Source: Hirschia maritima DSM 19733
GTDB taxonomy: Bacteria > Pseudomonadota > Alphaproteobacteria > Caulobacterales > Hyphomonadaceae
Direction: 5' to 3'
Assembly (NCBI RefSeq): GCF_000378345.1
Contig: NZ_KB899548.1
Span: forward strand, 62,001 to 126,000
Length of the DNA stretch: 64,000 nt
Both the position numbers and the translations under genes were made by a program. This document shows positions 1-64,000 of the stretch, in pieces. The notes beneath the pieces were generated by a model. The model saw only the letters and a list, made by a program, of their open reading frames with translations. It was not told the origin of the DNA and made no database searches. Position 1 is the stretch's first letter, and every line of letters starts with the position of its first letter.

Positions 1-209
1 ATTTGGATTAGAAGCTTGGAAATTATGGCTTTTTTCAAAATTTCAGCACCAAAGATTTTTAATTTTCCTTTCCAATATCACAGATGTACTACCAATACCG
101 CCGTGTTGTTACATGTGTAGCATATTTGTTTTTGTTGTAAAATAGAAAATTGTGATGTTTATGCGGATAGTGTGTCGCTTTGGGTGCATGCACGCTGTAA
201 ACTCTTTGC

Positions 210-2099
210 ATGTCTACTGAGTCGGCCTTGGTGCAATCTCCACTTTCAGAAGAAATGTCTTCCCAAACAGAAGTTATGGGGGAGGCTCTGCGCGTGCTCG
301 AGCAAGTTTATGGGTATGATGCTTTTCGAGGGTTGCAGGCTGACGTGATTTCCCACGCATTGGTTGGAGAAGATGTGATTGCAATCTTGCCAACAGGAGG
401 TGGGAAGTCTCTTTGCTATCAAATACCTGCCCTTGTCCGAGAGGGGGTTGGATTGGTCGTATCGCCTTTGATCGCGCTTATGGCAGATCAGGTAGATGCA
501 TTACGTACCGCAGGTGTAAGGGCTGAGCGTCTAGATTCATCATTAGACTATGAAGATCGCATGGTTGCTTTGGATAGAGCCGTAAATGGACAAGTGGATT
601 TATTATATGTCTCTCCCGAGGGATTGATGAGCAATGGGCTTCGTGCTCGTTTGCAAACGTTGAATTTGTCTTTAATTGCTGTGGATGAAGCGCACTGTGT
701 GAGTCAGTGGGGGCATGATTTTCGGCCGGATTATCGCGCTTTAGGTGAATTAAAGGAATTGTTTCCAAATGTTCCTCGCATAGCCGTCACTGCCACTGCT
801 GACCCTCGTACGCGAACTGATATAAGAGAACAATTACAGCTGGAAAAGGCTGTAGAGCTTGTCGACAGTTTTGATCGCACAAATCTTATTCTGCATGCCG
901 AGCGTAAAGATGGAAAAGGGACAGACCGAGTTATTCAGCTTGTGAGGGCACAGGCAGGAAAATCGGGTATCGTCTATACAAGCTCTAGAGACGGAACAGA
1001 GAGACTGGCTCAGGCACTTGAGAAAGCCGGCATTCCGGCATTGGCATATCATGCAGGATTAGAGGCTAATATAAGAGAAGAGCGTCAACGTCGCTTTTTG
1101 CTAGATGATGGCTTGGTGATGTGTGCTACGGTAGCTTTCGGCATGGGCGTAGATAAACCGGATGTTCGGTTTGTGGTGCATGCAGATCCTCCAAAGTCTA
1201 TTGAAGCTTATTGGCAAGAGGTGGGCCGCGCGGGCCGTGACGGAGAAATCGCAGAAGGGTATTGCCTCTATTCTCCATCAGACATGCGGCGATTGGTGAG
1301 ATGGGCTGAACAATCCGATGCCAAGGAAGATGTACGACAGGTACAGATTCGTAAGACGAGGCAATTGTTTGGTTTTCTTGATGGCATGGCCTGCCGTCGC
1401 GCGGGCGTACGTCGGTATTTTGCTGAACAAGATGTAGAAAACTGTGGTGAATGCGATAATTGTCTAAATCCGCGTACAGAAGGATATGATGCAATTGTTT
1501 GGGCCCAGATGGCGGTTTCCGCTGTTTTAAGAATGGGGCAGCGCTTCGGACGAGGGCGGGTTATTTCCCATTTGCGCGGCGATGCAAAAGACCAAATTGA
1601 TGAAGACTTATCCAAACTAACGACATTTGGTGTGGGGTCTGAACTTGGCCCTGTTGGTTGGCGTTCGGTTATCGATCAATTGCTATTTGACGGGTATTTG
1701 GCCGAAGACGACAATGATAATCGTCCAACTTTATATGCTCCAGATAAAGAAATGACGCGTGATTTGTTCAGCGGAGATGTTTCTATTTCCATGCGGGAAG
1801 ACCCAACAAAAATCCGCAGACGTGAGAAAACAAGAACTAGCAGTACTAATATTCGAGATGGCTTGAGCCGCGAGGATATAGATTTGTTTGAAGATTTACG
1901 TGATTGGCGACGTGAACTAGCGGCGGAAACGGGCGTACCACCTTATGTGATTTTCAACGATAAAACTCTTCGTGGAATCGCAGAAGCGAAACCGATTAGC
2001 AAATATGATCTGCTGCGTGTCGCCGGAGTAGGGCAGAAAAAAGCAGAGCGCTACGTCGATGATGTGTCACGTATTGTCGAAGAAGCACTATCTACATAA
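210..2099 (+). CDS. recQ: ATP-dependent DNA helicase RecQ
   Basis: This is a 3'-5' superfamily 2 DNA helicase of recombination and fork repair, acting on chromosomal DNA. Visible motifs in order are Walker A (TGGGKS, about 62-67), the DEAH box (159-162) followed by [13 protein letters not shown], the VTAT motif III (193-196) and motif VI ([10 protein letters not shown], about 336-345). The RecQ zinc site follows (C395, C412, C415, C418), then a winged-helix region and a C-terminal HRDC domain from about residue 550. At 629 residues it has the usual RecQ length. No Shine-Dalgarno stands before the first ATG. The in-frame ATGs at codons 16 and 23 align better with the start of typical RecQ proteins, so the first 15-22 residues are uncertain. 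It appears to be a single-gene unit. Confidence 0.96.
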
Positions 2100-2245
2100 T
2101 TGGATGTTTTGGAACGTTAGTTCAAAAAATATCTAATTAGAGAAACATTGTTGTGTTATTTTGCTTTACTCCTTAAGTCTTACATCTAATAGGCTGCAAT
2201 GCGGAGCAATTCGCATGTGACAAGTTAGGTGAAAGGGTATTAGCC

Positions 2246-3058
2246 ATGACCCAAATCAAAATCGATACAAAGAATATCGATATGATTGGACGGAAGATAT
2301 TTGTGAAAATATGGGAACCCGCTGAAAAAGTATGCGAGGTGCCAATTGTTTTGTTGCATGATTCATTGGGGTCAGTAGAGCAATGGCGAGATTTTCCGGC
2401 CAATCTATGCAAGCGGTTAAACCGAAAAATCATTGCGTATGACCGAGTGGGGTATGGTCGTTCGAGTGAATTGAAAGATCTGCCTTCCATCAATTTTGTG
2501 ACAAATGAAGCTGAATCAACATTTCCGGTTTTAAAAAATGCATTGAACATTCAAAATTTCATTCTATTTGGACACAGTATGGGAGGCGCGATAGCTGCTG
2601 AAATTGCTGCGCGTCATCCTAAACAATGTCGAACTTTGTTTTTAGAAGCTGCACCGGTATTTGTTGAATCAAAAACTTTGGAGGGCATTCGTGCTGCGCA
2701 AACGGTTTTTGAGGATCGCGATCAACTTGATCGGTTGAGAAAATATCATGGGGAAAAAGCGGAATGGGTTTTATCAGCTCGAACAGATATTTGGTTGTCA
2801 CCGTTTTTTAAAGATTGGAATATTTTCAATGCTTTAAAACATGTATCCTGCCCGGTTTTAGCAATTTACGGAAGCAAGGATGAATATAGTTCTGAAGCTT
2901 TTCCAGAAGAAATTTGCAAGAAAGTAGGGCGTAGAGCGGAAAAGGTTGTGCTCAAAGGAAGAGGACATTTTCCTCATCGGGAAGATGAAATCTCGGTGTT
3001 TGAAAATGTTGAAAAGTTTTTGGGCAAGACATCAGTGCGAAGACGAGTCTCTGCCTAA
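2246..3058 (+). CDS. alpha/beta hydrolase
   Basis: This is a probable cytoplasmic alpha/beta-hydrolase of 270 residues without a signal peptide. The nucleophile elbow GHSMGG places the catalytic serine at 111, with a likely acid at D212 (GSKDE) and a histidine at H241 (GRGHFPH). The oxyanion-region HDS follows a VLLH-type strand near residue 38. The substrate cannot be read from the sequence; lipolytic or esterase activity is a family-level guess. The start ATG has an AAAGGG Shine-Dalgarno about 8 nt upstream. It converges on the M48 protease gene, and a 16-bp perfect inverted repeat lies between the two stop codons. Confidence 0.88.
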   Translation: MTQIKIDTKNIDMIGRKIFVKIWEPAEKVCEVPIVLLHDSLGSVEQWRDFPANLCKRLNRKIIAYDRVGYGRSSELKDLPSINFVTNEAESTFPVLKNALNIQNFILFGHSMGGAIAAEIAARHPKQCRTLFLEAAPVFVESKTLEGIRAAQTVFEDRDQLDRLRKYHGEKAEWVLSARTDIWLSPFFKDWNIFNALKHVSCPVLAIYGSKDEYSSEAFPEEICKKVGRRAEKVVLKGRGHFPHREDEISVFENVEKFLGKTSVRRRVSA

Positions 3059-3066
3059 CCTAATAA

Positions 3067-3112
3067 AACGGTGCTCACTTCAATCGCTTAACCAACTGAA
3101 GTGAGCACCGTT
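3067..3112 (-). terminator. terminator between convergent genes (U-tract on minus strand)
   Basis: A perfect 16-bp inverted repeat (arms 3067-3082 and 3097-3112, core CGGTGCTCACTTCA) surrounds a 14-nt loop. On the minus strand the stem is followed by TTTTATTA, which suits termination of the M48 protease transcript. On the plus strand no T-run follows, so its effect on the hydrolase transcript is less certain. Confidence 0.75.
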
Positions 3113-3122
3113 CAATGCTTAT

Positions 3123-3953
3123 CTATGCATACCCTTGCTGGGAGATGTAAGATTGCATAGCGCTGATGCGGTTTGTATCAGATGGGTGTGTTGACATAAA
3201 TTCCATTGGCTTTTGGCCAGAACTTTTCGTCATTGTTTCCCAGAAACGTACAGCCTCATTTGCTTGATAATCTGCACCAACCATGAAGTCAGCCCCTAGG
3301 CGGTCAGCTTCGTATTCGTGCTTGCGAGAATATGGCAATATAAGGCCAAAAGTGACACCAGCACCTAGAATACCTGCGATTAAAGCACTGTTTTCAACGT
3401 CGCCAGCTTCAAGTGCTACATTGGCAAGAGCCAATCCACCTTGAGCGGCCATTTGTTGAGAATAACGCTCTGCTGAGTGTTTCCCTACGACGTGACCAGC
3501 TTCGTGGCCCATGACTGTTGCAACTTGATCATCATTGTCCATGATGTCGAGCAGTCCAGTGTAGAAGCCAACCTTACCGCCGGGCATAACCCAAGCGTTT
3601 ACAGTTGGGTCGTCAAATACAGCAAATTCCCAATTGTTTTGAGTTAGGTTTTGACCTGGAAAACGTCTGTCTGCCGACTGAACAATTTTGTCACCGACTC
3701 TTTCTACGCGGCGACGTAGGGATGAATCAGTTGTTTGCTTGTTTTGTTGAAGTGCACTTGTCCAAGATTGAGCAGCTAATTGAGCTAATTGTCCATCTGA
3801 AACGAGAAGCAATTGACTACGACCAAGCGCTTCATTGGTTGCACACCCTGATGCAGCAGCACCTGAAAATGCAACAACGGAACCTGATGCCAAGCCGTTG
3901 ATTAGGTCACGACGAGACATTGTAACGGTTGGGCGATTGTTTGTTTTTTCCAT
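3123..3953 (-). CDS. M48 family zinc metalloprotease, lipoprotein-like
   Basis: This is a predicted envelope protease of the M48 (BepA/LoiP-like) group. The zinc motif HEAGH lies at 150-154 and the downstream EYEAD (213-217) supplies the third ligand. The N-terminus reads MSRRDLINGL followed by a hydrophobic stretch ending in ASGC (Cys37), so it carries a lipobox with an RR pair before it. Inner-face outer-membrane anchoring in the periplasm is inferred, with protein quality control as the family role. The start ATG has a strong GGAGGGG Shine-Dalgarno. No TPR tail is seen, so this is the short M48 form. It stands alone, convergent with the upstream hydrolase. Confidence 0.93.
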   Translation of the reverse strand: MEKTNNRPTVTMSRRDLINGLASGSVVAFSGAAASGCATNEALGRSQLLLVSDGQLAQLAAQSWTSALQQNKQTTDSSLRRRVERVGDKIVQSADRRFPGQNLTQNNWEFAVFDDPTVNAWVMPGGKVGFYTGLLDIMDNDDQVATVMGHEAGHVVGKHSAERYSQQMAAQGGLALANVALEAGDVENSALIAGILGAGVTFGLILPYSRKHEYEADRLGADFMVGADYQANEAVRFWETMTKSSGQKPMEFMSTHPSDTNRISAMQSYISQQGYA

Positions 3954-4080
3954 AACTTCCCCTCCAGAGGTTTAACCTTCGTGCTGCATTTTATAGTTAA
4001 CTAATTGATAAAGCCAGACTACGCCCTGCTAAAAATTGCAGAGACTAACAAAAACTGAAGTGTTGCTGCCCTAAAAACGA

Positions 4081-6021
4081 CTATGAACCTATCGGTTTCC
4101 CAGTATTGTTGCGTATAGCAATGACACTTGGTCGAGGAGGAGTGGATGCTTCAAAATCTGGCCATCTCGTCGCTGGATTTTCAAAAGTTGCATCATCTTC
4201 ATCACCTGGATGTTGAACAGCTAAAAACAGTGTTTTTCTATCTGGTGTAAATTGGGGGCCACACATTTCAGCGCCAACCGGAGTGCGGAAGAAAGCTCTA
4301 CTTGTTCCCCGGCGTGGACCTTGTGTCTCCACAGCCCATAGCCCGTCCGCTGCGCCAGTTTTATTGTTGCCATCAGTGGAGACCCATAATCGACCAGAAG
4401 GATCTATTGCGCAATTATCAGGGCTCCCAAACCATCCATCAGGGCTCGTTAATGGATTCCAAGTACTTCCGTGTGCAGGGCTTGATGGATCACCACACTT
4501 GATCAGAATTTCCCATTTTGATTTCGTCGAGGTAAAATCACCGTCGGGTTCTGTAATTTCTATGATGTGCCCAAATTGGTTGTCAGCGCGAGGGTTTGCG
4601 GCATTTACTTGGCTATCTACACGCTTGTGGTTGTTCGTAAGCATGACGAAAACTTTACCACTATTTGGGTCTGGTTCTACATCCTCGGGACGATCCATTG
4701 GTGTTGCTTCCAATAAATCGGCGGCGCGGCGCGTTTCAATCAGGACATCAGCCTGAGAGGCAAAACCGTTTTCTTCTGTTAGGGGACCAGTGCCATAAAT
4801 TAGTGGCATCCACTCAACAGAGCCATCTTCATCAAAACGAGCAACATACAACACCCCAGAATCGAGCAAGTTGAAATTTGCAGCCTTATTGCTGGCGTCA
4901 TACGCTTTATCGGATACAAATTTGTACACATAATCAAAGCGTTGATCATCACCCATATATACAACGACGCGGCCATTCGGCGCGATTATGTTTTCAGCAC
5001 CTTCGTGTTTGAAGCGGCCAAGTGCGGTACGTTTTTTAGGCTTGGAAGTTGGGTCAAATGGGTTTACTTCTACAATCCATCCAAAGCGGTTTGGTTCATT
5101 TGGTTCTTTGGAGACATCATATCTGTCGATGAATTTTCCCCACTGATACCATCCTCCAGGTACACCATAGCGTTTGTGATTTTGAGATTCGGAATGCTCT
5201 TCTGGGAGTTGCCCAAGGAAATTACCATTGAAATTTTCTTCGGACATCAACCAAGTGCCCCATGGTGTGATGCCTCCCGCGCAATTATTCATAGTACCCG
5301 CAACGAGGCGACCTTTTGGGTCTTCGTTCGTTTTAAGGCGGGCTGAACCAGCTGCTGGACCTGTGATTTCCATCGGAGTTTTATGCGCAGTAATGCGTCG
5401 ATTAAATTTCGAATTGCGGTCTACATGCCATTGTCCGTCTTGTTCGGAAATTTCAACAACACTTCCACCATGTCCAGCTAATTCTATCTCACATAGTTCT
5501 TTTGTCATGCTGTCGGGATAATTCCCAGCTACGTTAGGAAGCATAAGGTTTGTGGAGGTGTACTCGTGATTTACACACAATAGACCGCGATTAGATTCAT
5601 TTTGCTCGGGTTTGATCGGTATGTAACCCAGATAATCATTATTATAGCCAAACTGTTTTAGCTGTGCTTGTTCAGACTGATTGTGAGGATCAAATTCAGG
5701 GCTGTCGGGGAATAGAGCATCTCCCCACTTCAAAAGAATGTCACCGGTGTAACCGCTTGGAAGATGGTGCGTACTATCTGACCCGCGTGAAATTTCTTCA
5801 AATGTGAATAGGGGAGCGTTTAAATTCTCTGCTTTAGAAATATCTGTTACCGATTGAGATCCCTCAGTAGACGCACATGCCGCTGCTGAAAGAGCGGTTA
5901 GCGTTGTTAAGCCACTTAAAAATCCTCTACGGCTGAGTCTCGCATTCACAATGTCAGATATGGTTGCAACACCGTTGGATACTCTCGGGTTGGATGTGGT
6001 GTTTTCTGAATCATCAATCAT
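4081..6021 (-). CDS. phoX: PhoX family alkaline phosphatase (DUF839), Tat substrate
   Basis: This is a periplasmic phosphatase of the PhoX family, which uses calcium and iron to release phosphate from organic esters. The N-terminal twin-arginine signal reads LSRRGFLSGLTTL (RR at 31-32), followed by an alanine-rich h-region. The PhoX-type motifs NCAGGITPWGTW and NHEYT are present, and 646 residues is normal for the family. The start chosen is the ATG at 6021, which has GAGG nine bases upstream; an upstream TTG would add 26 residues with no such signal. A Pho-box-like sequence lies about 85 bp before this ATG. It is divergent from a PhoA-type phosphatase, so both genes probably answer phosphate starvation. 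Confidence 0.92.
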   Translation of the reverse strand: MIDDSENTTSNPRVSNGVATISDIVNARLSRRGFLSGLTTLTALSAAACASTEGSQSVTDISKAENLNAPLFTFEEISRGSDSTHHLPSGYTGDILLKWGDALFPDSPEFDPHNQSEQAQLKQFGYNNDYLGYIPIKPEQNESNRGLLCVNHEYTSTNLMLPNVAGNYPDSMTKELCEIELAGHGGSVVEISEQDGQWHVDRNSKFNRRITAHKTPMEITGPAAGSARLKTNEDPKGRLVAGTMNNCAGGITPWGTWLMSEENFNGNFLGQLPEEHSESQNHKRYGVPGGWYQWGKFIDRYDVSKEPNEPNRFGWIVEVNPFDPTSKPKKRTALGRFKHEGAENIIAPNGRVVVYMGDDQRFDYVYKFVSDKAYDASNKAANFNLLDSGVLYVARFDEDGSVEWMPLIYGTGPLTEENGFASQADVLIETRRAADLLEATPMDRPEDVEPDPNSGKVFVMLTNNHKRVDSQVNAANPRADNQFGHIIEITEPDGDFTSTKSKWEILIKCGDPSSPAHGSTWNPLTSPDGWFGSPDNCAIDPSGRLWVSTDGNNKTGAADGLWAVETQGPRRGTSRAFFRTPVGAEMCGPQFTPDRKTLFLAVQHPGDEDDATFENPATRWPDFEASTPPRPSVIAIRNNTGKPIGS

Positions 6022-6105
6022 TGTAACTGCCTCAGATTGGAATAGGGTTGAATCACTACAAGCTACTGGGTTGTTTGCTTGTTTTAGCAGTTTTAGCAAT
6101 GAAGT

Positions 6106-6123
6106 GTTACAGTATAACGTCAG
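6106..6123 (-). promoter_or_regulatory. Pho-box-like PhoB site facing phoX
   Basis: Read on the minus strand, CTGACGTTATACTGTAAC has the 7-4-7 layout of the PhoB consensus CTGTCAT-N4-CTGTCAY and matches about 13 of 18 positions. It lies about 85 bp before the phoX ATG. A weak minus-10-like TGCTAAAAC follows about 10 bases downstream, as expected when a Pho box replaces the minus-35 element. The call rests on sequence resemblance plus the identity of the flanking gene. Confidence 0.45.
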
Positions 6124-6187
6124 GTGTTTGCTTTATTTCAATAAAAGCGAATAAAGTGATATAATTTTTGTGTTTATTGCGATGAAA

Positions 6188-6205
6188 CTGACGTAAATCT
6201 CCGAT
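6188..6205 (+). promoter_or_regulatory. Pho-box-like PhoB site facing the PhoA-type gene
   Basis: CTGACGTAAATCTCCGAT matches about 13 of 18 positions of the PhoB consensus, including the AAAT spacer. It lies 46 bp before the ATG of the PhoA-type phosphatase gene. The second half-site is weak. A TATAAT at 6160-6165 lies upstream of it rather than downstream, so the exact promoter is unclear. Confidence 0.35.
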
Positions 6206-6251
6206 AGATGTGGGACCGATGTAAAGGTATTCGGTTGTTGGAGAGTGTGTG

Positions 6252-7829
6252 ATGTTGAATTCAGTCCTTTTTAGAGCATTGGTAGGTGCAACAGCATTGT
6301 TGGGAACGGCGGGGTGTGCACACTTTCAGCCTATGTTTGAAACCGACTCAGCTGTAGAAAATGTTGTTGTTCAGTATACTCGTGACGCAATAAAACCTGC
6401 TCAAGCGAATGATTCATATTATCTCTCAGCCGCAGAAGCGATTTCGGATAAACAGAGCCTACGAGAAACAAAACAGGCAAAGAATTTTATACTATTCGTA
6501 GGCGATGGTATGAGTATTTCAACGATTACTGCTGCACGTATTTATGCGGGCCAACAAGCTGGCGTTGATGGTGAAAGTTATAAGCTCGCAATGGATACGT
6601 TGCCATGGTCTGCGCTTTCAAAAACTTACTCTCACGATGCTCAAATCCCTGATTCAGCTGCAACAGCTACCGCTATGACAACAGGAATTAAGGTTCCTGC
6701 GCGTACTCTGGGAATTTCTCAAGAAGCAATTTATAGCAATTGTGCATCTATTGAAGGCAATGGAACAAATTCGCTTTGGGAGCTGGCTGAAGCACAAGGC
6801 CTAGCGACTGGTGTGATATCCACAGCAAGGATTACGCACGCTACTCCAGCATCAACTTATGCCGAATCTGCTTCGCGTAATTGGGAAGATGATACTGAAA
6901 TAGATGATGATGGTAGTGACTGTGCAGATATCGCTCGCCAGCTAATTGAGTGGGATCATGGGGATGGTTTTGAAATTGTGCTTGGTGGTGGTCGTCGTCA
7001 TTTGTTGCCCGTGACTAAGCAAGATCCTGAATATGCTGATAAAGCTGGACGCCGAACAGATGATCGTAATTTGATTGAAGAGTGGACAGCAAAATCTTCA
7101 AATCATGAATTTGTATTTGATCAAGCTGGTTTTGAAGCAGTTGATTTCACGTCTGATCGCAGAGTTCTAGGGTTGTTTGAACCATCTCACATGCAATATG
7201 AGCTTGATCGAGCGGATGATGAAGCTGGTGAACCAAGCCTTGCAGAGATGACTGAGGCTGCAATTACGCGCCTAAGTCAGGATGAAGACGGTTTTGTGTT
7301 GATGGTAGAAGGCGGTCGCGTTGATCATGCTCATCATGGTGGGAATGCTGCACGCGCACTTGGAGATGCAGTAGCGCTGGACAGGGCCGTCGCTAAAGCA
7401 TTGGAGATGACATCTGCAGATGAGACGCTCATCATGGTGACAGCTGACCATGCTCACACAATGACGATCGCAGGATATTCCGCGCGGAATAACCCGATAC
7501 TCGGGCTATCCTCCATGGGTTTCACACCCAATAAAGCCGCCGATGGAAAGCCGTACACAACACTTGGATACATAAATGGTCCAGGAGCAATTTGCGGTGA
7601 AGGTGAGGGAGATGCTGAAGGCATTTGTGCTCGTTCTGATCTGACAAAACGTGATACTTTGGACAAAGATTTCCAGCAGCAAGCTGCTATACCGATGGCG
7701 TCCGAGACGCATGGCGGTGAAGATGTTGCGCTAATGGCAAGTGGTCCGGGTGCAAATCTTGTCTCAGGCGTCATGGAGCAGAATGAAATCTTTCACGTTG
7801 CTGGTCAGAGCCTTGGTTTAATTCAATAG
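6252..7829 (+). CDS. PhoA-type alkaline phosphatase, putative lipoprotein
   Basis: This is an alkaline phosphatase of the PhoA superfamily acting outside the inner membrane. The first metal ligand sits in FVGDGMS (D85). The catalytic serine is in PDSAATATAM (S135), and the metal-site motifs TADHAHT and ETHGGED lie in the C-terminal half. The signal sequence ends in GTAGC, so Cys22 is probably lipidated. The ATG at 6252 is chosen because GGAG stands eight bases before it; a GTG one codon upstream is possible. At 525 residues it is slightly longer than E. coli PhoA. It is divergent from phoX, with a Pho-box-like site between, which points to PhoB-controlled phosphate scavenging. Confidence 0.92.
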   Translation: MLNSVLFRALVGATALLGTAGCAHFQPMFETDSAVENVVVQYTRDAIKPAQANDSYYLSAAEAISDKQSLRETKQAKNFILFVGDGMSISTITAARIYAGQQAGVDGESYKLAMDTLPWSALSKTYSHDAQIPDSAATATAMTTGIKVPARTLGISQEAIYSNCASIEGNGTNSLWELAEAQGLATGVISTARITHATPASTYAESASRNWEDDTEIDDDGSDCADIARQLIEWDHGDGFEIVLGGGRRHLLPVTKQDPEYADKAGRRTDDRNLIEEWTAKSSNHEFVFDQAGFEAVDFTSDRRVLGLFEPSHMQYELDRADDEAGEPSLAEMTEAAITRLSQDEDGFVLMVEGGRVDHAHHGGNAARALGDAVALDRAVAKALEMTSADETLIMVTADHAHTMTIAGYSARNNPILGLSSMGFTPNKAADGKPYTTLGYINGPGAICGEGEGDAEGICARSDLTKRDTLDKDFQQQAAIPMASETHGGEDVALMASGPGANLVSGVMEQNEIFHVAGQSLGLIQ

Positions 7830-7954
7830 CAAGATCAATATTTATACGAAAACAATAAAGCTGCTCGAGGTGTTTAACTCAAATCCAGTTGATGATTGTG
7901 TCCAGTTTTAAATGCATTAAGCTCGAACAAAGTCTCTGACACTGGGAGAAAGCA

Positions 7955-8623
7955 ATGTTTGAACTTGCATATTGGCAGCGTGCAGTGCGTGATCCAATTA
8001 TTTTGAGCGGGATGATTGTTGACTTTCTGCCATTGTTTGCAGTGCTCTCGTTTGGTTGGGGCGCTTTTGAGCTTGTGTTTCTTTATTGGATTGAAAATTT
8101 AATCCTGGGTGTCGTTACATTAGTTCGAATTTTGATGTCAGGCTTAGGAAAAGGGCAGGTTACATCAACCTTGAGAGCTGTTTTTACAGGGACGTTTTTT
8201 ACAGTTCACTATGGAGGTTTTTGTCTTGCTCACGGCATAGCTCTTGTTTCTATGTTAGGAAGTCCTTCCTCCGAAGGGCTCACGAATGCAGGAATTGAAG
8301 CAACGATGTCCAGTCACAGTTTTGTGGGGTTGCCGGTCATTTTGGGTGCCATCATAGTGTGGCAGTTCTACATAAATGTATTTGAATTTGTTAGACGTGA
8401 AGAGTATTTGGAAGCAGATGCTCAAAAGGAAATGTTTGCTCCATATGGTAGGATCATCGTGCTACATCTAGGTGTTTTTGCCGGTGCATTTGCAATGGCA
8501 AAATATGGTGAGCCTATGATGGGTGTATTGGCGCTTATTTTGTTTCGTGTCGTAATTGGAATTGTAGTGAACAGCTTTCTGCGTAACAGAAGGTCACGCA
8601 AGAACGTTGAACAATTTAATTAA
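7955..8623 (+). CDS. DUF6498-like integral membrane protein
   Basis: This 222-residue polytopic membrane protein has an N-terminal stretch WGAFELVFLYWIENLILG that resembles the DUF6498 family from memory. About five or six hydrophobic segments are visible, with a basic C-terminal tail (RNRRSRKN). No catalytic motif is recognised and the function is unknown. A GGGAG Shine-Dalgarno precedes the ATG. Its stop codon is separated from the convergent receiver-domain gene by a single base, and no terminator hairpin was seen there. Confidence 0.8.
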   Translation: MFELAYWQRAVRDPIILSGMIVDFLPLFAVLSFGWGAFELVFLYWIENLILGVVTLVRILMSGLGKGQVTSTLRAVFTGTFFTVHYGGFCLAHGIALVSMLGSPSSEGLTNAGIEATMSSHSFVGLPVILGAIIVWQFYINVFEFVRREEYLEADAQKEMFAPYGRIIVLHLGVFAGAFAMAKYGEPMMGVLALILFRVVIGIVVNSFLRNRRSRKNVEQFN

Positions 8624-8624
8624 T

Positions 8625-9560
8625 TTAAGCGCCAGCCACGCCACGCACATCTGCTTCCACGGAGTGTATTTTCTTGGTGACCAATCGGTTGAGGTCTTTC
8701 ACCAAAGATTGTCTGTGAGCTACATTTGATTTTGGAATATCCATAACAACTGCAATGGCTTCAAAATGCCTGAGAATAACTTTTGCATCGTAATAGGGGG
8801 TCATCCCTACGCCTTCGATATAGCGCTGCGCTGAACGCCAAACTTCAGAGACTGTTTTATCACCAAATAGATCGATTTCTTTGGATTGCGAAGACAGTAA
8901 TTTGTAAAGTCCGCGCACAATGCCTTTGGTGTCTGTGGCATCTCGTAGAGCATATCCAGAGAGTTGCGCTACGATGGCACGCAGTTTATCTACCTGGTCT
9001 GATGACGCTTCTTCTATCGCACCGATTGGCGGTTCATCGGTCAAGCGTCTCCATGGTCCACCGAAGTCTGAATCAGTTTTTCGCCGACGACAAGGACCGA
9101 TGTAGTGACGACTATCAATGAACTTTCTTGGACGAAGAACGACTTCTTCAATACGCGATTTTAATGCGCGCACGGATACAGGTTTTAACAAGAATTCATT
9201 TATCCCAGCTTGTCTTGCGGCAATTAACTGATCTCTTGCGACTGAAGAAGCCAATAGGATAACGGGGATATCTCGGGGGATGTTTTTTTCGCTCCGCCGA
9301 ATCGAACGCGTGAATTCTAAACCAGACACTCTGCCTGCTTCCCAATCTGTTATGACGATATTGGGACGAAAACTCAGGCAAATATCATTGGCTTCATCTG
9401 TTGATGAAGTAGAGCTCAGTTCGCCGACATTCAATCGTCTCAAGGCATCGGCAACGATACCGCGCATATAGGAGTTAGGGTCTACAACCAATACCTTTAA
9501 CGCTCTTGTATCCGCTATAGACAAAGAGCGTTTTTGAGGAGGAGAAGATTTTTCAGTCAA
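8625..9560 (-). CDS. receiver-domain protein (CheY-like) with YIGPCRRRK motif
   Basis: This is a response-regulator-type protein of 311 residues. Residues 20-145 form a CheY-like receiver with the phosphoacceptor D72 in VITDWEAG, S105/S106 in LLASS and the conserved lysine K126 in FLLKP; only one acid (D27) of the usual acidic pair is present. It is followed by FIDSRHYIGPCRRRK and then a helical C-terminal region (about 190-300) with no recognised DNA-binding or enzymatic domain. The start is a TTG preceded by AAGAGGA ten bases upstream, and an in-frame stop lies just before it. It follows its paralogue by 17 bases and is probably cotranscribed. A signalling role is inferred; the partner kinase is not in the window. 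Confidence 0.87.
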   Translation of the reverse strand: MTEKSSPPQKRSLSIADTRALKVLVVDPNSYMRGIVADALRRLNVGELSSTSSTDEANDICLSFRPNIVITDWEAGRVSGLEFTRSIRRSEKNIPRDIPVILLASSVARDQLIAARQAGINEFLLKPVSVRALKSRIEEVVLRPRKFIDSRHYIGPCRRRKTDSDFGGPWRRLTDEPPIGAIEEASSDQVDKLRAIVAQLSGYALRDATDTKGIVRGLYKLLSSQSKEIDLFGDKTVSEVWRSAQRYIEGVGMTPYYDAKVILRHFEAIAVVMDIPKSNVAHRQSLVKDLNRLVTKKIHSVEADVRGVAGA

Positions 9561-9577
9561 ATCGTATCATCCTCTTA

Positions 9578-10504
9578 TCATGCAGCCATACGTCTCTGGA
9601 TTGCATCAGCAAACGCATTTGAAACGGTTTCTCTAGCGCTTCCAAATTCTCGAGGCAGCACGAGCAATTGTTCGAGTGTTGTTATTCCTGTTGTGATGAT
9701 GAAGCTTGCATTCTTTTGAGCGCTCGGAGAGTGGATGACTATTTCCATGAACGCTTCGAATGAGTTCAAAGTTTTGACAAAGGCTTGATCATTTTCTTGT
9801 ACTGCAATTTGCTTGGCTTTGTTGAGTGCAGCCCTAATTCGCTTGGGGGCACCTTTAGGATCCGAACTCAGCAATTCACACGCCATTCTGAGGCCAGAAA
9901 GCGCAACAGAAAGCGGGGCCTTCTTATCTATTAGTTGTTTTTCCGCATCGCTGATATCTTTTATGTTCGATTGATCGCGGTCTCTGCGGCGCGGGCCATG
10001 ATAGTCAGCAGGGTTTTTGCGACGACGACATGGGCCAATATATACTTTGGAATCCACGAAAGGTCGTGGCGTTTCTATCACCATTTTTAGACGTTTTTCG
10101 ACGTCCGTAGGTGAGCAGGGGCGACGTAAAAATTCATCAATCCCAGCATTTCTACCCTCAAGCACCATTTCCTTAGTAAGCTGAGATGAAGTTGCAATAA
10201 TGGGGATACGACGAATATTGTCATCATGATATCTGCGTACGCGCTTTACAGCATCTACAACATTCATTTCGTCTTCATCGTTCCAATCAATCACCAAGAC
10301 TGTGGACCGTTGATCTTCAATTGTACGAAACAGAGTGTTGTTGCACTTAGCGCCATCCACTTGCAGTGCACCGAGAGTACGCATTATCTCTAACATCAGA
10401 TTACGGTTAAATCTGTTGGAACATGCGATGGTTGCTCTTATATTACGGGGATCATATCGACGTTTTTTGCGTACATCTTCAATATGAATGCTATCGCCGT
10501 ACAT
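9578..10504 (-). CDS. degenerate receiver-domain protein, paralogue of the downstream gene
   Basis: This 308-residue protein has the same architecture as the gene that follows it. It starts with a receiver-like domain (about 22-148), followed by FVDSKVYIGPCRRRK and a helical C-terminal region. The aspartate D73 in VIDWND is kept, but the acidic pocket is replaced by ACSNRF and the conserved lysine is an arginine (FLRRPCS, R128). Phosphorylation chemistry is therefore probably altered and it may be a pseudo-receiver. The ATG has GAGG six bases upstream. A TTAA-N7-TTAA sequence resembling a CtrA site lies about 100 bp upstream. Tandem duplication followed by divergence is inferred. Confidence 0.85.
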   Translation of the reverse strand: MYGDSIHIEDVRKKRRYDPRNIRATIACSNRFNRNLMLEIMRTLGALQVDGAKCNNTLFRTIEDQRSTVLVIDWNDEDEMNVVDAVKRVRRYHDDNIRRIPIIATSSQLTKEMVLEGRNAGIDEFLRRPCSPTDVEKRLKMVIETPRPFVDSKVYIGPCRRRKNPADYHGPRRRDRDQSNIKDISDAEKQLIDKKAPLSVALSGLRMACELLSSDPKGAPKRIRAALNKAKQIAVQENDQAFVKTLNSFEAFMEIVIHSPSAQKNASFIITTGITTLEQLLVLPREFGSARETVSNAFADAIQRRMAA

Positions 10505-10599
10505 AGTCTACCTCAAAATCCCAACTTCCTTAAAACACGAAGCTAGCCGATTAAGGTTTAGAGGAATTGATGTTTGAGATTAAAATCTATCCTTTGCGA

Positions 10600-10614
10600 T
10601 TAAGGATTGATTAA
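10600..10614. promoter_or_regulatory. CtrA-like site TTAA-N7-TTAA
   Basis: TTAAGGATTGATTAA fits the alphaproteobacterial CtrA half-site pair with exact 7-base spacing. It lies about 96-110 bp upstream of the start of the receiver-domain gene pair. In AT-rich DNA such a match can arise by chance, so confidence is low without the rest of the genome. Confidence 0.35.
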
Positions 10615-10617
10615 GTT

Positions 10618-11094
10618 TTATCGACGGAATGGTAGGGTGATAACGCGCCAACAAAACCAAATAGGAAGTATCACTGTAGCGCCAGTTAGTGCAGGCTTCC
10701 AACTTGCTTGAAAAGCCCAAACGATCGCCGATATCCCTTGTTGCCAAACATTGCCTGCTGTTTCGGTTGCATTAAATTGCGGGTTTAATGGATTGAAATT
10801 GGTGAGATGCATGACAACACCAATGAGTGCTGACCAGATAAACAAATTTAGGAATTGACCAATTTTCAAACCGAACAAGCGCGCCCAAACGGATCTGGGC
10901 GGTTTAGGAGGGCGGTCCAGCCCAAGAATAATGCTAGTTAGGCCACGTTTCTTTTTCGCAACGGGGCTGGCCACGTCAGCATTGTCACTCATTTGAGTAT
11001 CAGAAGACGCTAGCGCAGCTTCATTATTGGGAGGTGGTGGCTCATCCTCCCAATTAACGCTGATCTTAGGCAAACGAAATGCAGAAATTTTCAT
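10618..11094 (-). CDS. small membrane protein (possibly DUF6460-like)
   Basis: This 158-residue protein has a cytoplasmic-looking, proline-rich N-terminal half (PPPPNN near 20, RPPKPPRS near 61-68) and two hydrophobic segments near 78-98 and 128-152. The second segment, ILPIWFCWRVITLPF, resembles the end of DUF6460 proteins, but this is from memory and weak. The ATG has GGAG seven bases upstream. It lies 24 bases after the MscS gene and is probably cotranscribed with it. The function is unknown; an accessory role to the channel is only a neighbourhood guess. Confidence 0.72.
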   Translation of the reverse strand: MKISAFRLPKISVNWEDEPPPPNNEAALASSDTQMSDNADVASPVAKKKRGLTSIILGLDRPPKPPRSVWARLFGLKIGQFLNLFIWSALIGVVMHLTNFNPLNPQFNATETAGNVWQQGISAIVWAFQASWKPALTGATVILPIWFCWRVITLPFRR

Positions 11095-11118
11095 TTAAAC
11101 ACTCCGATTGCTGAAATC

Positions 11119-11973
11119 CTATTTGGTGACTTTCTGTTCGATAGTCGTGTGAGGGTATGGAATTGAAATACCATTCGCGTCGAAAGCTTCTTTTACCTTT
11201 TTGGTGATGTCAAATTTCACATCCCAATAGTCGTCAGCCATCACCCAACTTCGTGAAGCAATGTCGACTGAGCTATCTCCAAGGTTAACTACTTTTACGA
11301 ATGGCTCAGCTGGTTCAGACAAAATGCGCTGATCAGCTTCGATGACTGCATTAATAAGCGCAATGGCTTTATCCATATCATCAGAGTAATCAATCCCGAA
11401 CGTCACATCCACGCGGCGTTCAGTATAACCAGAATAGTTTGTGATAGCACCGTCAATTGCTTGGGCATTGGGGACCATAATTTTTACATTGTCGGGTGTG
11501 GCAAGAACAGTTTGGAAGAGATTGATGTCTTTCACGGTTCCAGACACGCTTGCTGTTGTGATGTAATCTCCCAATTTATATGGGCGAAAAATCATAATCA
11601 TCACACCGGATGCGATGTTTCCTAGCGCGCCTTGCAGAGACAGGCCGATTGCTAATGTAAGAGCACCTAAAATGGCAACAAGAGAGGTTGCTTGGACGCC
11701 AAAGACCTGTAGGGCAGCAATGAACACTGCTGCAGTAATTCCCCATCTTACAAGAGAGGCAAAGAAATTACCTAGGGTGTCGTCTATATTGGCACTTTTA
11801 TTGACCCATTTGCGAACGAGTTTTGATAGCCAGCCAGAAACACTTAGTCCTATGATCAATACGACGAGAGCACCAAGAACTTTAAAACCAAAGGCTAAAA
11901 TCGGGTCTTGGTAGGAAGTCCAAATCTCTTGAAAATCAATATTCGATATTTTGTTTAACAGGTCCGCTAACAT
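11119..11973 (-). CDS. mscS: small-conductance mechanosensitive channel, MscS family
   Basis: This is an inner-membrane channel that releases solutes on hypo-osmotic shock. With the ATG at 11973 it is 284 residues, matching E. coli MscS. The three N-terminal membrane segments are visible, the third being the glycine/alanine-rich pore helix (ALTLAIGLSLQGALGNIASG). The beta domain follows (FRPYKLGDYI), then the alpha/beta C-terminal domain. This start is preferred over an upstream TTG because a GGTGA Shine-Dalgarno lies six bases before it. It is followed closely by the small membrane protein gene. Confidence 0.93.
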   Translation of the reverse strand: MLADLLNKISNIDFQEIWTSYQDPILAFGFKVLGALVVLIIGLSVSGWLSKLVRKWVNKSANIDDTLGNFFASLVRWGITAAVFIAALQVFGVQATSLVAILGALTLAIGLSLQGALGNIASGVMIMIFRPYKLGDYITTASVSGTVKDINLFQTVLATPDNVKIMVPNAQAIDGAITNYSGYTERRVDVTFGIDYSDDMDKAIALINAVIEADQRILSEPAEPFVKVVNLGDSSVDIASRSWVMADDYWDVKFDITKKVKEAFDANGISIPYPHTTIEQKVTK

Positions 11974-12068
11974 GAATTCACCACTAATTAGAATCGTTGG
12001 CGACACACTAGCAGAAACCAAGAGTGTTTGCGCGGTAATTTTGGTTGTGATTTACGCGATTAACACAC

Positions 12069-13229
12069 TTAGAAAACGTCTGTTTGTTTTGAGCACAATG
12101 TCGGAGAAGAAGCACATGCCGCAATCACATTATTGATCCAGCTGGAATAGCCTTGCAGGTTTGTGTAGCGCGCAACATAATCACCAGAGCATGCTTGATC
12201 GGATGATTTTTCAACACCTGAGAGTACCCCCCATAAAACGGGTTGTCCTTGGGAGCCTTCAACAAAAAGAGGGCCACCTGAATCGCCAACACATGGACCA
12301 GCTCCGTTGATGGAGCCAACCTTGATGAGTGCTGGGCCAATTGATTTTACTTCAACGTTTGTGCCCAGCAATGTCGTTGATAGATTACCTCCGGGCGAAG
12401 TCATGCCCCATCCGGCCATTTTCGCAAAACGCGTTGTTGTAGGGCTCATAGTATCATCCGCAGCCAACACCGTGGCTACTGGTATATCCGTTAAACTAGA
12501 GGCTGTTTCCTCAGAAACTTTTACGAGGGCAATATCATTTGCCAATCCACCTTCTTGTCCTGCATACGCTGCGTGGCAAGCAGACCATTCAGCTTCAACC
12601 TCACGAACAACAGGACCATCAAGTTTTTCGTGACCAACTTTCAAAACAGTCACATCATAATTTTCATCTAAACAGTGTGCAGCTGTAACAAACCAGTTGT
12701 TTGAAATACGGGTTGCACCACAGTGACCACTTGAGAAAGATGTATCTGAAATAGCTTTGCGCGGCTCTAGCTTTGCTATTCCTGGGAAATCTGCTCGCAA
12801 GACTGATAGCGCAAGTGCTCCACCTACAGACCCAACAACAGAGGGCTGAACAACACTGCTGGAAAGAGCTGAATTAATTGGAGTAGACGGCTCCTGAGCA
12901 TTTGCAATTTGTGCAATTGTTTGCGTGTCAGTGCTTACGGCTGCACATGCTGTTGCATTGATTGCGGCAAGGTCTGTGTAAACAATCGAATTTTCTAAGT
13001 CTGTTCCTGCTGGCGGAAGAGCGTTCTCATCAGTTTCAGAAATTTCCTCATAGTCATCGTCTAAAGGAGGAGGTGGAGGCTGATCGGGCGGCGGCGGAGG
13101 TGTTCCTTCAGGCATCAGAAGGGCGTCGCAGCCGACCAATGATAAACTTGCCAATCCGGCAAACAGAATATTTCTGATAGTCATGTGCATTAATCGACAG
13201 CTGACAATTTGGAATTCAATTATTGCCAT
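12069..13229 (-). CDS. trypsin-like serine protease (S1 family), putative lipoprotein
   Basis: This is a secreted chymotrypsin-fold protease with a complete triad: His in VTAAHC, Asp in NDIALVKV and Ser in GDSGGPLF. A lipobox (LSLVGC) is followed by a proline-rich linker (PPPPPDQPPPPP), which suggests anchoring to a membrane with the catalytic domain held off the surface. The start is uncertain. The ATG at 13229 has an excellent GAGG seven bases upstream but gives a 34-residue signal peptide. ATGs at 13190 or 13184 give a more normal lipoprotein signal of about 20 residues but lack a Shine-Dalgarno. Substrate and physiological role are unknown. Confidence 0.88.
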   Translation of the reverse strand: MAIIEFQIVSCRLMHMTIRNILFAGLASLSLVGCDALLMPEGTPPPPPDQPPPPPLDDDYEEISETDENALPPAGTDLENSIVYTDLAAINATACAAVSTDTQTIAQIANAQEPSTPINSALSSSVVQPSVVGSVGGALALSVLRADFPGIAKLEPRKAISDTSFSSGHCGATRISNNWFVTAAHCLDENYDVTVLKVGHEKLDGPVVREVEAEWSACHAAYAGQEGGLANDIALVKVSEETASSLTDIPVATVLAADDTMSPTTTRFAKMAGWGMTSPGGNLSTTLLGTNVEVKSIGPALIKVGSINGAGPCVGDSGGPLFVEGSQGQPVLWGVLSGVEKSSDQACSGDYVARYTNLQGYSSWINNVIAACASSPTLCSKQTDVF

Positions 13230-13396
13230 GCCGCCGCCTCTAGAGCGAGAAACATAAAATCCTAGCGTGCTTTCTAGCCAATTTTTGTGAGAAGCCCAAC
13301 AAGATTCAGCGGTTAGGAGAATTGGTTGAGCAATTCGCACAAAAAAGGCGCATGAAAATTCATACACCTTTTAATGAAAATGATCTGTCAGTGAGT

Positions 13397-14239
13397 TTAT
13401 GGAGTTTCTAAAACATAGCGGCGGTATAGCGGTTGTGTCGGCCGTGCATTGTCGCCAAATAGCGCTCGGAATGCCGCAATTTGAGTTTTTGATACGCTCA
13501 TAGGAGTTTGCAAAACAGTCCAGTCCACAATCTCGGTACAAGGAGGTGTCGTTAAAGATCCTTGGTATCTGTAAGATGCACGGTTTGTAGGCAATAACTT
13601 CTTCATATCAAGATTAAAAGCGACAGAGGCGCTACCGGGTTGTGAGGGGGCTGACCACCAGATTGGGTCTAGGTGTTCATTGTTAGAGCCTTCAGCAAAC
13701 ATAACACCGACAACTGCCAATGTGCCGTCTGCAGCTTTGTGCACAAAATGTGCTTCCATCGGGAAATGTCGACCGTGAATTGTGTGTTCTGACGGTGTGT
13801 GGAAATGGAATTGGACAAGCTTATATGGCTTTCCGTCCAGAACCATGCCTCCAGCCTTCTCGACGTTTAACTGAAGAGTGTGGCCATTATTGACAACATC
13901 ACCATTGGTGATTGGTTTCCAGTCGATTTGAGGTGCTGAAGCAAAAGCTGGTGTGGTTCTATTAAAATCAATAGGCGATTGTTGAGAGCCTACTTTGCAC
14001 GCTGCATTTGCTGGATCTTTATCGCCCCAATATTGCGGGCCTCTTGGGCCAGAGTAAGCCCAGTGCGTGCTTTTGTGTTTTTTGTTGTACTGGTCCGAAT
14101 TTCGATCTTTGTCGTGATGCTCTTTTTTATCGTATGCTTCTTTGTGCCCTGAATTGTTTTTAGGTGGAGCAAGTGCATGCGCGGACAGTCCCAGCACTGA
14201 AGCGGCAAAAATTGCAGAAGCTAATAGACGAATGCGCAT
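13397..14239 (-). CDS. alpha-type carbonic anhydrase, periplasmic
   Basis: This is a zinc enzyme interconverting CO2 and bicarbonate. The three zinc histidines are in QFHFHTPSEH (H145, H147) and MEAHFVH (H164), and the family signature HWAYSG and QSPIDF are present. A signal peptide ending near SAHALA sends it to the periplasm. Between the signal and the catalytic domain there is a roughly 30-residue linker very rich in Lys, His and Asp. The ATG at 14239 is chosen because TTGAGG stands nine bases before it. It is a single-gene unit with no obvious partner. Confidence 0.94.
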   Translation of the reverse strand: MRIRLLASAIFAASVLGLSAHALAPPKNNSGHKEAYDKKEHHDKDRNSDQYNKKHKSTHWAYSGPRGPQYWGDKDPANAACKVGSQQSPIDFNRTTPAFASAPQIDWKPITNGDVVNNGHTLQLNVEKAGGMVLDGKPYKLVQFHFHTPSEHTIHGRHFPMEAHFVHKAADGTLAVVGVMFAEGSNNEHLDPIWWSAPSQPGSASVAFNLDMKKLLPTNRASYRYQGSLTTPPCTEIVDWTVLQTPMSVSKTQIAAFRALFGDNARPTQPLYRRYVLETP

Positions 14240-14367
14240 GGACATTATCCTCAAGGTTTATCGAAAGGATAGAGCGTTGGTTAAACAGCTCTGTCTTTCA
14301 GTTAAGGATAATGTCCAACTATTTGTTTGCTGAATCGTTTACAGCCCGCAGCTTCCTTCAAATCAGG

Positions 14368-15078
14368 CTAGTTAATCTGGATGCTTGTGAAGGATTGAAC
14401 GGTACTTTGATTGAAGGATTGCCCCATAGCTTTTCCTGCAACTCTGACAGTTACATCAGATAGGACAGGGCGACCAAATTCATGCGAAGTACAACTACCT
14501 TCCATTGTGAATTCGTTGATCTTGGCGATTACAGCTGGCTTAAAAGGTTTCTGAAGATCATACTGAAATTTCGAAACTTCTTTTCTAGCTTTATCAACTG
14601 TAATTGTGACAACGCTGCGTTCGAGCATTTTACGTTCCACTTTATCTTCAGCAGATTCCGGATTTGCCGGGAATGTATAAATCGCTTCTTTGTCGTTTTC
14701 TGAAACTAAGGTGACAGGTCCACCGACATTATCCTTGTGGTCATCGCACCAGATATCTCCATCAATGTCGGCTTGTAGATCTTCTAGCAGTTCTTTTTTG
14801 TCTGACTCGTCAATTCCTGCTGGGTATTCATTGACTGTAACTGACGGCTTTGCTTCGGCAGGGATATCAATTTTGTATTTGAGAACATGTTGTTCCTCTC
14901 CATCTGCCTGAGTTGCCTGAACATCATAACTCATCGAAGTTAATTGAGACGTTTCATTGGGAATAGCTGCTTCCCGAAACAATTCGGGCCATGAAGGGTC
15001 AGCAAGCGCTGTTGTGGGAATTAGACATGCGGCTGAAACAGCGGAAAGCAATATGAGATTTGCGCGTTTGGCTGACAT
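14368..15078 (-). CDS. hypothetical secreted protein
   Basis: The 236-residue product has a clear signal peptide (hydrophobic up to TTALADPS, cleavage near residue 26) and an acidic mature region with no family I recognise. Two cysteines (in DIWCDDH and EGSCTSHE) could form a disulfide in the periplasm. The ATG has GAGG six bases upstream. It is probably monocistronic; the carbonic anhydrase gene begins about 130 bp downstream on the same strand. The function is unknown. Confidence 0.78.
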   Translation of the reverse strand: MSAKRANLILLSAVSAACLIPTTALADPSWPELFREAAIPNETSQLTSMSYDVQATQADGEEQHVLKYKIDIPAEAKPSVTVNEYPAGIDESDKKELLEDLQADIDGDIWCDDHKDNVGGPVTLVSENDKEAIYTFPANPESAEDKVERKMLERSVVTITVDKARKEVSKFQYDLQKPFKPAVIAKINEFTMEGSCTSHEFGRPVLSDVTVRVAGKAMGQSFNQSTVQSFTSIQIN

Positions 15079-15350
15079 AAAAGACCTCGAAATTGTATAA
15101 TATTATTAGACCGCACGGTAATATAAGCGGAGAGATTGTTTTTTTCGTTTATCGATAAATATCTTCCAAATTCAGACAAAAATAAGGCGGGAATTGAGGC
15201 TTCTTGTGAAATAAACTCTTTAAAGCGATAAAGCACGCATTAATAAGTGAACTAGTTTCCTGACTTCTAAGTATCGCTGCATTGCCTTTTTCTGCTTGAG
15301 AAAATAACGTCCCGCCGAATGATAAAAATGATGTTTAAGTAAGGCAAGTT

Positions 15351-16292
15351 ATGGAAAAGTTTGAGTTTGATTCCGGCATTGATGGTCCAGCGTTAGTTGT
15401 GACTGGGGCAGTGCATGGAGATGAACGTGCCGGACCAGACTCCATAGGAAGCTTTTTGGAAAATTGGGATCGAATATTGAAAAAAGGACGGGTCACTTTT
15501 GTTCCTGTCGTAAATGAAGCCGCGCGTGCTCAAAATACGCGCTTTGTCGATGTTGATCTTAATCGTTGCATGGGAGCCGAAGAGTTAGGCGAATTAAGTG
15601 AGCATAAGATTGTGCCAGAGGTTAGAGCTTTGCTTGAAGCGCATGATGTATTGCTTGACCTTCATAGCTTCAGAAAGGGTGATGGTGCGTTTGCTCTTTT
15701 GGGGCCAAAAGATAATTCAGGCGGTTTGGAGCCGTTCTCTCATGAAATTGCTGAGACAGCCTTTGGTGCCTCAGTTGGTATTAAGCGCGTGCTGCATGGC
15801 TGGCTTGGTTCATACAATTGTGCGCTTTCGGCTTTCAATGCATCAAATGGTAAAACGGATGACCCTTTCCCTGCGCTGGAAAAAAGCGTTGGCATGACGG
15901 AGTACATGCGTAATGCGGGAGGTTATGCATGCACCGTCGAGTGTGGGCAGCATGAAGCGGAAGATTGCATTTCGAATGGAGTTAGTGCGATCGAGGGAGC
16001 GCTTGTCGGGCTTGGAATGATCGAAGGAGAGATTCCAAAAGTTGAAGGTGGGTTTGATTGTTATGAGCTTTATCAAGTGATCATAAAATCCCATGAGGAT
16101 GATGGTCTTATCAATGATACAATTGAGAACTTTGATGTGCTGCCAAAAGGGGAACCTATCTTGAAGGTTGGTGGAAAGGATTTTTCACTAGATCAAGATG
16201 GAGTGATTGCTATGTTTCCTAAAGCTTCGCCTCAAATCGGTGAGTCCATAATTACATTGGCTCGACCGTCAAAGCGATTGGATAACGTCTAA
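15351..16292 (+). CDS. succinylglutamate desuccinylase/aspartoacylase family protein
   Basis: This is a zinc-dependent amidohydrolase-type enzyme related to AstE/AspA (M14 fold). The zinc ligands are in GAVHGDERAG (H22, E25) and LLDLHSF (H105), the substrate-binding DLNR lies at 69-72, and a probable catalytic glutamate is in CTVECGQHE. It is cytoplasmic, with 313 residues typical of the family. The exact substrate (N-acyl aspartate, succinylglutamate or another) cannot be told; no arginine succinyltransferase genes are nearby. Its last four bases overlap the end of the convergent TIGR02186 gene. Confidence 0.87.
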   Translation: MEKFEFDSGIDGPALVVTGAVHGDERAGPDSIGSFLENWDRILKKGRVTFVPVVNEAARAQNTRFVDVDLNRCMGAEELGELSEHKIVPEVRALLEAHDVLLDLHSFRKGDGAFALLGPKDNSGGLEPFSHEIAETAFGASVGIKRVLHGWLGSYNCALSAFNASNGKTDDPFPALEKSVGMTEYMRNAGGYACTVECGQHEAEDCISNGVSAIEGALVGLGMIEGEIPKVEGGFDCYELYQVIIKSHEDDGLINDTIENFDVLPKGEPILKVGGKDFSLDQDGVIAMFPKASPQIGESIITLARPSKRLDNV

Positions 16293-17044
16293 CGGCGACC
16301 ACCAAATACCGCAGCCCCAATACCCACACAGCAACCTAGAAGCACCGCTAGTAAACCATATAGAATAGGGTGGTTGCGAGACATGTTGAAGAGTGTGTAT
16401 TCCATCCCTTCTCGTCTCAATTCTAGTGGAGTTTCAGCTTCTGCCAGGAGAACACCTTCTTTAAATAGGAATATCCGGACGTCATATTCGCCGGGTGGGG
16501 CGGCGGCGGGAAGATCAATATCGGCGCGGATTAGGCCACCATCTAAACGTTCCAAACCGGATTCATGTGTATGGAATAATCCATCCTGTGCTTTGAGTTC
16601 AGCAAAAGCCTGTCGCCATAAATCCAGCTTGGGGTCATTGATGTTTTCTGGTCGGGGCATTGCACTATAGCGGGGGTTGATACCTGCTAGAATTAATGCT
16701 TCTGCGGACCCAATTTCATCCAGTGATTTTTCTGCAGCCACAGCAAGTACTGCAGGTGCAGAGATAAACTCAAAGCGTTCTTTTTCTTTCTTTACGGTAC
16801 GAGTTACCGCATAGGGGCGGTGCGGACCAACCAATGCCACCGCAAACCCAATATCAGGGTTTTCCCATTGATCTGAAACTGCAAAGAGCGTGATACGGGT
16901 TCCTGAAAAATCAACGTCAACTTCGATTTCAGCTTCTGCTAATGCTGCGGATAAATGCGGGCGCTCAGATGGAGGAGAGGGACTTTGGGTGTATCCGTTC
17001 AAGCTCATGAGGGATATTAAAATAAAGAGAGTGAAGGCACGCAT
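16289..17044 (-). CDS. TIGR02186 family membrane-anchored protein
   Basis: This 251-residue protein has an N-terminal signal, a periplasmic beta-rich region and a C-terminal membrane helix (GLLAVLLGCCVGIGAAVFG) ending in RR. It matches my memory of the TIGR02186 family, which is found beside TSUP sulfite-exporter-like genes, as here. It may be an accessory subunit of that transporter. Its ATG overlaps the stop of the TSUP gene in a TAATG arrangement, so translation is probably coupled. Its stop codon overlaps the convergent aspartoacylase-like gene by four bases. Confidence 0.85.
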   Translation of the reverse strand: MRAFTLFILISLMSLNGYTQSPSPPSERPHLSAALAEAEIEVDVDFSGTRITLFAVSDQWENPDIGFAVALVGPHRPYAVTRTVKKEKERFEFISAPAVLAVAAEKSLDEIGSAEALILAGINPRYSAMPRPENINDPKLDLWRQAFAELKAQDGLFHTHESGLERLDGGLIRADIDLPAAAPPGEYDVRIFLFKEGVLLAEAETPLELRREGMEYTLFNMSRNHPILYGLLAVLLGCCVGIGAAVFGGRR

Positions 17045-17964
17045 TATTTCAGTGCCTCCAGTGCAAATTCGGCGCTTGTTCCGAATATCAGATCATACGC
17101 AAGTTTACCGCCCATCGCGAGCACCACAAGCGCAAGAAGGAAACGCAATTGAGCTGCGTTAAGGTATTGCCCTGTTGCGGCTCCAAGCTTTGCGCCGATA
17201 ACGCCGCCAGACATCAGAACAGCCGCTAGCACTAAATCAACCGTTTGGTTTACAGCTGCTTGGAGGAAGGTCACAAATGCTGTCAGGAAGATGATTTGGA
17301 AAAGCGATGTCCCAATCATGACGCGGGTAGGTACGCCCAATAAATACACCATGGCGGGCGCAAGGATAAACCCTCCACCAACGCCCAATACTGCAGCAAG
17401 AAATCCAACTACAAAACCGATGATAATCGGGGGAAGCATGCTGATATACAGGCCAGACCGCGGAAAACGTCTTTTGAAAGGCATAACACGCGTCCAAGCA
17501 CGCATTGCACTGCGGCGTTTGGGGTCTTTATTGCCATCACCATTTTTACCAAGTGCAGGGCCTATGCTTTCCCAGAACATAAGTCCGCCAACAATGCCGA
17601 GAAACACAACATATGAAATAGCGATAAATTCATCGATATTTCCAGCTGCGCGTAACAGCTTGAATACCCAGACACCTAGAGCTGAGCCAGCAAGTCCGCC
17701 ACCCATCATGAAGTATCCCAAGCGCATATCAACTGCACGGTTTTTCCAATGAGAGGATGCGCCGGCGATTGAGGTGGCCAGAACCTGGTTGGCTTGAGTG
17801 GACACTGCAATAGCAGCAGGTACGCCTGCAAACATCAATAATGGAGTAAGCAAGAAGCCGCCACCAACTCCAAAGAGACCTGATACAAACCCGACACCCG
17901 TTCCAATGGCGATGATCACAAAGGGATCAACGGCTAATTCTGCAATGGGCAGGTGTATCTGCAT
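17044..17964 (-). CDS. TSUP family transporter (TauE/SafE, sulfite exporter-like)
   Basis: This is an inner-membrane permease of the TSUP family, 306 residues with about eight membrane segments. The two repeated family motifs are visible near the N-terminus (GLFGVGGGFLLTPLL) and the middle (VLGVGGGFILAPAM). Members export sulfite, sulfoacetate or other organosulfur anions; the substrate here is not known. The ATG has GGAGG four to five bases upstream. It is coupled to the TIGR02186 gene by a one-base overlap, so the pair is likely a single functional unit. Confidence 0.92.
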   Translation of the reverse strand: MQIHLPIAELAVDPFVIIAIGTGVGFVSGLFGVGGGFLLTPLLMFAGVPAAIAVSTQANQVLATSIAGASSHWKNRAVDMRLGYFMMGGGLAGSALGVWVFKLLRAAGNIDEFIAISYVVFLGIVGGLMFWESIGPALGKNGDGNKDPKRRSAMRAWTRVMPFKRRFPRSGLYISMLPPIIIGFVVGFLAAVLGVGGGFILAPAMVYLLGVPTRVMIGTSLFQIIFLTAFVTFLQAAVNQTVDLVLAAVLMSGGVIGAKLGAATGQYLNAAQLRFLLALVVLAMGGKLAYDLIFGTSAEFALEALK

Positions 17965-18112
17965 TGGTCCTCCGATAAGGAGCGTTACATAAAAACTTCT
18001 ATTCTATGGATAGAACTTGCAGCTCCGAATGAAAACCCCATGGGAGGCAAGCTTCCATCCAATAATGGAAATATTTGTACTTGGTTTCCAATTAACGACT
18101 GGAATTTTGCCG

Positions 18113-21100
18113 TTAAGAGCCATTTCGTGCCGCAGAGCGTAGTTTGCGAAGCAGCGCTTCGGAGACTTCACCAGTAGGAATTAGGCCATTGCTGCGTTCA
18201 AATTCACGAATCGCGTTGCGTGTATTGGGGCCCATTACACCATCTGCTGTTAGTGATGCACCAGAAATTTGAGCAAGCAGACTCTGAACTTCACTGATCT
18301 GTGTTTTCAGCGAAGCGCTCCATGGTTGTTGACCAAATTTCCCATTTGCAGCACCGCTTACTTGTCTTGGTGAAAACGCGTTAGCCTCTGCACTGATTTT
18401 GTTTGCTTCAGCTGTTGGAAGTTTGTTGAGAATATCACGGGCGCGGCGGTTGCCGTCTGCATCACCATTTTTACCCGAAATCTCAAACCAATAAGCTGCT
18501 TTTGCCAAATCTTGTGAAACGCCTAGACCTTGTTCATAGAGGACACCAAGATTGTATTGACTGTCGATCAAGCCATAGTCTGCGGCGCGTGTGAACCATT
18601 CGACACCAGCTAGGAATGATTGATCGCCGCCTTCACCTTCAGCATAAAACACAGCTAAATCGTGCATTGCTTTCACATTGCCATTTTCAGCTGCAAGCGT
18701 GGTCCATTTACGGCTTTCTTTGATCGAGCGCGGAACACCTTCGCCGCGTTCATAAAGTTTACCCATACGATATTGTGCGGCGGCCAATCCTTGATCAGCA
18801 GCTTTACGCATTGTTTCAGCTGCCACACGCTTTTCGCCAGACGCCAATTGCTTGATTGCGAGTTCGTGTTGGGCAATCGCAGAACCATTTTCTGCTGCTG
18901 CTTCAAGTGAAATTTTAGGTTCTTGAGGTGCAGCTGATGTTTCTGGTGGAGTTGATCGTGAAGAGGCGAAAGCATCCAGTGCAGAAACTCTTTTCGGTGT
19001 TTCAATTGAGCCCGCTTCTACAACACCGGAAGTTGTTTCGGCAGCTTTGAAATTCTCAGACGTTAGGATCCTTGCATCTTCTGGAAAGAGAACTTGTTCG
19101 TCGACGTGCGCATTTGCATTGCCCATTTGCTGACCTCGTTCATTGGAAGTGTGCAACTCTGCAGCTTCTTCCTTTGCATCGAAGAGAGTGTCTTCATCTT
19201 CATTAGTTGCGCCAGCCTGTGTGGCATCAGGATTAAACTTTGGAGGTGTAACTGACATGCCATCATCTGCACTGACATGTTTGCCACGCATAGCGACCAT
19301 GCCTGCGCCACCGACAACAGCAGCCGCTAACACACCGGCGGCAACCATCGGAAGCTTGCCGTTTTTCCGGTCATCGGCACTTTTTAATTTTATTCTGTTA
19401 TCAGCACCGCGTTCTTTTGCAGCTTGTCTTGCACCAACCAGAAATTCTGAATTGTTAGTGCTCGCCCGGGCAAATGGATCATCGTCCAATCCAACATCCG
19501 AGCGTCTAGGATTAAATGCGTTTTCAGCAGGTAATTCTGTTTCATATTCTAGTTCGAGTGAAGACGTGAATGCGTCTGTTTCTGCATCACTCTCAAACAG
19601 ACTATCTTCAACGCTTTCATCAATTTGAGGGCCATCTGCTTTGTTGATGATTTCGGCAATTGCTTCGTCATTCTGTTTGAATAGTTCAGCTTCGGCTTCT
19701 AATTCTGCGCGTTGCTCGGCTAGCTCAGCAGCAAACTCTTTGCGTGCATTGAATGCTATGTCAGCAATATCTGAATCGTTGATCTCTTCTTCATCTGATT
19801 GAACTTCTGAAACATCAATATCTTCTTCCGCAGGAGTTTCTGTCTCAAATACAGGAGGGGATACTATGTCTTCAACAAATTCATCAAGAAGGCTTGGCGT
19901 TTCATCTGTTTCTTGCTGTTGCGGTTCAATGAAATCATCAACTATGCCATCATCAGTCGCAAAGATATCTTCTTGTTCCGATTGAGGCAGAGGAGGAGGT
20001 GCAATGTCTGTTGCTAGGTCTTCGTCATCAGAGATGATTTCTGTGGCAGACAAATTATCTACTTTTTGCGCCAATGAAGACACCGTGTTTTGAACCGGAG
20101 ATACAATGTGAGCAGCTTCTTCTCTAGCTGCTTTCAAACGCTGTTCGATCTCTTCCATCGTAGAAGAAAGATGTTGGCGAGTTGAAGAAGAAACTTCATC
20201 AATCTTATTATTGATGTTTTCAAAGGCTTCTTCATTGCGTGCCTGTAGTCGTTCGGTGGCGCGGGCAACGTGCTCGCCTACTTGCTCAATGGCTTCGGCG
20301 CTACGACGTTCAGTGTCGTCGATTTTGGCGTTGGTTTCTTCTAGGCGCTCTTCCATGTGCGCTGCGATTTTACCAACTTGCTCTGCAAGGGTCCCCATTT
20401 GAGAAGATTTTGTTTCTTCGACAGCGTTCAAACGTTCGCTGATCAGAGAAGTCGTGCGTTCTAATTCTTCACGTAAGTCTTCCACTGCGCCATCAGAGGC
20501 ACCTCGATCTTCTACACCCTGAAGACGTTGATCTAGTGCTTCGGATAAACGTTCAAACTGTCCAGAGATAAGTTCAACAGCATTTAATTGGCGTTCTTCA
20601 GCCGCAGCAATATCTGACTGCATTGAATCAATTTGCTTTTGCAATGCATCGACTGCACCGGCTTCAACGCCTTTTGTGGCGGCTTCGATGCGTTGGTCTA
20701 CAGCTGAATTCGTGTCTTCTATAGTTTTTGAAAAGTCACTGGCAATCTCAGAGAGTTTTTCTTCGAACTCCTTGCGAATATCAGTGGATTCGCCGACCTT
20801 CTGCTGAACTTCTTCTAAACGTTCGTCTAAAGAAGAGTATGATTTTTCTAAATCAGAAATCGCAGAAACTTTGTTGGTTTCCGCTTCTGTAAAGCGTTCA
20901 TTGATACGCTCAACAGCTGCTTGTAGTGTCGCTAGTGCTTCATCTGAGTTTTGGGTTGAACGAGCCGTTTTTTCAATACGTGCATCTACATCCGACACTT
21001 TGGCAAACATGGACGTAACGTTTTGTTGCGCGGTGTTGATGCGTTCTTCGACGTCATTAATGCTGCCAAATAATTTGTCTGATAGCTCTTTGTTACGCTT

Positions 21101-22144
21101 GGCAACTTCTTCTGCAATGTCCGCTGAAGATTGTTTGCTAGCTGATAAAGCTGCGTCGGCAGTTGAAAGCGCTTCATCCAGTTTGTTGTCTGTGTGAGAA
21201 GCAAATGACTTTAAGCTGTCACGAAGATCATTAAAAGAATTTTGCGAGGTTTGCAGGGCTGAATCGGCTTTGCGCTGCGTGTCGCTGATCTTATCTTCAA
21301 TTGTGTTGAAGCGTTCTTCTGCTTTACGTGATTGTGTACGTGCTAAATCAAGTGCATTTTCTGTGCGACCCAATGCATCTCGTAGACGGTCTTCTGTTGA
21401 ACGTTCGAAACGATCAAGTCGCGAAGAAGTGTCATCGCTTTTACGATTGCTCTCATTGAGACGGTTCTCGATAGAGCCAAAGCGATCTTTTACATCGCGG
21501 TCTATTCTGTTTGTTGCGTTGGTGACAGCATCATCCATACGGCGCGAAATGCCATCTACTTCATTTGATAAATGCGTAACACCGCGACTTAATTCATTTC
21601 TGAGATTGTCTTGATCTTCAGCAACTTCGTCTTTGGTGTCGTGAACTTGTTTGGCTAGCTTGGTGAGGGCACCTTCCAACGCGCGCATTGCATCTAGCAT
21701 ACGACGGGAATTGTCTTTGCGACTAACTGAGTCCAAGCGTTCTTCTAAAGACGCCTGAGTTGCACGCATGTCATTCAGTGCACCATCAAAGCGGTTTGCT
21801 ATACCTGCGGTCGAACGTTCGTTTGATTCCAAGCGGTTCAAAAGGGTCAGCATGGATTGATCCACACCAGCCAGCGCCTGTGTGGAACGGTTTTCACCAG
21901 CATTCATGCGGCGAGATATTTCTTCAAGGGTATTTGCAACTTCACTGACGCGCTCTGGTTGAGCTTCACCGCGAAGAATTGGGTTGAGAGGAGAGTTAGA
22001 CGGTTCGTCTTTAGAGCCGCTATCTTCTAATAGAAGGCGGTTCAAATAACTTCCTAGAGTAATGCCGTCTCGTTGAGCGTGTTCGCGTGCTTTTGCGCGA
22101 GCTTTAGGATCTATCCCTTTAACGCTCCAAGGTGCATGCCCCAT
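18113..22144 (-). CDS. podJ: PodJ-like polarity/localization factor
   Basis: This is a 1343-residue protein with the architecture of Caulobacter PodJ. It has a conserved N-terminal APWSVKGIDPKARAKAREHA segment, then about 700 residues of heptad-rich coiled coil with many LEERL/RLD-type repeats. An acidic Glu/Asp/Pro-rich stretch (about 705-880) is followed by one membrane helix (about 931-951), SEL1/TPR-like repeats (about 1085-1240) and a C-terminal peptidoglycan-binding domain (about 1285-1343, DGVMGPNTRNAIREFE). Such proteins mark a cell pole, recruiting signalling factors inside the cell and touching the wall outside it. The ATG has CTGGAG upstream. A TTAA-N8-TTAAC sequence about 95 bp upstream nearly matches a CtrA site. 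Assignment rests on architecture; other PodJ-like SEL1 proteins exist in the group. Confidence 0.86.
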   Translation of the reverse strand: MGHAPWSVKGIDPKARAKAREHAQRDGITLGSYLNRLLLEDSGSKDEPSNSPLNPILRGEAQPERVSEVANTLEEISRRMNAGENRSTQALAGVDQSMLTLLNRLESNERSTAGIANRFDGALNDMRATQASLEERLDSVSRKDNSRRMLDAMRALEGALTKLAKQVHDTKDEVAEDQDNLRNELSRGVTHLSNEVDGISRRMDDAVTNATNRIDRDVKDRFGSIENRLNESNRKSDDTSSRLDRFERSTEDRLRDALGRTENALDLARTQSRKAEERFNTIEDKISDTQRKADSALQTSQNSFNDLRDSLKSFASHTDNKLDEALSTADAALSASKQSSADIAEEVAKRNKELSDKLFGSINDVEERINTAQQNVTSMFAKVSDVDARIEKTARSTQNSDEALATLQAAVERINERFTEAETNKVSAISDLEKSYSSLDERLEEVQQKVGESTDIRKEFEEKLSEIASDFSKTIEDTNSAVDQRIEAATKGVEAGAVDALQKQIDSMQSDIAAAEERQLNAVELISGQFERLSEALDQRLQGVEDRGASDGAVEDLREELERTTSLISERLNAVEETKSSQMGTLAEQVGKIAAHMEERLEETNAKIDDTERRSAEAIEQVGEHVARATERLQARNEEAFENINNKIDEVSSSTRQHLSSTMEEIEQRLKAAREEAAHIVSPVQNTVSSLAQKVDNLSATEIISDDEDLATDIAPPPLPQSEQEDIFATDDGIVDDFIEPQQQETDETPSLLDEFVEDIVSPPVFETETPAEEDIDVSEVQSDEEEINDSDIADIAFNARKEFAAELAEQRAELEAEAELFKQNDEAIAEIINKADGPQIDESVEDSLFESDAETDAFTSSLELEYETELPAENAFNPRRSDVGLDDDPFARASTNNSEFLVGARQAAKERGADNRIKLKSADDRKNGKLPMVAAGVLAAAVVGGAGMVAMRGKHVSADDGMSVTPPKFNPDATQAGATNEDEDTLFDAKEEAAELHTSNERGQQMGNANAHVDEQVLFPEDARILTSENFKAAETTSGVVEAGSIETPKRVSALDAFASSRSTPPETSAAPQEPKISLEAAAENGSAIAQHELAIKQLASGEKRVAAETMRKAADQGLAAAQYRMGKLYERGEGVPRSIKESRKWTTLAAENGNVKAMHDLAVFYAEGEGGDQSFLAGVEWFTRAADYGLIDSQYNLGVLYEQGLGVSQDLAKAAYWFEISGKNGDADGNRRARDILNKLPTAEANKISAEANAFSPRQVSGAANGKFGQQPWSASLKTQISEVQSLLAQISGASLTADGVMGPNTRNAIREFERSNGLIPTGEVSEALLRKLRSAARNGS

Positions 22145-22453
22145 CCTTGGCTCCAGTCTCTTTTACTAACGCGGAGTTAATGTACTCCGACAAATTATAC
22201 CCAATCTATTCAATGCGGTGTTTTTGCTTAAAGGGTGGTTAATAGAATTCTTAACTAGGCAAAAATTTCAGTGTTCACTTCGACATAGGTGTTTTTTTGA
22301 TAAAACTATTTCGTGGGTGAAATAGTTTTGTTTCGTATGTTTATTAAATTTATTTCGCATATAAACAAAAAATACTTGACGTTGACGTAAGGGTAAGGTG
22401 TATTCATGATCAAAAGCCAACAATAAAAGTGGTATTTTATCGGGAGAAAAATC
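22145..22453. other. divergent promoter region between podJ-like gene and MerR gene
   Basis: This 309-bp intergenic stretch carries the outward promoters of the podJ-like gene (minus) and of the beta-oxidation operon (plus). It is AT-rich and includes a near-CtrA sequence at 22239-22255 and the MerR-type promoter at 22376-22406. No coding sequence is supported in it. Confidence 0.6.
22376..22406 (+). promoter_or_regulatory. MerR-type promoter with 19-bp spacer
   Basis: TTGACG (22376-22381) and TATTCA (22401-22406) are separated by 19 bp, the elongated spacer typical of promoters controlled by MerR-family proteins. The spacer starts TTGACGTAAGGG, giving a direct repeat of TTGACGT that resembles operators I recall for LiuR-type MerR regulators. 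Autoregulation by the MerR gene that starts 47 bp downstream is inferred. Confidence 0.5.
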
Positions 22454-22894
22454 ATGCGTTCTTACAGTATTGGTGAGCTGGCGAAAGAGTTCGAAGTTAC
22501 TCCGCGGGCACTTCGTTTTTATGAAGATAAAGATCTTTTGCATCCTACAAGAAATGGCATGCATCGCGTTTATTCCTACAAAGACCGTGGGCGTTTACAG
22601 CTTATCCTGCAAGGTAAAAATATCGGATTTTCTTTAGCCGAAATTCGAGAGTTGTTAGATGTATATAACCTCGAAGGTCCTCGCGTTCAGATGGAACGTA
22701 TGTTAGAGAGATATCAGGCTCAGGTTGTGAAATTGGAAAAGCAACGTAGCGATATTGATGGTGCTTTGGCGCAAATAAAAGATCACATGAAAGTTATCGA
22801 TGATCATTTGGCAAAACCTAGCCAAGAAACATTGAGACAAGAGCGTGATAGAATTTTCAATTCGTCCAATTCAGCGCCTAAAGCTGCTGAATAG
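22454..22894 (+). CDS. MerR family regulator of the beta-oxidation operon
   Basis: This 146-residue regulator has the N-terminal MerR winged helix-turn-helix (YSIGELAKEFEVTPRALRFY, residues 4-23). A long dimerisation helix follows (about 80-120). It lacks the cysteine cluster of metal-sensing members, which fits the acyl-CoA-sensing LiuR-like group. A GGGAG Shine-Dalgarno precedes the ATG. The acyl-CoA dehydrogenase gene starts 54 bases after its stop, so it heads the operon and probably regulates it from the 19-bp-spacer promoter. The inducer is not known from sequence. Confidence 0.88.
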   Translation: MRSYSIGELAKEFEVTPRALRFYEDKDLLHPTRNGMHRVYSYKDRGRLQLILQGKNIGFSLAEIRELLDVYNLEGPRVQMERMLERYQAQVVKLEKQRSDIDGALAQIKDHMKVIDDHLAKPSQETLRQERDRIFNSSNSAPKAAE

Positions 22895-22948
22895 TCAGTC
22901 AAAATAGTAGATTAACCAGAAATTTTTTTCTAATACAGGTGACCCAAT

Positions 22949-24730
22949 ATGCCTCGTTATGATGCCCCCGTGCGCGACATGCGCTTTATTCTAAATGAAG
23001 TTTTGGATATTAATTCATACAATAATTTGTCAGGATTTTCAGAGCTATCTGAAGATTTGGTAGATGCCATTTTGAATGAAGGTGCAAAGTTTGCCAAAGA
23101 GGTTCTTCACCCGCTTAACATGGTAGGTGATCAGCAAGGTGTAGTTCGTCATTCAGATGGAAGTGTGAAGACGCCTGATGGATTCCCAGAAGCATATAAA
23201 GCTATGGCAGAAGGTGGGTGGACAGGGTTGTCTGCAGACACCGAATTTGGCGGACAGGGCCTTCCTCACGTATTGGATTCTGCCATTAGTGAGATGATGT
23301 CATCCGCCAACATGGCTTTTGCAATGTACCCGGGGCTAACTCACGGAGCTTACTCAGCAATTTTGGCTGGAGCTTCTCAGGAGCAAAAAGAAACTTACGT
23401 TCCTAAAATGGTATCCGGCGAGTGGGCAGGAACAATGAACCTGACAGAACCACACTGTGGTACTGATCTTGGTTTGATGAAAACCAAAGCTGTTCCTCAA
23501 GCTGATGGAACATATAAAATTTCTGGTCAGAAAATTTGGATTTCTGGTGGAGAGAATGACTTCACCGACAACATCATTCATCTTGTTCTTGCGAAAATAG
23601 AAGGTGCGCCTGAAGGTATTAAGGGCGTGTCCTTGTTCATCGTTCCAAAATTCGTTTTGGATGAAGATGGCAATCCAGGTGAACGCAATGCATGTGGCTG
23701 TGGTGGTCTTGAAGAGAAGATGGGTATCCACGGAAACGCAACATGTGTAATGAACTATGATGGCGCAACAGGTTACCTTGTTGGTGAACCTAACAAAGGT
23801 ATGCGCACAATGTTCGTTATGATGAACGCAGCGCGTTTAGGAGTTGGTGTTCAAGGTCTCGCCCAGTCAGAAATATCTTACCAAAACGCCGTAGATTTCG
23901 CGAAAGACCGTTTGCAAAGTCGTTCAGTGTCCGGCCCAAAAGCACCTGAAAAGGTAGCTGATCCCGTGATTGTGCACCCAGACGTGCGCCGTATGTTGAT
24001 GGATCAGAAAGCTTTCAATGAGGGCGCTCGTGCATTCTCATTGTGGACGTCTTTGTACAACGATCTTGAGCACCGCGCTGAAGATGAAAAAACACGCGAA
24101 AAAGCGTCAGATTACATGGGGCTCCTAACACCTGTTGTGAAAGCCTTCCTTACAGACAAAGGTCTAAAGGGATGTATCGACGCGATGCAAATTCACGGTG
24201 GCTCAGGCTTCACAAAAGAGTGGGGCATGGAGCAATTTGTTCGCGATTGTCGTATCGCCCTGATTTATGAAGGCACGAATGGTGTTCAGGCGCTTGATCT
24301 TGTCGGTCGTAAATTGCCGTCTAAAGGCGGACGCGCAATTATGACATTCAATGCGGAAATGGATGCATTTATCGCAGAGAATGACACTGAAGAAATGAAG
24401 CTATTTATTGACGCTTTGAAAATAACTAAAGGTCAGCTTCAGGAAGCGACTATGTGGTTGATGCAGAATGGTATGACAAACCCAGATAATGCTGCCGCAG
24501 CTTCTCACGATTTCTTGCACATTTTTGGTTACACAACATTTGCATACATGTGGGCACGCATGGCTAAGGTTGCACTTGCCAAGAAAGATTCAGGCGACGA
24601 CTTTTACACAGAAAAATTGGCTACCGGCCGTTATTTTGTAGAGCGTATGTTGCCTGACGTAGCTGCACATCTTGTAAAAGTTAAAACAGGTGCTGAGCCA
24701 TTATTCCTTTTGGATGAAGCACAGTTCTAA
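22949..24730 (+). CDS. acyl-CoA dehydrogenase (long, with C-terminal domain; DmdC-like)
   Basis: This is an FAD enzyme of the first step of fatty-acid beta-oxidation or of a related acyl-CoA, 593 residues long. The N-terminal MPRYDAPVRDMRF and the extra C-terminal helical domain (about 470-593) are typical of the long acyl-CoA dehydrogenase branch that includes DmdC. FAD-binding residues lie in NLTEPHCGTDLG and KIWISGGEND, and the likely catalytic glutamate is E441 in YEGTNGVQ. The downstream thiolase and bifunctional enzyme make general fatty-acid degradation more likely than methylmercaptopropionate use, but sequence alone cannot settle this. Confidence 0.92.
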   Translation: MPRYDAPVRDMRFILNEVLDINSYNNLSGFSELSEDLVDAILNEGAKFAKEVLHPLNMVGDQQGVVRHSDGSVKTPDGFPEAYKAMAEGGWTGLSADTEFGGQGLPHVLDSAISEMMSSANMAFAMYPGLTHGAYSAILAGASQEQKETYVPKMVSGEWAGTMNLTEPHCGTDLGLMKTKAVPQADGTYKISGQKIWISGGENDFTDNIIHLVLAKIEGAPEGIKGVSLFIVPKFVLDEDGNPGERNACGCGGLEEKMGIHGNATCVMNYDGATGYLVGEPNKGMRTMFVMMNAARLGVGVQGLAQSEISYQNAVDFAKDRLQSRSVSGPKAPEKVADPVIVHPDVRRMLMDQKAFNEGARAFSLWTSLYNDLEHRAEDEKTREKASDYMGLLTPVVKAFLTDKGLKGCIDAMQIHGGSGFTKEWGMEQFVRDCRIALIYEGTNGVQALDLVGRKLPSKGGRAIMTFNAEMDAFIAENDTEEMKLFIDALKITKGQLQEATMWLMQNGMTNPDNAAAASHDFLHIFGYTTFAYMWARMAKVALAKKDSGDDFYTEKLATGRYFVERMLPDVAAHLVKVKTGAEPLFLLDEAQF

Positions 24731-24814
24731 TTGAAGAATAAAATAATAAACGTCTACCGATTTTAGACTTCTAATTCGTGGCGGACCTGCCGCCACACAC
24801 GGGAGAAAACAAGA

Positions 24815-26017
24815 ATGCATGATGCATATATATTTGATGCGGTGAGAACGCCGCGTGGCAAGGGCAAGAATGGTTCTCTTCATGAGACAACATCTCTTTC
24901 TCTAGCAACGCAGGTTCTAGAAGCACTTCGTGACCGTAATAACTTGGACACTTCAAAAGTTGATGATGCTATCCTTGGGTGTGTTGCACCTATTGGTGAG
25001 CAAGGATCTGATATTGCACGTATCGCGGTGATGAATGCTGGATATGACCAAAAGGTTGCTGGTGTACAAATCGACCGTTTCTGTGCATCTGGCCTAGAAG
25101 CTTGTAACATGGCCGCTGCAAAGGTTATGACAGGTGAAGCTGAAATGGCCATTGGTGGTGGTGTTGAAGCCATGTCACGTGTCCCTATGGGATCAAATGG
25201 TGGTGCTTGGCCGGTGGATCCTACTTCTGCCATCAACACGCGTTTCGTACCACAAGGTGTATCCGCAGATATCATTGCAACGAAGCACGGCTTCTCTCGT
25301 GATGACTGTGACGCATATGCTGTTGAAAGTCAGAAACGTGCAGCAAAATCATGGGAAGAGGGACGTTTCTCCAAGTCTATTATTCCAGTAAAAGACCAAA
25401 TGGGCGGCATCTTGCTTGATCACGATGAGCACATGCGTCCAAGCGCAGACATGCAAGCATTAGCTGGATTGAACCCAAGTTTCCAAATGATGGGTGAGAT
25501 GGGCTTTGATGCAGTTGCACTAACTCGTTATCCAGAAATTGAAAAAATGAACCATGTTCACCACGCTGGTAACTCTTCCGGTATTGTGGATGGTGCAGCT
25601 GGTGTTCTAATTGGTAACAAAGAAATGGGTGAGCGCCTGGGTCTAAAACCACGTGCGCGCATTAAAGGTTTCTGTTCTGTCGGTTCTGAGCCAACAATTA
25701 TGCTGACTGGTCCTGTAGATGTGACTGAAAAGCTTCTTGGTAAGATGAAGATGGACATTAAAGACATCGATCTTATCGAGTTGAATGAAGCATTTGCTGC
25801 TGTTGTTCTGCGTATGATGCAGCACTTTGACATTCCACACGACAAAATGAATGTGAACGGTGGTGCGATCGCAATGGGCCACCCACTAGGTGCGACTGGT
25901 GCGATGATCCTTGGAACAATGGTTGATGAGCTTGAGCGTTCTGACAAAGAAACTGCTCTAGTAACTCTATGTATCGGTGCCGGAATGGGTACTGCTACAC
26001 TAATTGAACGCGTATAA
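24815..26017 (+). CDS. fadA: acetyl-CoA C-acyltransferase (thiolase), FadA-type
   Basis: This is a degradative thiolase that cleaves 3-ketoacyl-CoA in the last step of beta-oxidation. The nucleophilic cysteine is C90 (DRFCASGLEA). The other active-site residues are H356 in AMGHPLGATG and C386 in CIGAGMG. Its 400 residues are normal for the family. The start ATG has GGAG nine bases before it. The gene is 13 bases ahead of the bifunctional dehydrogenase/hydratase, and the two products presumably form the trifunctional beta-oxidation complex in the cytoplasm. The gene order alpha after beta is the reverse of E. coli fadBA. Confidence 0.94.
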   Translation: MHDAYIFDAVRTPRGKGKNGSLHETTSLSLATQVLEALRDRNNLDTSKVDDAILGCVAPIGEQGSDIARIAVMNAGYDQKVAGVQIDRFCASGLEACNMAAAKVMTGEAEMAIGGGVEAMSRVPMGSNGGAWPVDPTSAINTRFVPQGVSADIIATKHGFSRDDCDAYAVESQKRAAKSWEEGRFSKSIIPVKDQMGGILLDHDEHMRPSADMQALAGLNPSFQMMGEMGFDAVALTRYPEIEKMNHVHHAGNSSGIVDGAAGVLIGNKEMGERLGLKPRARIKGFCSVGSEPTIMLTGPVDVTEKLLGKMKMDIKDIDLIELNEAFAAVVLRMMQHFDIPHDKMNVNGGAIAMGHPLGATGAMILGTMVDELERSDKETALVTLCIGAGMGTATLIERV

Positions 26018-26030
26018 GGGAGGACACGAT

Positions 26031-28238
26031 ATGAACCTTACACAATTCTCCTTTGAAGTAGGCGATAACGGCGTAGCTCTAGCTAAATTTGATGCACCAG
26101 AGCGTTCCATGAACACACTTACAAAAGCTGCAAATGAAGATATTGCAGCTATTGTAAAAGAAGTAATTGAAAACGAAGCTATTAAAGGTTTGGTTTTCAC
26201 TTCGGGTAAGAAATCCGGTTTCTGTGCCGGAGCAGATCTTGGTGAAATGACAGGTCTTTTGGCGTTGGCACAAAAGGCTGAAACTCCTGCTGAAAAAGAA
26301 GAGGTCTTCAACCTCGCATTCGGCATCAACAAGCTTTTCCGTGAAATGGAAACATGCGGTAAGCCGGTTGCTATTGCAATCAATGGTCTTGCCATGGGTG
26401 GTGGATTGGAGCTTGCACTAGCTTGTCACTACCGCATTGTTGCAGATGATCAGCCAAAGCTTCGTCTTGCGCTTCCTGAAGGTAAAATCGGTCTTCTACC
26501 TGGTGGTGGTGGTACACAGCGTCTGCCTCGTTTGATGGGTATTCAAGCCGCTGCTCCATACCTATTACAAGGTAAGGGAATGAAAGCTCAAGAAGCAGTG
26601 GCAATGGGAGTATGTCACGCGACTGCACCAACTGCTGAGCTTGTTGAAAAAGCAACTGAATGGGTGCTTGCTAACCCGAATGCAAAAGCGCCATGGGACC
26701 AAGATAAATTCAGAGTTCCTGGTGGAGTGCCAAACCAGCACCCGGGTGCGACTCAAGTATTGATGATGGGTAATGCCATGATCGTGAAAGAGACACACGG
26801 TAACTACCCAGCACAAAAGAACATTCTTTCTTGTGTGTATGAAGGGCTTCAGCTTCCGCTTGATTTAGGTCTAAAGGTTGAAAGTCGCTATTTCGCAAAA
26901 ACGGTAGCAACACCTGAAGCGCAGGGCATGGTACGCACATTGTTCCAATCTCTGCAGGATCTTTCTAAAGGTGCATCACGTCCTGAAGGTGTCCCAAAGT
27001 ACGAAATCAACAAAGTTGGTGTCGTGGGTGCTGGATTGATGGGGGCTGGTATTGCTTATGTACAAGCTGCTGCGGGTATTCCGACAGTTCTTGTAGACGT
27101 AAGCCAAGAGTCAGCTGATCGCGGTAAGGATTATTCTAAGCGCATCGTCGATAAAGCTGTTAAGCGCGGTAAGATGACACAAGAAAAAGCAGATGCTCTT
27201 CTTGGATTGATTACACCTACAACAGATTATGATCAGCTCAATGGTTCTGACTTGATTATCGAAGCGGTATTCGAGAACCCGGAATTGAAAGCTGAAATCA
27301 CAAAGAAATGTGAAGCTCAAATAGCTGATACAGCTGTAATGGGGTCAAACACTTCTACGCTTCCAATCACAGGTCTTGCTGAAGCTTCTGATCGTCCAGA
27401 CAATTTCATCGGTATCCACTTCTTCTCTCCAGTTGAGAAAATGGGTCTTGTTGAAATCATTATGGGAGAGAAGACGTCTCAAGAGACACTCGCTAAGGCG
27501 ATGGACTATGTGTTGAAGATTAGAAAAACACCTATCGCTGTAAATGACTTCCGTGGTTTCTATACATCACGCTGTTTCAGTACATACACGCATGAAGGTA
27601 TTACAATGTTAAGCGAGGGTATTGCACCTGCTATCATTGAAAACCTCGGTCGTCAGTCTGGAATGCCAATGGGGCCATTGGAAGTTTCTGATAGTGTTGG
27701 TCTTGATACTGGTCTGAAGATTGGTCGCCAAATGGCTGCCGCTGAAGGTGTTGATTATGAGGCAGACCCTCTTGGCGCGCTAACAGCATGGATCGTTGAA
27801 GAAAAAGGCCGTGTTGGTCGTAAAGCTGGTCAAGGTTATTACGATTACAACGAAAAAGGTAAGCCGTCAGAAATTTGGAAAGGTTTGTCTGAGCGTATCG
27901 AAGTGAAAACAACTGAGGTTTCACTTGAAGAACGTGAAGAGCTTATCAAGCGTCTTCTTATTCGTCAGGGTATCGAAGTGGCTCGCTGTTTCGAAGAAGG
28001 CGTGATCACAGATGCGCGTGATGGTGATGTTGGTTCTATCCTCGCTTGGGGCTTTGCGCCTTACACAGGTGGAACAGTTTCATACATCGATCTGAAATGG
28101 GGTGTTGCCGCATTTGTTGCTGAAGCAGACCGTTTGGCAGATGCTTATGGTGAGCGTTTCCGCCCGGGTGCCATGCTTCGTGAAATGGCTGAAAAGGGTG
28201 AGACATTCTACCAAAGGTTTCCTCCCGCTGGTCACTAG
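26031..28238 (+). CDS. fadJ: 3-hydroxyacyl-CoA dehydrogenase/enoyl-CoA hydratase, FadB/FadJ-type
   Basis: This is the bifunctional alpha subunit of beta-oxidation, 735 residues. The N-terminal crotonase domain (about 1-190) has the oxyanion motif around GAMGGGLEL-type sequence (NGLAMGGGLELALA) and the GKIGLLPGGGGTQ stretch. The NAD-binding domain begins near 325 with KVGVVGAGLMGAGIA. The dehydrogenase histidine is in GIHFFSPVEKM, followed by two C-terminal 3HCDH domains. The ATG at 26031 is chosen because GGAGG stands seven bases before it, directly after the thiolase stop. A strong terminator follows, closing the operon. Confidence 0.94.
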   Translation: MNLTQFSFEVGDNGVALAKFDAPERSMNTLTKAANEDIAAIVKEVIENEAIKGLVFTSGKKSGFCAGADLGEMTGLLALAQKAETPAEKEEVFNLAFGINKLFREMETCGKPVAIAINGLAMGGGLELALACHYRIVADDQPKLRLALPEGKIGLLPGGGGTQRLPRLMGIQAAAPYLLQGKGMKAQEAVAMGVCHATAPTAELVEKATEWVLANPNAKAPWDQDKFRVPGGVPNQHPGATQVLMMGNAMIVKETHGNYPAQKNILSCVYEGLQLPLDLGLKVESRYFAKTVATPEAQGMVRTLFQSLQDLSKGASRPEGVPKYEINKVGVVGAGLMGAGIAYVQAAAGIPTVLVDVSQESADRGKDYSKRIVDKAVKRGKMTQEKADALLGLITPTTDYDQLNGSDLIIEAVFENPELKAEITKKCEAQIADTAVMGSNTSTLPITGLAEASDRPDNFIGIHFFSPVEKMGLVEIIMGEKTSQETLAKAMDYVLKIRKTPIAVNDFRGFYTSRCFSTYTHEGITMLSEGIAPAIIENLGRQSGMPMGPLEVSDSVGLDTGLKIGRQMAAAEGVDYEADPLGALTAWIVEEKGRVGRKAGQGYYDYNEKGKPSEIWKGLSERIEVKTTEVSLEEREELIKRLLIRQGIEVARCFEEGVITDARDGDVGSILAWGFAPYTGGTVSYIDLKWGVAAFVAEADRLADAYGERFRPGAMLREMAEKGETFYQRFPPAGH

Positions 28239-28283
28239 TTAGTTTCCAGCATCCCCGCATACTCTTCTCAGAGTATCAAAGAG

Positions 28284-28317
28284 CCGAGTGGTCCTGTTGG
28301 ATCACTCGGTTTTTTTG
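28284..28317 (+). terminator. rho-independent terminator of the beta-oxidation operon
   Basis: CCGAGTGGTCC (28284-28294) pairs with GGATCACTCGG (28299-28309) through one G-U pair across a TGTT loop, and seven T residues follow. It lies 45 bases after the stop of the last operon gene. Confidence 0.9.
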
Positions 28318-28437
28318 TTTCTGAGTTTAATGCGACAATGCGCCAGTTTTTCATTGGGTGATATGTGTGGTTTAATCCACAATTAAACAAGGGATATTGT
28401 TTAATTAGATCCAAATTGCAGAACTGGAGGGTGTATC

Positions 28438-29283
28438 ATGAGTGTATTTTTAACCCTAACCGAAGGCGCTGAATCAATGGCGGAAGCCACTGTATTCGCT
28501 TGCCGATTAAGCAAGAGATTGGATACAAAAATTGTGGGCGTCTCAGCAATGCCTGATCCTGCTGGATCGCTGCTTATGACGGGGGCTGGTGTTGGGCTGT
28601 ACATGCCAAGCAGCTCTCAAGTTATTCGAGGTGTTGCTGATGCGCAAAAACAGACAAGAGAAAAGCTGGAAGCAGAGTTTAATACAGTCTGTAATGATGA
28701 GAGTATAAATTCAGACAAAGCAGAAGTGCGTCATATTGAGGGATTGCCTGAGCAGGAATTTGGAGCTGCTGCGATTTTATCTGCCGCCTTAGTTTTTCCG
28801 CATGATTGTGGGCGGGCAAGTGGTCCGTATGGTTCTGCATTTGAGTATACGCTCATGTCTAGGCGTCAGCCAGTTATCATAGCTGGCACTAACAAAGACC
28901 CAGATCTTTCAACAGTTGTCATAGCATGGGATGGAAGCCCTGAAGCAGCCAGAGCAATAGCATTGCATGAGAGAGTAATTTGTAGTGCGGATCGCGTGAT
29001 CATTGCTCAAAACTCAGAGCGAATTGACCCTCAAGACCAAAACGGTCCAGAGGATACGAGCGTGGTTCGTCAATGGCTTGAAGTCCGGAATATTCCAACA
29101 ACGGTTAGAGAGTTTTCGGGTGGAATTGCAGACGGGTTATTGAAGCTCGCTGAGGAAGAAAATGCGGGAATTTTGGTAGCAGGTGCATTTGGACATTCTC
29201 GCGTCGAAGAAATGATATTTGGTGGAGTGAGCCGAACTCTATTGCGAGCAGACCACGGGCCAGCACTCGCAATAGCTCACTGA
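28438..29283 (+). CDS. universal stress protein family (UspA-like)
   Basis: This 281-residue protein has a degenerate N-terminal Usp half and a C-terminal UspA domain. The nucleotide-binding pattern G-2X-G-9X-G with a following small residue lies in GAFGHSRVEEMIFGGVSR near the C-terminus. Members bind ATP or act in stress survival; the exact role is unknown. GGAGG precedes the ATG. A conserved small hypothetical gene follows after about 60 bases with its own Shine-Dalgarno and may be cotranscribed. Confidence 0.88.
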   Translation: MSVFLTLTEGAESMAEATVFACRLSKRLDTKIVGVSAMPDPAGSLLMTGAGVGLYMPSSSQVIRGVADAQKQTREKLEAEFNTVCNDESINSDKAEVRHIEGLPEQEFGAAAILSAALVFPHDCGRASGPYGSAFEYTLMSRRQPVIIAGTNKDPDLSTVVIAWDGSPEAARAIALHERVICSADRVIIAQNSERIDPQDQNGPEDTSVVRQWLEVRNIPTTVREFSGGIADGLLKLAEEENAGILVAGAFGHSRVEEMIFGGVSRTLLRADHGPALAIAH

Positions 29284-29346
29284 ACGATTTCATTGAGGAT
29301 TAGGTTCTCAATACACAAATCTGAAATACATCTTAGGAGAATTTCC

Positions 29347-29715
29347 ATGGCACTAAACCGCATCATTTTGCGTCTCGCTAGAAATCCCGGATTTCCAGAT
29401 GGAGACATGCACCAGGGATACACAATTATCGCTCCATTAAATGGAGAGAACCACTTGGATATCGAAGAGTGGAGAGAAAAGAAAACTGATTGTACAGTTC
29501 TTCGTTTTCACCCGGATGATGCAGAAAAAGCAGACGGCCTTCTAACTCACCGCGGCTCTCACTGGTTCTTTCACTATGATGAGGAAAGCGAAGGGCCCGA
29601 TGAAGCGGCGCATAGATTGGGAGACCATGTGTTTATCCAAGGAGAGTATATGTCCGTGCGCCACCATGCGGAGGAAGCGTTGACTTACATTATTTCGGAA
29701 GTTTCTCCCGTTTAG
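29347..29715 (+). CDS. conserved hypothetical protein
   Basis: This is a soluble 122-residue protein starting MALNRIILRLARNPGFPDGD, with no signal peptide or membrane segment. It is rich in His, Asp and Glu towards the C-terminus (GLLTHRGSHWFFHYDEE). I recall similar unnamed proteins in other alphaproteobacteria, but no function. The ATG at 29347 is chosen because AGGAG lies seven bases upstream. It follows the Usp gene and may share its stress-related regulation. Confidence 0.8.
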   Translation: MALNRIILRLARNPGFPDGDMHQGYTIIAPLNGENHLDIEEWREKKTDCTVLRFHPDDAEKADGLLTHRGSHWFFHYDEESEGPDEAAHRLGDHVFIQGEYMSVRHHAEEALTYIISEVSPV

Positions 29716-29983
29716 CTGGGGATGGAACCTTAAGTGAAAGCTAAATTGTTTTTAAGGTTCCAGCCTCTTCACTTTCAGTACATGCGAGCTGACTATCATT
29801 TTGCGGCTATTCGATTCTCGGGTGGTCGCAATGAATTTTGGCTTTGAGTTACCTGAATGCGCAGGTCTTTAACGAATAAAGCTGAGATTTTTCAATAATC
29901 ATTTGCCCAATGCCGGGAGATGGTTAATACATTGGCTGTGCTTTTAATGGGGCGGGCTAAGATTGGAAGTTCGGGATTAGTCG

Positions 29984-30904
29984 ATGAGGCGTATGCAATT
30001 AAATCGGTCTATCGTATTGGCGGGGATTTTACCGCTAGTTTTGTCAGTGTCGTCATGTGATCTCTTGGATAATTCCAAGAATAAAGACGAAACACCTGAA
30101 GCTGCCGAGCCAACTGCTGAAGCGCCTCAATATGTTATTCCCGAAACAATTGTTTTAGAAACTCCAGCTGCGCCCTCAAGTGTGGAATTGGATACATCTA
30201 GTTGGGCAATTAAACCTCCTTTTTACGCTGCGGGTCAGGAACCATTTTGGCGGTTGGAGCTAAATGATGGGTGGTTTATTTTCCAACGTTTGGGGCTTCC
30301 AGAAATTGAAGCTCAAATAAGTGCTCCAAATCGTGTTGATGGCGTAGATGAGTTTGATCTTGATGGAGTGAAAATTTCTATCAAAGCAGGGGCTTGCCCT
30401 AATGCGCAAGCCAATGAGCCTGTGCGAGGTTCGATTACGCTTGTGCATGATGAAGTGAGTTATCAAGGATGTGTCTACAGAGGTGCGACGCAAGATGGTG
30501 AAGCCGCCGAAGCTGTTGAAACCTCTTCATCTTCAAAGTGGACTAATGAAATCGGTATCTATGCGATAGAAGTTGATGAATGTTTGAAGGCTTTAGATGG
30601 TATTCAAGCGGGTGCTTCTGCACGATCGTATGTGTCTGCAATGAATGCGCAAAATGATGGGAAGACCGCATTTGTGCTTAGAACACGCAAAGGAAATGAC
30701 TATCTTTGTCTTGCGCTGACTGCTGGCGGTGTTGAATCTATTGAACCTCTAGCAAATTCAAAACGCGAGGATTGGATGAATGTGTCGGGTCGCTTCATGC
30801 GCGTTGAAAGCGGACCGCCACCGAGAGCCTGTCTGGATGCCGAAGCAGTGATGGTTGATGGGCATCTTACAGGGTATCTACTGCCTAGAAACTGTCGTCC
30901 GTAG
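29984..30904 (+). CDS. putative lipoprotein, COG3650-like
   Basis: This 306-residue protein has a signal peptide ending in SVSSC (lipobox). A Glu/Pro-rich linker follows, and then a domain beginning FYAAGQEPFWRLEL, which resembles the COG3650/HslJ-neighbouring periplasmic family. A cysteine-containing C-terminal region (CLALTAGG, RACLDAEAV, RNCRP) may form disulfides. The function is unknown. The ATG at 29984 is used; another ATG three codons later is equally possible. Confidence 0.78.
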   Translation: MRRMQLNRSIVLAGILPLVLSVSSCDLLDNSKNKDETPEAAEPTAEAPQYVIPETIVLETPAAPSSVELDTSSWAIKPPFYAAGQEPFWRLELNDGWFIFQRLGLPEIEAQISAPNRVDGVDEFDLDGVKISIKAGACPNAQANEPVRGSITLVHDEVSYQGCVYRGATQDGEAAEAVETSSSSKWTNEIGIYAIEVDECLKALDGIQAGASARSYVSAMNAQNDGKTAFVLRTRKGNDYLCLALTAGGVESIEPLANSKREDWMNVSGRFMRVESGPPPRACLDAEAVMVDGHLTGYLLPRNCRP

Positions 30905-30965
30905 GCGCGTCGGTTCTATCTGGTTTTGAATTCGAAGCCCAATTCATTTGAGATTCGGTCAAAGA

Positions 30966-32684
30966 TTACGACCACGACTTAAACCCTATAGTGGATTTTC
31001 TTGCACTGGCAGCTTCATCGGCAGCTTTTTTAGCTTTTGCAGCTCTTTCCTCAGCTTCAGCTTTTTCTTTTTGTAAGCGTGCTATTCTTTCGTGGTCATC
31101 AGCGCGTTGGCGAATATCATCGGGCACACCAGGAATAAGAGTTCCGATGTTTCCAGCGATTGTCAGTCCTGTAGCTGTGACTTTGTTTTTAAAGGAAAAG
31201 CCGATGCTAGGCGGGGTTTCTTGAACCGGTTCAATAATTGGTTCAGGTGATGTCTCAATAGCGGGCTCTTCAACGGGTAAAGAAGGTAGAGCGGGTTCTT
31301 CTGCAATTGCGGCGGCTTCAGCAACGGGTGGAAGAACTTCCTCGTCTAAAGAGGGTAATGGCGGCGTTTCTTCAATCGCAGTTTCTAATTCTTGCTCGGC
31401 AGCAGCCAACTCCGCAGTTCTTTTGGCAAAAGGTTGGAAATGCATCTCTGATGAAGATTCGATAGGCGCTTCAATAGGGAGCTCTAAACCTTCCAAAGAA
31501 GCAGGTGGGACCAGTTCTTCCTCAATTTCCATGGCTGTGTCTTCAGGAAAATCCGGTGCACTCATAGGCGGAGGAGGAGGTGGTAAAACTTCCTCTGTAT
31601 CTAACTTTAAATCGTTGGATGGGCTCGGACCATCCGTTTGAGGCGGTTCATCAAATGCCGTTTCCAATTCCGGTGTTGAAGGAATTGGGGGAATTTCCAA
31701 AGAGTTATCGAGCGCCTCAGGTATTTCAATCTCTTCATTGAACGGTTCGATGTCTGAAGGAGTTGGCGCTTCAGAGACTAAATCGGATACTTCTTCATCT
31801 GAAGCTTTTGGTAGGGTGGCCGATGCTGCAGCTGCGGCTGCAGCGGCCATGCTTCCAGCAGCGAACCCACCAATAGCGGGAGTATCAACTACATGAGTTT
31901 TAAATTCCGGAACTTCTTCTTCTGCCGACTCTTCGAGTTCTTGTGATGTTTCTTCGACTGCTGAGTCCATTGCCAGTTCTTGCGGTGCTTCAGGAAGTTC
32001 TGGCACCGGCTCCGGCGGAAGTTCAGCAGATAGCAATGCTTCTGCGTCGAAGTCTGTTAATTCTGGTTCTGTGATTGTTTCAATAGAAAGATTTTCAGGT
32101 TCCACTTGTTCAACTGTTTCCTCAACAGAGGAAGTTTCTTCGGCGAGATGATCTAACTCATCGCCTGAAACGGGGGTTGAGCCATTTATTTCGGCAACCA
32201 TTTTTACGACTGCTGCACTCATCCCAGCTTCGGTTGCTGGATCAGAATTTGTTTTGATCGAACTTTCCGTTTGTTCTTCGGAAACAGAAGGAGATGCATC
32301 AGTGTGAGGTTGGCCTGGGAAAGCTGGGCCAGATTTTTTGATTGGCGTTGTGCTTGCTTCAACTGCGTCTAGGATTGAAGCGATAGCTTGCTCAGTTCCC
32401 TTTGCGAATCTATTGGCTTCACCTGCTAGTTCAGTGACGATGGAAGCAAAGGTGCGACCAGTTGAATCTTGAGCACTTTCGAGTACTTCAGTCGTGACAT
32501 CCTCTAGCAATCGGCCATTTACATGAGACAGCTTCACAGTTGCTGGTGAACCAGTTAGTTCGACTACATAGCCTTCAGTCTCGAGAATGACGCCCTCAGG
32601 CTCACGTTCTTTCCAATCGATCGTACCTTTTTGGGTGCGTTCAAGGAGTTTCTCGATGAGTTTTTGTGTCGAGATGTGAAGCAT
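30966..32684 (-). CDS. hypothetical acidic Pro/Glu/Ala-rich protein
   Basis: The 572-residue product has three parts. Residues 1-110 look folded (MLHISTQKLIEKLLERTQ onward, with beta-strand pattern). Residues about 120-510 are low-complexity, very rich in Glu, Pro, Ser and Ala, with repeated short blocks such as LPSLPVEEPA and an alanine run (MAAAAAAAA). The C-terminal 60 residues form a charged coiled coil (ERIARLQKEKAEAEERAAKA). There is no signal peptide. I do not recognise the family. The long disordered middle suggests a scaffold or adaptor, but this is a guess. Confidence 0.75.
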   Translation of the reverse strand: MLHISTQKLIEKLLERTQKGTIDWKEREPEGVILETEGYVVELTGSPATVKLSHVNGRLLEDVTTEVLESAQDSTGRTFASIVTELAGEANRFAKGTEQAIASILDAVEASTTPIKKSGPAFPGQPHTDASPSVSEEQTESSIKTNSDPATEAGMSAAVVKMVAEINGSTPVSGDELDHLAEETSSVEETVEQVEPENLSIETITEPELTDFDAEALLSAELPPEPVPELPEAPQELAMDSAVEETSQELEESAEEEVPEFKTHVVDTPAIGGFAAGSMAAAAAAAASATLPKASDEEVSDLVSEAPTPSDIEPFNEEIEIPEALDNSLEIPPIPSTPELETAFDEPPQTDGPSPSNDLKLDTEEVLPPPPPPMSAPDFPEDTAMEIEEELVPPASLEGLELPIEAPIESSSEMHFQPFAKRTAELAAAEQELETAIEETPPLPSLDEEVLPPVAEAAAIAEEPALPSLPVEEPAIETSPEPIIEPVQETPPSIGFSFKNKVTATGLTIAGNIGTLIPGVPDDIRQRADDHERIARLQKEKAEAEERAAKAKKAADEAASARKSTIGFKSWS

Positions 32685-32862
32685 GGTTAGGTTATTCTCT
32701 TAAATAGTGTGCTTTTAGACTGATATAAGCCCGTTAGGCGTATGCTGAAAGACGTTAAGTGTTCTATTTTGGCCGAAAGCTGAAATATTCTCAGTATTTG
32801 GACGATAATTGTTATGCATAAATAAGGCCAAATGGCCCTGGAAGTGTGTTTAGTTTTTTTGA

Positions 32863-34014
32863 TTATGAATGAATAGGAGACTGAGAGAGTTTTCTCAACA
32901 AGTTATTTGATAACCATTTTACCACCGGAATGCTTACCGCATCTCCGATGATTTGGAGGGCGGGTGTTTCTTTCTCTGGTAAAAGATAGTCTTCTGTTAG
33001 CCCCATTAGCCGCCCGGCTTCTTTTGTGTTTAATGTTCGCAGCCTTGCTTGGCCGTTATGCGTCACCATCAACAATTGCTTGGATGACCCGCCAGCAGGT
33101 GTACGCAAGCAACCGGCTAACCCATCATACCGGATTTCAGCACGCTGAACCTTTGCGCCATCTTCCAAGCGGATCCGTCGATAGACCGCTCCAGCGCGCC
33201 ATTTTTTTTCTTTCAATGCTGCCTCAAATTTTGTCCGGTGAAGAGGGGACATTTGACCTATCAGTTTTTGTGTAGCTTCATCTGAGCGCCATTGGTTTTC
33301 CGGGACTTTACGATCTAAAATATCTTCTAGGTTAGCATTGCGTGCAGAAGGTTCGGGTAAATTCCACCACACCCATGCCATGCGACTAGATGGGTCTAGG
33401 CGTCCTACTACTTTTTGCAAATTGGGTGGGTGAAATACTGGATTTGGATTTGCGACTTCTAATTCTTTTGGGATTTTCCCTTTGTGAGCAATAATAAACA
33501 AGCGCTGCCGGGATTGCGGGCTGAAAAGAGCAGCGTCGAGCACCATAGCACCCACGCGATATCCAGCATCTGCGAGCGTTTCGGTTACAGCGATAAAGTC
33601 ACGGCCTCGTCGTGATGAAATCAGACCAGAAACATTTTCTAACGCTAAAGTATCTGGTGCGCGTTCATCATCTGCCATTGCCTCAATAAGACGCCAAAAA
33701 CCCCAAAAGGCACTTGAGCGAGGTGCGTTCAGTCCTTTGCGTGCACCAGCTATGGAAATATCCTGACAGGGGAAGGAGGCCCAAGCCAATTCCGCATTGG
33801 GAATGTTCTCTGGGTTCAATTCCCAGACATCACCTGAATTAAACTTGGTAGTTCCAAAATTACGTTGGTAGGTTTGAGCTTTCAACTGGTTGTTGTCATT
33901 TGCAAAAACGCATTGAAAATCATCGTCCAACCCAATGTTGGCGAAGCCGCCACCGGCGAAAAATTCCAGCATGCGCGGGAGTTCTGATTTTCGGAGCGAA
34001 TCAAATAATTCCAT
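32863..34014 (-). CDS. DNA (cytosine-5-)-methyltransferase, orphan
   Basis: This is a C5-cytosine DNA methyltransferase of 383 residues. It has the AdoMet-binding motif I (LEFFAGGGFANIGL), the catalytic motif IV SFPCQDIS (C83), motif VI ENVSGL (126-131) and motif VIII QSRQRLF. A variable target-recognition region follows (about 225-300), then C-terminal motifs IX and X. No restriction endonuclease or Vsr gene lies beside it; its neighbours are a Pro/Glu-rich protein and a hydroxylase family gene. It is therefore an orphan methylase or a lone remnant of a restriction-modification system. The recognition sequence cannot be deduced. The ATG lacks a clear Shine-Dalgarno. Confidence 0.92.
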   Translation of the reverse strand: MELFDSLRKSELPRMLEFFAGGGFANIGLDDDFQCVFANDNNQLKAQTYQRNFGTTKFNSGDVWELNPENIPNAELAWASFPCQDISIAGARKGLNAPRSSAFWGFWRLIEAMADDERAPDTLALENVSGLISSRRGRDFIAVTETLADAGYRVGAMVLDAALFSPQSRQRLFIIAHKGKIPKELEVANPNPVFHPPNLQKVVGRLDPSSRMAWVWWNLPEPSARNANLEDILDRKVPENQWRSDEATQKLIGQMSPLHRTKFEAALKEKKWRAGAVYRRIRLEDGAKVQRAEIRYDGLAGCLRTPAGGSSKQLLMVTHNGQARLRTLNTKEAGRLMGLTEDYLLPEKETPALQIIGDAVSIPVVKWLSNNLLRKLSQSPIHS

Positions 34015-34090
34015 TTCGTCAGAATGTCTGAATTTTGAAACTCACAAAAGCTTTATTGTTCTTTGTCGCTGATGTCTTTAACCTATTGTG

Positions 34091-34879
34091 ATGGAAAATT
34101 TTGAAACAATTATTCGATTTATAAGTTTCTTGGGAGCATTCACTCTATTTGGACTGCTTGAATTTTTCTATCCGGATAGAAAACGTCAGTTGCCTAGATT
34201 CAAGCGGTGGACGGGAAGTTTTGGATTGCTTGTCGTTAGCGGCGTTTTGGCGAAGCTTGTTTTACCTGCTGGTTTAGCGGCCATTGCAGTTTGGGCTACT
34301 CAAAATGAATTTGGTTTATTTAATTCAGTTCTGGCTTTGCCATTTCTAGTGCAGTTTTTTTTGAGCGTAATTTTGTTGGATTTAGCAATATGGGCCCAAC
34401 ATGTAGCTAGTCATAATATACCATTTTTATGGAAACTACATCGTGTGCATCATTCTGATCCAGAAGTAGATGTTACAACGGCGTTTCGGTTTCACCCCCT
34501 AGAAATTATTCTTTCGCTTGGGTGGAAGGTTGTCATTGTCTGTATGTTGGGCGCACCTGTTTTAGCTGTGTTTTGGTTTCAAGTCCTGTTAAATGCAGGC
34601 GCTCAGTTCAATCATGCTAATATCAAGCTCCCGAAATGGCTCGATAGTATTGTTCGTATTTTTGTCGTAACGCCCGCAATGCATCGTGTGCATCATTCCG
34701 TTAGAAAAGAAGAATGTAATTCCAATTATGGTTTCTTTCTTTCTATGTGGGATCGGATGTTCAATACCTACAAAAGAGATTTCATTGATCCTGCATCAGT
34801 CCATATCGGATATACGCGGTTTGGTGAGGTGAATAATCAACGGTTGGATAAATTGCTGCTGCAGCCATTGAAAAAATAA
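34091..34879 (+). CDS. sterol desaturase/fatty acid hydroxylase family protein
   Basis: This is a di-iron membrane enzyme of 262 residues. The histidine boxes are visible as HNIPFLWKLHRVHHSD, FRFHPLE and MHRVHHSV, with four to five hydrophobic segments before and between them. Members hydroxylate or desaturate lipids or carotenoids; the substrate is unknown. The ATG at 34091 is preferred over the GTG one codon upstream; no strong Shine-Dalgarno is present. It converges on the redoxin lipoprotein gene, with five bases between the stops. Confidence 0.9.
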   Translation: MENFETIIRFISFLGAFTLFGLLEFFYPDRKRQLPRFKRWTGSFGLLVVSGVLAKLVLPAGLAAIAVWATQNEFGLFNSVLALPFLVQFFLSVILLDLAIWAQHVASHNIPFLWKLHRVHHSDPEVDVTTAFRFHPLEIILSLGWKVVIVCMLGAPVLAVFWFQVLLNAGAQFNHANIKLPKWLDSIVRIFVVTPAMHRVHHSVRKEECNSNYGFFLSMWDRMFNTYKRDFIDPASVHIGYTRFGEVNNQRLDKLLLQPLKK

Positions 34880-34884
34880 CTTCT

Positions 34885-36090
34885 CTAGAATGCTCTGTTG
34901 GAAGGAATAAAGCTAAGGCCAGCCAGGAGGGCGTTTTTTCGAACTTCTTCCGGCAATTCCGTCATGGTGTTTGTATAATTGGTCGGAAGTGAATACAGCC
35001 GCGCAAATCGAGCATCAGTGTCTGTTTGGCAGGATAGCATATTTTCAAATAACCCAGATGCAGGAATACAATTTCCAAGAATTTCTTGAGAAACCTCACT
35101 CAACCTCGATCTTCCTATTGTCTCTCCAAAGGGGCCTTTGAAGATGGGATTGATAGCTGTAGCACTACCTACCCAATCGCCGGTTTCATCAGGAGATATA
35201 AGCATGACGAGATCGCCACCATCATATACCTCATAGGATTCAGAATTTCCGTCTTCATTTTCTTGGATTACAGACCTGACATCATAACCGTCAAAAGCCT
35301 GTTTTATCGCCCACATATCAAAAGGCGTTTGGCCTGCTAGCCCAGCAACTCCCGCACTTGATATCGTAGCCGCCGGGGCTGAGTTTACAGCAAATTGCGA
35401 TTGGGAAGGAATGGATGTTCTTTGAGATGCTTTAAGTTTGGATTTTTGGATATCCTGAATGAATTGTTTTACACCTTCTTCGTCTGTGGAAAGATCAGAA
35501 CGAAAAAACTCTATGGTCAGATCTGGTCCAATTAGTAGATAGGTAGGGGTCCATTCAACTGCGAATTTCTTGCGTATTTCAGCTTCCAGATCCAAAGCAA
35601 CTGGATATTCTTCAAATTCTTTGTCTTTGAAGAATTTTGATAACGAACCATATTTGCCAAAAGGCTTGGATAAAACTTGATCTTTGGGAGCTGTATGGAA
35701 AGATACGAAATTGAGATCTGGATCTTGTTCAATAGCGGTTTTTAGAGCGTTGGCATATTTGGCATCATGAAGGCTATCGTGACAATACAATCCCCAAAAA
35801 TTTAGCACCGTCCATTTGCCCATTAGATCGTTTTGCGAAAATGGTGTGCCGTCACTATATTCTGTATTAAATTCGGGCGCTTTTTGTCCAAGTAGAGCGT
35901 GAGATCGTGGGCGACCATAATCGTCAAATGTAACTTCTATGGGCTCAGAGATTGCTGGCGCGTCGTCTTTTGCATCGCTTATGAGTTCCGTAGGAGTGTG
36001 AGCAGCAGGCGCACTTGCTTCTTCTTCGTAACAGCCACTCGTACAGATTCCTGTGAGCGCGAGAGAGAGTATAATTTTTTTGGAAATCAT
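34885..36090 (-). CDS. redoxin/TlpA-like lipoprotein with CXXS active site
   Basis: This 401-residue periplasmic lipoprotein (lipobox ICTSGC, Cys20) has a thioredoxin-fold domain at about 65-210. At the place of the usual WCxxC it reads LYCHDS, so the second cysteine is replaced by serine (C103, S106). The C-terminal half (about 215-401) has no recognised family and contains further cysteines in NCIPASG and LSCQTD. A classical dithiol reductase cycle is unlikely. A peroxiredoxin-like or mixed-disulfide isomerase role is possible. The start ATG fits the signal peptide. Confidence 0.85.
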   Translation of the reverse strand: MISKKIILSLALTGICTSGCYEEEASAPAAHTPTELISDAKDDAPAISEPIEVTFDDYGRPRSHALLGQKAPEFNTEYSDGTPFSQNDLMGKWTVLNFWGLYCHDSLHDAKYANALKTAIEQDPDLNFVSFHTAPKDQVLSKPFGKYGSLSKFFKDKEFEEYPVALDLEAEIRKKFAVEWTPTYLLIGPDLTIEFFRSDLSTDEEGVKQFIQDIQKSKLKASQRTSIPSQSQFAVNSAPAATISSAGVAGLAGQTPFDMWAIKQAFDGYDVRSVIQENEDGNSESYEVYDGGDLVMLISPDETGDWVGSATAINPIFKGPFGETIGRSRLSEVSQEILGNCIPASGLFENMLSCQTDTDARFARLYSLPTNYTNTMTELPEEVRKNALLAGLSFIPSNRAF

Positions 36091-36128
36091 TTTTGAATAT
36101 CTATTGAGTTCATATCCATCAAACTAGA

Positions 36129-36539
36129 TTAGCGCATCTGCACCATATCAGTGGCCAAGCGGTTCATTTTGAAGATCACTTGGGTGTTGAATACTACATC
36201 CATAATTGTGACGGCGAATGCCAACCACATGGAAAGCGATTCAAACATAGTAAGTTGAGCGACACCAACGATCGAAAGAATAGCGATCATTAGAAGCGTA
36301 AATAGTGGAGCCAAAGAGAAAAAGAAATCGAATATTGGACGATCATTCCCAACATTTGAATAGGCCGCCATTCCACTTTGCAAAGAAAGGTAGACGAGGC
36401 ACACCATTGCAACTGAGAACATTCCAGCAGCTTCGGTCCCTAATGGAATAATTGTTATGTTTGTTAGTGCGAACATCGCCAGATAGATGGAAAACATAAT
36501 CGAAGATCCTTCGCGGAAGAAGAAATTCAGATATTTCAT
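36129..36539 (-). CDS. hypothetical integral membrane protein, four TM segments
   Basis: This 136-residue protein has four hydrophobic segments (about 14-32, 38-55, 70-92 and 98-118) joined by short loops. It ends in a charged tail (KMNRLATDMVQMR). No motif is recognised. The ATG at 36539 is chosen because AAAGGA lies six bases upstream; two upstream in-frame starts lack one. It appears monocistronic. The function is unknown. Confidence 0.75.
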   Translation of the reverse strand: MKYLNFFFREGSSIMFSIYLAMFALTNITIIPLGTEAAGMFSVAMVCLVYLSLQSGMAAYSNVGNDRPIFDFFFSLAPLFTLLMIAILSIVGVAQLTMFESLSMWLAFAVTIMDVVFNTQVIFKMNRLATDMVQMR

Positions 36540-36788
36540 TGTTTGTCCTTTCATTCGTGTGGCGATGAATACGTATGATATCATCATTATTGCAATTATG
36601 TGGCAGAATCTCGAATCTGATAAAAATGTGCGCTTTTAAACTAGTTTATGGTGTCGGTAAGGATTGTTTTTTCTAGACCATGTCTAAAATTGTGTGTCAC
36701 ATTACCTTTTGGGGAGAGATTCGGATTTCCGATCTTGTTGTTGAAACGATATTGGCCGTAACTTTATAAGCGGTACGAAGGAATGGGG

Positions 36789-37715
36789 ATGACCATATTT
36801 CTTCATCATTATCCAGCCTCTTCTTTTGCTGAAAAGGTGAGGGTGTTATTAGGGTATCTGAAGCTTGAGTGGCAATCAGTGCCGATAGAACCTATTGCAC
36901 CACGTCCAGACTTGGATTTGCTCACAGGTGGTTATCGTCGAACGCCTGTTTTGCAGATCGATTCCAATATTTATTGCGACACACATCTGATTGCGCGTAC
37001 TTTGGCTGATCATGCCTTTGATGAAACCTTATTTGCGCATGGTTTTGTAGCTGAACGTATTTCTGAATGGGCAGACCATCAATTGATTGATGTCTGCAGA
37101 ACTTTAAACATGCGTCCCGAAGCCATATCGGATACAATTGAACGAATAGCACCGGGCAAAGTTGCAGCATTTAAAAAAGATCGAGCAGCATTATTTAAGG
37201 GGTCATCCAAACAAAAACTCAGTCCCGAAACTGCATTGGCTTTTCTGACAACTTATCTCAATCAGCTCAATAACTGGTTAGACAATGCTTTTATGTTTGG
37301 AAAGTTACCCTCAATTGCAGACTTTTCTGTGTATCATTGTTTGTGGTCTTTGGCTCAGAGTCCATTAAATTCAACGCTTCTTTATCCTTACGCAAATGTG
37401 TGTGATTGGATGGAGCGCGTGCATGCGTTTGGGCATGGTTTGTTTGAAGATTCGGATGCTCAGGAAGCCATAGATCATGCTTTTGATACTTTTCCTGAGC
37501 TTCCTTTTGTAACGACGTTATTGCTGCCAGGTTTCCAGATCGGAGACTATGTGAAGGTCACCCCCGTGGACTATGGGTGTGTTTCGGTAGTGGGAGAATT
37601 GCTCGCCATGTCAGCTGATCAAATCATTGTTGGACGAGAAACAGATGAAACAGGTGGTGTGATCTGTCATTTTCCAATAAGCGGCTATGAAATCAGAAAA
37701 CTTGAAGAGCATTAA
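36789..37715 (+). CDS. glutathione S-transferase family protein
   Basis: This is a cytoplasmic GST-fold protein of 308 residues. The N-terminal thioredoxin-like domain begins TIFLHHYPASSFAEKVRV and includes the cis-proline region RRTPVLQID. An all-helical domain follows (about 90-205), and then an extra C-terminal part (about 225-308) of beta character not found in standard GSTs. The ATG at 36789 is chosen because AAGGA lies six bases upstream; an ATG two codons earlier is possible. The VanX-type dipeptidase gene starts 40 bases after its stop, so the two may be cotranscribed. Confidence 0.88.
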   Translation: MTIFLHHYPASSFAEKVRVLLGYLKLEWQSVPIEPIAPRPDLDLLTGGYRRTPVLQIDSNIYCDTHLIARTLADHAFDETLFAHGFVAERISEWADHQLIDVCRTLNMRPEAISDTIERIAPGKVAAFKKDRAALFKGSSKQKLSPETALAFLTTYLNQLNNWLDNAFMFGKLPSIADFSVYHCLWSLAQSPLNSTLLYPYANVCDWMERVHAFGHGLFEDSDAQEAIDHAFDTFPELPFVTTLLLPGFQIGDYVKVTPVDYGCVSVVGELLAMSADQIIVGRETDETGGVICHFPISGYEIRKLEEH

Positions 37716-37755
37716 ATACCAGAGCTCTTATTTTGGACTTTATGGAAGAGTGTTC

Positions 37756-38529
37756 ATGCTAAAGATTGATATCAATGAACTTAAGAAACGTCCGATTCCA
37801 GCGTTTGGTCCGGTAAATAAATTGAAGCAGGGCTTTCGACAAGAAGTCGATATTGATCGAAGCAATGCGCTTTTTGACGAACAGATGGTTGATGTGCGTT
37901 CGCTTGGAATTGCTGGCGATAACCATTACTTCACTGTTTCCAACCCTCCATACTTTCAAAAGGTTCCCGGAGCGATTGAGGAGTTATATTTACGTGAGAG
38001 TGTTGCGAACAAATTAGTGCAAGCCAATGCTGGCCTCAGTGAATACGGACTTGAGCTATACTTGTTTGATGGTTGGCGTCCTCAGTCGATCCAAAAGCAT
38101 TTTCATGGAGTTTGGTTTCCTGATTGGCTGAGAGAACACCGGCCAGACATTCCTGAGCAAAACTTGATGGAGGAAGTGGAGAAATATTGGTCTCCGCCGA
38201 GTGAAGGTGAAAATTCTCCTTCTCCGCACTCAACGGGGGGGGCTACAGATCTTACGCTTCGTTTTAAAGATACACTTCAGCCTCTCTATATGGGAGGAAT
38301 TTTTGATGATCTAACGGAGAATGCTCACGCTGATTGGTTTGAACGTTCGGAACCTCAATCCATGTCGGATACGGAGGCGCGTTCGAATAGACGGTTGTTA
38401 TATTGGGTGATGGACGAAGCCGGTTTTTGTCACAACCCAACTGAATGGTGGCATTTTTCTTATGGTGATCAAATGTGGGCAAGATTAAAACAGAAGCCTG
38501 CTGCATTGTTTGGGGGTGTTTCACCATAG
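37756..38529 (+). CDS. D-alanyl-D-alanine dipeptidase (VanX/DdpX-type, M15D)
   Basis: This is a zinc dipeptidase that hydrolyses D-Ala-D-Ala, probably released during peptidoglycan turnover, in the cytoplasm or periplasm. The zinc ligands are H158 and D165 (SPHSTGGATD) and H233. The catalytic base is E230 (PTEWWHFSYGD), and the transition-state arginine is R108 in DGWRPQ. No vancomycin-resistance ligase or dehydrogenase is nearby, so a recycling role is more likely than resistance. The ATG at 37756 is chosen over longer in-frame starts that overlap the GST gene. A G8 homopolymer lies inside the zinc motif codons. Confidence 0.9.
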   Translation: MLKIDINELKKRPIPAFGPVNKLKQGFRQEVDIDRSNALFDEQMVDVRSLGIAGDNHYFTVSNPPYFQKVPGAIEELYLRESVANKLVQANAGLSEYGLELYLFDGWRPQSIQKHFHGVWFPDWLREHRPDIPEQNLMEEVEKYWSPPSEGENSPSPHSTGGATDLTLRFKDTLQPLYMGGIFDDLTENAHADWFERSEPQSMSDTEARSNRRLLYWVMDEAGFCHNPTEWWHFSYGDQMWARLKQKPAALFGGVSP

Positions 38530-38608
38530 GTTGGTGTCCTGCTGACATAAACTGACATTCATTCAGTATATGAATCCTAACCTTAATTAGAGGAAGGGAT
38601 TTCAAGAT

Positions 38609-38974
38609 ATGAAATTGAATTATTTTGTTGTTGGCACCAATGATATGGATGCAGCCGTCAGGTTTTATGATGCTTTGTTTGGAGAAACAGGTCCAAAACA
38701 AACGCTTGCTAATGAACGAATGACGTATTGGCAGGATGAAAGTTTTGCGTTTGCAGTTGCCAAGCCTTTTGATGGACAATCGGCGACACATGGAAACGGT
38801 ACAATGTTCGGGTTTGGTGTTGAGTCTCAAGATGAAGTGAAAAGACTTCATCACAAGGTTATAGAGCTTGGTGGAGTTTGCGATGGCGAGCCGGGTCAAA
38901 GAGGGCCAGTTTTCTCAGCTTATGCAAGAGATTTAGATAACAACAAGATCTCGTTTTACGTTTTCGCTGGGTGA
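38609..38974 (+). CDS. VOC (glyoxalase/bleomycin resistance) family protein
   Basis: This small 121-residue protein has the paired beta-alpha-beta-beta-beta modules of the VOC superfamily. It starts KLNYFVVGTNDMDAAVRFYD and ends ARDLDNNKISFYV, which is the typical second metal-site strand. Members are lyases, isomerases or binding proteins, and no substrate can be inferred. An AGGAAGGG Shine-Dalgarno lies upstream of the ATG. It is probably monocistronic. Confidence 0.88.
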   Translation: MKLNYFVVGTNDMDAAVRFYDALFGETGPKQTLANERMTYWQDESFAFAVAKPFDGQSATHGNGTMFGFGVESQDEVKRLHHKVIELGGVCDGEPGQRGPVFSAYARDLDNNKISFYVFAG

Positions 38975-39323
38975 TTGTTTACCCAAATTTTGTTCCACGC
39001 TTTTCGTCATTGAACGCAAAAACAAATTTTATTCAAATTTATAGGTTTTTGTTGATAGTTCATTAGTTTTTTGAATTTGACTAGGCAGTTTTATCCTCAT
39101 TGTGGGCAAGAATTTCCTAGTCGGGTGGGGTGTTTTTGCCGCTCTTAATCGTTTGTAATTAAATAAGAAAATATTATTTGTAAAATTGACTGAATCGCGA
39201 AGTGATTCGTTTTTTGTTAAGATACCAAGCGCACAATCCTCAGCATGGATAAGAGAGCGGTGGGTGCCTCAATAATTGAGGTGAAGAAGCTTTCTATAAT
39301 AATAAATGCCAGGAGAGCTGTAT
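38975..39323. other. 349-bp intergenic region, AT-rich
   Basis: No coding sequence is supported here. A weak hairpin GAATC-N7-GATTC followed by six T residues lies near 39192-39215, and a short hairpin CCTCAA-TAA-TTGAGG lies at 39268-39282. The region presumably holds the terminator of the VOC gene and the promoter of the downstream hypothetical gene. Confidence 0.5.
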
Positions 39324-39740
39324 ATGTTGAAGAAATTCGTAAGTTACATTGCCACTGAAACTGAACTGAATTCAGACATGGCACGCTCAGCTCTTGGAGT
39401 CGTTCTTAACGCTGCAGACCGTCAAGGTTCTCAGTTTGCAGCATTAGTGTTTGAGAATGTCCCAGGTGCAAGAACATTATCTGCTACATCGGGAGTGGAA
39501 GTTGGCGCTGCAACAGGAATTATTGCGCGTTTGATTGAACAAACACCTGGTGGCCGTTCTGCGGTTGCTTTTCAAATGGTCCGTGATCTTCAAACTGCGG
39601 GTCTGGGAAATGAGCAGATTTCCAAATTGCTGCCGACGATTGCAGATTTTGCAAGAGCGGAATTAGGGTATCAAGGCGTAGGTCACATTGGTGACTTCTT
39701 GGGTGCTGGAGAAGCAGTAGAAAAAGTCAAAGTCGCTTAA
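39324..39740 (+). CDS. hypothetical protein
   Basis: This 138-residue soluble protein has no signal peptide and a helical pattern. It contains glycine/threonine-rich stretches (GVEVGAATGIIARL, GLGNEQISKLLP). It loosely recalls DUF2780-type proteins, but I would not assign it. AGGAG lies eight bases before the ATG at 39324, which is preferred over an upstream in-frame start. A clear terminator follows the gene, so it is a single transcription unit. Confidence 0.78.
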   Translation: MLKKFVSYIATETELNSDMARSALGVVLNAADRQGSQFAALVFENVPGARTLSATSGVEVGAATGIIARLIEQTPGGRSAVAFQMVRDLQTAGLGNEQISKLLPTIADFARAELGYQGVGHIGDFLGAGEAVEKVKVA

Positions 39741-39767
39741 GCGCTGACAAGGTTTTCTCCTCGAAAG

Positions 39768-39802
39768 GCGGATCTGTGACACATGTCGCGGGTCCGCTTT
39801 TT
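39768..39802 (+). terminator. rho-independent terminator
   Basis: GCGGATCTGTGAC (39768-39780) pairs with GTCGCGGGTCCGC (39785-39797) through several G-U pairs around an ACAT loop, and five T residues follow. It lies 28 bases after the stop of the hypothetical gene. Confidence 0.8.
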
Positions 39803-39978
39803 GTTTGAGCCTCTTTTCACACCGGTCTCTCAATTCTGTGATGATGAGTTAATTGCTGTGTGATGAAGAAAACTGCATAAACAATATCAAACGTAATGGC
39901 CTAGCAGCTTATAGCTTATCCCTAAGCATAAAGTTAGAGATCGAGCCCCCCATACGATCTCGATTTGCGTTTTAGAAG

Positions 39979-40035
39979 TTCTCTGGCTTCTGGGTTATTT
40001 AACACCCTCTAGTCCCATTCCCAGAAGTCAGAGAA
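39979..40035. repeat. 16-bp inverted repeat downstream of TPR protein gene
   Basis: TTCTCTGGCTTCTGGG (39979-39994) and CCCAGAAGTCAGAGAA (40020-40035) are complementary with one G-U wobble, around a 25-nt loop. It sits 11 bases past the stop of the minus-strand TPR gene. No T-run follows on either strand, so it may be an mRNA 3' structure rather than a simple terminator. The rest of the 306-bp gap shows no gene. Confidence 0.5.
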
Positions 40036-40046
40036 TATTTCATCTG

Positions 40047-40892
40047 TTATTTTGGTGTATTTTTCCAATGTTGGATTGAGAGTTTTGTTTGTTCGTCATC
40101 GGCATATTGCTGCGCGTATGAAAAATATATAGCCGCTTGGCTTGTCTCTCCGTTTTGTCGATATATTTCTGCTTGTGCAAAAGCTGCTTTCCAATTGTCG
40201 GGGGCAAAGCTTTCTACTTGTTTCGCCAATTTCAAAGATTCAGCAGTGTTTCCATATTTGATCAAACAGAGAGTTTGGTCTGCTAGAGCTTCAATATCCC
40301 AAGGATTGACGTCAATTTTCGTAAGTGCAGCGTCACAGGTTTCGTTCGTTGGTTGAAGCAATGATAGCGAGGGTGGTTTTTTGCCGGCATGGTCGCTAGT
40401 TGAAGGTGTTGGGTTATTTGGAGATGGTTGATCGATTTTGCGTTTCTTGGGTGCGGGGGAAATCAGACGGGTAGTGATCAAAATAGCATTTTGGAATATT
40501 TCGGTCTTGATATCGCTGATTGGCGCAGTCTGAAATTTCAACAAGCTTGTACGAGTTGATGAATCCTGACTGATTGTTGCCGCTGAAACATATTTATATG
40601 GAGGTGGGTCGATTATAGCATTGCTGAGTGCAAGCCCATTTACGGACACGGTGAAGCCACCGGATTGCAACTGACTTGCTGCAATATCAGGCTGAGCGTT
40701 TAGCTTTATGAGTAGTTTTAGAGAATGGCCATCAGCATCTGCAACAATGTCGATAATCTTTGCAGATTGAAAATCATTGTGATTATGAGAAAACACGTTT
40801 TGTGAATACGCGGGAGTGACGTTTGCCTGTAGATATACAGCAGAAACAATGCCTAAACTTGCGAGCAAAGCGCGTGTGCAATTTGTATTCAT
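40047..40892 (-). CDS. secreted TPR-containing hypothetical protein
   Basis: This 281-residue protein has an N-terminal signal peptide (cleavage near AYSQN) and a beta-rich middle domain (about 35-135). A Pro/Ser/Lys-rich linker (PAPKKRKIDQPSPNNPTPST) leads to two or three TPR-like helical repeats at the C-terminus (about 185-281, NPWDIEALADQTLCLIKYG). TPRs suggest a periplasmic protein-protein adaptor. The specific function is unknown and no neighbour is clearly linked. Confidence 0.75.
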   Translation of the reverse strand: MNTNCTRALLASLGIVSAVYLQANVTPAYSQNVFSHNHNDFQSAKIIDIVADADGHSLKLLIKLNAQPDIAASQLQSGGFTVSVNGLALSNAIIDPPPYKYVSAATISQDSSTRTSLLKFQTAPISDIKTEIFQNAILITTRLISPAPKKRKIDQPSPNNPTPSTSDHAGKKPPSLSLLQPTNETCDAALTKIDVNPWDIEALADQTLCLIKYGNTAESLKLAKQVESFAPDNWKAAFAQAEIYRQNGETSQAAIYFSYAQQYADDEQTKLSIQHWKNTPK

Positions 40893-41135
40893 GCGTAATT
40901 CTTCTGTTTTCCTAAGATTGAACTTCGAGACTATGTACTAAAAAACATAAAGATAATTGGTAAATTTTGCTTTCTCATGATTAATATGTGGAGAGAATCT
41001 AAAATTTGAGACAAGCATCACATATGCTATCGGTACTTGCGCATTCCAGAGTTTGAAGGAAAGCTTATAAAATCAAATTGAACTCATAGTGCATTTAGGT
41101 GAGGGGTAGCTCGCTAAATGCAGAAGGGGAAACAG

Positions 41136-41858
41136 ATGAAAAAGGTTTTGACTGCATGCGCATTGTTTCTAAGTGCTGGAACAACGGGATGTGTAACTGA
41201 TGGTAACCAAGATATTGTGAATATTCTGGGAGGAGTTGCTGAATTAGCAGGCCCCGTGACAACTCAGGAAGTTGGTCTGGGTCTTAAGGAGGCACTCTCA
41301 GTTGGAACGGGGCGTGTTATTGACAACGTTTCAATGCCCAATGGATATTTTGAAGATTCAGCCATCAAGATTGGTCTTCCTGGAGAGTTGGGAAAAGTTC
41401 AAAAATCACTGGGTCGTATAGGCATGGATGGTTCGTTGAACGAACTGGAATTAAAGATGAATCGCGCTGCTGAGGAAGCTGCGCCTAAAGCCAAACAATT
41501 ATTTATCTCAGCTGTAACGTCTATGACGATTGATGATGCAATGGGGTTATTGAACGGTGGTGATACAGCGGCAACCGAATTTTTGAGAACTAAGACCGAA
41601 GCAAATTTACGTCAGGAATTTAAACCAATCGTGGTTTCATCTCTAGCGCAAGTTGGTGCATTGGATCAGGCTGAAACGGTGATTGGCAAATATCTGCCAT
41701 CGAATATGGTGTCGAGCATGCGCACCGAACTCGTAAATTATGCGGTTGATGGGGCGCTAGATGGATTATTCCACTATCTTGCTGAAGAAGAGCAGGCTAT
41801 ACGAAATGATCCTGGTAAACAGACAACTAAACTCCTGAAAAGGGTATTTGGAGGCTAG
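41136..41858 (+). CDS. DUF4197 domain lipoprotein
   Basis: This 240-residue lipoprotein has a signal ending in GTTGC (Cys19) and a helical DUF4197 domain. The domain begins VGLGLKEALSVGTGRVID and continues through GLPGELGKVQKSLGRIG. It is probably attached to the outer membrane facing the periplasm. The function of the family is unknown. The ATG at 41136 has AAGGGGA five bases upstream. The Shine-Dalgarno of the following hydrolase gene lies inside its last codons, so the two are cotranscribed. Confidence 0.88.
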   Translation: MKKVLTACALFLSAGTTGCVTDGNQDIVNILGGVAELAGPVTTQEVGLGLKEALSVGTGRVIDNVSMPNGYFEDSAIKIGLPGELGKVQKSLGRIGMDGSLNELELKMNRAAEEAAPKAKQLFISAVTSMTIDDAMGLLNGGDTAATEFLRTKTEANLRQEFKPIVVSSLAQVGALDQAETVIGKYLPSNMVSSMRTELVNYAVDGALDGLFHYLAEEEQAIRNDPGKQTTKLLKRVFGG

Positions 41859-41864
41859 CTTCTC

Positions 41865-42827
41865 TTGCTTCGTAGATTTCGTGTAGAATTGGATGCTGGT
41901 GAGGTTGCCGGTATATCTTTTGGTGAGCCGACTCAGCCCACACAAGCATTATTTCTTCATGCGAATGGCTTTAACGCCATGACGTATCAGTCGATATTGG
42001 AGCCGCTTGGTAATTTGTGGCATGTCGCTGCAATTGATTTGCGCGGGCATGGTCGCACGACCTTGCACGCAGATCCAAGAAAGCTGAAGAGCTGGAATCA
42101 ATATCGCGATGATGTGATCGAGGTGATTGAAAAGATAGCACCCGAAGGATTGGTGCTATCGGGCCATTCTATGGGAGCGACAGTTTCTCTGCTTGTTGCT
42201 CGCAAACGACCTGATCTTGTTAAAGGTTTGGTTTTGGCCGATCCCGTTATTTTGTCTGCGCCCTTATATTTTGCGATGCATATACCATTGGTGTCATCGC
42301 TCATCGGTTCGCAAATTCCTGAAGTTAAAGGAACTTTGAAACGGAAAGTTCATTTTGACAGTGTTGAAGAAGCAGAAGAAAATCTGAAGGGAAGAGGAGC
42401 TTTCGCGACTTGGCGTGCACCATTTCTCACTGATTATCTGAGTGATGGCTTGACGCCCACAGAGGGAACAGCGGGTAAATTAGCTTGTGAACCAGCTTGG
42501 GAAGCAGCTGGATATCGTGCGCAGAAAAATCGTCCTTGGGCTGCAATTTATTCGATGAAAAAGAAACGTTTTCCTTTTATTCTTTTGCAAGGTGAGAAGA
42601 AGTCAACAAGCGTTTCTGATATTGATCAGCGCATTCATTCCGTACGTCCTGATGCTGCAGTAACGCGTGTGCCTGGAACGACGCATTTCCTGCCGATGGA
42701 GCGGCCTTATGTTGTTCGCGATGCTATCAGAATTTTGATCGAGACGGCTGCTGGCTTAAATGACGGTACCGATTATCTTGGTGCCGTAAAACGAACCATC
42801 AATGATTCAATTGGGCAGATATATTAG
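41865..42827 (+). CDS. alpha/beta hydrolase (TTG start)
   Basis: This is a 320-residue alpha/beta-hydrolase with nucleophile S102 in LSGHSMGAT, oxyanion region LFLHANGFN and a histidine in GTTHFLPMERP. There is no signal peptide, so it is cytoplasmic. The start is a TTG preceded by GGAGG ten bases upstream, and that Shine-Dalgarno overlaps the end of the DUF4197 gene. No ATG lies near. The substrate is unknown; ester or lactone hydrolysis is a family-level guess. Confidence 0.86.
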   Translation: MLRRFRVELDAGEVAGISFGEPTQPTQALFLHANGFNAMTYQSILEPLGNLWHVAAIDLRGHGRTTLHADPRKLKSWNQYRDDVIEVIEKIAPEGLVLSGHSMGATVSLLVARKRPDLVKGLVLADPVILSAPLYFAMHIPLVSSLIGSQIPEVKGTLKRKVHFDSVEEAEENLKGRGAFATWRAPFLTDYLSDGLTPTEGTAGKLACEPAWEAAGYRAQKNRPWAAIYSMKKKRFPFILLQGEKKSTSVSDIDQRIHSVRPDAAVTRVPGTTHFLPMERPYVVRDAIRILIETAAGLNDGTDYLGAVKRTINDSIGQIY

Positions 42828-42884
42828 CGCCTTACTTTTGAACCGAGGCGATGAGTACATTGTTCGTGAAGTGCATTTATTTGA

Positions 42885-43769
42885 CTATTTGATTTGACGA
42901 ATTATGCCGTCTGCTAAGTAGTCAAATACTCGTCGCACTCTCAAGTTTGATTTTAATTCTGAATGAGCAATTAGCCAGATGGGATAGGTTGATAATGTAT
43001 TCGGAAGGTCGATCCTTGTTACATTTGGGGTTGAATCACCAATTTCTTTTTGGACTATCCCTATACCCATTCCGGCTTGCACCATTTGCCAACAAACAAT
43101 GTGGTCGTCACTTCGAAAAGCAAAGAAGTCTCTATCGACCTCAATGCCGTAACGATGCATTCCTGTAATAATTAGGTCACTTGTGTCAAAGCCGATTACA
43201 TCGTGTTCCCACAGATCATTCGCAGTTTCAGGTGGACCATGTCGATCGAGATATGTGTTTGATGCGTATAAAGAAAATTCCATATCTCCAAGTTTTTTTG
43301 CGTATAAATTAGATTGAGTAGGAGTGACTAGCCTTACCGCTATGTCGGCCTCTCGCCGAACTAAATTTTCAGTCTTGTTGGAGGCAACAAGTTCGATGTC
43401 GATTAGAGGTTCTTCTAATCGAAGTGAAGAAATTATGTTTGGCAAAATATAAGTTGCCATCATTGTTGCAGCTGTAACTCGAACTGTGCCGCTAATAGTT
43501 TGGTTTGTTCCATCGACGGCCATTGATAAGTGGCCGACCGAATTCGCCATGTCATTTGCATATTTATAAACACTCAAACCAGGTTTGGTTAGCTCGACAC
43601 CGTTTACGGTACGTTCAAAAAGACGTGTGTCTAGTTGTTGTTCCAATAGAGAAATATGACGACTCAATGATGCTTGGCTACTGCCTGTTTCTCGCGCTGC
43701 AGCTGAGAAAGAACCGTGTTCGCAGACGGTGACAAATGATTGCAACAAAGACCAATCTAGGTTTTTCAT
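42885..43769 (-). CDS. LysR family transcriptional regulator
   Basis: This is a LysR-type regulator of 294 residues. It has the N-terminal winged HTH (LLQSFVTVCEHGSFSAAARETGSSQASLSRHI) and a C-terminal periplasmic-binding-like effector domain (about 90-294). The helix-turn-helix spans about 18-40. The ATG at 43769 is chosen; a TTG four codons upstream is possible. It is divergent from an UrcA family gene, and the intergenic region contains an inverted repeat CATTATT-N16-AATAATG that could be its operator. The effector and regulon are unknown. Confidence 0.91.
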   Translation of the reverse strand: MKNLDWSLLQSFVTVCEHGSFSAAARETGSSQASLSRHISLLEQQLDTRLFERTVNGVELTKPGLSVYKYANDMANSVGHLSMAVDGTNQTISGTVRVTAATMMATYILPNIISSLRLEEPLIDIELVASNKTENLVRREADIAVRLVTPTQSNLYAKKLGDMEFSLYASNTYLDRHGPPETANDLWEHDVIGFDTSDLIITGMHRYGIEVDRDFFAFRSDDHIVCWQMVQAGMGIGIVQKEIGDSTPNVTRIDLPNTLSTYPIWLIAHSELKSNLRVRRVFDYLADGIIRQIK

Positions 43770-43798
43770 TCTTCCATCCAAATATGAATAGTTTAATT

Positions 43799-43828
43799 CA
43801 TTATTTGGCAGTTATCAATTCAATAATG
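43799..43828. promoter_or_regulatory. inverted repeat between lysR and urcA-like genes
   Basis: CATTATT (43799-43805) and AATAATG (43822-43828) form a perfect dyad in the 106-bp divergent region. The position is that expected for a LysR operator that also controls the divergent gene, although it does not follow a strict T-N11-A pattern. Confidence 0.3.
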
Positions 43829-43875
43829 AGTATCCATATCTGAAGCCTGTTCAAATTTTTTAGTGGAGACAGGTT

Positions 43876-44232
43876 ATGTTCAGAATAATAAAGCGTTCTT
43901 TTTTGGTGCTGAGTTCTGTCGTTTTAATTGGCGGCACTTCCGCTCTTGCTCAGGAAGAGGTGACTTTTCAGTTTGATCCATCTTCTTCAGTGGAGCAGAA
44001 TTATGAAGATTTCAAAAGCACAGCAAAACGGGCTTGCAATCGCACACCATATTTCTATCCATATAAGCTCGTATTAGCGTGTAGAGCGGACTTGTTGGAA
44101 CAAGCAATCAATGGTGTTGGGATGAACGTGTTAACGATGCACCATCAGTCAAGTTTAAGTGAAATCAAGTTTGCCGAAAATCAAACATTCGATAGCGCAT
44201 CTATGGAAGCGTCGCATCAGAGTATTGAGTAA
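43876..44232 (+). CDS. UrcA family protein
   Basis: This small secreted protein of 118 residues has a signal peptide ending near GTSALAQ. The UrcA-type core has two cysteines in STAKRACNRTP and LVLACRADLLEQAINGVG, probably disulfide-linked. UrcA proteins are common in Caulobacterales, Hyphomonadales and Sphingomonadales, and their function is unknown. GGAG lies seven bases before the ATG. It is divergent from a LysR regulator that may control it. Confidence 0.8.
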   Translation: MFRIIKRSFLVLSSVVLIGGTSALAQEEVTFQFDPSSSVEQNYEDFKSTAKRACNRTPYFYPYKLVLACRADLLEQAINGVGMNVLTMHHQSSLSEIKFAENQTFDSASMEASHQSIE

Positions 44233-44237
44233 TCACC

Positions 44238-45167
44238 TTAAAACCACAATCCTTTAGGAATGACTTTTTGCATCGTTTCAAAAGACCCTTCAGGTGGCAT
44301 GACGGCTTTGCGTTTATCTAAATCAAAGCGGACCAGTGTGGCTTGCGCAGTTGCGTAAGCCAATTGGGTGTTGGGGTCCATTATCCAATAGTGAACTCCC
44401 CAAGTTTTTCCCTGTTGTTCGCCAAGGCCTGCATAGATGTGAAAACTATCGCCGGCGCTGGGAAGGTTATGGAATGCAAATCGATATTCCAGCGCAGCTG
44501 TTCCAATCCTTTGTTCTGTATCGTCGGGAGTGGGGCTTCGCGTCATACCAACATCCAAAGTATCTGCCAGATGAGGCGCTGAATCAGAAAGTCGACCAAT
44601 GAAAAATTCGGTCTTCATATTGCCAAATACATCACACTGATCAGGAAGGATTAGGCCAGTACCAACTCTAATAGGATGGATCTTTTCAACATCCTGCATT
44701 GTTGGCTGATTAAGCGGTGGTGTATCGACTGAAATGGACCGCGGACCAAGTTGATCAGGCATCTCAGCCGGAATGGAATTGAAAAATTCAATCGTTTTAG
44801 GAGACCATAAAAAGGCTTGATCTGTATGAATGTCTATATGTTCTAATTCGCATCTGAAGACCGCGCAGGGCGTATCATCCAAATGGTTGAGCTGAAAGTA
44901 AACTTTGACTGATGTATCTAAAGTCCCAACGACGCCGGCTTTCATATAGAAAGGCAGGCCTGCATGTGCCTCTCTCAGAAAACGAATGTGTAAGTCTTTG
45001 AGTTTTACCGTAGATGGCGCATTAATTTTAAAAGCTTGCGGCATTCCCATTTCGTGACAGAAAACACCGACACCTTCCATTAATTTGGCAAGATAGAAAC
45101 GCACATTCATGTGCCCCATTTCATCGCATTCCCATGCATTTGGTGATCCGCGATACACTTCTATCAT
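44238..45167 (-). CDS. double-hotdog acyl-CoA thioesterase family protein
   Basis: This 309-residue protein contains two hotdog-fold halves. The first (about 1-130) begins with WECDEMGHMNVRFYLAK, which carries the catalytic-type Asp/Met-Asn pattern of 4-hydroxybenzoyl-CoA thioesterase-like enzymes. The second (about 165-290) repeats the layout with QCDVFGNMKTEFFIG. It probably hydrolyses an acyl-CoA in the cytoplasm. Substrate length cannot be told. It converges on the UrcA gene, with five bases between the stops. Confidence 0.86.
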   Translation of the reverse strand: MIEVYRGSPNAWECDEMGHMNVRFYLAKLMEGVGVFCHEMGMPQAFKINAPSTVKLKDLHIRFLREAHAGLPFYMKAGVVGTLDTSVKVYFQLNHLDDTPCAVFRCELEHIDIHTDQAFLWSPKTIEFFNSIPAEMPDQLGPRSISVDTPPLNQPTMQDVEKIHPIRVGTGLILPDQCDVFGNMKTEFFIGRLSDSAPHLADTLDVGMTRSPTPDDTEQRIGTAALEYRFAFHNLPSAGDSFHIYAGLGEQQGKTWGVHYWIMDPNTQLAYATAQATLVRFDLDKRKAVMPPEGSFETMQKVIPKGLWF

Positions 45168-45220
45168 TGGTGATTTTTCCCAGAATTTTTATGGAATATG
45201 TATTTTAGGTGATGTCTTAA

Positions 45221-45688
45221 TTAGCTTTGACAGTTTTTGCAAAGGCCGCGAACTTCAATAACTGCACTTGAGAATTGGAAAGACATTTTACTTGTCTCTT
45301 GTTTCAATGCCTGCAGAGTAGAATCTGAAGACATTTCCAAGGCGAGTTCACATTTTTCACAAATCAAAAAAGCTGCAGAGTGGTGGTGGTCAGAATGACC
45401 ACACGCAACATATGCATTGAGGCTTTCGATCTTATGCGCCAAACCCTGTTCGAGTAGAAAGTCTAGTGCACGATAAACTGTAGGTGGTTTTGCTGGAGAC
45501 GTGTCCCCATCGCTGATTTGTTGTAGCAAATCATATGCTTTGGCGGGACCATTTGCTTTTAACAATAATTCCAACACGCGTTGCCTCAACGGTGTTAGCC
45601 TTGCACCATTTGATTGGCAGATACGTTCGGCAGTTGCCAAGGCGTCATCTATATTGCTGCTCGAGCAGGAAAGGTGAGTCTCTGTCAT
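45221..45688 (-). CDS. zur: Fur family regulator, Zur-like
   Basis: This is a Fur-superfamily metal-dependent repressor of 155 residues. It has an N-terminal winged helix (LTPLRQRVLELLL, PPTVYRALDFLLEQGL) and a dimerisation domain. The structural zinc cysteines are CEKC (110, 113) and CKNC (150, 153), and a His-rich segment GHSDHHH (98-103) probably forms the sensory site. These features fit Zur better than Fur. The start codon abuts a GCCGA-N5-TCGGC hairpin instead of a clear Shine-Dalgarno, so its translation may be weak or regulated. Target genes are not visible nearby. Confidence 0.86.
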   Translation of the reverse strand: MTETHLSCSSSNIDDALATAERICQSNGARLTPLRQRVLELLLKANGPAKAYDLLQQISDGDTSPAKPPTVYRALDFLLEQGLAHKIESLNAYVACGHSDHHHSAAFLICEKCELALEMSSDSTLQALKQETSKMSFQFSSAVIEVRGLCKNCQS

Positions 45689-45743
45689 GCCGACACTTTC
45701 GGCTTTTCAACAAAGAACGACAAGCTCCAATTTGGAAATTAAT

Positions 45744-45785
45744 CAAAAAAAACGCTAACTTTCCTTTGCAGGTGGAGTTAGCGTT
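45744..45785 (-). terminator. terminator after ompW (minus strand)
   Basis: AACGCTAACT (45751-45760) and AGTTAGCGTT (45776-45785) form a perfect 10-bp stem with a 15-nt loop. On the minus strand the stem runs into TTTTTTT then GATT. It is about 130 nt beyond the ompW stop and 55 nt before zur. Confidence 0.75.
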
Positions 45786-45835
45786 AAGTTCAGGTCCTTC
45801 ACGCGAGGGCGCATGAATTCTTTAAAGAGGAGGGC

Positions 45836-45881
45836 GGCACTGACTACTCTGGCGTGTGAGGAAGAAGAAATAGTCAGTGCC
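45836..45881. repeat. perfect 11-bp inverted repeat in ompW 3' region
   Basis: GGCACTGACTA (45836-45846) and TAGTCAGTGCC (45871-45881) are perfectly complementary around a 24-nt loop. A second, smaller dyad TACCCA-N6-TGGGTA lies at about 45888-45905. Together with the terminator they make the ompW 3' region strongly structured. Confidence 0.55.
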
Positions 45882-45917
45882 AAGTTTTACCCATTGGCGT
45901 GGGTAATCTGAGAAAAA

Positions 45918-46619
45918 CTAAAATTTGTAGCCCATACCGACTCCCAGGATGACGGGGTCAATATCAACATCTGCATCTACAATTACAGATTCAGCGCCCA
46001 GAGCGGCACCTAAAGCAGTTGTTAGGTCAACTTTCACATCTGTATTCATCCAGATCTTTTTAACATCGACATTGACTGCCCAACCACCTTTTTGGCCATC
46101 AAGGTCGTAGTCAAACCCAGCTTGAAGAGCAGGTCCAAAGCTTGGGTCATAATCAATAGAGTCTGCCACTGAGCCTTCATCTTCGTTGAAGAAGAGAGTG
46201 TAGTTAATGCCTGCACCAACATATGGCTTGAAAGAACCTAATTGAGTAAAGTGGTATTGTGCAGTCAGAGTTGGTGGAAGTAGCCACACATCACCTAGAT
46301 CAACACTGCCAAGCTCGCCGACAACAGGAACGACCAATCCCTTAGTGTCCACATCATGTGGTGTGACCCCCAAGATCAGCTCAAATGCAATGTTGTCATT
46401 CAGAAAATAGGAAATATCCAATTCAGGAACGATACTTGTGTTGATATCTACATCTCCAACAAGTTCGGTTCCGCCAACTGAAAGGTTAGCTGCTTCATCA
46501 GGGATTACGTTCAATGCACGAACGCGAACCATCCATGGGTTATCTGCTTCAGCTACAGCTGTACCAGCACCGATACACATCAATGATGCTGCAACGAATG
46601 ATTTTGAAATGCGACCCAT
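45918..46619 (-). CDS. ompW: OmpW family outer membrane protein
   Basis: This is an eight-stranded outer-membrane beta-barrel of 233 residues with a signal peptide ending near GTAVAEA. The OmpW hallmark start of the mature chain (NPWMVRVRALNVIPDEAA) is present. The central strands have the barrel pattern, including LPPTLTAQYHF and FKPYVGAGINYTLFFNE, and the chain ends in a C-terminal aromatic (GYKF). OmpW channels pass small hydrophobic molecules. The ATG has AAAGGGA six bases upstream. A long structured 3' region separates it from zur. Confidence 0.93.
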   Translation of the reverse strand: MGRISKSFVAASLMCIGAGTAVAEADNPWMVRVRALNVIPDEAANLSVGGTELVGDVDINTSIVPELDISYFLNDNIAFELILGVTPHDVDTKGLVVPVVGELGSVDLGDVWLLPPTLTAQYHFTQLGSFKPYVGAGINYTLFFNEDEGSVADSIDYDPSFGPALQAGFDYDLDGQKGGWAVNVDVKKIWMNTDVKVDLTTALGAALGAESVIVDADVDIDPVILGVGMGYKF

Positions 46620-47117
46620 AATATATCCCTTTTAAATTCGATGGGGGAGGCAAAATAAAGAGTGATTTGCTTTTTCTCTTTATCCTTAGTTTGTATATGG
46701 ATATATAGCCCCTAAATAAATGTGGAATAGATGGCGGTTTGACGCGTGGCGAGTTGACGCATGGATTTTGTTCTATTTGGAATAATGGCATTGAACTGAA
46801 TCTATTAAGTGACGAATTATAAGCTGCCACGAGCTGCAATATGCAGAACAAATTCCATTGATGAACGCTTGTTCTGTTCCAGCAATTTAATAAAAGAAAA
46901 AAAGTTCTACATAATGTTTCGGTATCGCAACGAAAGTTGCGATGTTCTTGTTCTGTGCTGACGCTTTGAATCTTTTAGATTATTCTGATTTCGAGCTAAC
47001 AGAATGATTTAGCGGACTCCTAAAGGTAAAAACTAAGTTAACGCCAAAGAGAATAAAAGTACTTGAAAATGAGAACAAAAGTGGAATATGTATATCTCAA
47101 CAGAACGGAGAGAGAAC
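46620..47117. other. 498-bp intergenic region without supported gene
   Basis: This stretch lies between the divergent ompW gene and a hypothetical gene. A perfect 8-bp hairpin ATCGCAAC-GAAA-GTTGCGAT lies at 46924-46943 and is followed by T-rich GTTCTTGTTCTG. Several GTTCT/TTGTTC words recur between 46770 and 46960. Promoters for both flanking genes must be here, and a small RNA is possible but not shown. No ORF of credible coding character was found. Confidence 0.5.
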
Positions 47118-47483
47118 ATGTTTCAGTCAATCAACTTTTGCGGTGTTAGCGGTCAATCATATAAATTCGAAGCTATTAAATTGCGTGACAATGCGTGGAC
47201 AAGCCAAGCAGGAATTATTCTGTTTACAACCGCCGATGGGCGCGTTGTAAAATTAGATGAGCAATTTGGTAAAGTAGAAGATATCACAGCAATTTGGCGC
47301 TGGCGCGAAGCACAACGGTTTGGCGCGACACACATGTATATCCGTCACCAAAAAGACAGGGGAGTACGATTGGCTGAAATTGATGATTTGCGCGCTGGCT
47401 TGAACCCTGTGTGTGATGCTCCAAGTGACGCATATGAAACAGCATCCGAAAGTGCCCGTGTTGTAATGCCTTTGGCGGCTTAA
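47118..47483 (+). CDS. hypothetical protein
   Basis: This 121-residue soluble protein begins MFQSINFCGVSGQSYKFEA, with no signal or membrane segment and an alpha/beta pattern. It includes a Trp/Arg-rich stretch (IWRWREAQRFGATHMYI). I do not recognise a family. The ATG at 47118 has GGAGAGAG upstream and is preferred over an earlier in-frame start. It is probably monocistronic. The function is unknown. Confidence 0.75.
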   Translation: MFQSINFCGVSGQSYKFEAIKLRDNAWTSQAGIILFTTADGRVVKLDEQFGKVEDITAIWRWREAQRFGATHMYIRHQKDRGVRLAEIDDLRAGLNPVCDAPSDAYETASESARVVMPLAA

Positions 47484-47671
47484 GGGTTTACGTTCTTCTA
47501 GAAAGGAAGAACATCAGCCACTCTCTAATTCGTTTGAAAGAATTCAATACGTAGATGGCATATTCACAACAGATTCCCCGTTTCGATCTATAGTGAAGCT
47601 AGGTATCTCATACGCCCCATCGCCCGAGAATACTTTCCGATATTCCATCATTCGGATCTACATATTGATTG

Positions 47672-47706
47672 CGCCCGCAGTGTTCGCCTACGCTGCGGGC
47701 GTCTTT
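47672..47706 (+). terminator. rho-independent terminator (plus strand)
   Basis: CGCCCGCAGTG (47672-47682) pairs with CGCTGCGGGCG (47691-47701) with one G-U pair around an 8-nt loop, followed by TCTTTT. It lies about 190 nt past the hypothetical gene and abuts the stop of the convergent DUF885 gene. Confidence 0.7.
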
Positions 47707-49559
47707 TATTCAGCGACTGACTTTTCTTCTGTTTTTTGTTCTAGCCATTTTGTGACATCTTGTTTCACTAAGGTTAAAGGGCGTGCTCCAGCATCTAGAA
47801 TGACAGCGTGAAATTCTTTCAAATTGAACGCATTTCCCAGTTTTAAATCAGCTTCATCTCTCATGGCCCTAAATTCATTTCGACCAACCATATAGACGCA
47901 AGCTTGCCCCGGCCAAACCGAATAGCGGTCTACTTCATCTTGCATGGCGCTATTAGAATATCCTGTCGTGTCCACTAAGTATTGAACTGCTTGATCGCGC
48001 GTCCAACTTTGTGAATGGATGCCAGTATCGACGACTAGACGTGCAGATCTAAATAATAATGATTGCAGATATCCAATCCGGCCGAGCGGATCATCAGCAT
48101 ATATTCCCGTTTCATCAGCTAAGTCTTCTGCATATACTCCCCATCCTTCAATGAAAGCAGGGAAGTGAGCAATGCGTTGCACAAGAGGCAGGTCAGTTCT
48201 GCGTTGAATAGCTTGTTGTAGATGATGACCTGGGATTGTTTCATGAAAGCTGAGAGTTTTAAGGGTCCAACTCGGCCAATCGACGATATTCTGAAGATTA
48301 ATGTAAAAATTAGCTATTTGGAACTGTCCCAAAGGACCCGCATCATAAAAACTGCCTAGCGCCAAATAGGCAGATTTCTCTGGTGTTTGTTGAACCAATA
48401 ATGGTGGCAGCGCGCCGATATTGAAAGTGTTAGCGACAATTGGATCCATCAAAGCGATGTGGTTTTGTACATCAGCCAATAGTTGGTTTCGTCCCTCAAG
48501 TGAGTCTTCGTAAAGATATTCAGTGTTAGCCGAAAGTTCTGTTAGCCGAATGCCTACACTGTTTTCCGATAGGTTTTGTTCAGACAACATGAGATCTAGT
48601 TGGGCTGAAATATCGGATACCAAATCCAATCCCAACTGATGTAGATCTTCAGGTGTTTGAGGTGAAAGAGAAAAACTGTCCAAGATAGTTTGATAATATT
48701 CTGCACCATCAGGAATAATTGAAATTCCATGGAAGGTGGGAGTATCTGTTTTAGAAGTTTCCATTTCTTCGATTAATCGCAAATAAGCAGGACGAATATC
48801 ATTCTCCAAAATCGAATGAGCTTGATTCAATAATGACTGTCCTGATTGGATGTCGAGATTTTCTAAATATTCTAACCCATATTGAAGCGTTGTTGTGAAA
48901 GGGCTTTGATCCGGAGATTGATCATATATCGCTTGAGCGTTTGCTATGATTTTATCAAGAATGAAACTGGAGGGAATAACTCCATTTTTTTTGTCAGCAA
49001 TGAAATGTGAAATTTCGTCATCAATTGCTTGAGATACTTGCGATAACCGCTCCACATATTCTTGCGCATCTCTTAAATCATTGATGGGGTGGTGGTGTGC
49101 CAAAAAAGCAGGAATTTCGAGATAGGCACCATCCAAATGGGTTATGATATATGGTCTATTGGAGAATAAGTCTGTGTTCCCAAATTGGTAATTGCTAAAG
49201 TCGGTTGAGGCTTTCAAAAGGTGAGAAAGAACAGCATGTGAATTGCGCTGATCGGGCGGTAAATGAGCTGGATTGATCGCGGATAAAGAATGCAGTTTTT
49301 CAAGCCGCGTGACCTGCATTTTGCTCATTGAGGCAAAAGAGCGATCGGTTAGTTGATGGTTTGAAGAGATAGCAAAAGAAATTTTCTGTTGATCTAATTT
49401 GCTTCTCAATTCAGGCGAATGGATCATTTCATCTTGAATGATGCTAATCAGAAGGTCGTCGAACACCTCAGTCGTGTCTTTGTGATTAGGTTGGCATGCA
49501 TTGAGGAAAACCATGCAAAACAGACATAAAACAGTCATGTGGTTCAGAAGTCTGTGCAT
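47706..49559 (-). CDS. DUF885 family putative lipoprotein peptidase
   Basis: This 617-residue protein has a lipoprotein signal (LFCMVFLNAC) and a long helical DUF885 domain. Near the C-terminal third it has HETIPGHHLQQAI, an HExxxH-type zinc motif of the M32-like gluzincin group, followed by EGWGVYAEDLADE with a likely third ligand. Metallopeptidase activity in the periplasm is inferred from this. The ATG at 49559 is chosen over a TTG ten codons upstream because it begins a proper signal peptide and has AGGA upstream. It is divergent from sapC. Confidence 0.88.
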   Translation of the reverse strand: MHRLLNHMTVLCLFCMVFLNACQPNHKDTTEVFDDLLISIIQDEMIHSPELRSKLDQQKISFAISSNHQLTDRSFASMSKMQVTRLEKLHSLSAINPAHLPPDQRNSHAVLSHLLKASTDFSNYQFGNTDLFSNRPYIITHLDGAYLEIPAFLAHHHPINDLRDAQEYVERLSQVSQAIDDEISHFIADKKNGVIPSSFILDKIIANAQAIYDQSPDQSPFTTTLQYGLEYLENLDIQSGQSLLNQAHSILENDIRPAYLRLIEEMETSKTDTPTFHGISIIPDGAEYYQTILDSFSLSPQTPEDLHQLGLDLVSDISAQLDLMLSEQNLSENSVGIRLTELSANTEYLYEDSLEGRNQLLADVQNHIALMDPIVANTFNIGALPPLLVQQTPEKSAYLALGSFYDAGPLGQFQIANFYINLQNIVDWPSWTLKTLSFHETIPGHHLQQAIQRRTDLPLVQRIAHFPAFIEGWGVYAEDLADETGIYADDPLGRIGYLQSLLFRSARLVVDTGIHSQSWTRDQAVQYLVDTTGYSNSAMQDEVDRYSVWPGQACVYMVGRNEFRAMRDEADLKLGNAFNLKEFHAVILDAGARPLTLVKQDVTKWLEQKTEEKSVAE

Positions 49560-49655
49560 TTTTGACGAATTCCTGTGCTGGGATCTCAAAGGCTGGTTGT
49601 GAACAAATCACTTTTCCGTTAATAGCGTCTAATCATCAAGGCAGGAGCTACAATT

Positions 49656-50471
49656 ATGGATAACAATGCAGGTGGCGGTCAGCCCCAACAACCGGAACTT
49701 TCTGGTAACGTGCTTTTTTATAACAAGCCAGAGCCACTAACACTTGAGGCACACAAAAACCTTGGTGTTAAGCAGGTTTCAAACCCATTCACTTTCTTGC
49801 GTTCCGCACACGCAATTCCAGTAACAGTAAGTGAATTTGGTATAGCGTCTGCCTCTTACCCAGTGATTTTTGTGGGTGAAGATAAAACACCAGTTGCTGT
49901 GACAGGTGTTCGTCAAGGTGAAAACGAATTTGTCGACGATCAAGGAATTCCTGACCCAGACCACTACGTGCCAGCTTTCGCACGTCGTTACCCATTCGTA
50001 TTTGCTTCAGACAATCAAGCAGACCGTTTGCTTCTTTGTGTAGACACAACAGCACCAATGGTTTCTGATCAGCCAGACGTACCTTTCTTCGAAGGTGATC
50101 AACCATCAAAATTCACTCAAGATGCTATGGAGTTCTGTAAAGAGTTTGAGCGTCAACGCCGTGCTACTGCAGAATTCGTGAAAATGATGGATGATGCAGG
50201 CCTTCTAGAACAAAAGTCAGTTTCTTTCACACCGCGTGATGCAAACGGACAAGAAGGTGAGCCGCAGAAAATCGCTGATTACTTTGCTGTATCTGAAGAA
50301 AAATTGAATGCTTTGGATCCTGCGAAATTCATGGAGCTTAAAGATGCTGGTGCTCTTCCAGCTGTTTACGCACACATGGTGTCCTTGTTGAACTGGCCAC
50401 GTGTCATTCAGCGTGCAATGCGTCGTCTTCAAACAGCTCAAGCGCAAGCTTCTCAAACACCAGTTTCTTAA
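49656..50471 (+). CDS. SapC family protein
   Basis: This 271-residue protein matches the SapC family, named for a Campylobacter S-layer gene-cluster member. It has conserved features such as HAIPVTVSEFGIASASYPVIFVG early in the chain and DHYVPAFARRYPFVFA in the middle. There is no signal peptide. The function is poorly defined in the family. AGGAG lies eight bases before the ATG, and a strong terminator follows, so it is a single unit. Codon use is visibly biased toward the set seen in groEL, suggesting high expression. Confidence 0.88.
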   Translation: MDNNAGGGQPQQPELSGNVLFYNKPEPLTLEAHKNLGVKQVSNPFTFLRSAHAIPVTVSEFGIASASYPVIFVGEDKTPVAVTGVRQGENEFVDDQGIPDPDHYVPAFARRYPFVFASDNQADRLLLCVDTTAPMVSDQPDVPFFEGDQPSKFTQDAMEFCKEFERQRRATAEFVKMMDDAGLLEQKSVSFTPRDANGQEGEPQKIADYFAVSEEKLNALDPAKFMELKDAGALPAVYAHMVSLLNWPRVIQRAMRRLQTAQAQASQTPVS

Positions 50472-50495
50472 ACCGAAACTGAAATGTGAATACAG

Positions 50496-50530
50496 AAAGC
50501 CGGATACCGTTGGTGTGTCCGGCTTTTTTT
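50496..50530 (+). terminator. rho-independent terminator of sapC-family gene
   Basis: AAAGCCGGA (50496-50504) pairs perfectly with TCCGGCTTT (50518-50526) around a 13-nt loop, and a run of seven T residues ends at 50530. It lies 24 bases after the stop codon. Confidence 0.9.
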
Positions 50531-50664
50531 GTCTCACATCTAAGCAATTTGAGTTCACGTCTTTGTTAGGTAGCTAGTCGGTAGGACTTCTTTGGCATAT
50601 TGAAGCCTAAAGTATATCAAATTCGGGATATTCATTCCTGAATAAAAACAGATGGAAGTCATTA

Positions 50665-52791
50665 ATGCGCGTATTTCTGATAATCTTAGCTTTGTTTACA
50701 AGCTTGGGTCTTGCTCAAATGGCGAAAGCTGCACCGGTGGATGCAGGAAATGCTGTAGTGGATGTTATTTCGGAAAGAGAAAGCATCGCCCCCGGAGACA
50801 GGTTTCTCGCTGCATTGAAGCTAGATATCGATGAAGGTTGGCATGTCTATTGGCGAAATGCCGGAGACGCGGGTATTGCTCCAAGTATAAATTGGGAATT
50901 TACGAGTGGGGCGACGACTGGCGAATTTATTTGGCCTGCGCCGCATACAATCCCTTTAGAAACATTGATGAATTATGGGTATGAGGATCAACTCATATTG
51001 CCGTTTGAGGTTATTGCGCCAGATAATCTGGAAGTTGGTGATAGCTTAATCATGGCTGGGAAGACTGAGTATCAAATCTGTTTAGATGTTTGTATTTGGG
51101 AAAACGCAGATATCGAATTGACTATTCCAGTAACTGAAATGCCCGAGCCAAATGTCGATAATGGTTCTCTTATCGCAGGCGCAATTGAAACAAGCGCTGT
51201 TGAAATTTCAGGTTCTGCATCAACTGTTGTAGACGGTGATGTACTTCGTTTGTCTGTTGCTGATGATGCACTGCGTTCTGCATTGGAAGATGCAAAAAAA
51301 GCGCGCTTTTATCCATACGAACATGAGATTGAACATTTCCCAGAGCAACCAATTCGAGTTGGTGAAAATGGGGCTGTATTTGATTTGACACTGTCATCTC
51401 TGACCGAGAAAAAGCCCATGCCAATCGCGGGAATAATCGCAGTTGAATACAAGAATGCGCCAACTAAAGCTTTTAAAATTGAAGCGGTAGCCGGTGATGT
51501 TCTTGCGGGAACTGATAGCGCGCCTGCGCTCATGCAAAAAGCAGAAGAAGTGGTTGTTCAAGCTGGGTTTGGACAAATTCTAACGTGGTTAGCATTGGCT
51601 TTTTTAGGCGGATTGATTCTGAATTTGATGCCATGCGTGCTGCCTGTGTTGACTATTAAAGCCAATGGACTGGCTCATGCGGCTCAACAGGGAGAAGGGC
51701 ATCTAAAGTCTCACGGGCTTGCTTATCTTGCCGGTGTGTTGGTGTGTTTCATCGGAATTGGTATCGCACTTCTAATATTGCGTGCAGCTGGTGAACAGGC
51801 TGGGTTGGGCTTTCAACTGCAATACCCCCCAATGGTTCTTGGTTTGTCACTGCTTATGTATATCGTTGGATTGAACCTTCTTGGCGTGTTCGAGATCGGA
51901 TCATCTGTGATGGGTGTTGGGTCAGGACTAGCAAATAAAACGGGCATGGCGGGGGCATTTTTCACTGGATTACTCGCCGCAGTGGTTGGTGCACCGTGTG
52001 TGGGGCCTTTGTTGGCAGCATCATTAGGTGCTGTGGTGAGCCAACCAGCATGGATTGTAATGTTGTTCTTGCTTGTAATGGGCGCGGGTCTTGCAGCGCC
52101 CTTTGTACTGCTTTCTTTCATTCCAGGGTTGGCGAAATCCATGCCTAAGCCAGGTGGCTGGATGGATTTAGTGAAGCAGGTGCTAGCTTTCCCAATGTTC
52201 CTGACAGCTATTTGGTTGCTATGGGTATTTGCCGGACAAAAAGGTGTTGACGCAGCTATTCTTGTTCTGACAGCAGCCGTTGTTATTGGGTTTGCTCTTT
52301 GGATGTTTGCGCGTCCCAATGCAAATGGAACGGTGAAAGGAATTGCTGGGGCATTATTGTTGGTATCTTTTGTTGCTCCATTTTTCATGACGAGCGGATC
52401 AGCAGCGGCGTATGAAAGCGCGACAAGCACTGTGACGACTAAGTCTGGTATTGAAGTCAAAACAGGTGATTGGTCACCAGATTATGTTGAAGAACTCCGC
52501 GCAGCAGGCACGCCAATATTTGTTGATTTCACTGCGCGATGGTGTGTGACTTGTCAGGTGAACAAACGAACTGCACTCAATACTGATAAAGTACGAAGCG
52601 CATTTGCTGAGCATGGTGTTGTTTTTCTGACCGCAGATTGGACAAATCGGAATAAACTTATCGCCGATGAGTTAGCTCGCCATAAACGTGCCGGAGTTCC
52701 ATTGTATCTTTATTATCCGCCAGTAGGGGATGTAGAGATTCTACCTCAAATTCTCTCTGCGGGATTGGTCGCAAAAACTGTCTCAAGATAA
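50665..52791 (+). CDS. dsbD: DsbD/ScsB-type membrane thiol:disulfide reductase
   Basis: This is an inner-membrane protein of 708 residues that carries electrons from cytoplasmic thioredoxin to periplasmic thiol proteins. The signal peptide ends near MAKAAPV. A periplasmic N-terminal domain has a cysteine pair in QICLDVC (C139, C143). A membrane domain of about eight helices (about 305-575) has the conserved C324 (NLMPCVLP) and C445 (GAPCVGPL). A C-terminal thioredoxin domain carries WCVTC (C627, C630). All six working cysteines are therefore present. The length and long N-terminal region fit the ScsB-like branch more than E. coli DsbD. Confidence 0.93.
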   Translation: MRVFLIILALFTSLGLAQMAKAAPVDAGNAVVDVISERESIAPGDRFLAALKLDIDEGWHVYWRNAGDAGIAPSINWEFTSGATTGEFIWPAPHTIPLETLMNYGYEDQLILPFEVIAPDNLEVGDSLIMAGKTEYQICLDVCIWENADIELTIPVTEMPEPNVDNGSLIAGAIETSAVEISGSASTVVDGDVLRLSVADDALRSALEDAKKARFYPYEHEIEHFPEQPIRVGENGAVFDLTLSSLTEKKPMPIAGIIAVEYKNAPTKAFKIEAVAGDVLAGTDSAPALMQKAEEVVVQAGFGQILTWLALAFLGGLILNLMPCVLPVLTIKANGLAHAAQQGEGHLKSHGLAYLAGVLVCFIGIGIALLILRAAGEQAGLGFQLQYPPMVLGLSLLMYIVGLNLLGVFEIGSSVMGVGSGLANKTGMAGAFFTGLLAAVVGAPCVGPLLAASLGAVVSQPAWIVMLFLLVMGAGLAAPFVLLSFIPGLAKSMPKPGGWMDLVKQVLAFPMFLTAIWLLWVFAGQKGVDAAILVLTAAVVIGFALWMFARPNANGTVKGIAGALLLVSFVAPFFMTSGSAAAYESATSTVTTKSGIEVKTGDWSPDYVEELRAAGTPIFVDFTARWCVTCQVNKRTALNTDKVRSAFAEHGVVFLTADWTNRNKLIADELARHKRAGVPLYLYYPPVGDVEILPQILSAGLVAKTVSR

Positions 52792-52894
52792 GAATGCGAC
52801 AAATTAGCGAGACGATGCTCAGCCTATTTTCATTTTTTTGAACTAGTGTATGAGCGTCGTTCGAATTTTGGAATGGCACCGTAGAGTACGATCA

Positions 52895-53008
52895 ATGGGT
52901 ATTTTAAAAATGGACTTACTAACTGTCGGTCTAAGCCGCTGGGTAGGCTTATTTGCAGCCTCGTCGTTGACGTTGGGAGCTATATTCGCGGGATTAGGTG
53001 TAGCCTAA
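52895..53008 (+). CDS. putative 37-residue small membrane protein
   Basis: A short open frame encodes 37 residues that begin MGILKMDLLT and then form a single hydrophobic segment ending AIFAGLGVA. An internal ATG five codons on (52910) is an alternative start. No strong Shine-Dalgarno is seen. It lies 103 bases after the dsbD-type gene and ends 15 bases before the stop of the convergent secreted protein gene. Single-helix small proteins are common, but this could be a chance frame. Confidence 0.35.
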   Translation: MGILKMDLLTVGLSRWVGLFAASSLTLGAIFAGLGVA

Positions 53009-53023
53009 TTTTGTACTTGTTCG

Positions 53024-53527
53024 TTATTCGATCGAACAGGATCCAATTGTAGAATTATGCGTGACAGCTGGTGCGTGCCCTTCAAATGTACGTGCGGTCG
53101 CTTCAGAAACCATGATGGCATCATCTAACATTGTGATTAATCGTTTCAGAGCATTTGCCTGATCTGCGCCTGTTTCAGCTATTGAGATTGCGGAAAGTTG
53201 ATCGCCGGTCTCTTTTGCCATTCCTCTGAAAATACACTGAAAATCTTCCGGGCCATTGATCTCTTTTATTTCGCGAGAAAGTCTTGCTGCACTAATACCG
53301 AAACGCTGTAGTTCATTCACAAATTGGTCAGATATCTCAGGCGCATTTAAATTGGGGTAGTGTAGAGCTTTAGCTTGTTCATCTTTTGCTGACTGCAGAA
53401 GTTCAGCGGCAGACACTCCAAAAACACGAGCTTCATGTGCATCTGCAAATGCTGGAACAGAAGTCATCGCCATGGCAATTGCGGCTAGCATTGGTTTAAA
53501 GGCTTTTAGCGGTGAATATAGTTTCAT
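53024..53527 (-). CDS. hypothetical secreted protein
   Basis: This 167-residue protein has an N-terminal signal peptide ending in SVPAFADA. The mature part is mostly helical and has cysteines in DFQCIFRG and near the C-terminus (GSCSIE), possibly disulfide-bonded. I do not recognise a family. The ATG at 53527 is chosen because it starts the signal peptide; a longer in-frame start adds a basic segment of 16 residues. No Shine-Dalgarno is obvious. It has no clear partner gene. Confidence 0.72.
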   Translation of the reverse strand: MKLYSPLKAFKPMLAAIAMAMTSVPAFADAHEARVFGVSAAELLQSAKDEQAKALHYPNLNAPEISDQFVNELQRFGISAARLSREIKEINGPEDFQCIFRGMAKETGDQLSAISIAETGADQANALKRLITMLDDAIMVSEATARTFEGHAPAVTHNSTIGSCSIE

Positions 53528-53709
53528 GAGCTTAATGTTGTGGTTTGATTTACAGTAACGAAATCTTCTTGCCACAATGAATATGAATATTACGCAAATA
53601 CGCAGGATTCTTGCCCATTGAGTTGCCCTGCAGCAATCATTAGGTTAGGCCACCTCTACATGATTTTCATGAAGAAATCACGTTTAATAGAAATGGCTAC
53701 TTAAAACCT

Positions 53710-55221
53710 ATGTCGACAAAAGAAAACACACCAGAAAACGCTGCAATTGCATCAACTGAAACCGTTCGTCCAGAAGCTCGCAAACCACGCGGCTTTCAAG
53801 ACAAGCGCGCACATTTGATTGCAACTGAGCGCCATTTGGTCGACAAGGTATCTGAAGTCTATTCAAAATGGGGCTTTGAAGCCCTTGATACTGGTCCATT
53901 TGAGTATGTGGATGCGCTCGGAAAGTTTTTGCCTGATACAGATCGTCCGAATGAAGGTGTGTTTGCACTAGAAGATGACGACGATCAGTGGATGGCGCTT
54001 CGCTATGATCACACTGCGCCATTGGCGCGCTTTGTAGCTGAGAATTGGAACAATATTCCAAAACCATTTCGTCGTTATTCAGCAGGTCCAGTATACCGCA
54101 ATGAAAAGCCGGGGCCGTTCCGGTTCCGTGAGTTTATTCAATGTGACGCTGATGCCGTTGGTGCATCTGGTCCAGCAGCGGATGCCGAAATGATTGCGAT
54201 TGCTTCTGAGGCGATGCAAGCATGTGGTGCGGCTGTAGGGGATTATGCCATTCGTGTGAATACCCGCCAATTGCTTGATGGTGTTATGCAAGCCGCAGAT
54301 GTGACAGACCCAAATAAACGTCTGATAGTTTTACGTGCGCTTGATAAGATGGATCGTCTCGGCGTTGAGGGGGTGAGTGAGTTATTGGGCGGTGGCCGCA
54401 AAGATGAAAGCGGAGATTTCACTGAAGGCGCAGGGCTAAGTTCTGCATCCATTGATACATTACTTCAATTCGCGCAGGCAGGCCGCGATACGCGTTCTGA
54501 AACACTCGAAGCTCTTGCCGCAATTGCCAACAAAAATGAAGTTGGAACTCAAGGTTTAGAAGATCTTGCTGCCATTCACAGCATACTAAACGGGCTGGGT
54601 GTGACAGATCAAATGGCAACTTTTGATCCTGCAATTGTTCGTGGATTGGAGTACTATACCGGCCCTGTTTTTGAAGCTGAGCTGCTTAAAGAGTTTAAAG
54701 ATGAAAAAGGGCGTTTGATGCGCTTTGGATCTGTAGGCGGCGGTGGTCGTTATGACGATCTTATCGCACGTTTTACCGGTGATTTAGTACCAGCAACTGG
54801 TTTTTCAGTTGGGATTTCACGTCTTGCTGCAGTTTTGGCCGCCGAAAACGAGAGTGAAAACAAAGCAGACGGTCCCGTTGTCGTGTTAGCTTTGCAACGT
54901 GAACACATGGCAGACTATTGCTCGCTTGCGGCACAATTGCGCGCAATCGGTGTGAAAGCGGAAGTTTATCTTGGTACTTCAGGCATGAAAGCTCAGATGA
55001 AATATGCAAATCGTCGTAAAGCGCCTGCAGTTGTCATCGTAGGCAATCAAGAACGCGAAAGCGGCAAGGTCACTGTAAAAGACCTAGTGGCGGGCGCAAA
55101 AGCTGCAGAAAACATTTCAGATAATGCGGAATGGCGTGAAACACGTCCGGGTCAGTTTGAAGCAACTCGCGATGATTTCGCTGCCAAAATTAAGGCCGTA
55201 GTGGAGGCTAACAACGCATGA
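53710..55221 (+). CDS. hisS: histidine--tRNA ligase
   Basis: This is the class II aminoacyl-tRNA synthetase that charges tRNA-His, 503 residues. Motif 2 lies at about 120-147 and reads YRNEKPGPFRFREFIQCDAD. The histidine-binding GLEYYTGPVFEAEL follows, then GSVGGGGRYDDL, motif 3 (GFSVGISRLAAVL) and the C-terminal anticodon-binding domain from about 395. The motif-2 loop differs from the standard bacterial RHERPQ form, as is known for an alphaproteobacterial clade whose tRNA-His lacks G-1. It heads a histidine operon and overlaps hisZ by four bases (ATGA). Confidence 0.95.
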   Translation: MSTKENTPENAAIASTETVRPEARKPRGFQDKRAHLIATERHLVDKVSEVYSKWGFEALDTGPFEYVDALGKFLPDTDRPNEGVFALEDDDDQWMALRYDHTAPLARFVAENWNNIPKPFRRYSAGPVYRNEKPGPFRFREFIQCDADAVGASGPAADAEMIAIASEAMQACGAAVGDYAIRVNTRQLLDGVMQAADVTDPNKRLIVLRALDKMDRLGVEGVSELLGGGRKDESGDFTEGAGLSSASIDTLLQFAQAGRDTRSETLEALAAIANKNEVGTQGLEDLAAIHSILNGLGVTDQMATFDPAIVRGLEYYTGPVFEAELLKEFKDEKGRLMRFGSVGGGGRYDDLIARFTGDLVPATGFSVGISRLAAVLAAENESENKADGPVVVLALQREHMADYCSLAAQLRAIGVKAEVYLGTSGMKAQMKYANRRKAPAVVIVGNQERESGKVTVKDLVAGAKAAENISDNAEWRETRPGQFEATRDDFAAKIKAVVEANNA

Positions 55222-56360
55222 AGACGAGACGAGTCATAGAAATGGCTAGTGCGATTGAAGCTAGCTTATCAAAAGCTGCGTCCAATAAAGGGGCGCAGTT
55301 AATTCAGCCGGCAAATATTTTGCCAGCATCAATATTGCTGGAACTGACAGGGGAAAGCGTAAGGGGACGCTTGTGCAGCTTCACAGCTCCAGACGGAGAA
55401 GAATATTGTATGCGCCCAGACATGACTGCGCCAATCGCTTTGGAGGTTGCGCGGGGTAATTTAGATGCAAAGCGGTATTTGTATTCCGGCGCTGTGTATC
55501 GATTTCCTCAAGCTGGATCGGGCGACGAGATTGAATTTGATCAAATCGGCTTTGAGTGGTTTGCTAAAAAGGGTGGTTCGAAAGAAGAGGCTGAGGGAGT
55601 TGCATTAACGCTCGATACTTTAGCATCAACTGGCGTGTCAGATGCTGAGCTGCGTTTTGGTGATAGTGCTTTGTTTTTCGCACTCATCGATGCTCTAAAA
55701 TTGAAGGCTCCGTGGCCCGATCGATTGCGTAAGGCATTTAATCGTAAACGAGGGCCTCGGGAACTCATGCAATCTGCTGAAGGAGCTGCGCAACGTTCAC
55801 CCCTTGCATCTGCGTTGAGCGGCTTAAGCGAAAAGGAAGCGTGTGAAGCTGTTGAGGAAGTGTTCGCCGTTTCTGGAATTTCTGCAGTTGGTGGACGAAC
55901 CGCTGATGATGTTGCGCGCCGTTTACGTTCACTATCTAAATTTGATGGTGAAGAGATAAATGATAAAGCAAAAACTGCGATCAATGCATTTTTAGATATC
56001 AAAATGCCTGCACGAAAAGCTATTGATGAAATCGCGAATATTGCAAAATTGGCGGGTATAAAATTGGATGATGCTTTGAGCGCTTATGCAGAACGTTTGG
56101 ATATGCTTGAGGGGCTTGGTGCGCCAATGGCGAGCAGCGCAGTATTTGATGCAGAGTTTGGTCGTCGATTTGATTATTACGATGGGCTGGTGTTCAAAGT
56201 TACCCATGAAAAGTTAGGTAAATCACTCCCATTGGCGACTGGTGGTCGTTATGACGGATTGGTGGCGAGTTTATCCGGTGGGAAGGTTTCAACCAAAGCA
56301 TTTGGTGTTGCACTTCGTGCCGATCGTGTTTGCAACGTATTAGATGGGGAGGGGAATTAA
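55218..56360 (+). CDS. hisZ: ATP phosphoribosyltransferase regulatory subunit HisZ
   Basis: This is a HisRS-like paralogue of 380 residues that lacks aminoacylation activity and acts as the regulatory partner of HisG in the first step of histidine synthesis. The class II core is recognisable (MRPDMTAPIALEVARG, YSGAVYRFPQ, DYYDGLVFKV, LATGGRYDGLV), while the C-terminal anticodon-binding domain is missing. Its ATG overlaps the hisS stop as ATGA, and its stop overlaps the hisG ATG as TAATG. Translation of the three genes is thus probably coupled. Confidence 0.93.
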   Translation: MKTRRVIEMASAIEASLSKAASNKGAQLIQPANILPASILLELTGESVRGRLCSFTAPDGEEYCMRPDMTAPIALEVARGNLDAKRYLYSGAVYRFPQAGSGDEIEFDQIGFEWFAKKGGSKEEAEGVALTLDTLASTGVSDAELRFGDSALFFALIDALKLKAPWPDRLRKAFNRKRGPRELMQSAEGAAQRSPLASALSGLSEKEACEAVEEVFAVSGISAVGGRTADDVARRLRSLSKFDGEEINDKAKTAINAFLDIKMPARKAIDEIANIAKLAGIKLDDALSAYAERLDMLEGLGAPMASSAVFDAEFGRRFDYYDGLVFKVTHEKLGKSLPLATGGRYDGLVASLSGGKVSTKAFGVALRADRVCNVLDGEGN

Positions 56361-57310
56361 TGAGTAAATTAGTCCTCGCAATTCCTTCTAAAGGCCGCTT
56401 GAAGGAGCAAACTGATAAATACTTTGCGGAAGCTGGTTTCAAATTAAAGCAAATCGGTGGTGATCGCGCCTACAAAGCAGAGCTAAAAGGCGTGGAAGGT
56501 GTGGAAATGCGCCTCATGTCGGCAAGTGAAATTGCCCGCGGAGTTTTGAATGGCGAAATCCACCTTGGTGTAACAGGGGAAGATTTGCTGCGGGAGAAAG
56601 CTCCCCGCAAAATGGAAGATGATGTGCATCTTCTAAAAGCACTAGGTTTTGGGCACGCCAATTTGATTGTTGCTGCTCCCCAAAGCTGGATTGATGTTGA
56701 GACTATGGCTGATCTTGATGAGGTCGGTGCTCAGTATCAGGAAAAAAATGGCCGCAGGATGCGAGTGGCAACAAAGTATTTAAGGCTCGCTCGAGAGTTT
56801 TTTACGCAAAAAGGGGTTGGTCACTATCGCATTGTTGAAAGTGCGGGGGCAACTGAAGGAGCTCCTGCCGCTGGAAGTGCCGAACTTATTGTTGATATTA
56901 CTTCCACTGGATCGACCTTGGTGGCCAATGGATTGAAAATCATTGCAGACGGTCAGATCTTGGCATCGGAAGCTCAATTGGCAGCGAGCAAAAACGCTGA
57001 CTGGAATGAAGAGACATTGGGTACTTTAAGAGCACTGTTAGACAATATCGAAGCAAGGCAGCGTGCAAAGGAGCTATGCTCTGTAAAATTTCACGGCAGT
57101 ATCGGCGAATCTGCATTGCAAGACATTTTCAGTATGAGAGGAGCTCGAGTTTTTCCGAATGGGGAGGCGTATTGCCCTCAACAAGATGTTCAGAATGTGT
57201 CGCGAAGGCTTGCCCAGGCGGGAGCAGCGCCTGTTAGTGTTCAAAAATTAGATTATATATTTGAACCTGAAAACGTTGTTTTTGATAGTTTTTTTAAGGG
57301 TATCACGTAG
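56360..57310 (+). CDS. hisG: ATP phosphoribosyltransferase HisG (extended)
   Basis: This is the first enzyme of histidine biosynthesis, condensing ATP and PRPP. The catalytic domain occupies about 1-225 (LAIPSKGRLKEQT at the start, the PRPP-binding DITSTGSTLVANGLK near 190-205). A C-terminal extension of about 85 residues (ARQRAKELCSVKFHGSIGES onward) does not look to me like the ACT-like domain of long HisG. At 316 residues it is longer than the usual short HisG that pairs with HisZ. The ATG at 56360 overlaps the hisZ stop. Cytoplasmic. Confidence 0.94.
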   Translation: MSKLVLAIPSKGRLKEQTDKYFAEAGFKLKQIGGDRAYKAELKGVEGVEMRLMSASEIARGVLNGEIHLGVTGEDLLREKAPRKMEDDVHLLKALGFGHANLIVAAPQSWIDVETMADLDEVGAQYQEKNGRRMRVATKYLRLAREFFTQKGVGHYRIVESAGATEGAPAAGSAELIVDITSTGSTLVANGLKIIADGQILASEAQLAASKNADWNEETLGTLRALLDNIEARQRAKELCSVKFHGSIGESALQDIFSMRGARVFPNGEAYCPQQDVQNVSRRLAQAGAAPVSVQKLDYIFEPENVVFDSFFKGIT

Positions 57311-57358
57311 GGGAAGACTGAATTCCAAAGTTTTTTTAATAAAAAAGGTCAAATTATG

Positions 57359-57387
57359 TTGACGCCCATGCAATTTTGAACAATAAA
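57359..57387 (+). promoter_or_regulatory. sigma-70-type promoter of putative small RNA
   Basis: TTGACG (57359-57364) is followed after 17 bp by AATAAA (57382-57387). It lies just past the hisG stop and points at a stretch that ends in a strong terminator and contains no reading frame. Confidence 0.5.
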
Positions 57388-57393
57388 GTATGC

Positions 57394-57483
57394 ATAACCG
57401 CAATGCGGTTGCGTTTCGGGGAGGAAACGTTCTTAGAAGACCCTGACAAAGGCGGTGAGCATAGTACTCACCGCCCTTTTTTT
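57394..57483 (+). ncRNA. putative small RNA downstream of hisG
   Basis: A stretch of about 90 nt has its own promoter-like sequence and ends in a rho-independent terminator. It can form three hairpins: AACCGC-AAT-GCGGTT (57396-57410), CGTTTC-GGGGAG-GAAACG (57412-57429) and the terminator stem. The second hairpin displays GGGGAG in its loop, resembling either a Shine-Dalgarno mimic or the GGA-loop hairpins bound by CsrA/RsmA proteins. No start codon or coding frame is supported. I do not recognise an Rfam family. Confidence 0.5.
57451..57483 (+). terminator. rho-independent terminator after hisG/putative sRNA
   Basis: GGCGGTGAG (57451-57459) pairs perfectly with CTCACCGCC (57467-57475) around a 7-nt loop, followed by C and seven T residues. 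It is 140 nt beyond the hisG stop, which is far for hisG alone. Confidence 0.9.
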
Positions 57484-57642
57484 GTGCAAAATTCAATGAT
57501 TAAAACTTATGCAAGGTTAACAGGCTTGTTGGAGGTGTTAATTCTTGACTAGTCGACCATGTGTTTTTTGGTAAGCCGATAGCATTGATTAACCAATTTG
57601 ATCTATTCCTTACGATATTTGGTGTGTTTTTGAGGAAATATT

Positions 57643-59793
57643 GTGAAAATTTTTGCGAACTGGTCGATTTCAAAGAAAATCCCAATACTCGTCGCTTTTA
57701 CTGCTGCAGTGTCTATCATTTCTGTAGGGATGATGAGTTATTTAAAAATTGCAGAGGAATTGAGGGCAGCTAATGGAGACTCATTGAGTGCTCTGACCGA
57801 AGCGCGCCAATCTCAGCTTGAGGGGTATTTGAATGGTATCAAGGAAGACCTTGTAACTGTGGCCGCTTCAGAACAAGCTGTCAGTGCTGTAAAAGAATTT
57901 ACTGTTGCATTCGATGAATTAGGTGCTGGTGCCGAAGCCAGATTGAAAGACGAATACATCGATTCAAATCCTTACCCATTAGGTGAGAAATTAGAACTGA
58001 TGCGCGGATCTTCGCAAACTTCATATAATGAGTTGCACGCTCGTTTTCACCCTTGGTTTAAACAATTTCTTGAAGCACGTGATTATTATGATGTCTTTTT
58101 ATTCTCTCCCAAAGGTGACCTAGTTTATTCTGTATTTAAGGAAAATGACTTCGCAACCAATATGTATACAGGTGAGTGGAAAAACACTGATTTAGCTGCC
58201 GTGTTCACAAGCGCTGTTCGCGAACCTAGCAATGGAAGTATAGCATTTAAAGACTTTGCGCCTTATGCACCTAGTAATAATGTTCCCGCTAGCTTCATTT
58301 CAACTCCGATAATCGAGAATGGTGCTGTTCGCGGTGTGTTAGTATTCCAAATGCCTATCGCACGCTTGAATGGTATTATGCAATCAACAGCAGGAATGGG
58401 AGAGTCCGGAGAAACTTACCTTGTAGGTATGGATCACCTGATGAGAAGTGATTCTCGTTTTACGGAAGAATCTTCGATTCTTGAAGTTAAGATTGAATCT
58501 GCAACAGCAAAAGCAGCGTTGGCTGGAAGATCAGGTGTTGAAACAATCAAAGATTACCGCGGTGTTCCAGTGTTATCTTCATATCGTCCATTTGTATTTG
58601 AAAACACAACTTGGGCAATTTTGGGTGAAAAAGACATCGCTGAAATCAACAGACCCGTCATCGCATTGAGAAATCAAGTGCTGTTGTTTGGCCTTGTTGT
58701 GCTGGGTGTTGTATGTGCAATTGGCTTCCTAGCGGCACGTAGTGTTTCCGTGCCATTATCAGCAATTACGTCTGCGATGACAAAACTTGCTGACAATGAG
58801 ATGGATACAAAAATCCCGGGCACAGAACGCAAAGAAGAAGTGGGGGCTATAGCGCGTAGTCTTCAGGTGTTTAAAGAAAACATGATTGAGTCCGATAAAC
58901 TCCGCAAAAGGCAAAGACAAGCAGAAAAAAGAGCAGCTGCTGAAAAGGCTGCAACAATGCGTGATTTAGCAGATCAATTTGAAAGTGCTGTTGGGGATGT
59001 TGTGCGTGTGGTTGCGTCCGCCAGTAATGGTTTGAGTGAAGCTTCATTGTTGATGTCTCAAAATACAGAGAGAACCAAACAGAAAGCAATTTCAGTGTCT
59101 TCCGCTTCTGAACAGGCTGCTTCTAATGTGCAGACTGTTGCCGCTGCTGCTGAAGAGTTGAATGCTTCTGTGAGTGAAATTCGTCGTCAGGTAGATGAAT
59201 CGAGTGAAATTGCACAGCATTCAGTTCATGAAGCTCAGGCGACGAACAATGATGTTAAAGGTTTGGCTGAGGCTGCTACTGCTATTGGGAATGTTGTTCT
59301 CATTATTCAAGACATTGCCAACCAAACAAATCTATTGGCGCTGAACGCTACTATTGAGGCCGCGCGTGCGGGTGAAGCAGGAAAAGGCTTCGCAGTTGTG
59401 GCATCAGAAGTAAAAATTCTCGCCGACCAGACAGCAAAAGCAACTGAAGACATTTCAAACCAAATTAACACAATTCAAACTGCAACTGATCAATCTGTTG
59501 CGAGGATTGATGGCATTGGGAAAACAATCCAAAAAATGTTTGATATTTCAAATAGCATTTCCGCAGCTATTGAAGAACAATCCAGTGCAACATTAGAAAT
59601 TGCCAAGAGCATTCAGGAAGCCTCAAGCGGTACGCAAATGGTGTCTGGAAATATTGGTGAAGTGAGTGTTGCAGCTACTGAAACTGGACAGGCTGCAGAT
59701 CGAGTGCGAGATGCAACTGATGAGATGGCATCCCAAACAACGGTATTGAATGCCGAGGTAGAGAACTTCTTGAAAAAAGTTCGTTCAGCTTAG
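57643..59793 (+). CDS. methyl-accepting chemotaxis protein
   Basis: This is a membrane chemoreceptor of 716 residues. The first membrane helix lies at about 12-34, followed by a periplasmic sensing domain of Cache type (about 35-343). A second membrane helix (345-366) leads to HAMP (about 367-420) and a cytoplasmic signalling domain. Its hairpin tip is clear ([20 protein letters not shown], about 558-577). There is no C-terminal CheR-binding pentapeptide. The start is a GTG with GAGGA six bases upstream. No chemotaxis kinase genes are in the window, so it is a scattered receptor. The ligand is unknown. Confidence 0.94.
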
Positions 59794-59814
59794 GTTTTTA
59801 TGAAATTTAGAATG

Positions 59815-59848
59815 AAAAAAGACGTGCAAGAGATTGCACGTCTTTTTT
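59815..59848. terminator. bidirectional terminator between chemoreceptor and dienelactone hydrolase genes
   Basis: GACGTGCAA (59821-59829) pairs with TTGCACGTC (59834-59842) around GAGA. The stem is flanked by six A residues on the left and six T residues on the right, so it can terminate transcripts from both convergent genes. Confidence 0.9.
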
Positions 59849-59867
59849 GTATTTAGGAGTACGCTTT

Positions 59868-60770
59868 CTATACGAGACTCTTTTCAAACAAGGAGAGCAT
59901 CTGCGCCCATGCGGCTTCAGACTTTTCTTTGTCATAGCTCGGCATGTCAGGCGGAACCCACCCATGCATTGCGCCTTCATAAACTTTGACTTCAGCATCT
60001 AGTTTATTCGCGGAAAATAGCTCGATCAGTTTGCCTTGCTCTTCAGGGCGTTTTTCATGATCATCCGCCGCAGTTGCTATCAATACATCAGCTTTGATTT
60101 TAGGGATAACCAAGTGTGCACTCGTTTCTTTCTCAGTAATGAGTGCACCGCTGTGGAATGTTCCTACAGCGCGGATACGCTCTGGTGCAGTTGCAGCAGT
60201 AAACAGCGTGAATGGACCACTCATACAATAGCCAACCGTGCCGATACCTTTGCTGGTATCCACAGCGCTTTGTTCATCCAACCACGAGACAAAAGCTTTG
60301 CTGTCTGTTCTCACCGTATCAGGGCTCAATGAGCGCGCGAGCGGACGTAAAATATCCCAAACACCATCGCTTTGTAGCGTCATGCCTTCGGGAAGAGGTT
60401 GGCCTTTGAGGTTGCGGTAATATGGGTTGACCACGAGCACGGAATAACCCGATTTAGCCAAGCGTTTTCCCATTGCACGAAATGCAGGACGAAGCCCGAC
60501 AATGTCTGGCCACATGATAACAGCAGCGTGAGAGCCTTGTGTAGGGTGGACCCAATAACAATCTGCTTCACCGTCGGTAGTTTTAATGGTGATGTCTCGC
60601 TCTGTCACATCCAGGCTTGTTGCTGTGCTATTTGTGGCATCATCAGCGACAGATGAACAAGCTGCAAGAGCAACAAAAGCGGCAGCGCTACTTGTTGTAA
60701 ATATTCGGCGGCTTATGCCATTTCGTTTTTGATGTTCGGTAAACTCTTTACTCGTGTGTTCATCGCACAT
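59868..60770 (-). CDS. dienelactone hydrolase family protein, Tat/lipoprotein signal
   Basis: This is a 300-residue alpha/beta-hydrolase of the dienelactone hydrolase family. The nucleophile is a cysteine in VGYCMSGP, as in classical DLH, with a late Asp (TAADDHEK) and a His in GAMHGWVPP. The N-terminus carries SRRIFTTSSAAAFVALAAC, a twin-arginine motif followed by a lipobox. It is therefore probably exported folded and lipidated, which is unusual for this mostly cytoplasmic family. The ATG at 60770 is chosen because GGGAG lies seven bases upstream. The substrate is unknown. Confidence 0.88.
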   Translation of the reverse strand: MCDEHTSKEFTEHQKRNGISRRIFTTSSAAAFVALAACSSVADDATNSTATSLDVTERDITIKTTDGEADCYWVHPTQGSHAAVIMWPDIVGLRPAFRAMGKRLAKSGYSVLVVNPYYRNLKGQPLPEGMTLQSDGVWDILRPLARSLSPDTVRTDSKAFVSWLDEQSAVDTSKGIGTVGYCMSGPFTLFTAATAPERIRAVGTFHSGALITEKETSAHLVIPKIKADVLIATAADDHEKRPEEQGKLIELFSANKLDAEVKVYEGAMHGWVPPDMPSYDKEKSEAAWAQMLSLFEKSLV

Positions 60771-60918
60771 GGTGGTGCTCCCGTTTTGCGCATTCAACAG
60801 CTGATACAAACAGCAAAGCAATTGCTTTCAGGGAAGGCAAGATGAAACAAGACTGCTAACGCGAATGTGAAGGGGGCTTAGTTCAGTCCTGTTGGTCATA
60901 CCCGACGACCAAAGGGCG

Positions 60919-61010
60919 TCAGGGGATCCATCTCCAATTGTTTCAAAGCGATGCCGTGTTGCAATTTTGGGAGTTGGATCCCCTGATGAGCAAGCTCATC
61001 GGGGATGACA
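60919..61010. repeat. intergenic palindromic repeat, copy A (composite)
   Basis: A perfect 12-bp inverted pair, TCAGGGGATCCA (60919-60930) and TGGATCCCCTGA (60975-60986), brackets about 44 bp. The right half continues as a hairpin ATCCCCTGATGAG / CTCATCGGGGAT ending in GATGACA at 61010. It looks like two copies of one element in opposite orientation. Confidence 0.7.
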
Positions 61011-61050
61011 GGTAGGAGATTGGTTAGCTGCGTTTCAAATCAGAGACTGA

Positions 61051-61077
61051 GTCATCCCAAACTTGATTTGGGATCTA
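61051..61077 (-). repeat. intergenic palindromic repeat, copy B
   Basis: GTCATCCCAAACTTGATTTG continues into GGATCTA. The stem is ATCCCAAA with TTTGGGAT. It has the same outer blocks as copies A and C (ATCCC and GGGAT with GTCA at one end) but different inner pairs, and lies in the opposite orientation to C. Confidence 0.7.
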
Positions 61078-61170
61078 CTTTGCATTTAGGGCTGGCTTTT
61101 AGATAGAAAAGAAATGGGTGCCGTTTCCATCGATTTTGCAATATCCTACAAGCTAGTCTCAATTGATGAG

Positions 61171-61198
61171 TGGATCCCGAGTCGAGCTCGGGATGACA
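61171..61198 (+). repeat. intergenic palindromic repeat, copy C
   Basis: TGGATCCCGAGTCGAGCTCG continues into GGATGACA. The stem is ATCCCGAG with CTCGGGAT around TCGAG. It is closely similar to short intergenic palindromes of the type TGGATCCC...GGGATGACA that recur in alphaproteobacterial genomes. Confidence 0.7.
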
Positions 61199-61245
61199 AC
61201 GGAGTATGTTGTGGTTTAGCCTAATCTAGGCGAAGGGGGGGGATT

Positions 61246-62031
61246 ATGACTGAAGAAAATTCCAAATCAGAGAGCAAGAATTGGCCAATTATATGGGCGA
61301 TTTGTGCTGTGTTTATTGTTTTGCTGGTCTGTGGATTGAATTGGTATTTTCTACAAAATGGCGACGAGAACCGTGGAACATTTGGAGATATGTTTGGTGT
61401 GTCCAATGCTATTTTCTCCGGGCTAGCGCTTGCTGGTTTGATTTACGCGATCATTCAACAGCAAGAGCAATTGAGCATTGCTAGAGAAGATTTAGAGCGC
61501 ACTAAAAGTCTTTCACAAGAGCAATCTGATCATATTCGGAAACAGAATGAATTAGCGTTGAAGAGAGATGCCGAAAGTACATTTTTTCAAATGTTGTCCA
61601 CTATTGATACAATAGAGGCGGGATTAAAATTTCATACGAGGTTTGGTGGTGATTTAACACAAGTTGAAGGTGCTAATGCATTAGACAATGTCTATGATCG
61701 TTCGAGTTGTCACTCGATAAATTTGAATACGTTTGATTGGAAGATTAGCGGAGAAATTGATATCTTGCCATTAATGCAGATTTTGGCGAGTTCGGTATTA
61801 TATGCGGATGAAAATTTCAAAGGAAATACCAAGTTTGTTGATTTATGCAGTGCAACTGCAAGTCAAAACAAATTGGTGTTGTTTGGGCTATACGCATTAT
61901 GGGATAAAAATGAGCATTTGATTGAAATTATAGAAAAAACACATTTTCTAAAGAGGCTTCCAGAAACAGGGGACAATTACATTAAGTATGTTAGAAAACA
62001 TTTCTCAGTTGAAGCTTTCGAATGCAAATAA
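61246..62031 (+). CDS. putative phage abortive infection protein (putAbiC-like)
   Basis: This 261-residue protein has two N-terminal membrane helices (about 13-34 and 50-70) separated by ENRGTFGDMFGVSNAIFSGL. That stretch matches my memory of the putAbiC family (PF16872). A coiled coil follows (about 72-105, QQQEQLSIAREDLERTKSL), leading to a cytoplasmic helical domain with ESTFFQMLSTID. Family members are thought to abort phage infection, but the mechanism is unclear. Base composition is more AT-rich than its neighbours, and it sits between a palindrome cluster and groEL, suggesting acquisition. The ATG is preceded by a run of eight G residues that acts as the Shine-Dalgarno. Confidence 0.72.
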   Translation: MTEENSKSESKNWPIIWAICAVFIVLLVCGLNWYFLQNGDENRGTFGDMFGVSNAIFSGLALAGLIYAIIQQQEQLSIAREDLERTKSLSQEQSDHIRKQNELALKRDAESTFFQMLSTIDTIEAGLKFHTRFGGDLTQVEGANALDNVYDRSSCHSINLNTFDWKISGEIDILPLMQILASSVLYADENFKGNTKFVDLCSATASQNKLVLFGLYALWDKNEHLIEIIEKTHFLKRLPETGDNYIKYVRKHFSVEAFECK

Positions 62032-62033
62032 TC

Positions 62034-62072
62034 AAAAAACCGGCCTCCAATTAAGGAGACCGGTTTCTTTTT
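62034..62072. terminator. bidirectional terminator between putAbiC-like gene and groEL
   Basis: AAACCGGCCTCC (62037-62048) pairs with GGAGACCGGTTT (62055-62066) with one mismatch around AATTAA. On the plus strand CTTTTTG follows; on the minus strand a T-run follows. It serves both convergent genes. Confidence 0.88.
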
Positions 62073-62101
62073 GTCTGGTTAGACGTTGGTTAGCGTTGAG
62101 C

Positions 62102-63772
<1,671 letters not shown>

Positions 63773-63838
63773 TTAATTTGAAAAATTGGAAAATCTGAAA
63801 GTAGAAAAAGAGAGTAGGGAGCCAAATGGCTGCGCGTC

Positions 63839-64000
63839 TTACTCAACGATTCCCATGATGTCAGATTCTTTCATGATGATTAGCTCTTCGCCATCAACAG
63901 TAACTTCTGTACCGCCCCATTTAGCGAAAAGAACGCGGTCACCAGGCTTAACTTCAAGAGCTACACGCTCGTTGTCGTCACCGATAGCACCGTTACCAAC
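63839..64000 (-). CDS. groES: co-chaperonin GroES (partial, C-terminal part)
   Basis: The C-terminal 53 residues and stop of GroES are present; the gene continues beyond the window end. The typical ending [20 protein letters not shown] followed by [15 protein letters not shown] is recognisable. It lies 78 bases upstream of groEL on the same strand, forming the usual groESL operon. GroES caps the GroEL ring. Confidence 0.95.

What the first reader, a model, noticed from the sequence alone, without database searches (positions are those of the whole stretch)
57359..57483. Candidate small RNA gene with a GGGGAG-loop hairpin after hisG
A 17-bp-spaced promoter, about 90 transcribed bases without any reading frame, three consecutive hairpins and a perfect terminator with seven T residues make a complete sRNA gene layout. 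The middle hairpin, CGTTTC-GGGGAG-GAAACG, exposes a purine-rich loop. Such a loop could titrate CsrA-type proteins or mimic a ribosome binding site. I recognise no described family.
Basis: partly seen in the sequence, partly recalled or inferred. Interest (0 to 1): 0.6.

Follow-up and report, generated by a model that had tools for sequence, protein, structure and literature searches.

The report
Divergent CrfA-like sponge small RNA
This is a small RNA gene beside hisG that looks like an overlooked relative of CrfA, a known starvation RNA of Caulobacter that soaks up other regulatory RNAs, and its bait sequence fits three such RNAs in the same genome.

Summary
The sRNA gene layout at 57359-57483 is real. 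It is not an unknown family: it is a divergent homologue of CrfA, the carbon-starvation sRNA of Caulobacter that sponges alphaR8 sRNAs SisA-D (PMC12559287). Rfam misses it, 19.3 bits against a cut-off of 38. A model built without rows from the window's family finds it at 37.8 bits, E 5.5e-8; next best in the window 12.1 bits. hisG lies upstream in 81 of 131 distinct loci with enough sequence, including 16 of 16 loci of the window's family and a Caulobacter vibrioides MAG. A TTGAC box lies 57-87 nt before the loop in 167 of 167 loci. The genome has Hfq, no detected CsrA, and three alphaR8-like RNAs; the loop and 3' arm can pair 15-16 contiguous nt with each. The complementary 11-mer occurs at five places: these three RNAs, this gene, and antisense to the Shine-Dalgarno of one MaoC-family gene. 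The loop thus mimics a ribosome binding site, as bait for anti-Shine-Dalgarno sRNAs. Expression and sponging are inferred. Known kind, wider range.

The parts
57359..57364 (+). -35 box TTGACG of the sRNA promoter
   Evidence: TTGAC lies 57-87 nt upstream of the loop in 167 of 167 distinct related loci with at least 120 nt upstream
57382..57387 (+). weak -10-like hexamer AATAAA, 17-nt spacer
   Evidence: 4 of 6 to TATAAT; not listed by the scan
57394..57483 (+). CrfA-like sRNA, about 90 nt, predicted start to end of T run
   Evidence: Fold; leave-family-out models match 57392-57485: R2 33.8 bits, R3 37.8 bits, E 5.5e-8
57396..57410 (+). hairpin 1, AACCGC-AAU-GCGGUU
   Evidence: relatives have AACYGC-UUCG-GYRGUU at about the same place
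57411..57430 (+). hairpin 2 with exposed loop GGGGAG (57418-57423)
57418..57433 (+). predicted alphaR8-pairing site GGGGAGGAAACGTTCT
   Evidence: 15, 15 and 16 contiguous pairs (G-U allowed) with three alphaR8-like RNAs of the same genome; corresponds to CrfA G49-C63, protected in probing (PMC12559287)
57438..57444 (+). linker motif AGACCCT, shared with 10 of 12 rows of the family alignment
   Evidence: Alignment A2; L015 and L016 differ
57451..57483 (+). intrinsic terminator, 9-bp stem, 7-nt loop, seven T
   Evidence: compensatory changes in relatives
56330..57310 (+). hisG (ATP phosphoribosyltransferase), usual upstream neighbour
   Evidence: NCBIfam TIGR00070 over its cut-off; synteny; TTG start as listed, true start may lie further in

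Best explanation
57394-57483 encodes a compact, divergent CrfA orthologue that acts as an RNA sponge. Shown here by sequence: homology (leave-family-out models, shared hisG neighbour, shared -35 box), a loop predicted to be exposed, and 15-16 nt complementarity to three alphaR8-like sRNAs of the same genome, one of them next to an FGase gene as sisA is. Inferred: it is transcribed from its own promoter, probably under starvation; on Hfq the loop and its 3' arm pair with the UUUCCUCCC core of the alphaR8 RNAs and so free the mRNAs whose Shine-Dalgarno sequences those RNAs would block. The loop works because it imitates such a Shine-Dalgarno sequence.
For: Permissive Rfam scan aligns the whole CrfA model with the core identical. 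Leave-family-out models: R2 33.8 bits, E 2.4e-7, next 12.7; R3, with three rows of uncertain or Hyphomonadaceae title also removed, 37.8 bits, E 5.5e-8, next 12.1; 16 of 16 loci of the window's family at E 3.4e-7 or better with R2 and 4.9e-8 or better with R3. BLAST within the family: G001 E 1.1e-50, G011 E 5.1e-10. hisG upstream on the same strand in 81 of 131 loci, 16 of 16 of the window's family and C. vibrioides MAG L088. TTGAC in 167 of 167. alphaR8 over cut-off in G000, adjacent to PF05013 FGase. Hfq present. Complementary 11-mer at five places, reversed control none. 15 or more contiguous pairs for 21 of 22 alphaR8 RNAs in 17 genomes. Duplex energy reached by 1-2 of 300 shuffles of the sRNA for the alphaR8 partners. 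Published CrfA/SisA mechanism uses this loop.
Against: Below Rfam's gathering score, with another family (L20_leader, 20.5 bits, on the opposite strand) scoring higher, and RF01527 did not report this genome at E 0.01. Rows of R1-R3 were chosen by the core, so their scores lean on about 19 nt; the pairing counts used only alphaR8 RNAs with the exact 10-nt core. The third alphaR8-like RNA scores only 23.2 bits with RF00519, below five other places without the 11-mer. No expression data. 50 of 131 loci lack hisG upstream. G001 keeps only 12 contiguous pairs with one of its three alphaR8 RNAs, so the UUCU extension is not shown to co-evolve. Predicted minimum-energy folds form the full core stem in 145 of 165 and a 5' hairpin in 150 of 165 loci, not in all. 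G002, same genus, has alphaR8 but no CrfA-like hit.
Confidence: 0.83

Rival explanations
1. It is the 3' end of the hisG mRNA: no terminator lies between hisG and this structure, so the hairpins may just end the his transcript, or be released from it as a 3'-UTR-derived sRNA.
For: No plus-strand terminator-like site was found between the hisG stop (57310) and 57451; hisG is the usual neighbour.
Against: A -35 box lies 57-87 nt before the loop in 167 of 167 loci, while 50 of 131 loci have no hisG upstream. CrfA is studied as an independently induced sRNA.
Confidence: 0.1
2. It titrates CsrA through the GGA in the loop.
For: GGA lies in the loop of a strong hairpin.
Against: No CsrA gene found in the genome, while three of 14 control genomes ring. 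Conservation extends to the 3' arm of the hairpin (rows were selected by that core).
Confidence: 0.02
3. It is CrfA-like but acts directly on mRNAs by base pairing, not as a sponge.
For: CrfA was first proposed to act directly on an mRNA (as reported in PMC12559287).
Against: Besides the three alphaR8-like RNAs the exact 11-mer complement lies only at this gene itself and antisense to one Shine-Dalgarno; shorter or imperfect sites were not searched. Direct action was contradicted for CrfA.
Confidence: 0.05

Closest known systems
CrfA of Caulobacter crescentus (Rfam RF01527)
   Same: GCGUUUCGGGGAGGAAACG hairpin as second stem-loop; -35 box at a near-fixed distance; terminator; hisG upstream in Caulobacter loci such as L030, L088, L159; alphaR8 partners.
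   Different: 19.3 bits against a cut-off of 38; about 24 nt shorter before the loop; terminator lacks the UAUCCCC loop seen in 13 of the 17 rows of alignment A1 that I take as Caulobacteraceae.
alphaR8 sRNAs (SisA-D, MmgR; Rfam RF00519 suhB)
   Same: Predicted partners, not relatives; three in the genome share CGUUUCCUCCC.
   Different: They carry the anti-Shine-Dalgarno core, the window RNA its complement. The window RNA's own weak RF00519 hit (15.4 bits against 41) I take as chance.
QrrX of Vibrio
   Same: A sponge of sibling sRNAs (as described in PMC12559287).
   Different: No sequence comparison was made.

Membership tests
CrfA (Rfam RF01527 as curated) | Score at or above the gathering cut-off of 38 bits | tested here: not met
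   19.3 bits, E 0.21 (341 bases, all families); none at gathering
CrfA homologue (broader sense) | Found by a model built without the window's family | tested here: met
   R3: 37.8 bits, E 5.5e-8, next 12.1. R2 gave 33.8 bits but held L126, titled Hyphomonadaceae by its depositor
CrfA homologue (broader sense) | Same neighbour, hisG upstream on the same strand | tested here: met
CrfA homologue (broader sense) | Second stem-loop G/A-rich and complementary to the alphaR8 core | tested here: met
   published site
CrfA homologue (broader sense) | Genome encodes Hfq and alphaR8 partners | tested here: met
CrfA function | Induced by carbon starvation | not testable with these tools
   Needs RNA data
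CrfA function | Hfq-dependent sequestration of alphaR8 RNAs | not testable with these tools
   Needs probing and genetics
CsrA-titrating RNAs (CsrB type) | A CsrA protein in the genome | tested here: not met
   0 matches at E 0.001

The most novel reading that the evidence does not exclude
The CrfA-alphaR8 sponge circuit is ancestral to the order Caulobacterales. Across at least four families nearly everything but a roughly 12-nt Shine-Dalgarno-mimicking bait, the -35 box and often the hisG neighbour has turned over, and parts of the window's family and a fifth family lost, replaced or never had the sponge while keeping alphaR8 RNAs.
Probability: 0.65. Interest if true: 0.5.

Novelty: new member of a known kind. 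Interest (0 to 1): 0.4.

Why it matters
It extends a starvation sponge RNA, studied in Caulobacter crescentus in the papers seen, to families where Rfam's model does not reach its cut-off. It gives natural presence/absence contrasts, even within one genus, for asking what the sponge is needed for, and a short bait sequence from which targets can be predicted.

Tried and rejected
Rfam at gathering threshold: nothing in the window. Other permissive hits: L20_leader on both strands (20.5 and 18.0 bits against 58.7, resting on the terminator hairpin; the first scores above CrfA), DUF2815, suhB, P11, DapZ, PreQ1, snoZ107_R87, RgsA: all far under their cut-offs; rejected. CsrA titration: rejected. 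Coding: the plus frame's ATG is not kept in G001; the minus frame is open in G000 but broken in G001. Order-wide weak R1 hits, E 1e-6 to 1e-2, best hit of 64 of the 189 genomes with a hit: not counted as CrfA-like, nor examined one by one; weak hits in G277 and G136 and in G007 overlap alphaR8 hits on the same strand. Class-wide: matches at 12 loci (11 outside the order, one second hit in G061) viewed: 11 lack the GGGGAG loop, one, L283, has it; my first look had shown the wrong stretch for four of them. Co-variation of the UUCU extension with alphaR8: not supported, G001 breaks it. Both-sided changes that one search counts in hairpin 1 come from misaligned G000/G001 rows; not used. A first pairing script lost six genomes and one further alphaR8 through too strict a terminator filter; rerun without it. 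The chemotaxis-receptor neighbour was found only in the window's own locus. The original CrfA paper is not held.

Full report
What is there. Positions 57359-57483 hold a TTGACG box, a weak AATAAA, and a predicted RNA of about 90 nt with two hairpins, a linker and a strong terminator ending in seven T. It folds at -33.4 kcal/mol, z -3.61, 0 of 200 shuffles as stable. Upstream is hisG; downstream a gene resembling chemotaxis receptors, with family scores under the curated cut-offs. A BLAST of 57340-57500 finds one copy in the genome.

What family. Rfam at its cut-offs finds nothing in the window. A permissive scan of 57300-57640 gives CrfA, whole model, 19.3 bits against a cut-off of 38, with CGUUUCGGGGAGGAAACG identical; L20_leader on the opposite strand scores 20.5 bits against 58.7. 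Titles name Caulobacter, Phenylobacterium, Brevundimonas, Asticcacaulis, Terricaulis, Maricaulis, Hyphomonas, Caulobacteraceae, Caulobacterales or Hyphomonadaceae, or only Alphaproteobacteria, Proteobacteria or bacterium. RF01527 itself matches 78 of 299 sampled genomes of the order at E 0.01, 51 over its cut-off, and does not report the window's genome.

Homology tests. I built R1 from 40 loci, R2 from 31 loci after taking out the nine rows from the window's family, f1 as the tool numbers it, and R3 from 28 after also removing L126 (titled Hyphomonadaceae) and two rows of vague title. R2 finds the window locus at 33.8 bits, E 2.4e-7, next best 12.7; R3 at 37.8 bits, E 5.5e-8, next best 12.1. 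All 16 f1 loci score at least 33.8 bits with R2 and 37.8 with R3, and alphaR8 loci at most 14.5 and 16.3. Rows were selected by the core, so the core carries much of the score. Two features outside the core agree. TTGAC lies 57-87 nt before the loop in 167 of 167 distinct loci with at least 120 nt upstream. hisG lies upstream on the same strand, its aligned end at most 448 nt from the loop, in 81 of 131 distinct loci with at least 1300 nt upstream, in 16 of 16 f1 loci and in a Caulobacter vibrioides MAG. Both counts come from core-bearing loci, made distinct by a 140-nt key, so close relatives count apart. The 50 without hisG include Brevundimonas and Asticcacaulis records and family f3 loci (titles). 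The rule of -35 plus 36 nt puts the start 47 nt before the loop in L030 and 23 nt here; published residues G49-G54, which I take to be the GGGGAG loop, imply 48, so the window RNA is about 24 nt shorter there. In minimum-energy folds of 165 loci, 145 form the full core stem, 150 a 5' hairpin of at least 4 pairs and 165 at least 6 pairs in the 3' part. Among 8 f1 rows the terminator shows compensatory changes, the core does not vary except one G-U, and hairpin 1 shows one-sided changes; the both-sided ones counted there come from misaligned rows.

Range. In the order sample, R1 reaches E 1e-6 in 125 of 299 genomes: 60 in f2, 41 in f3, 17 in f4, 7 in f1, 0 in f5 (numbers sampled per family not tabulated; strict filters). 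In a class-wide sample of 385, 14 reach E 0.01: four inside the order, ten outside, best outside 1.2e-4; of 12 such matched loci viewed (11 outside), 11 lack the loop sequence and one has it. In 35 f1 genomes searched more closely, 16 have E 3.1e-13 or better; the third genome of the window's genus, G002, has no hit at E 0.01.

Mechanism. In C. [quoted passage not shown] read: first of 11 parts of the text, section 7 whole, first of two parts of the discussion, and passages). CrfA has the highest enrichment in a table of Hfq-bound sRNAs, possibly overestimated as its authors say (PMC11005374, passages). In the window's genome Hfq is present and CsrA was not found. RF00519 finds one alphaR8 over its cut-off, 41.2 bits, and two weaker ones carrying the core, 31.7 and 23.2 bits; five places without the 11-mer score between these two, so the third rests on its core, its terminator and its likeness to the second. 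The first lies next to an FGase gene, PF05013 E 5.5e-67, the linkage reported for sisA and most alphaR8 genes. In the order sample 229 of 299 genomes have an alphaR8 hit over the cut-off, 251 at E 0.001.

Specificity. CGTTTCCTCCC occurs five times in the 3.34 Mb genome, the reversed control none: three alphaR8-like RNAs, the antisense strand of the window sRNA, and the antisense strand of GGGAGGAAACG lying 3 nt before the ATG of a MaoC-family gene between acyl-CoA and short-chain dehydrogenase genes. That looks like regulators, bait and a candidate target. The window RNA can form 15, 15 and 16 contiguous pairs with the three. Over 17 genomes (16 of f1, one of f3) with 22 alphaR8 RNAs, all having the exact 10-nt core, 21 reach 15 or more and one, in G001, 12. 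The window RNA would do better than G001's own on that one, so no co-evolution is claimed. Duplex energies, which ignore internal structure, are reached by 1-2 of 300 shuffles for the alphaR8 partners and by 5 of 300 for the antisense of the MaoC site, which is not known to be transcribed.

Limits. No expression data. Sponging, starvation induction and the MaoC target are inferences from homology and complementarity. The hisG mRNA may also end at this terminator. Searches of the held papers for CrfA with Hyphomonas gave none and with Maricaulis one iron-response paper, seen in the listing only; most subscription papers are not held, so I do not claim that the wider range is unpublished.

Noticed in passing
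L295:1501-1517 (G000:C1:127264-127274): A MaoC-family gene between acyl-CoA and short-chain dehydrogenase genes has the bait sequence GGGAGGAAACG 3 nt before its ATG: a candidate alphaR8 target and sponge-relieved gene.
   Followed up: partly
G000:C1:501206-502685, minus strand (L296, L297): Two alphaR8-like RNAs about 1.4 kb apart share similar upstream sequence; G001 has a closer pair about 0.3 kb apart (L245, L248).
   Followed up: no
G002 (same genus as the window): It has alphaR8 hits but no CrfA-like hit at E 0.01: a possible loss or replacement inside one genus.
   Followed up: partly
alignment A1, e.g. L018, L020, L039, L054, terminator loop: 13 of the 17 rows that I take as Caulobacteraceae carry UAUCCCC in the terminator loop, C-rich and able to pair with the bait loop; absent in the rows of the window's family.
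   Followed up: no
L283:1501-1592 (G326:C1:2279511-2279602): Outside the order, CGTTTCGGGGAGGAAACG lies just before what looks like the start of an oxidoreductase gene (by eye), a possible alphaR8 site.
   Followed up: no
window 28218-28226: TTTCCTCCC on the plus strand, the only other place of this alphaR8 core 9-mer in the window besides the antisense of the sRNA.
   Followed up: no
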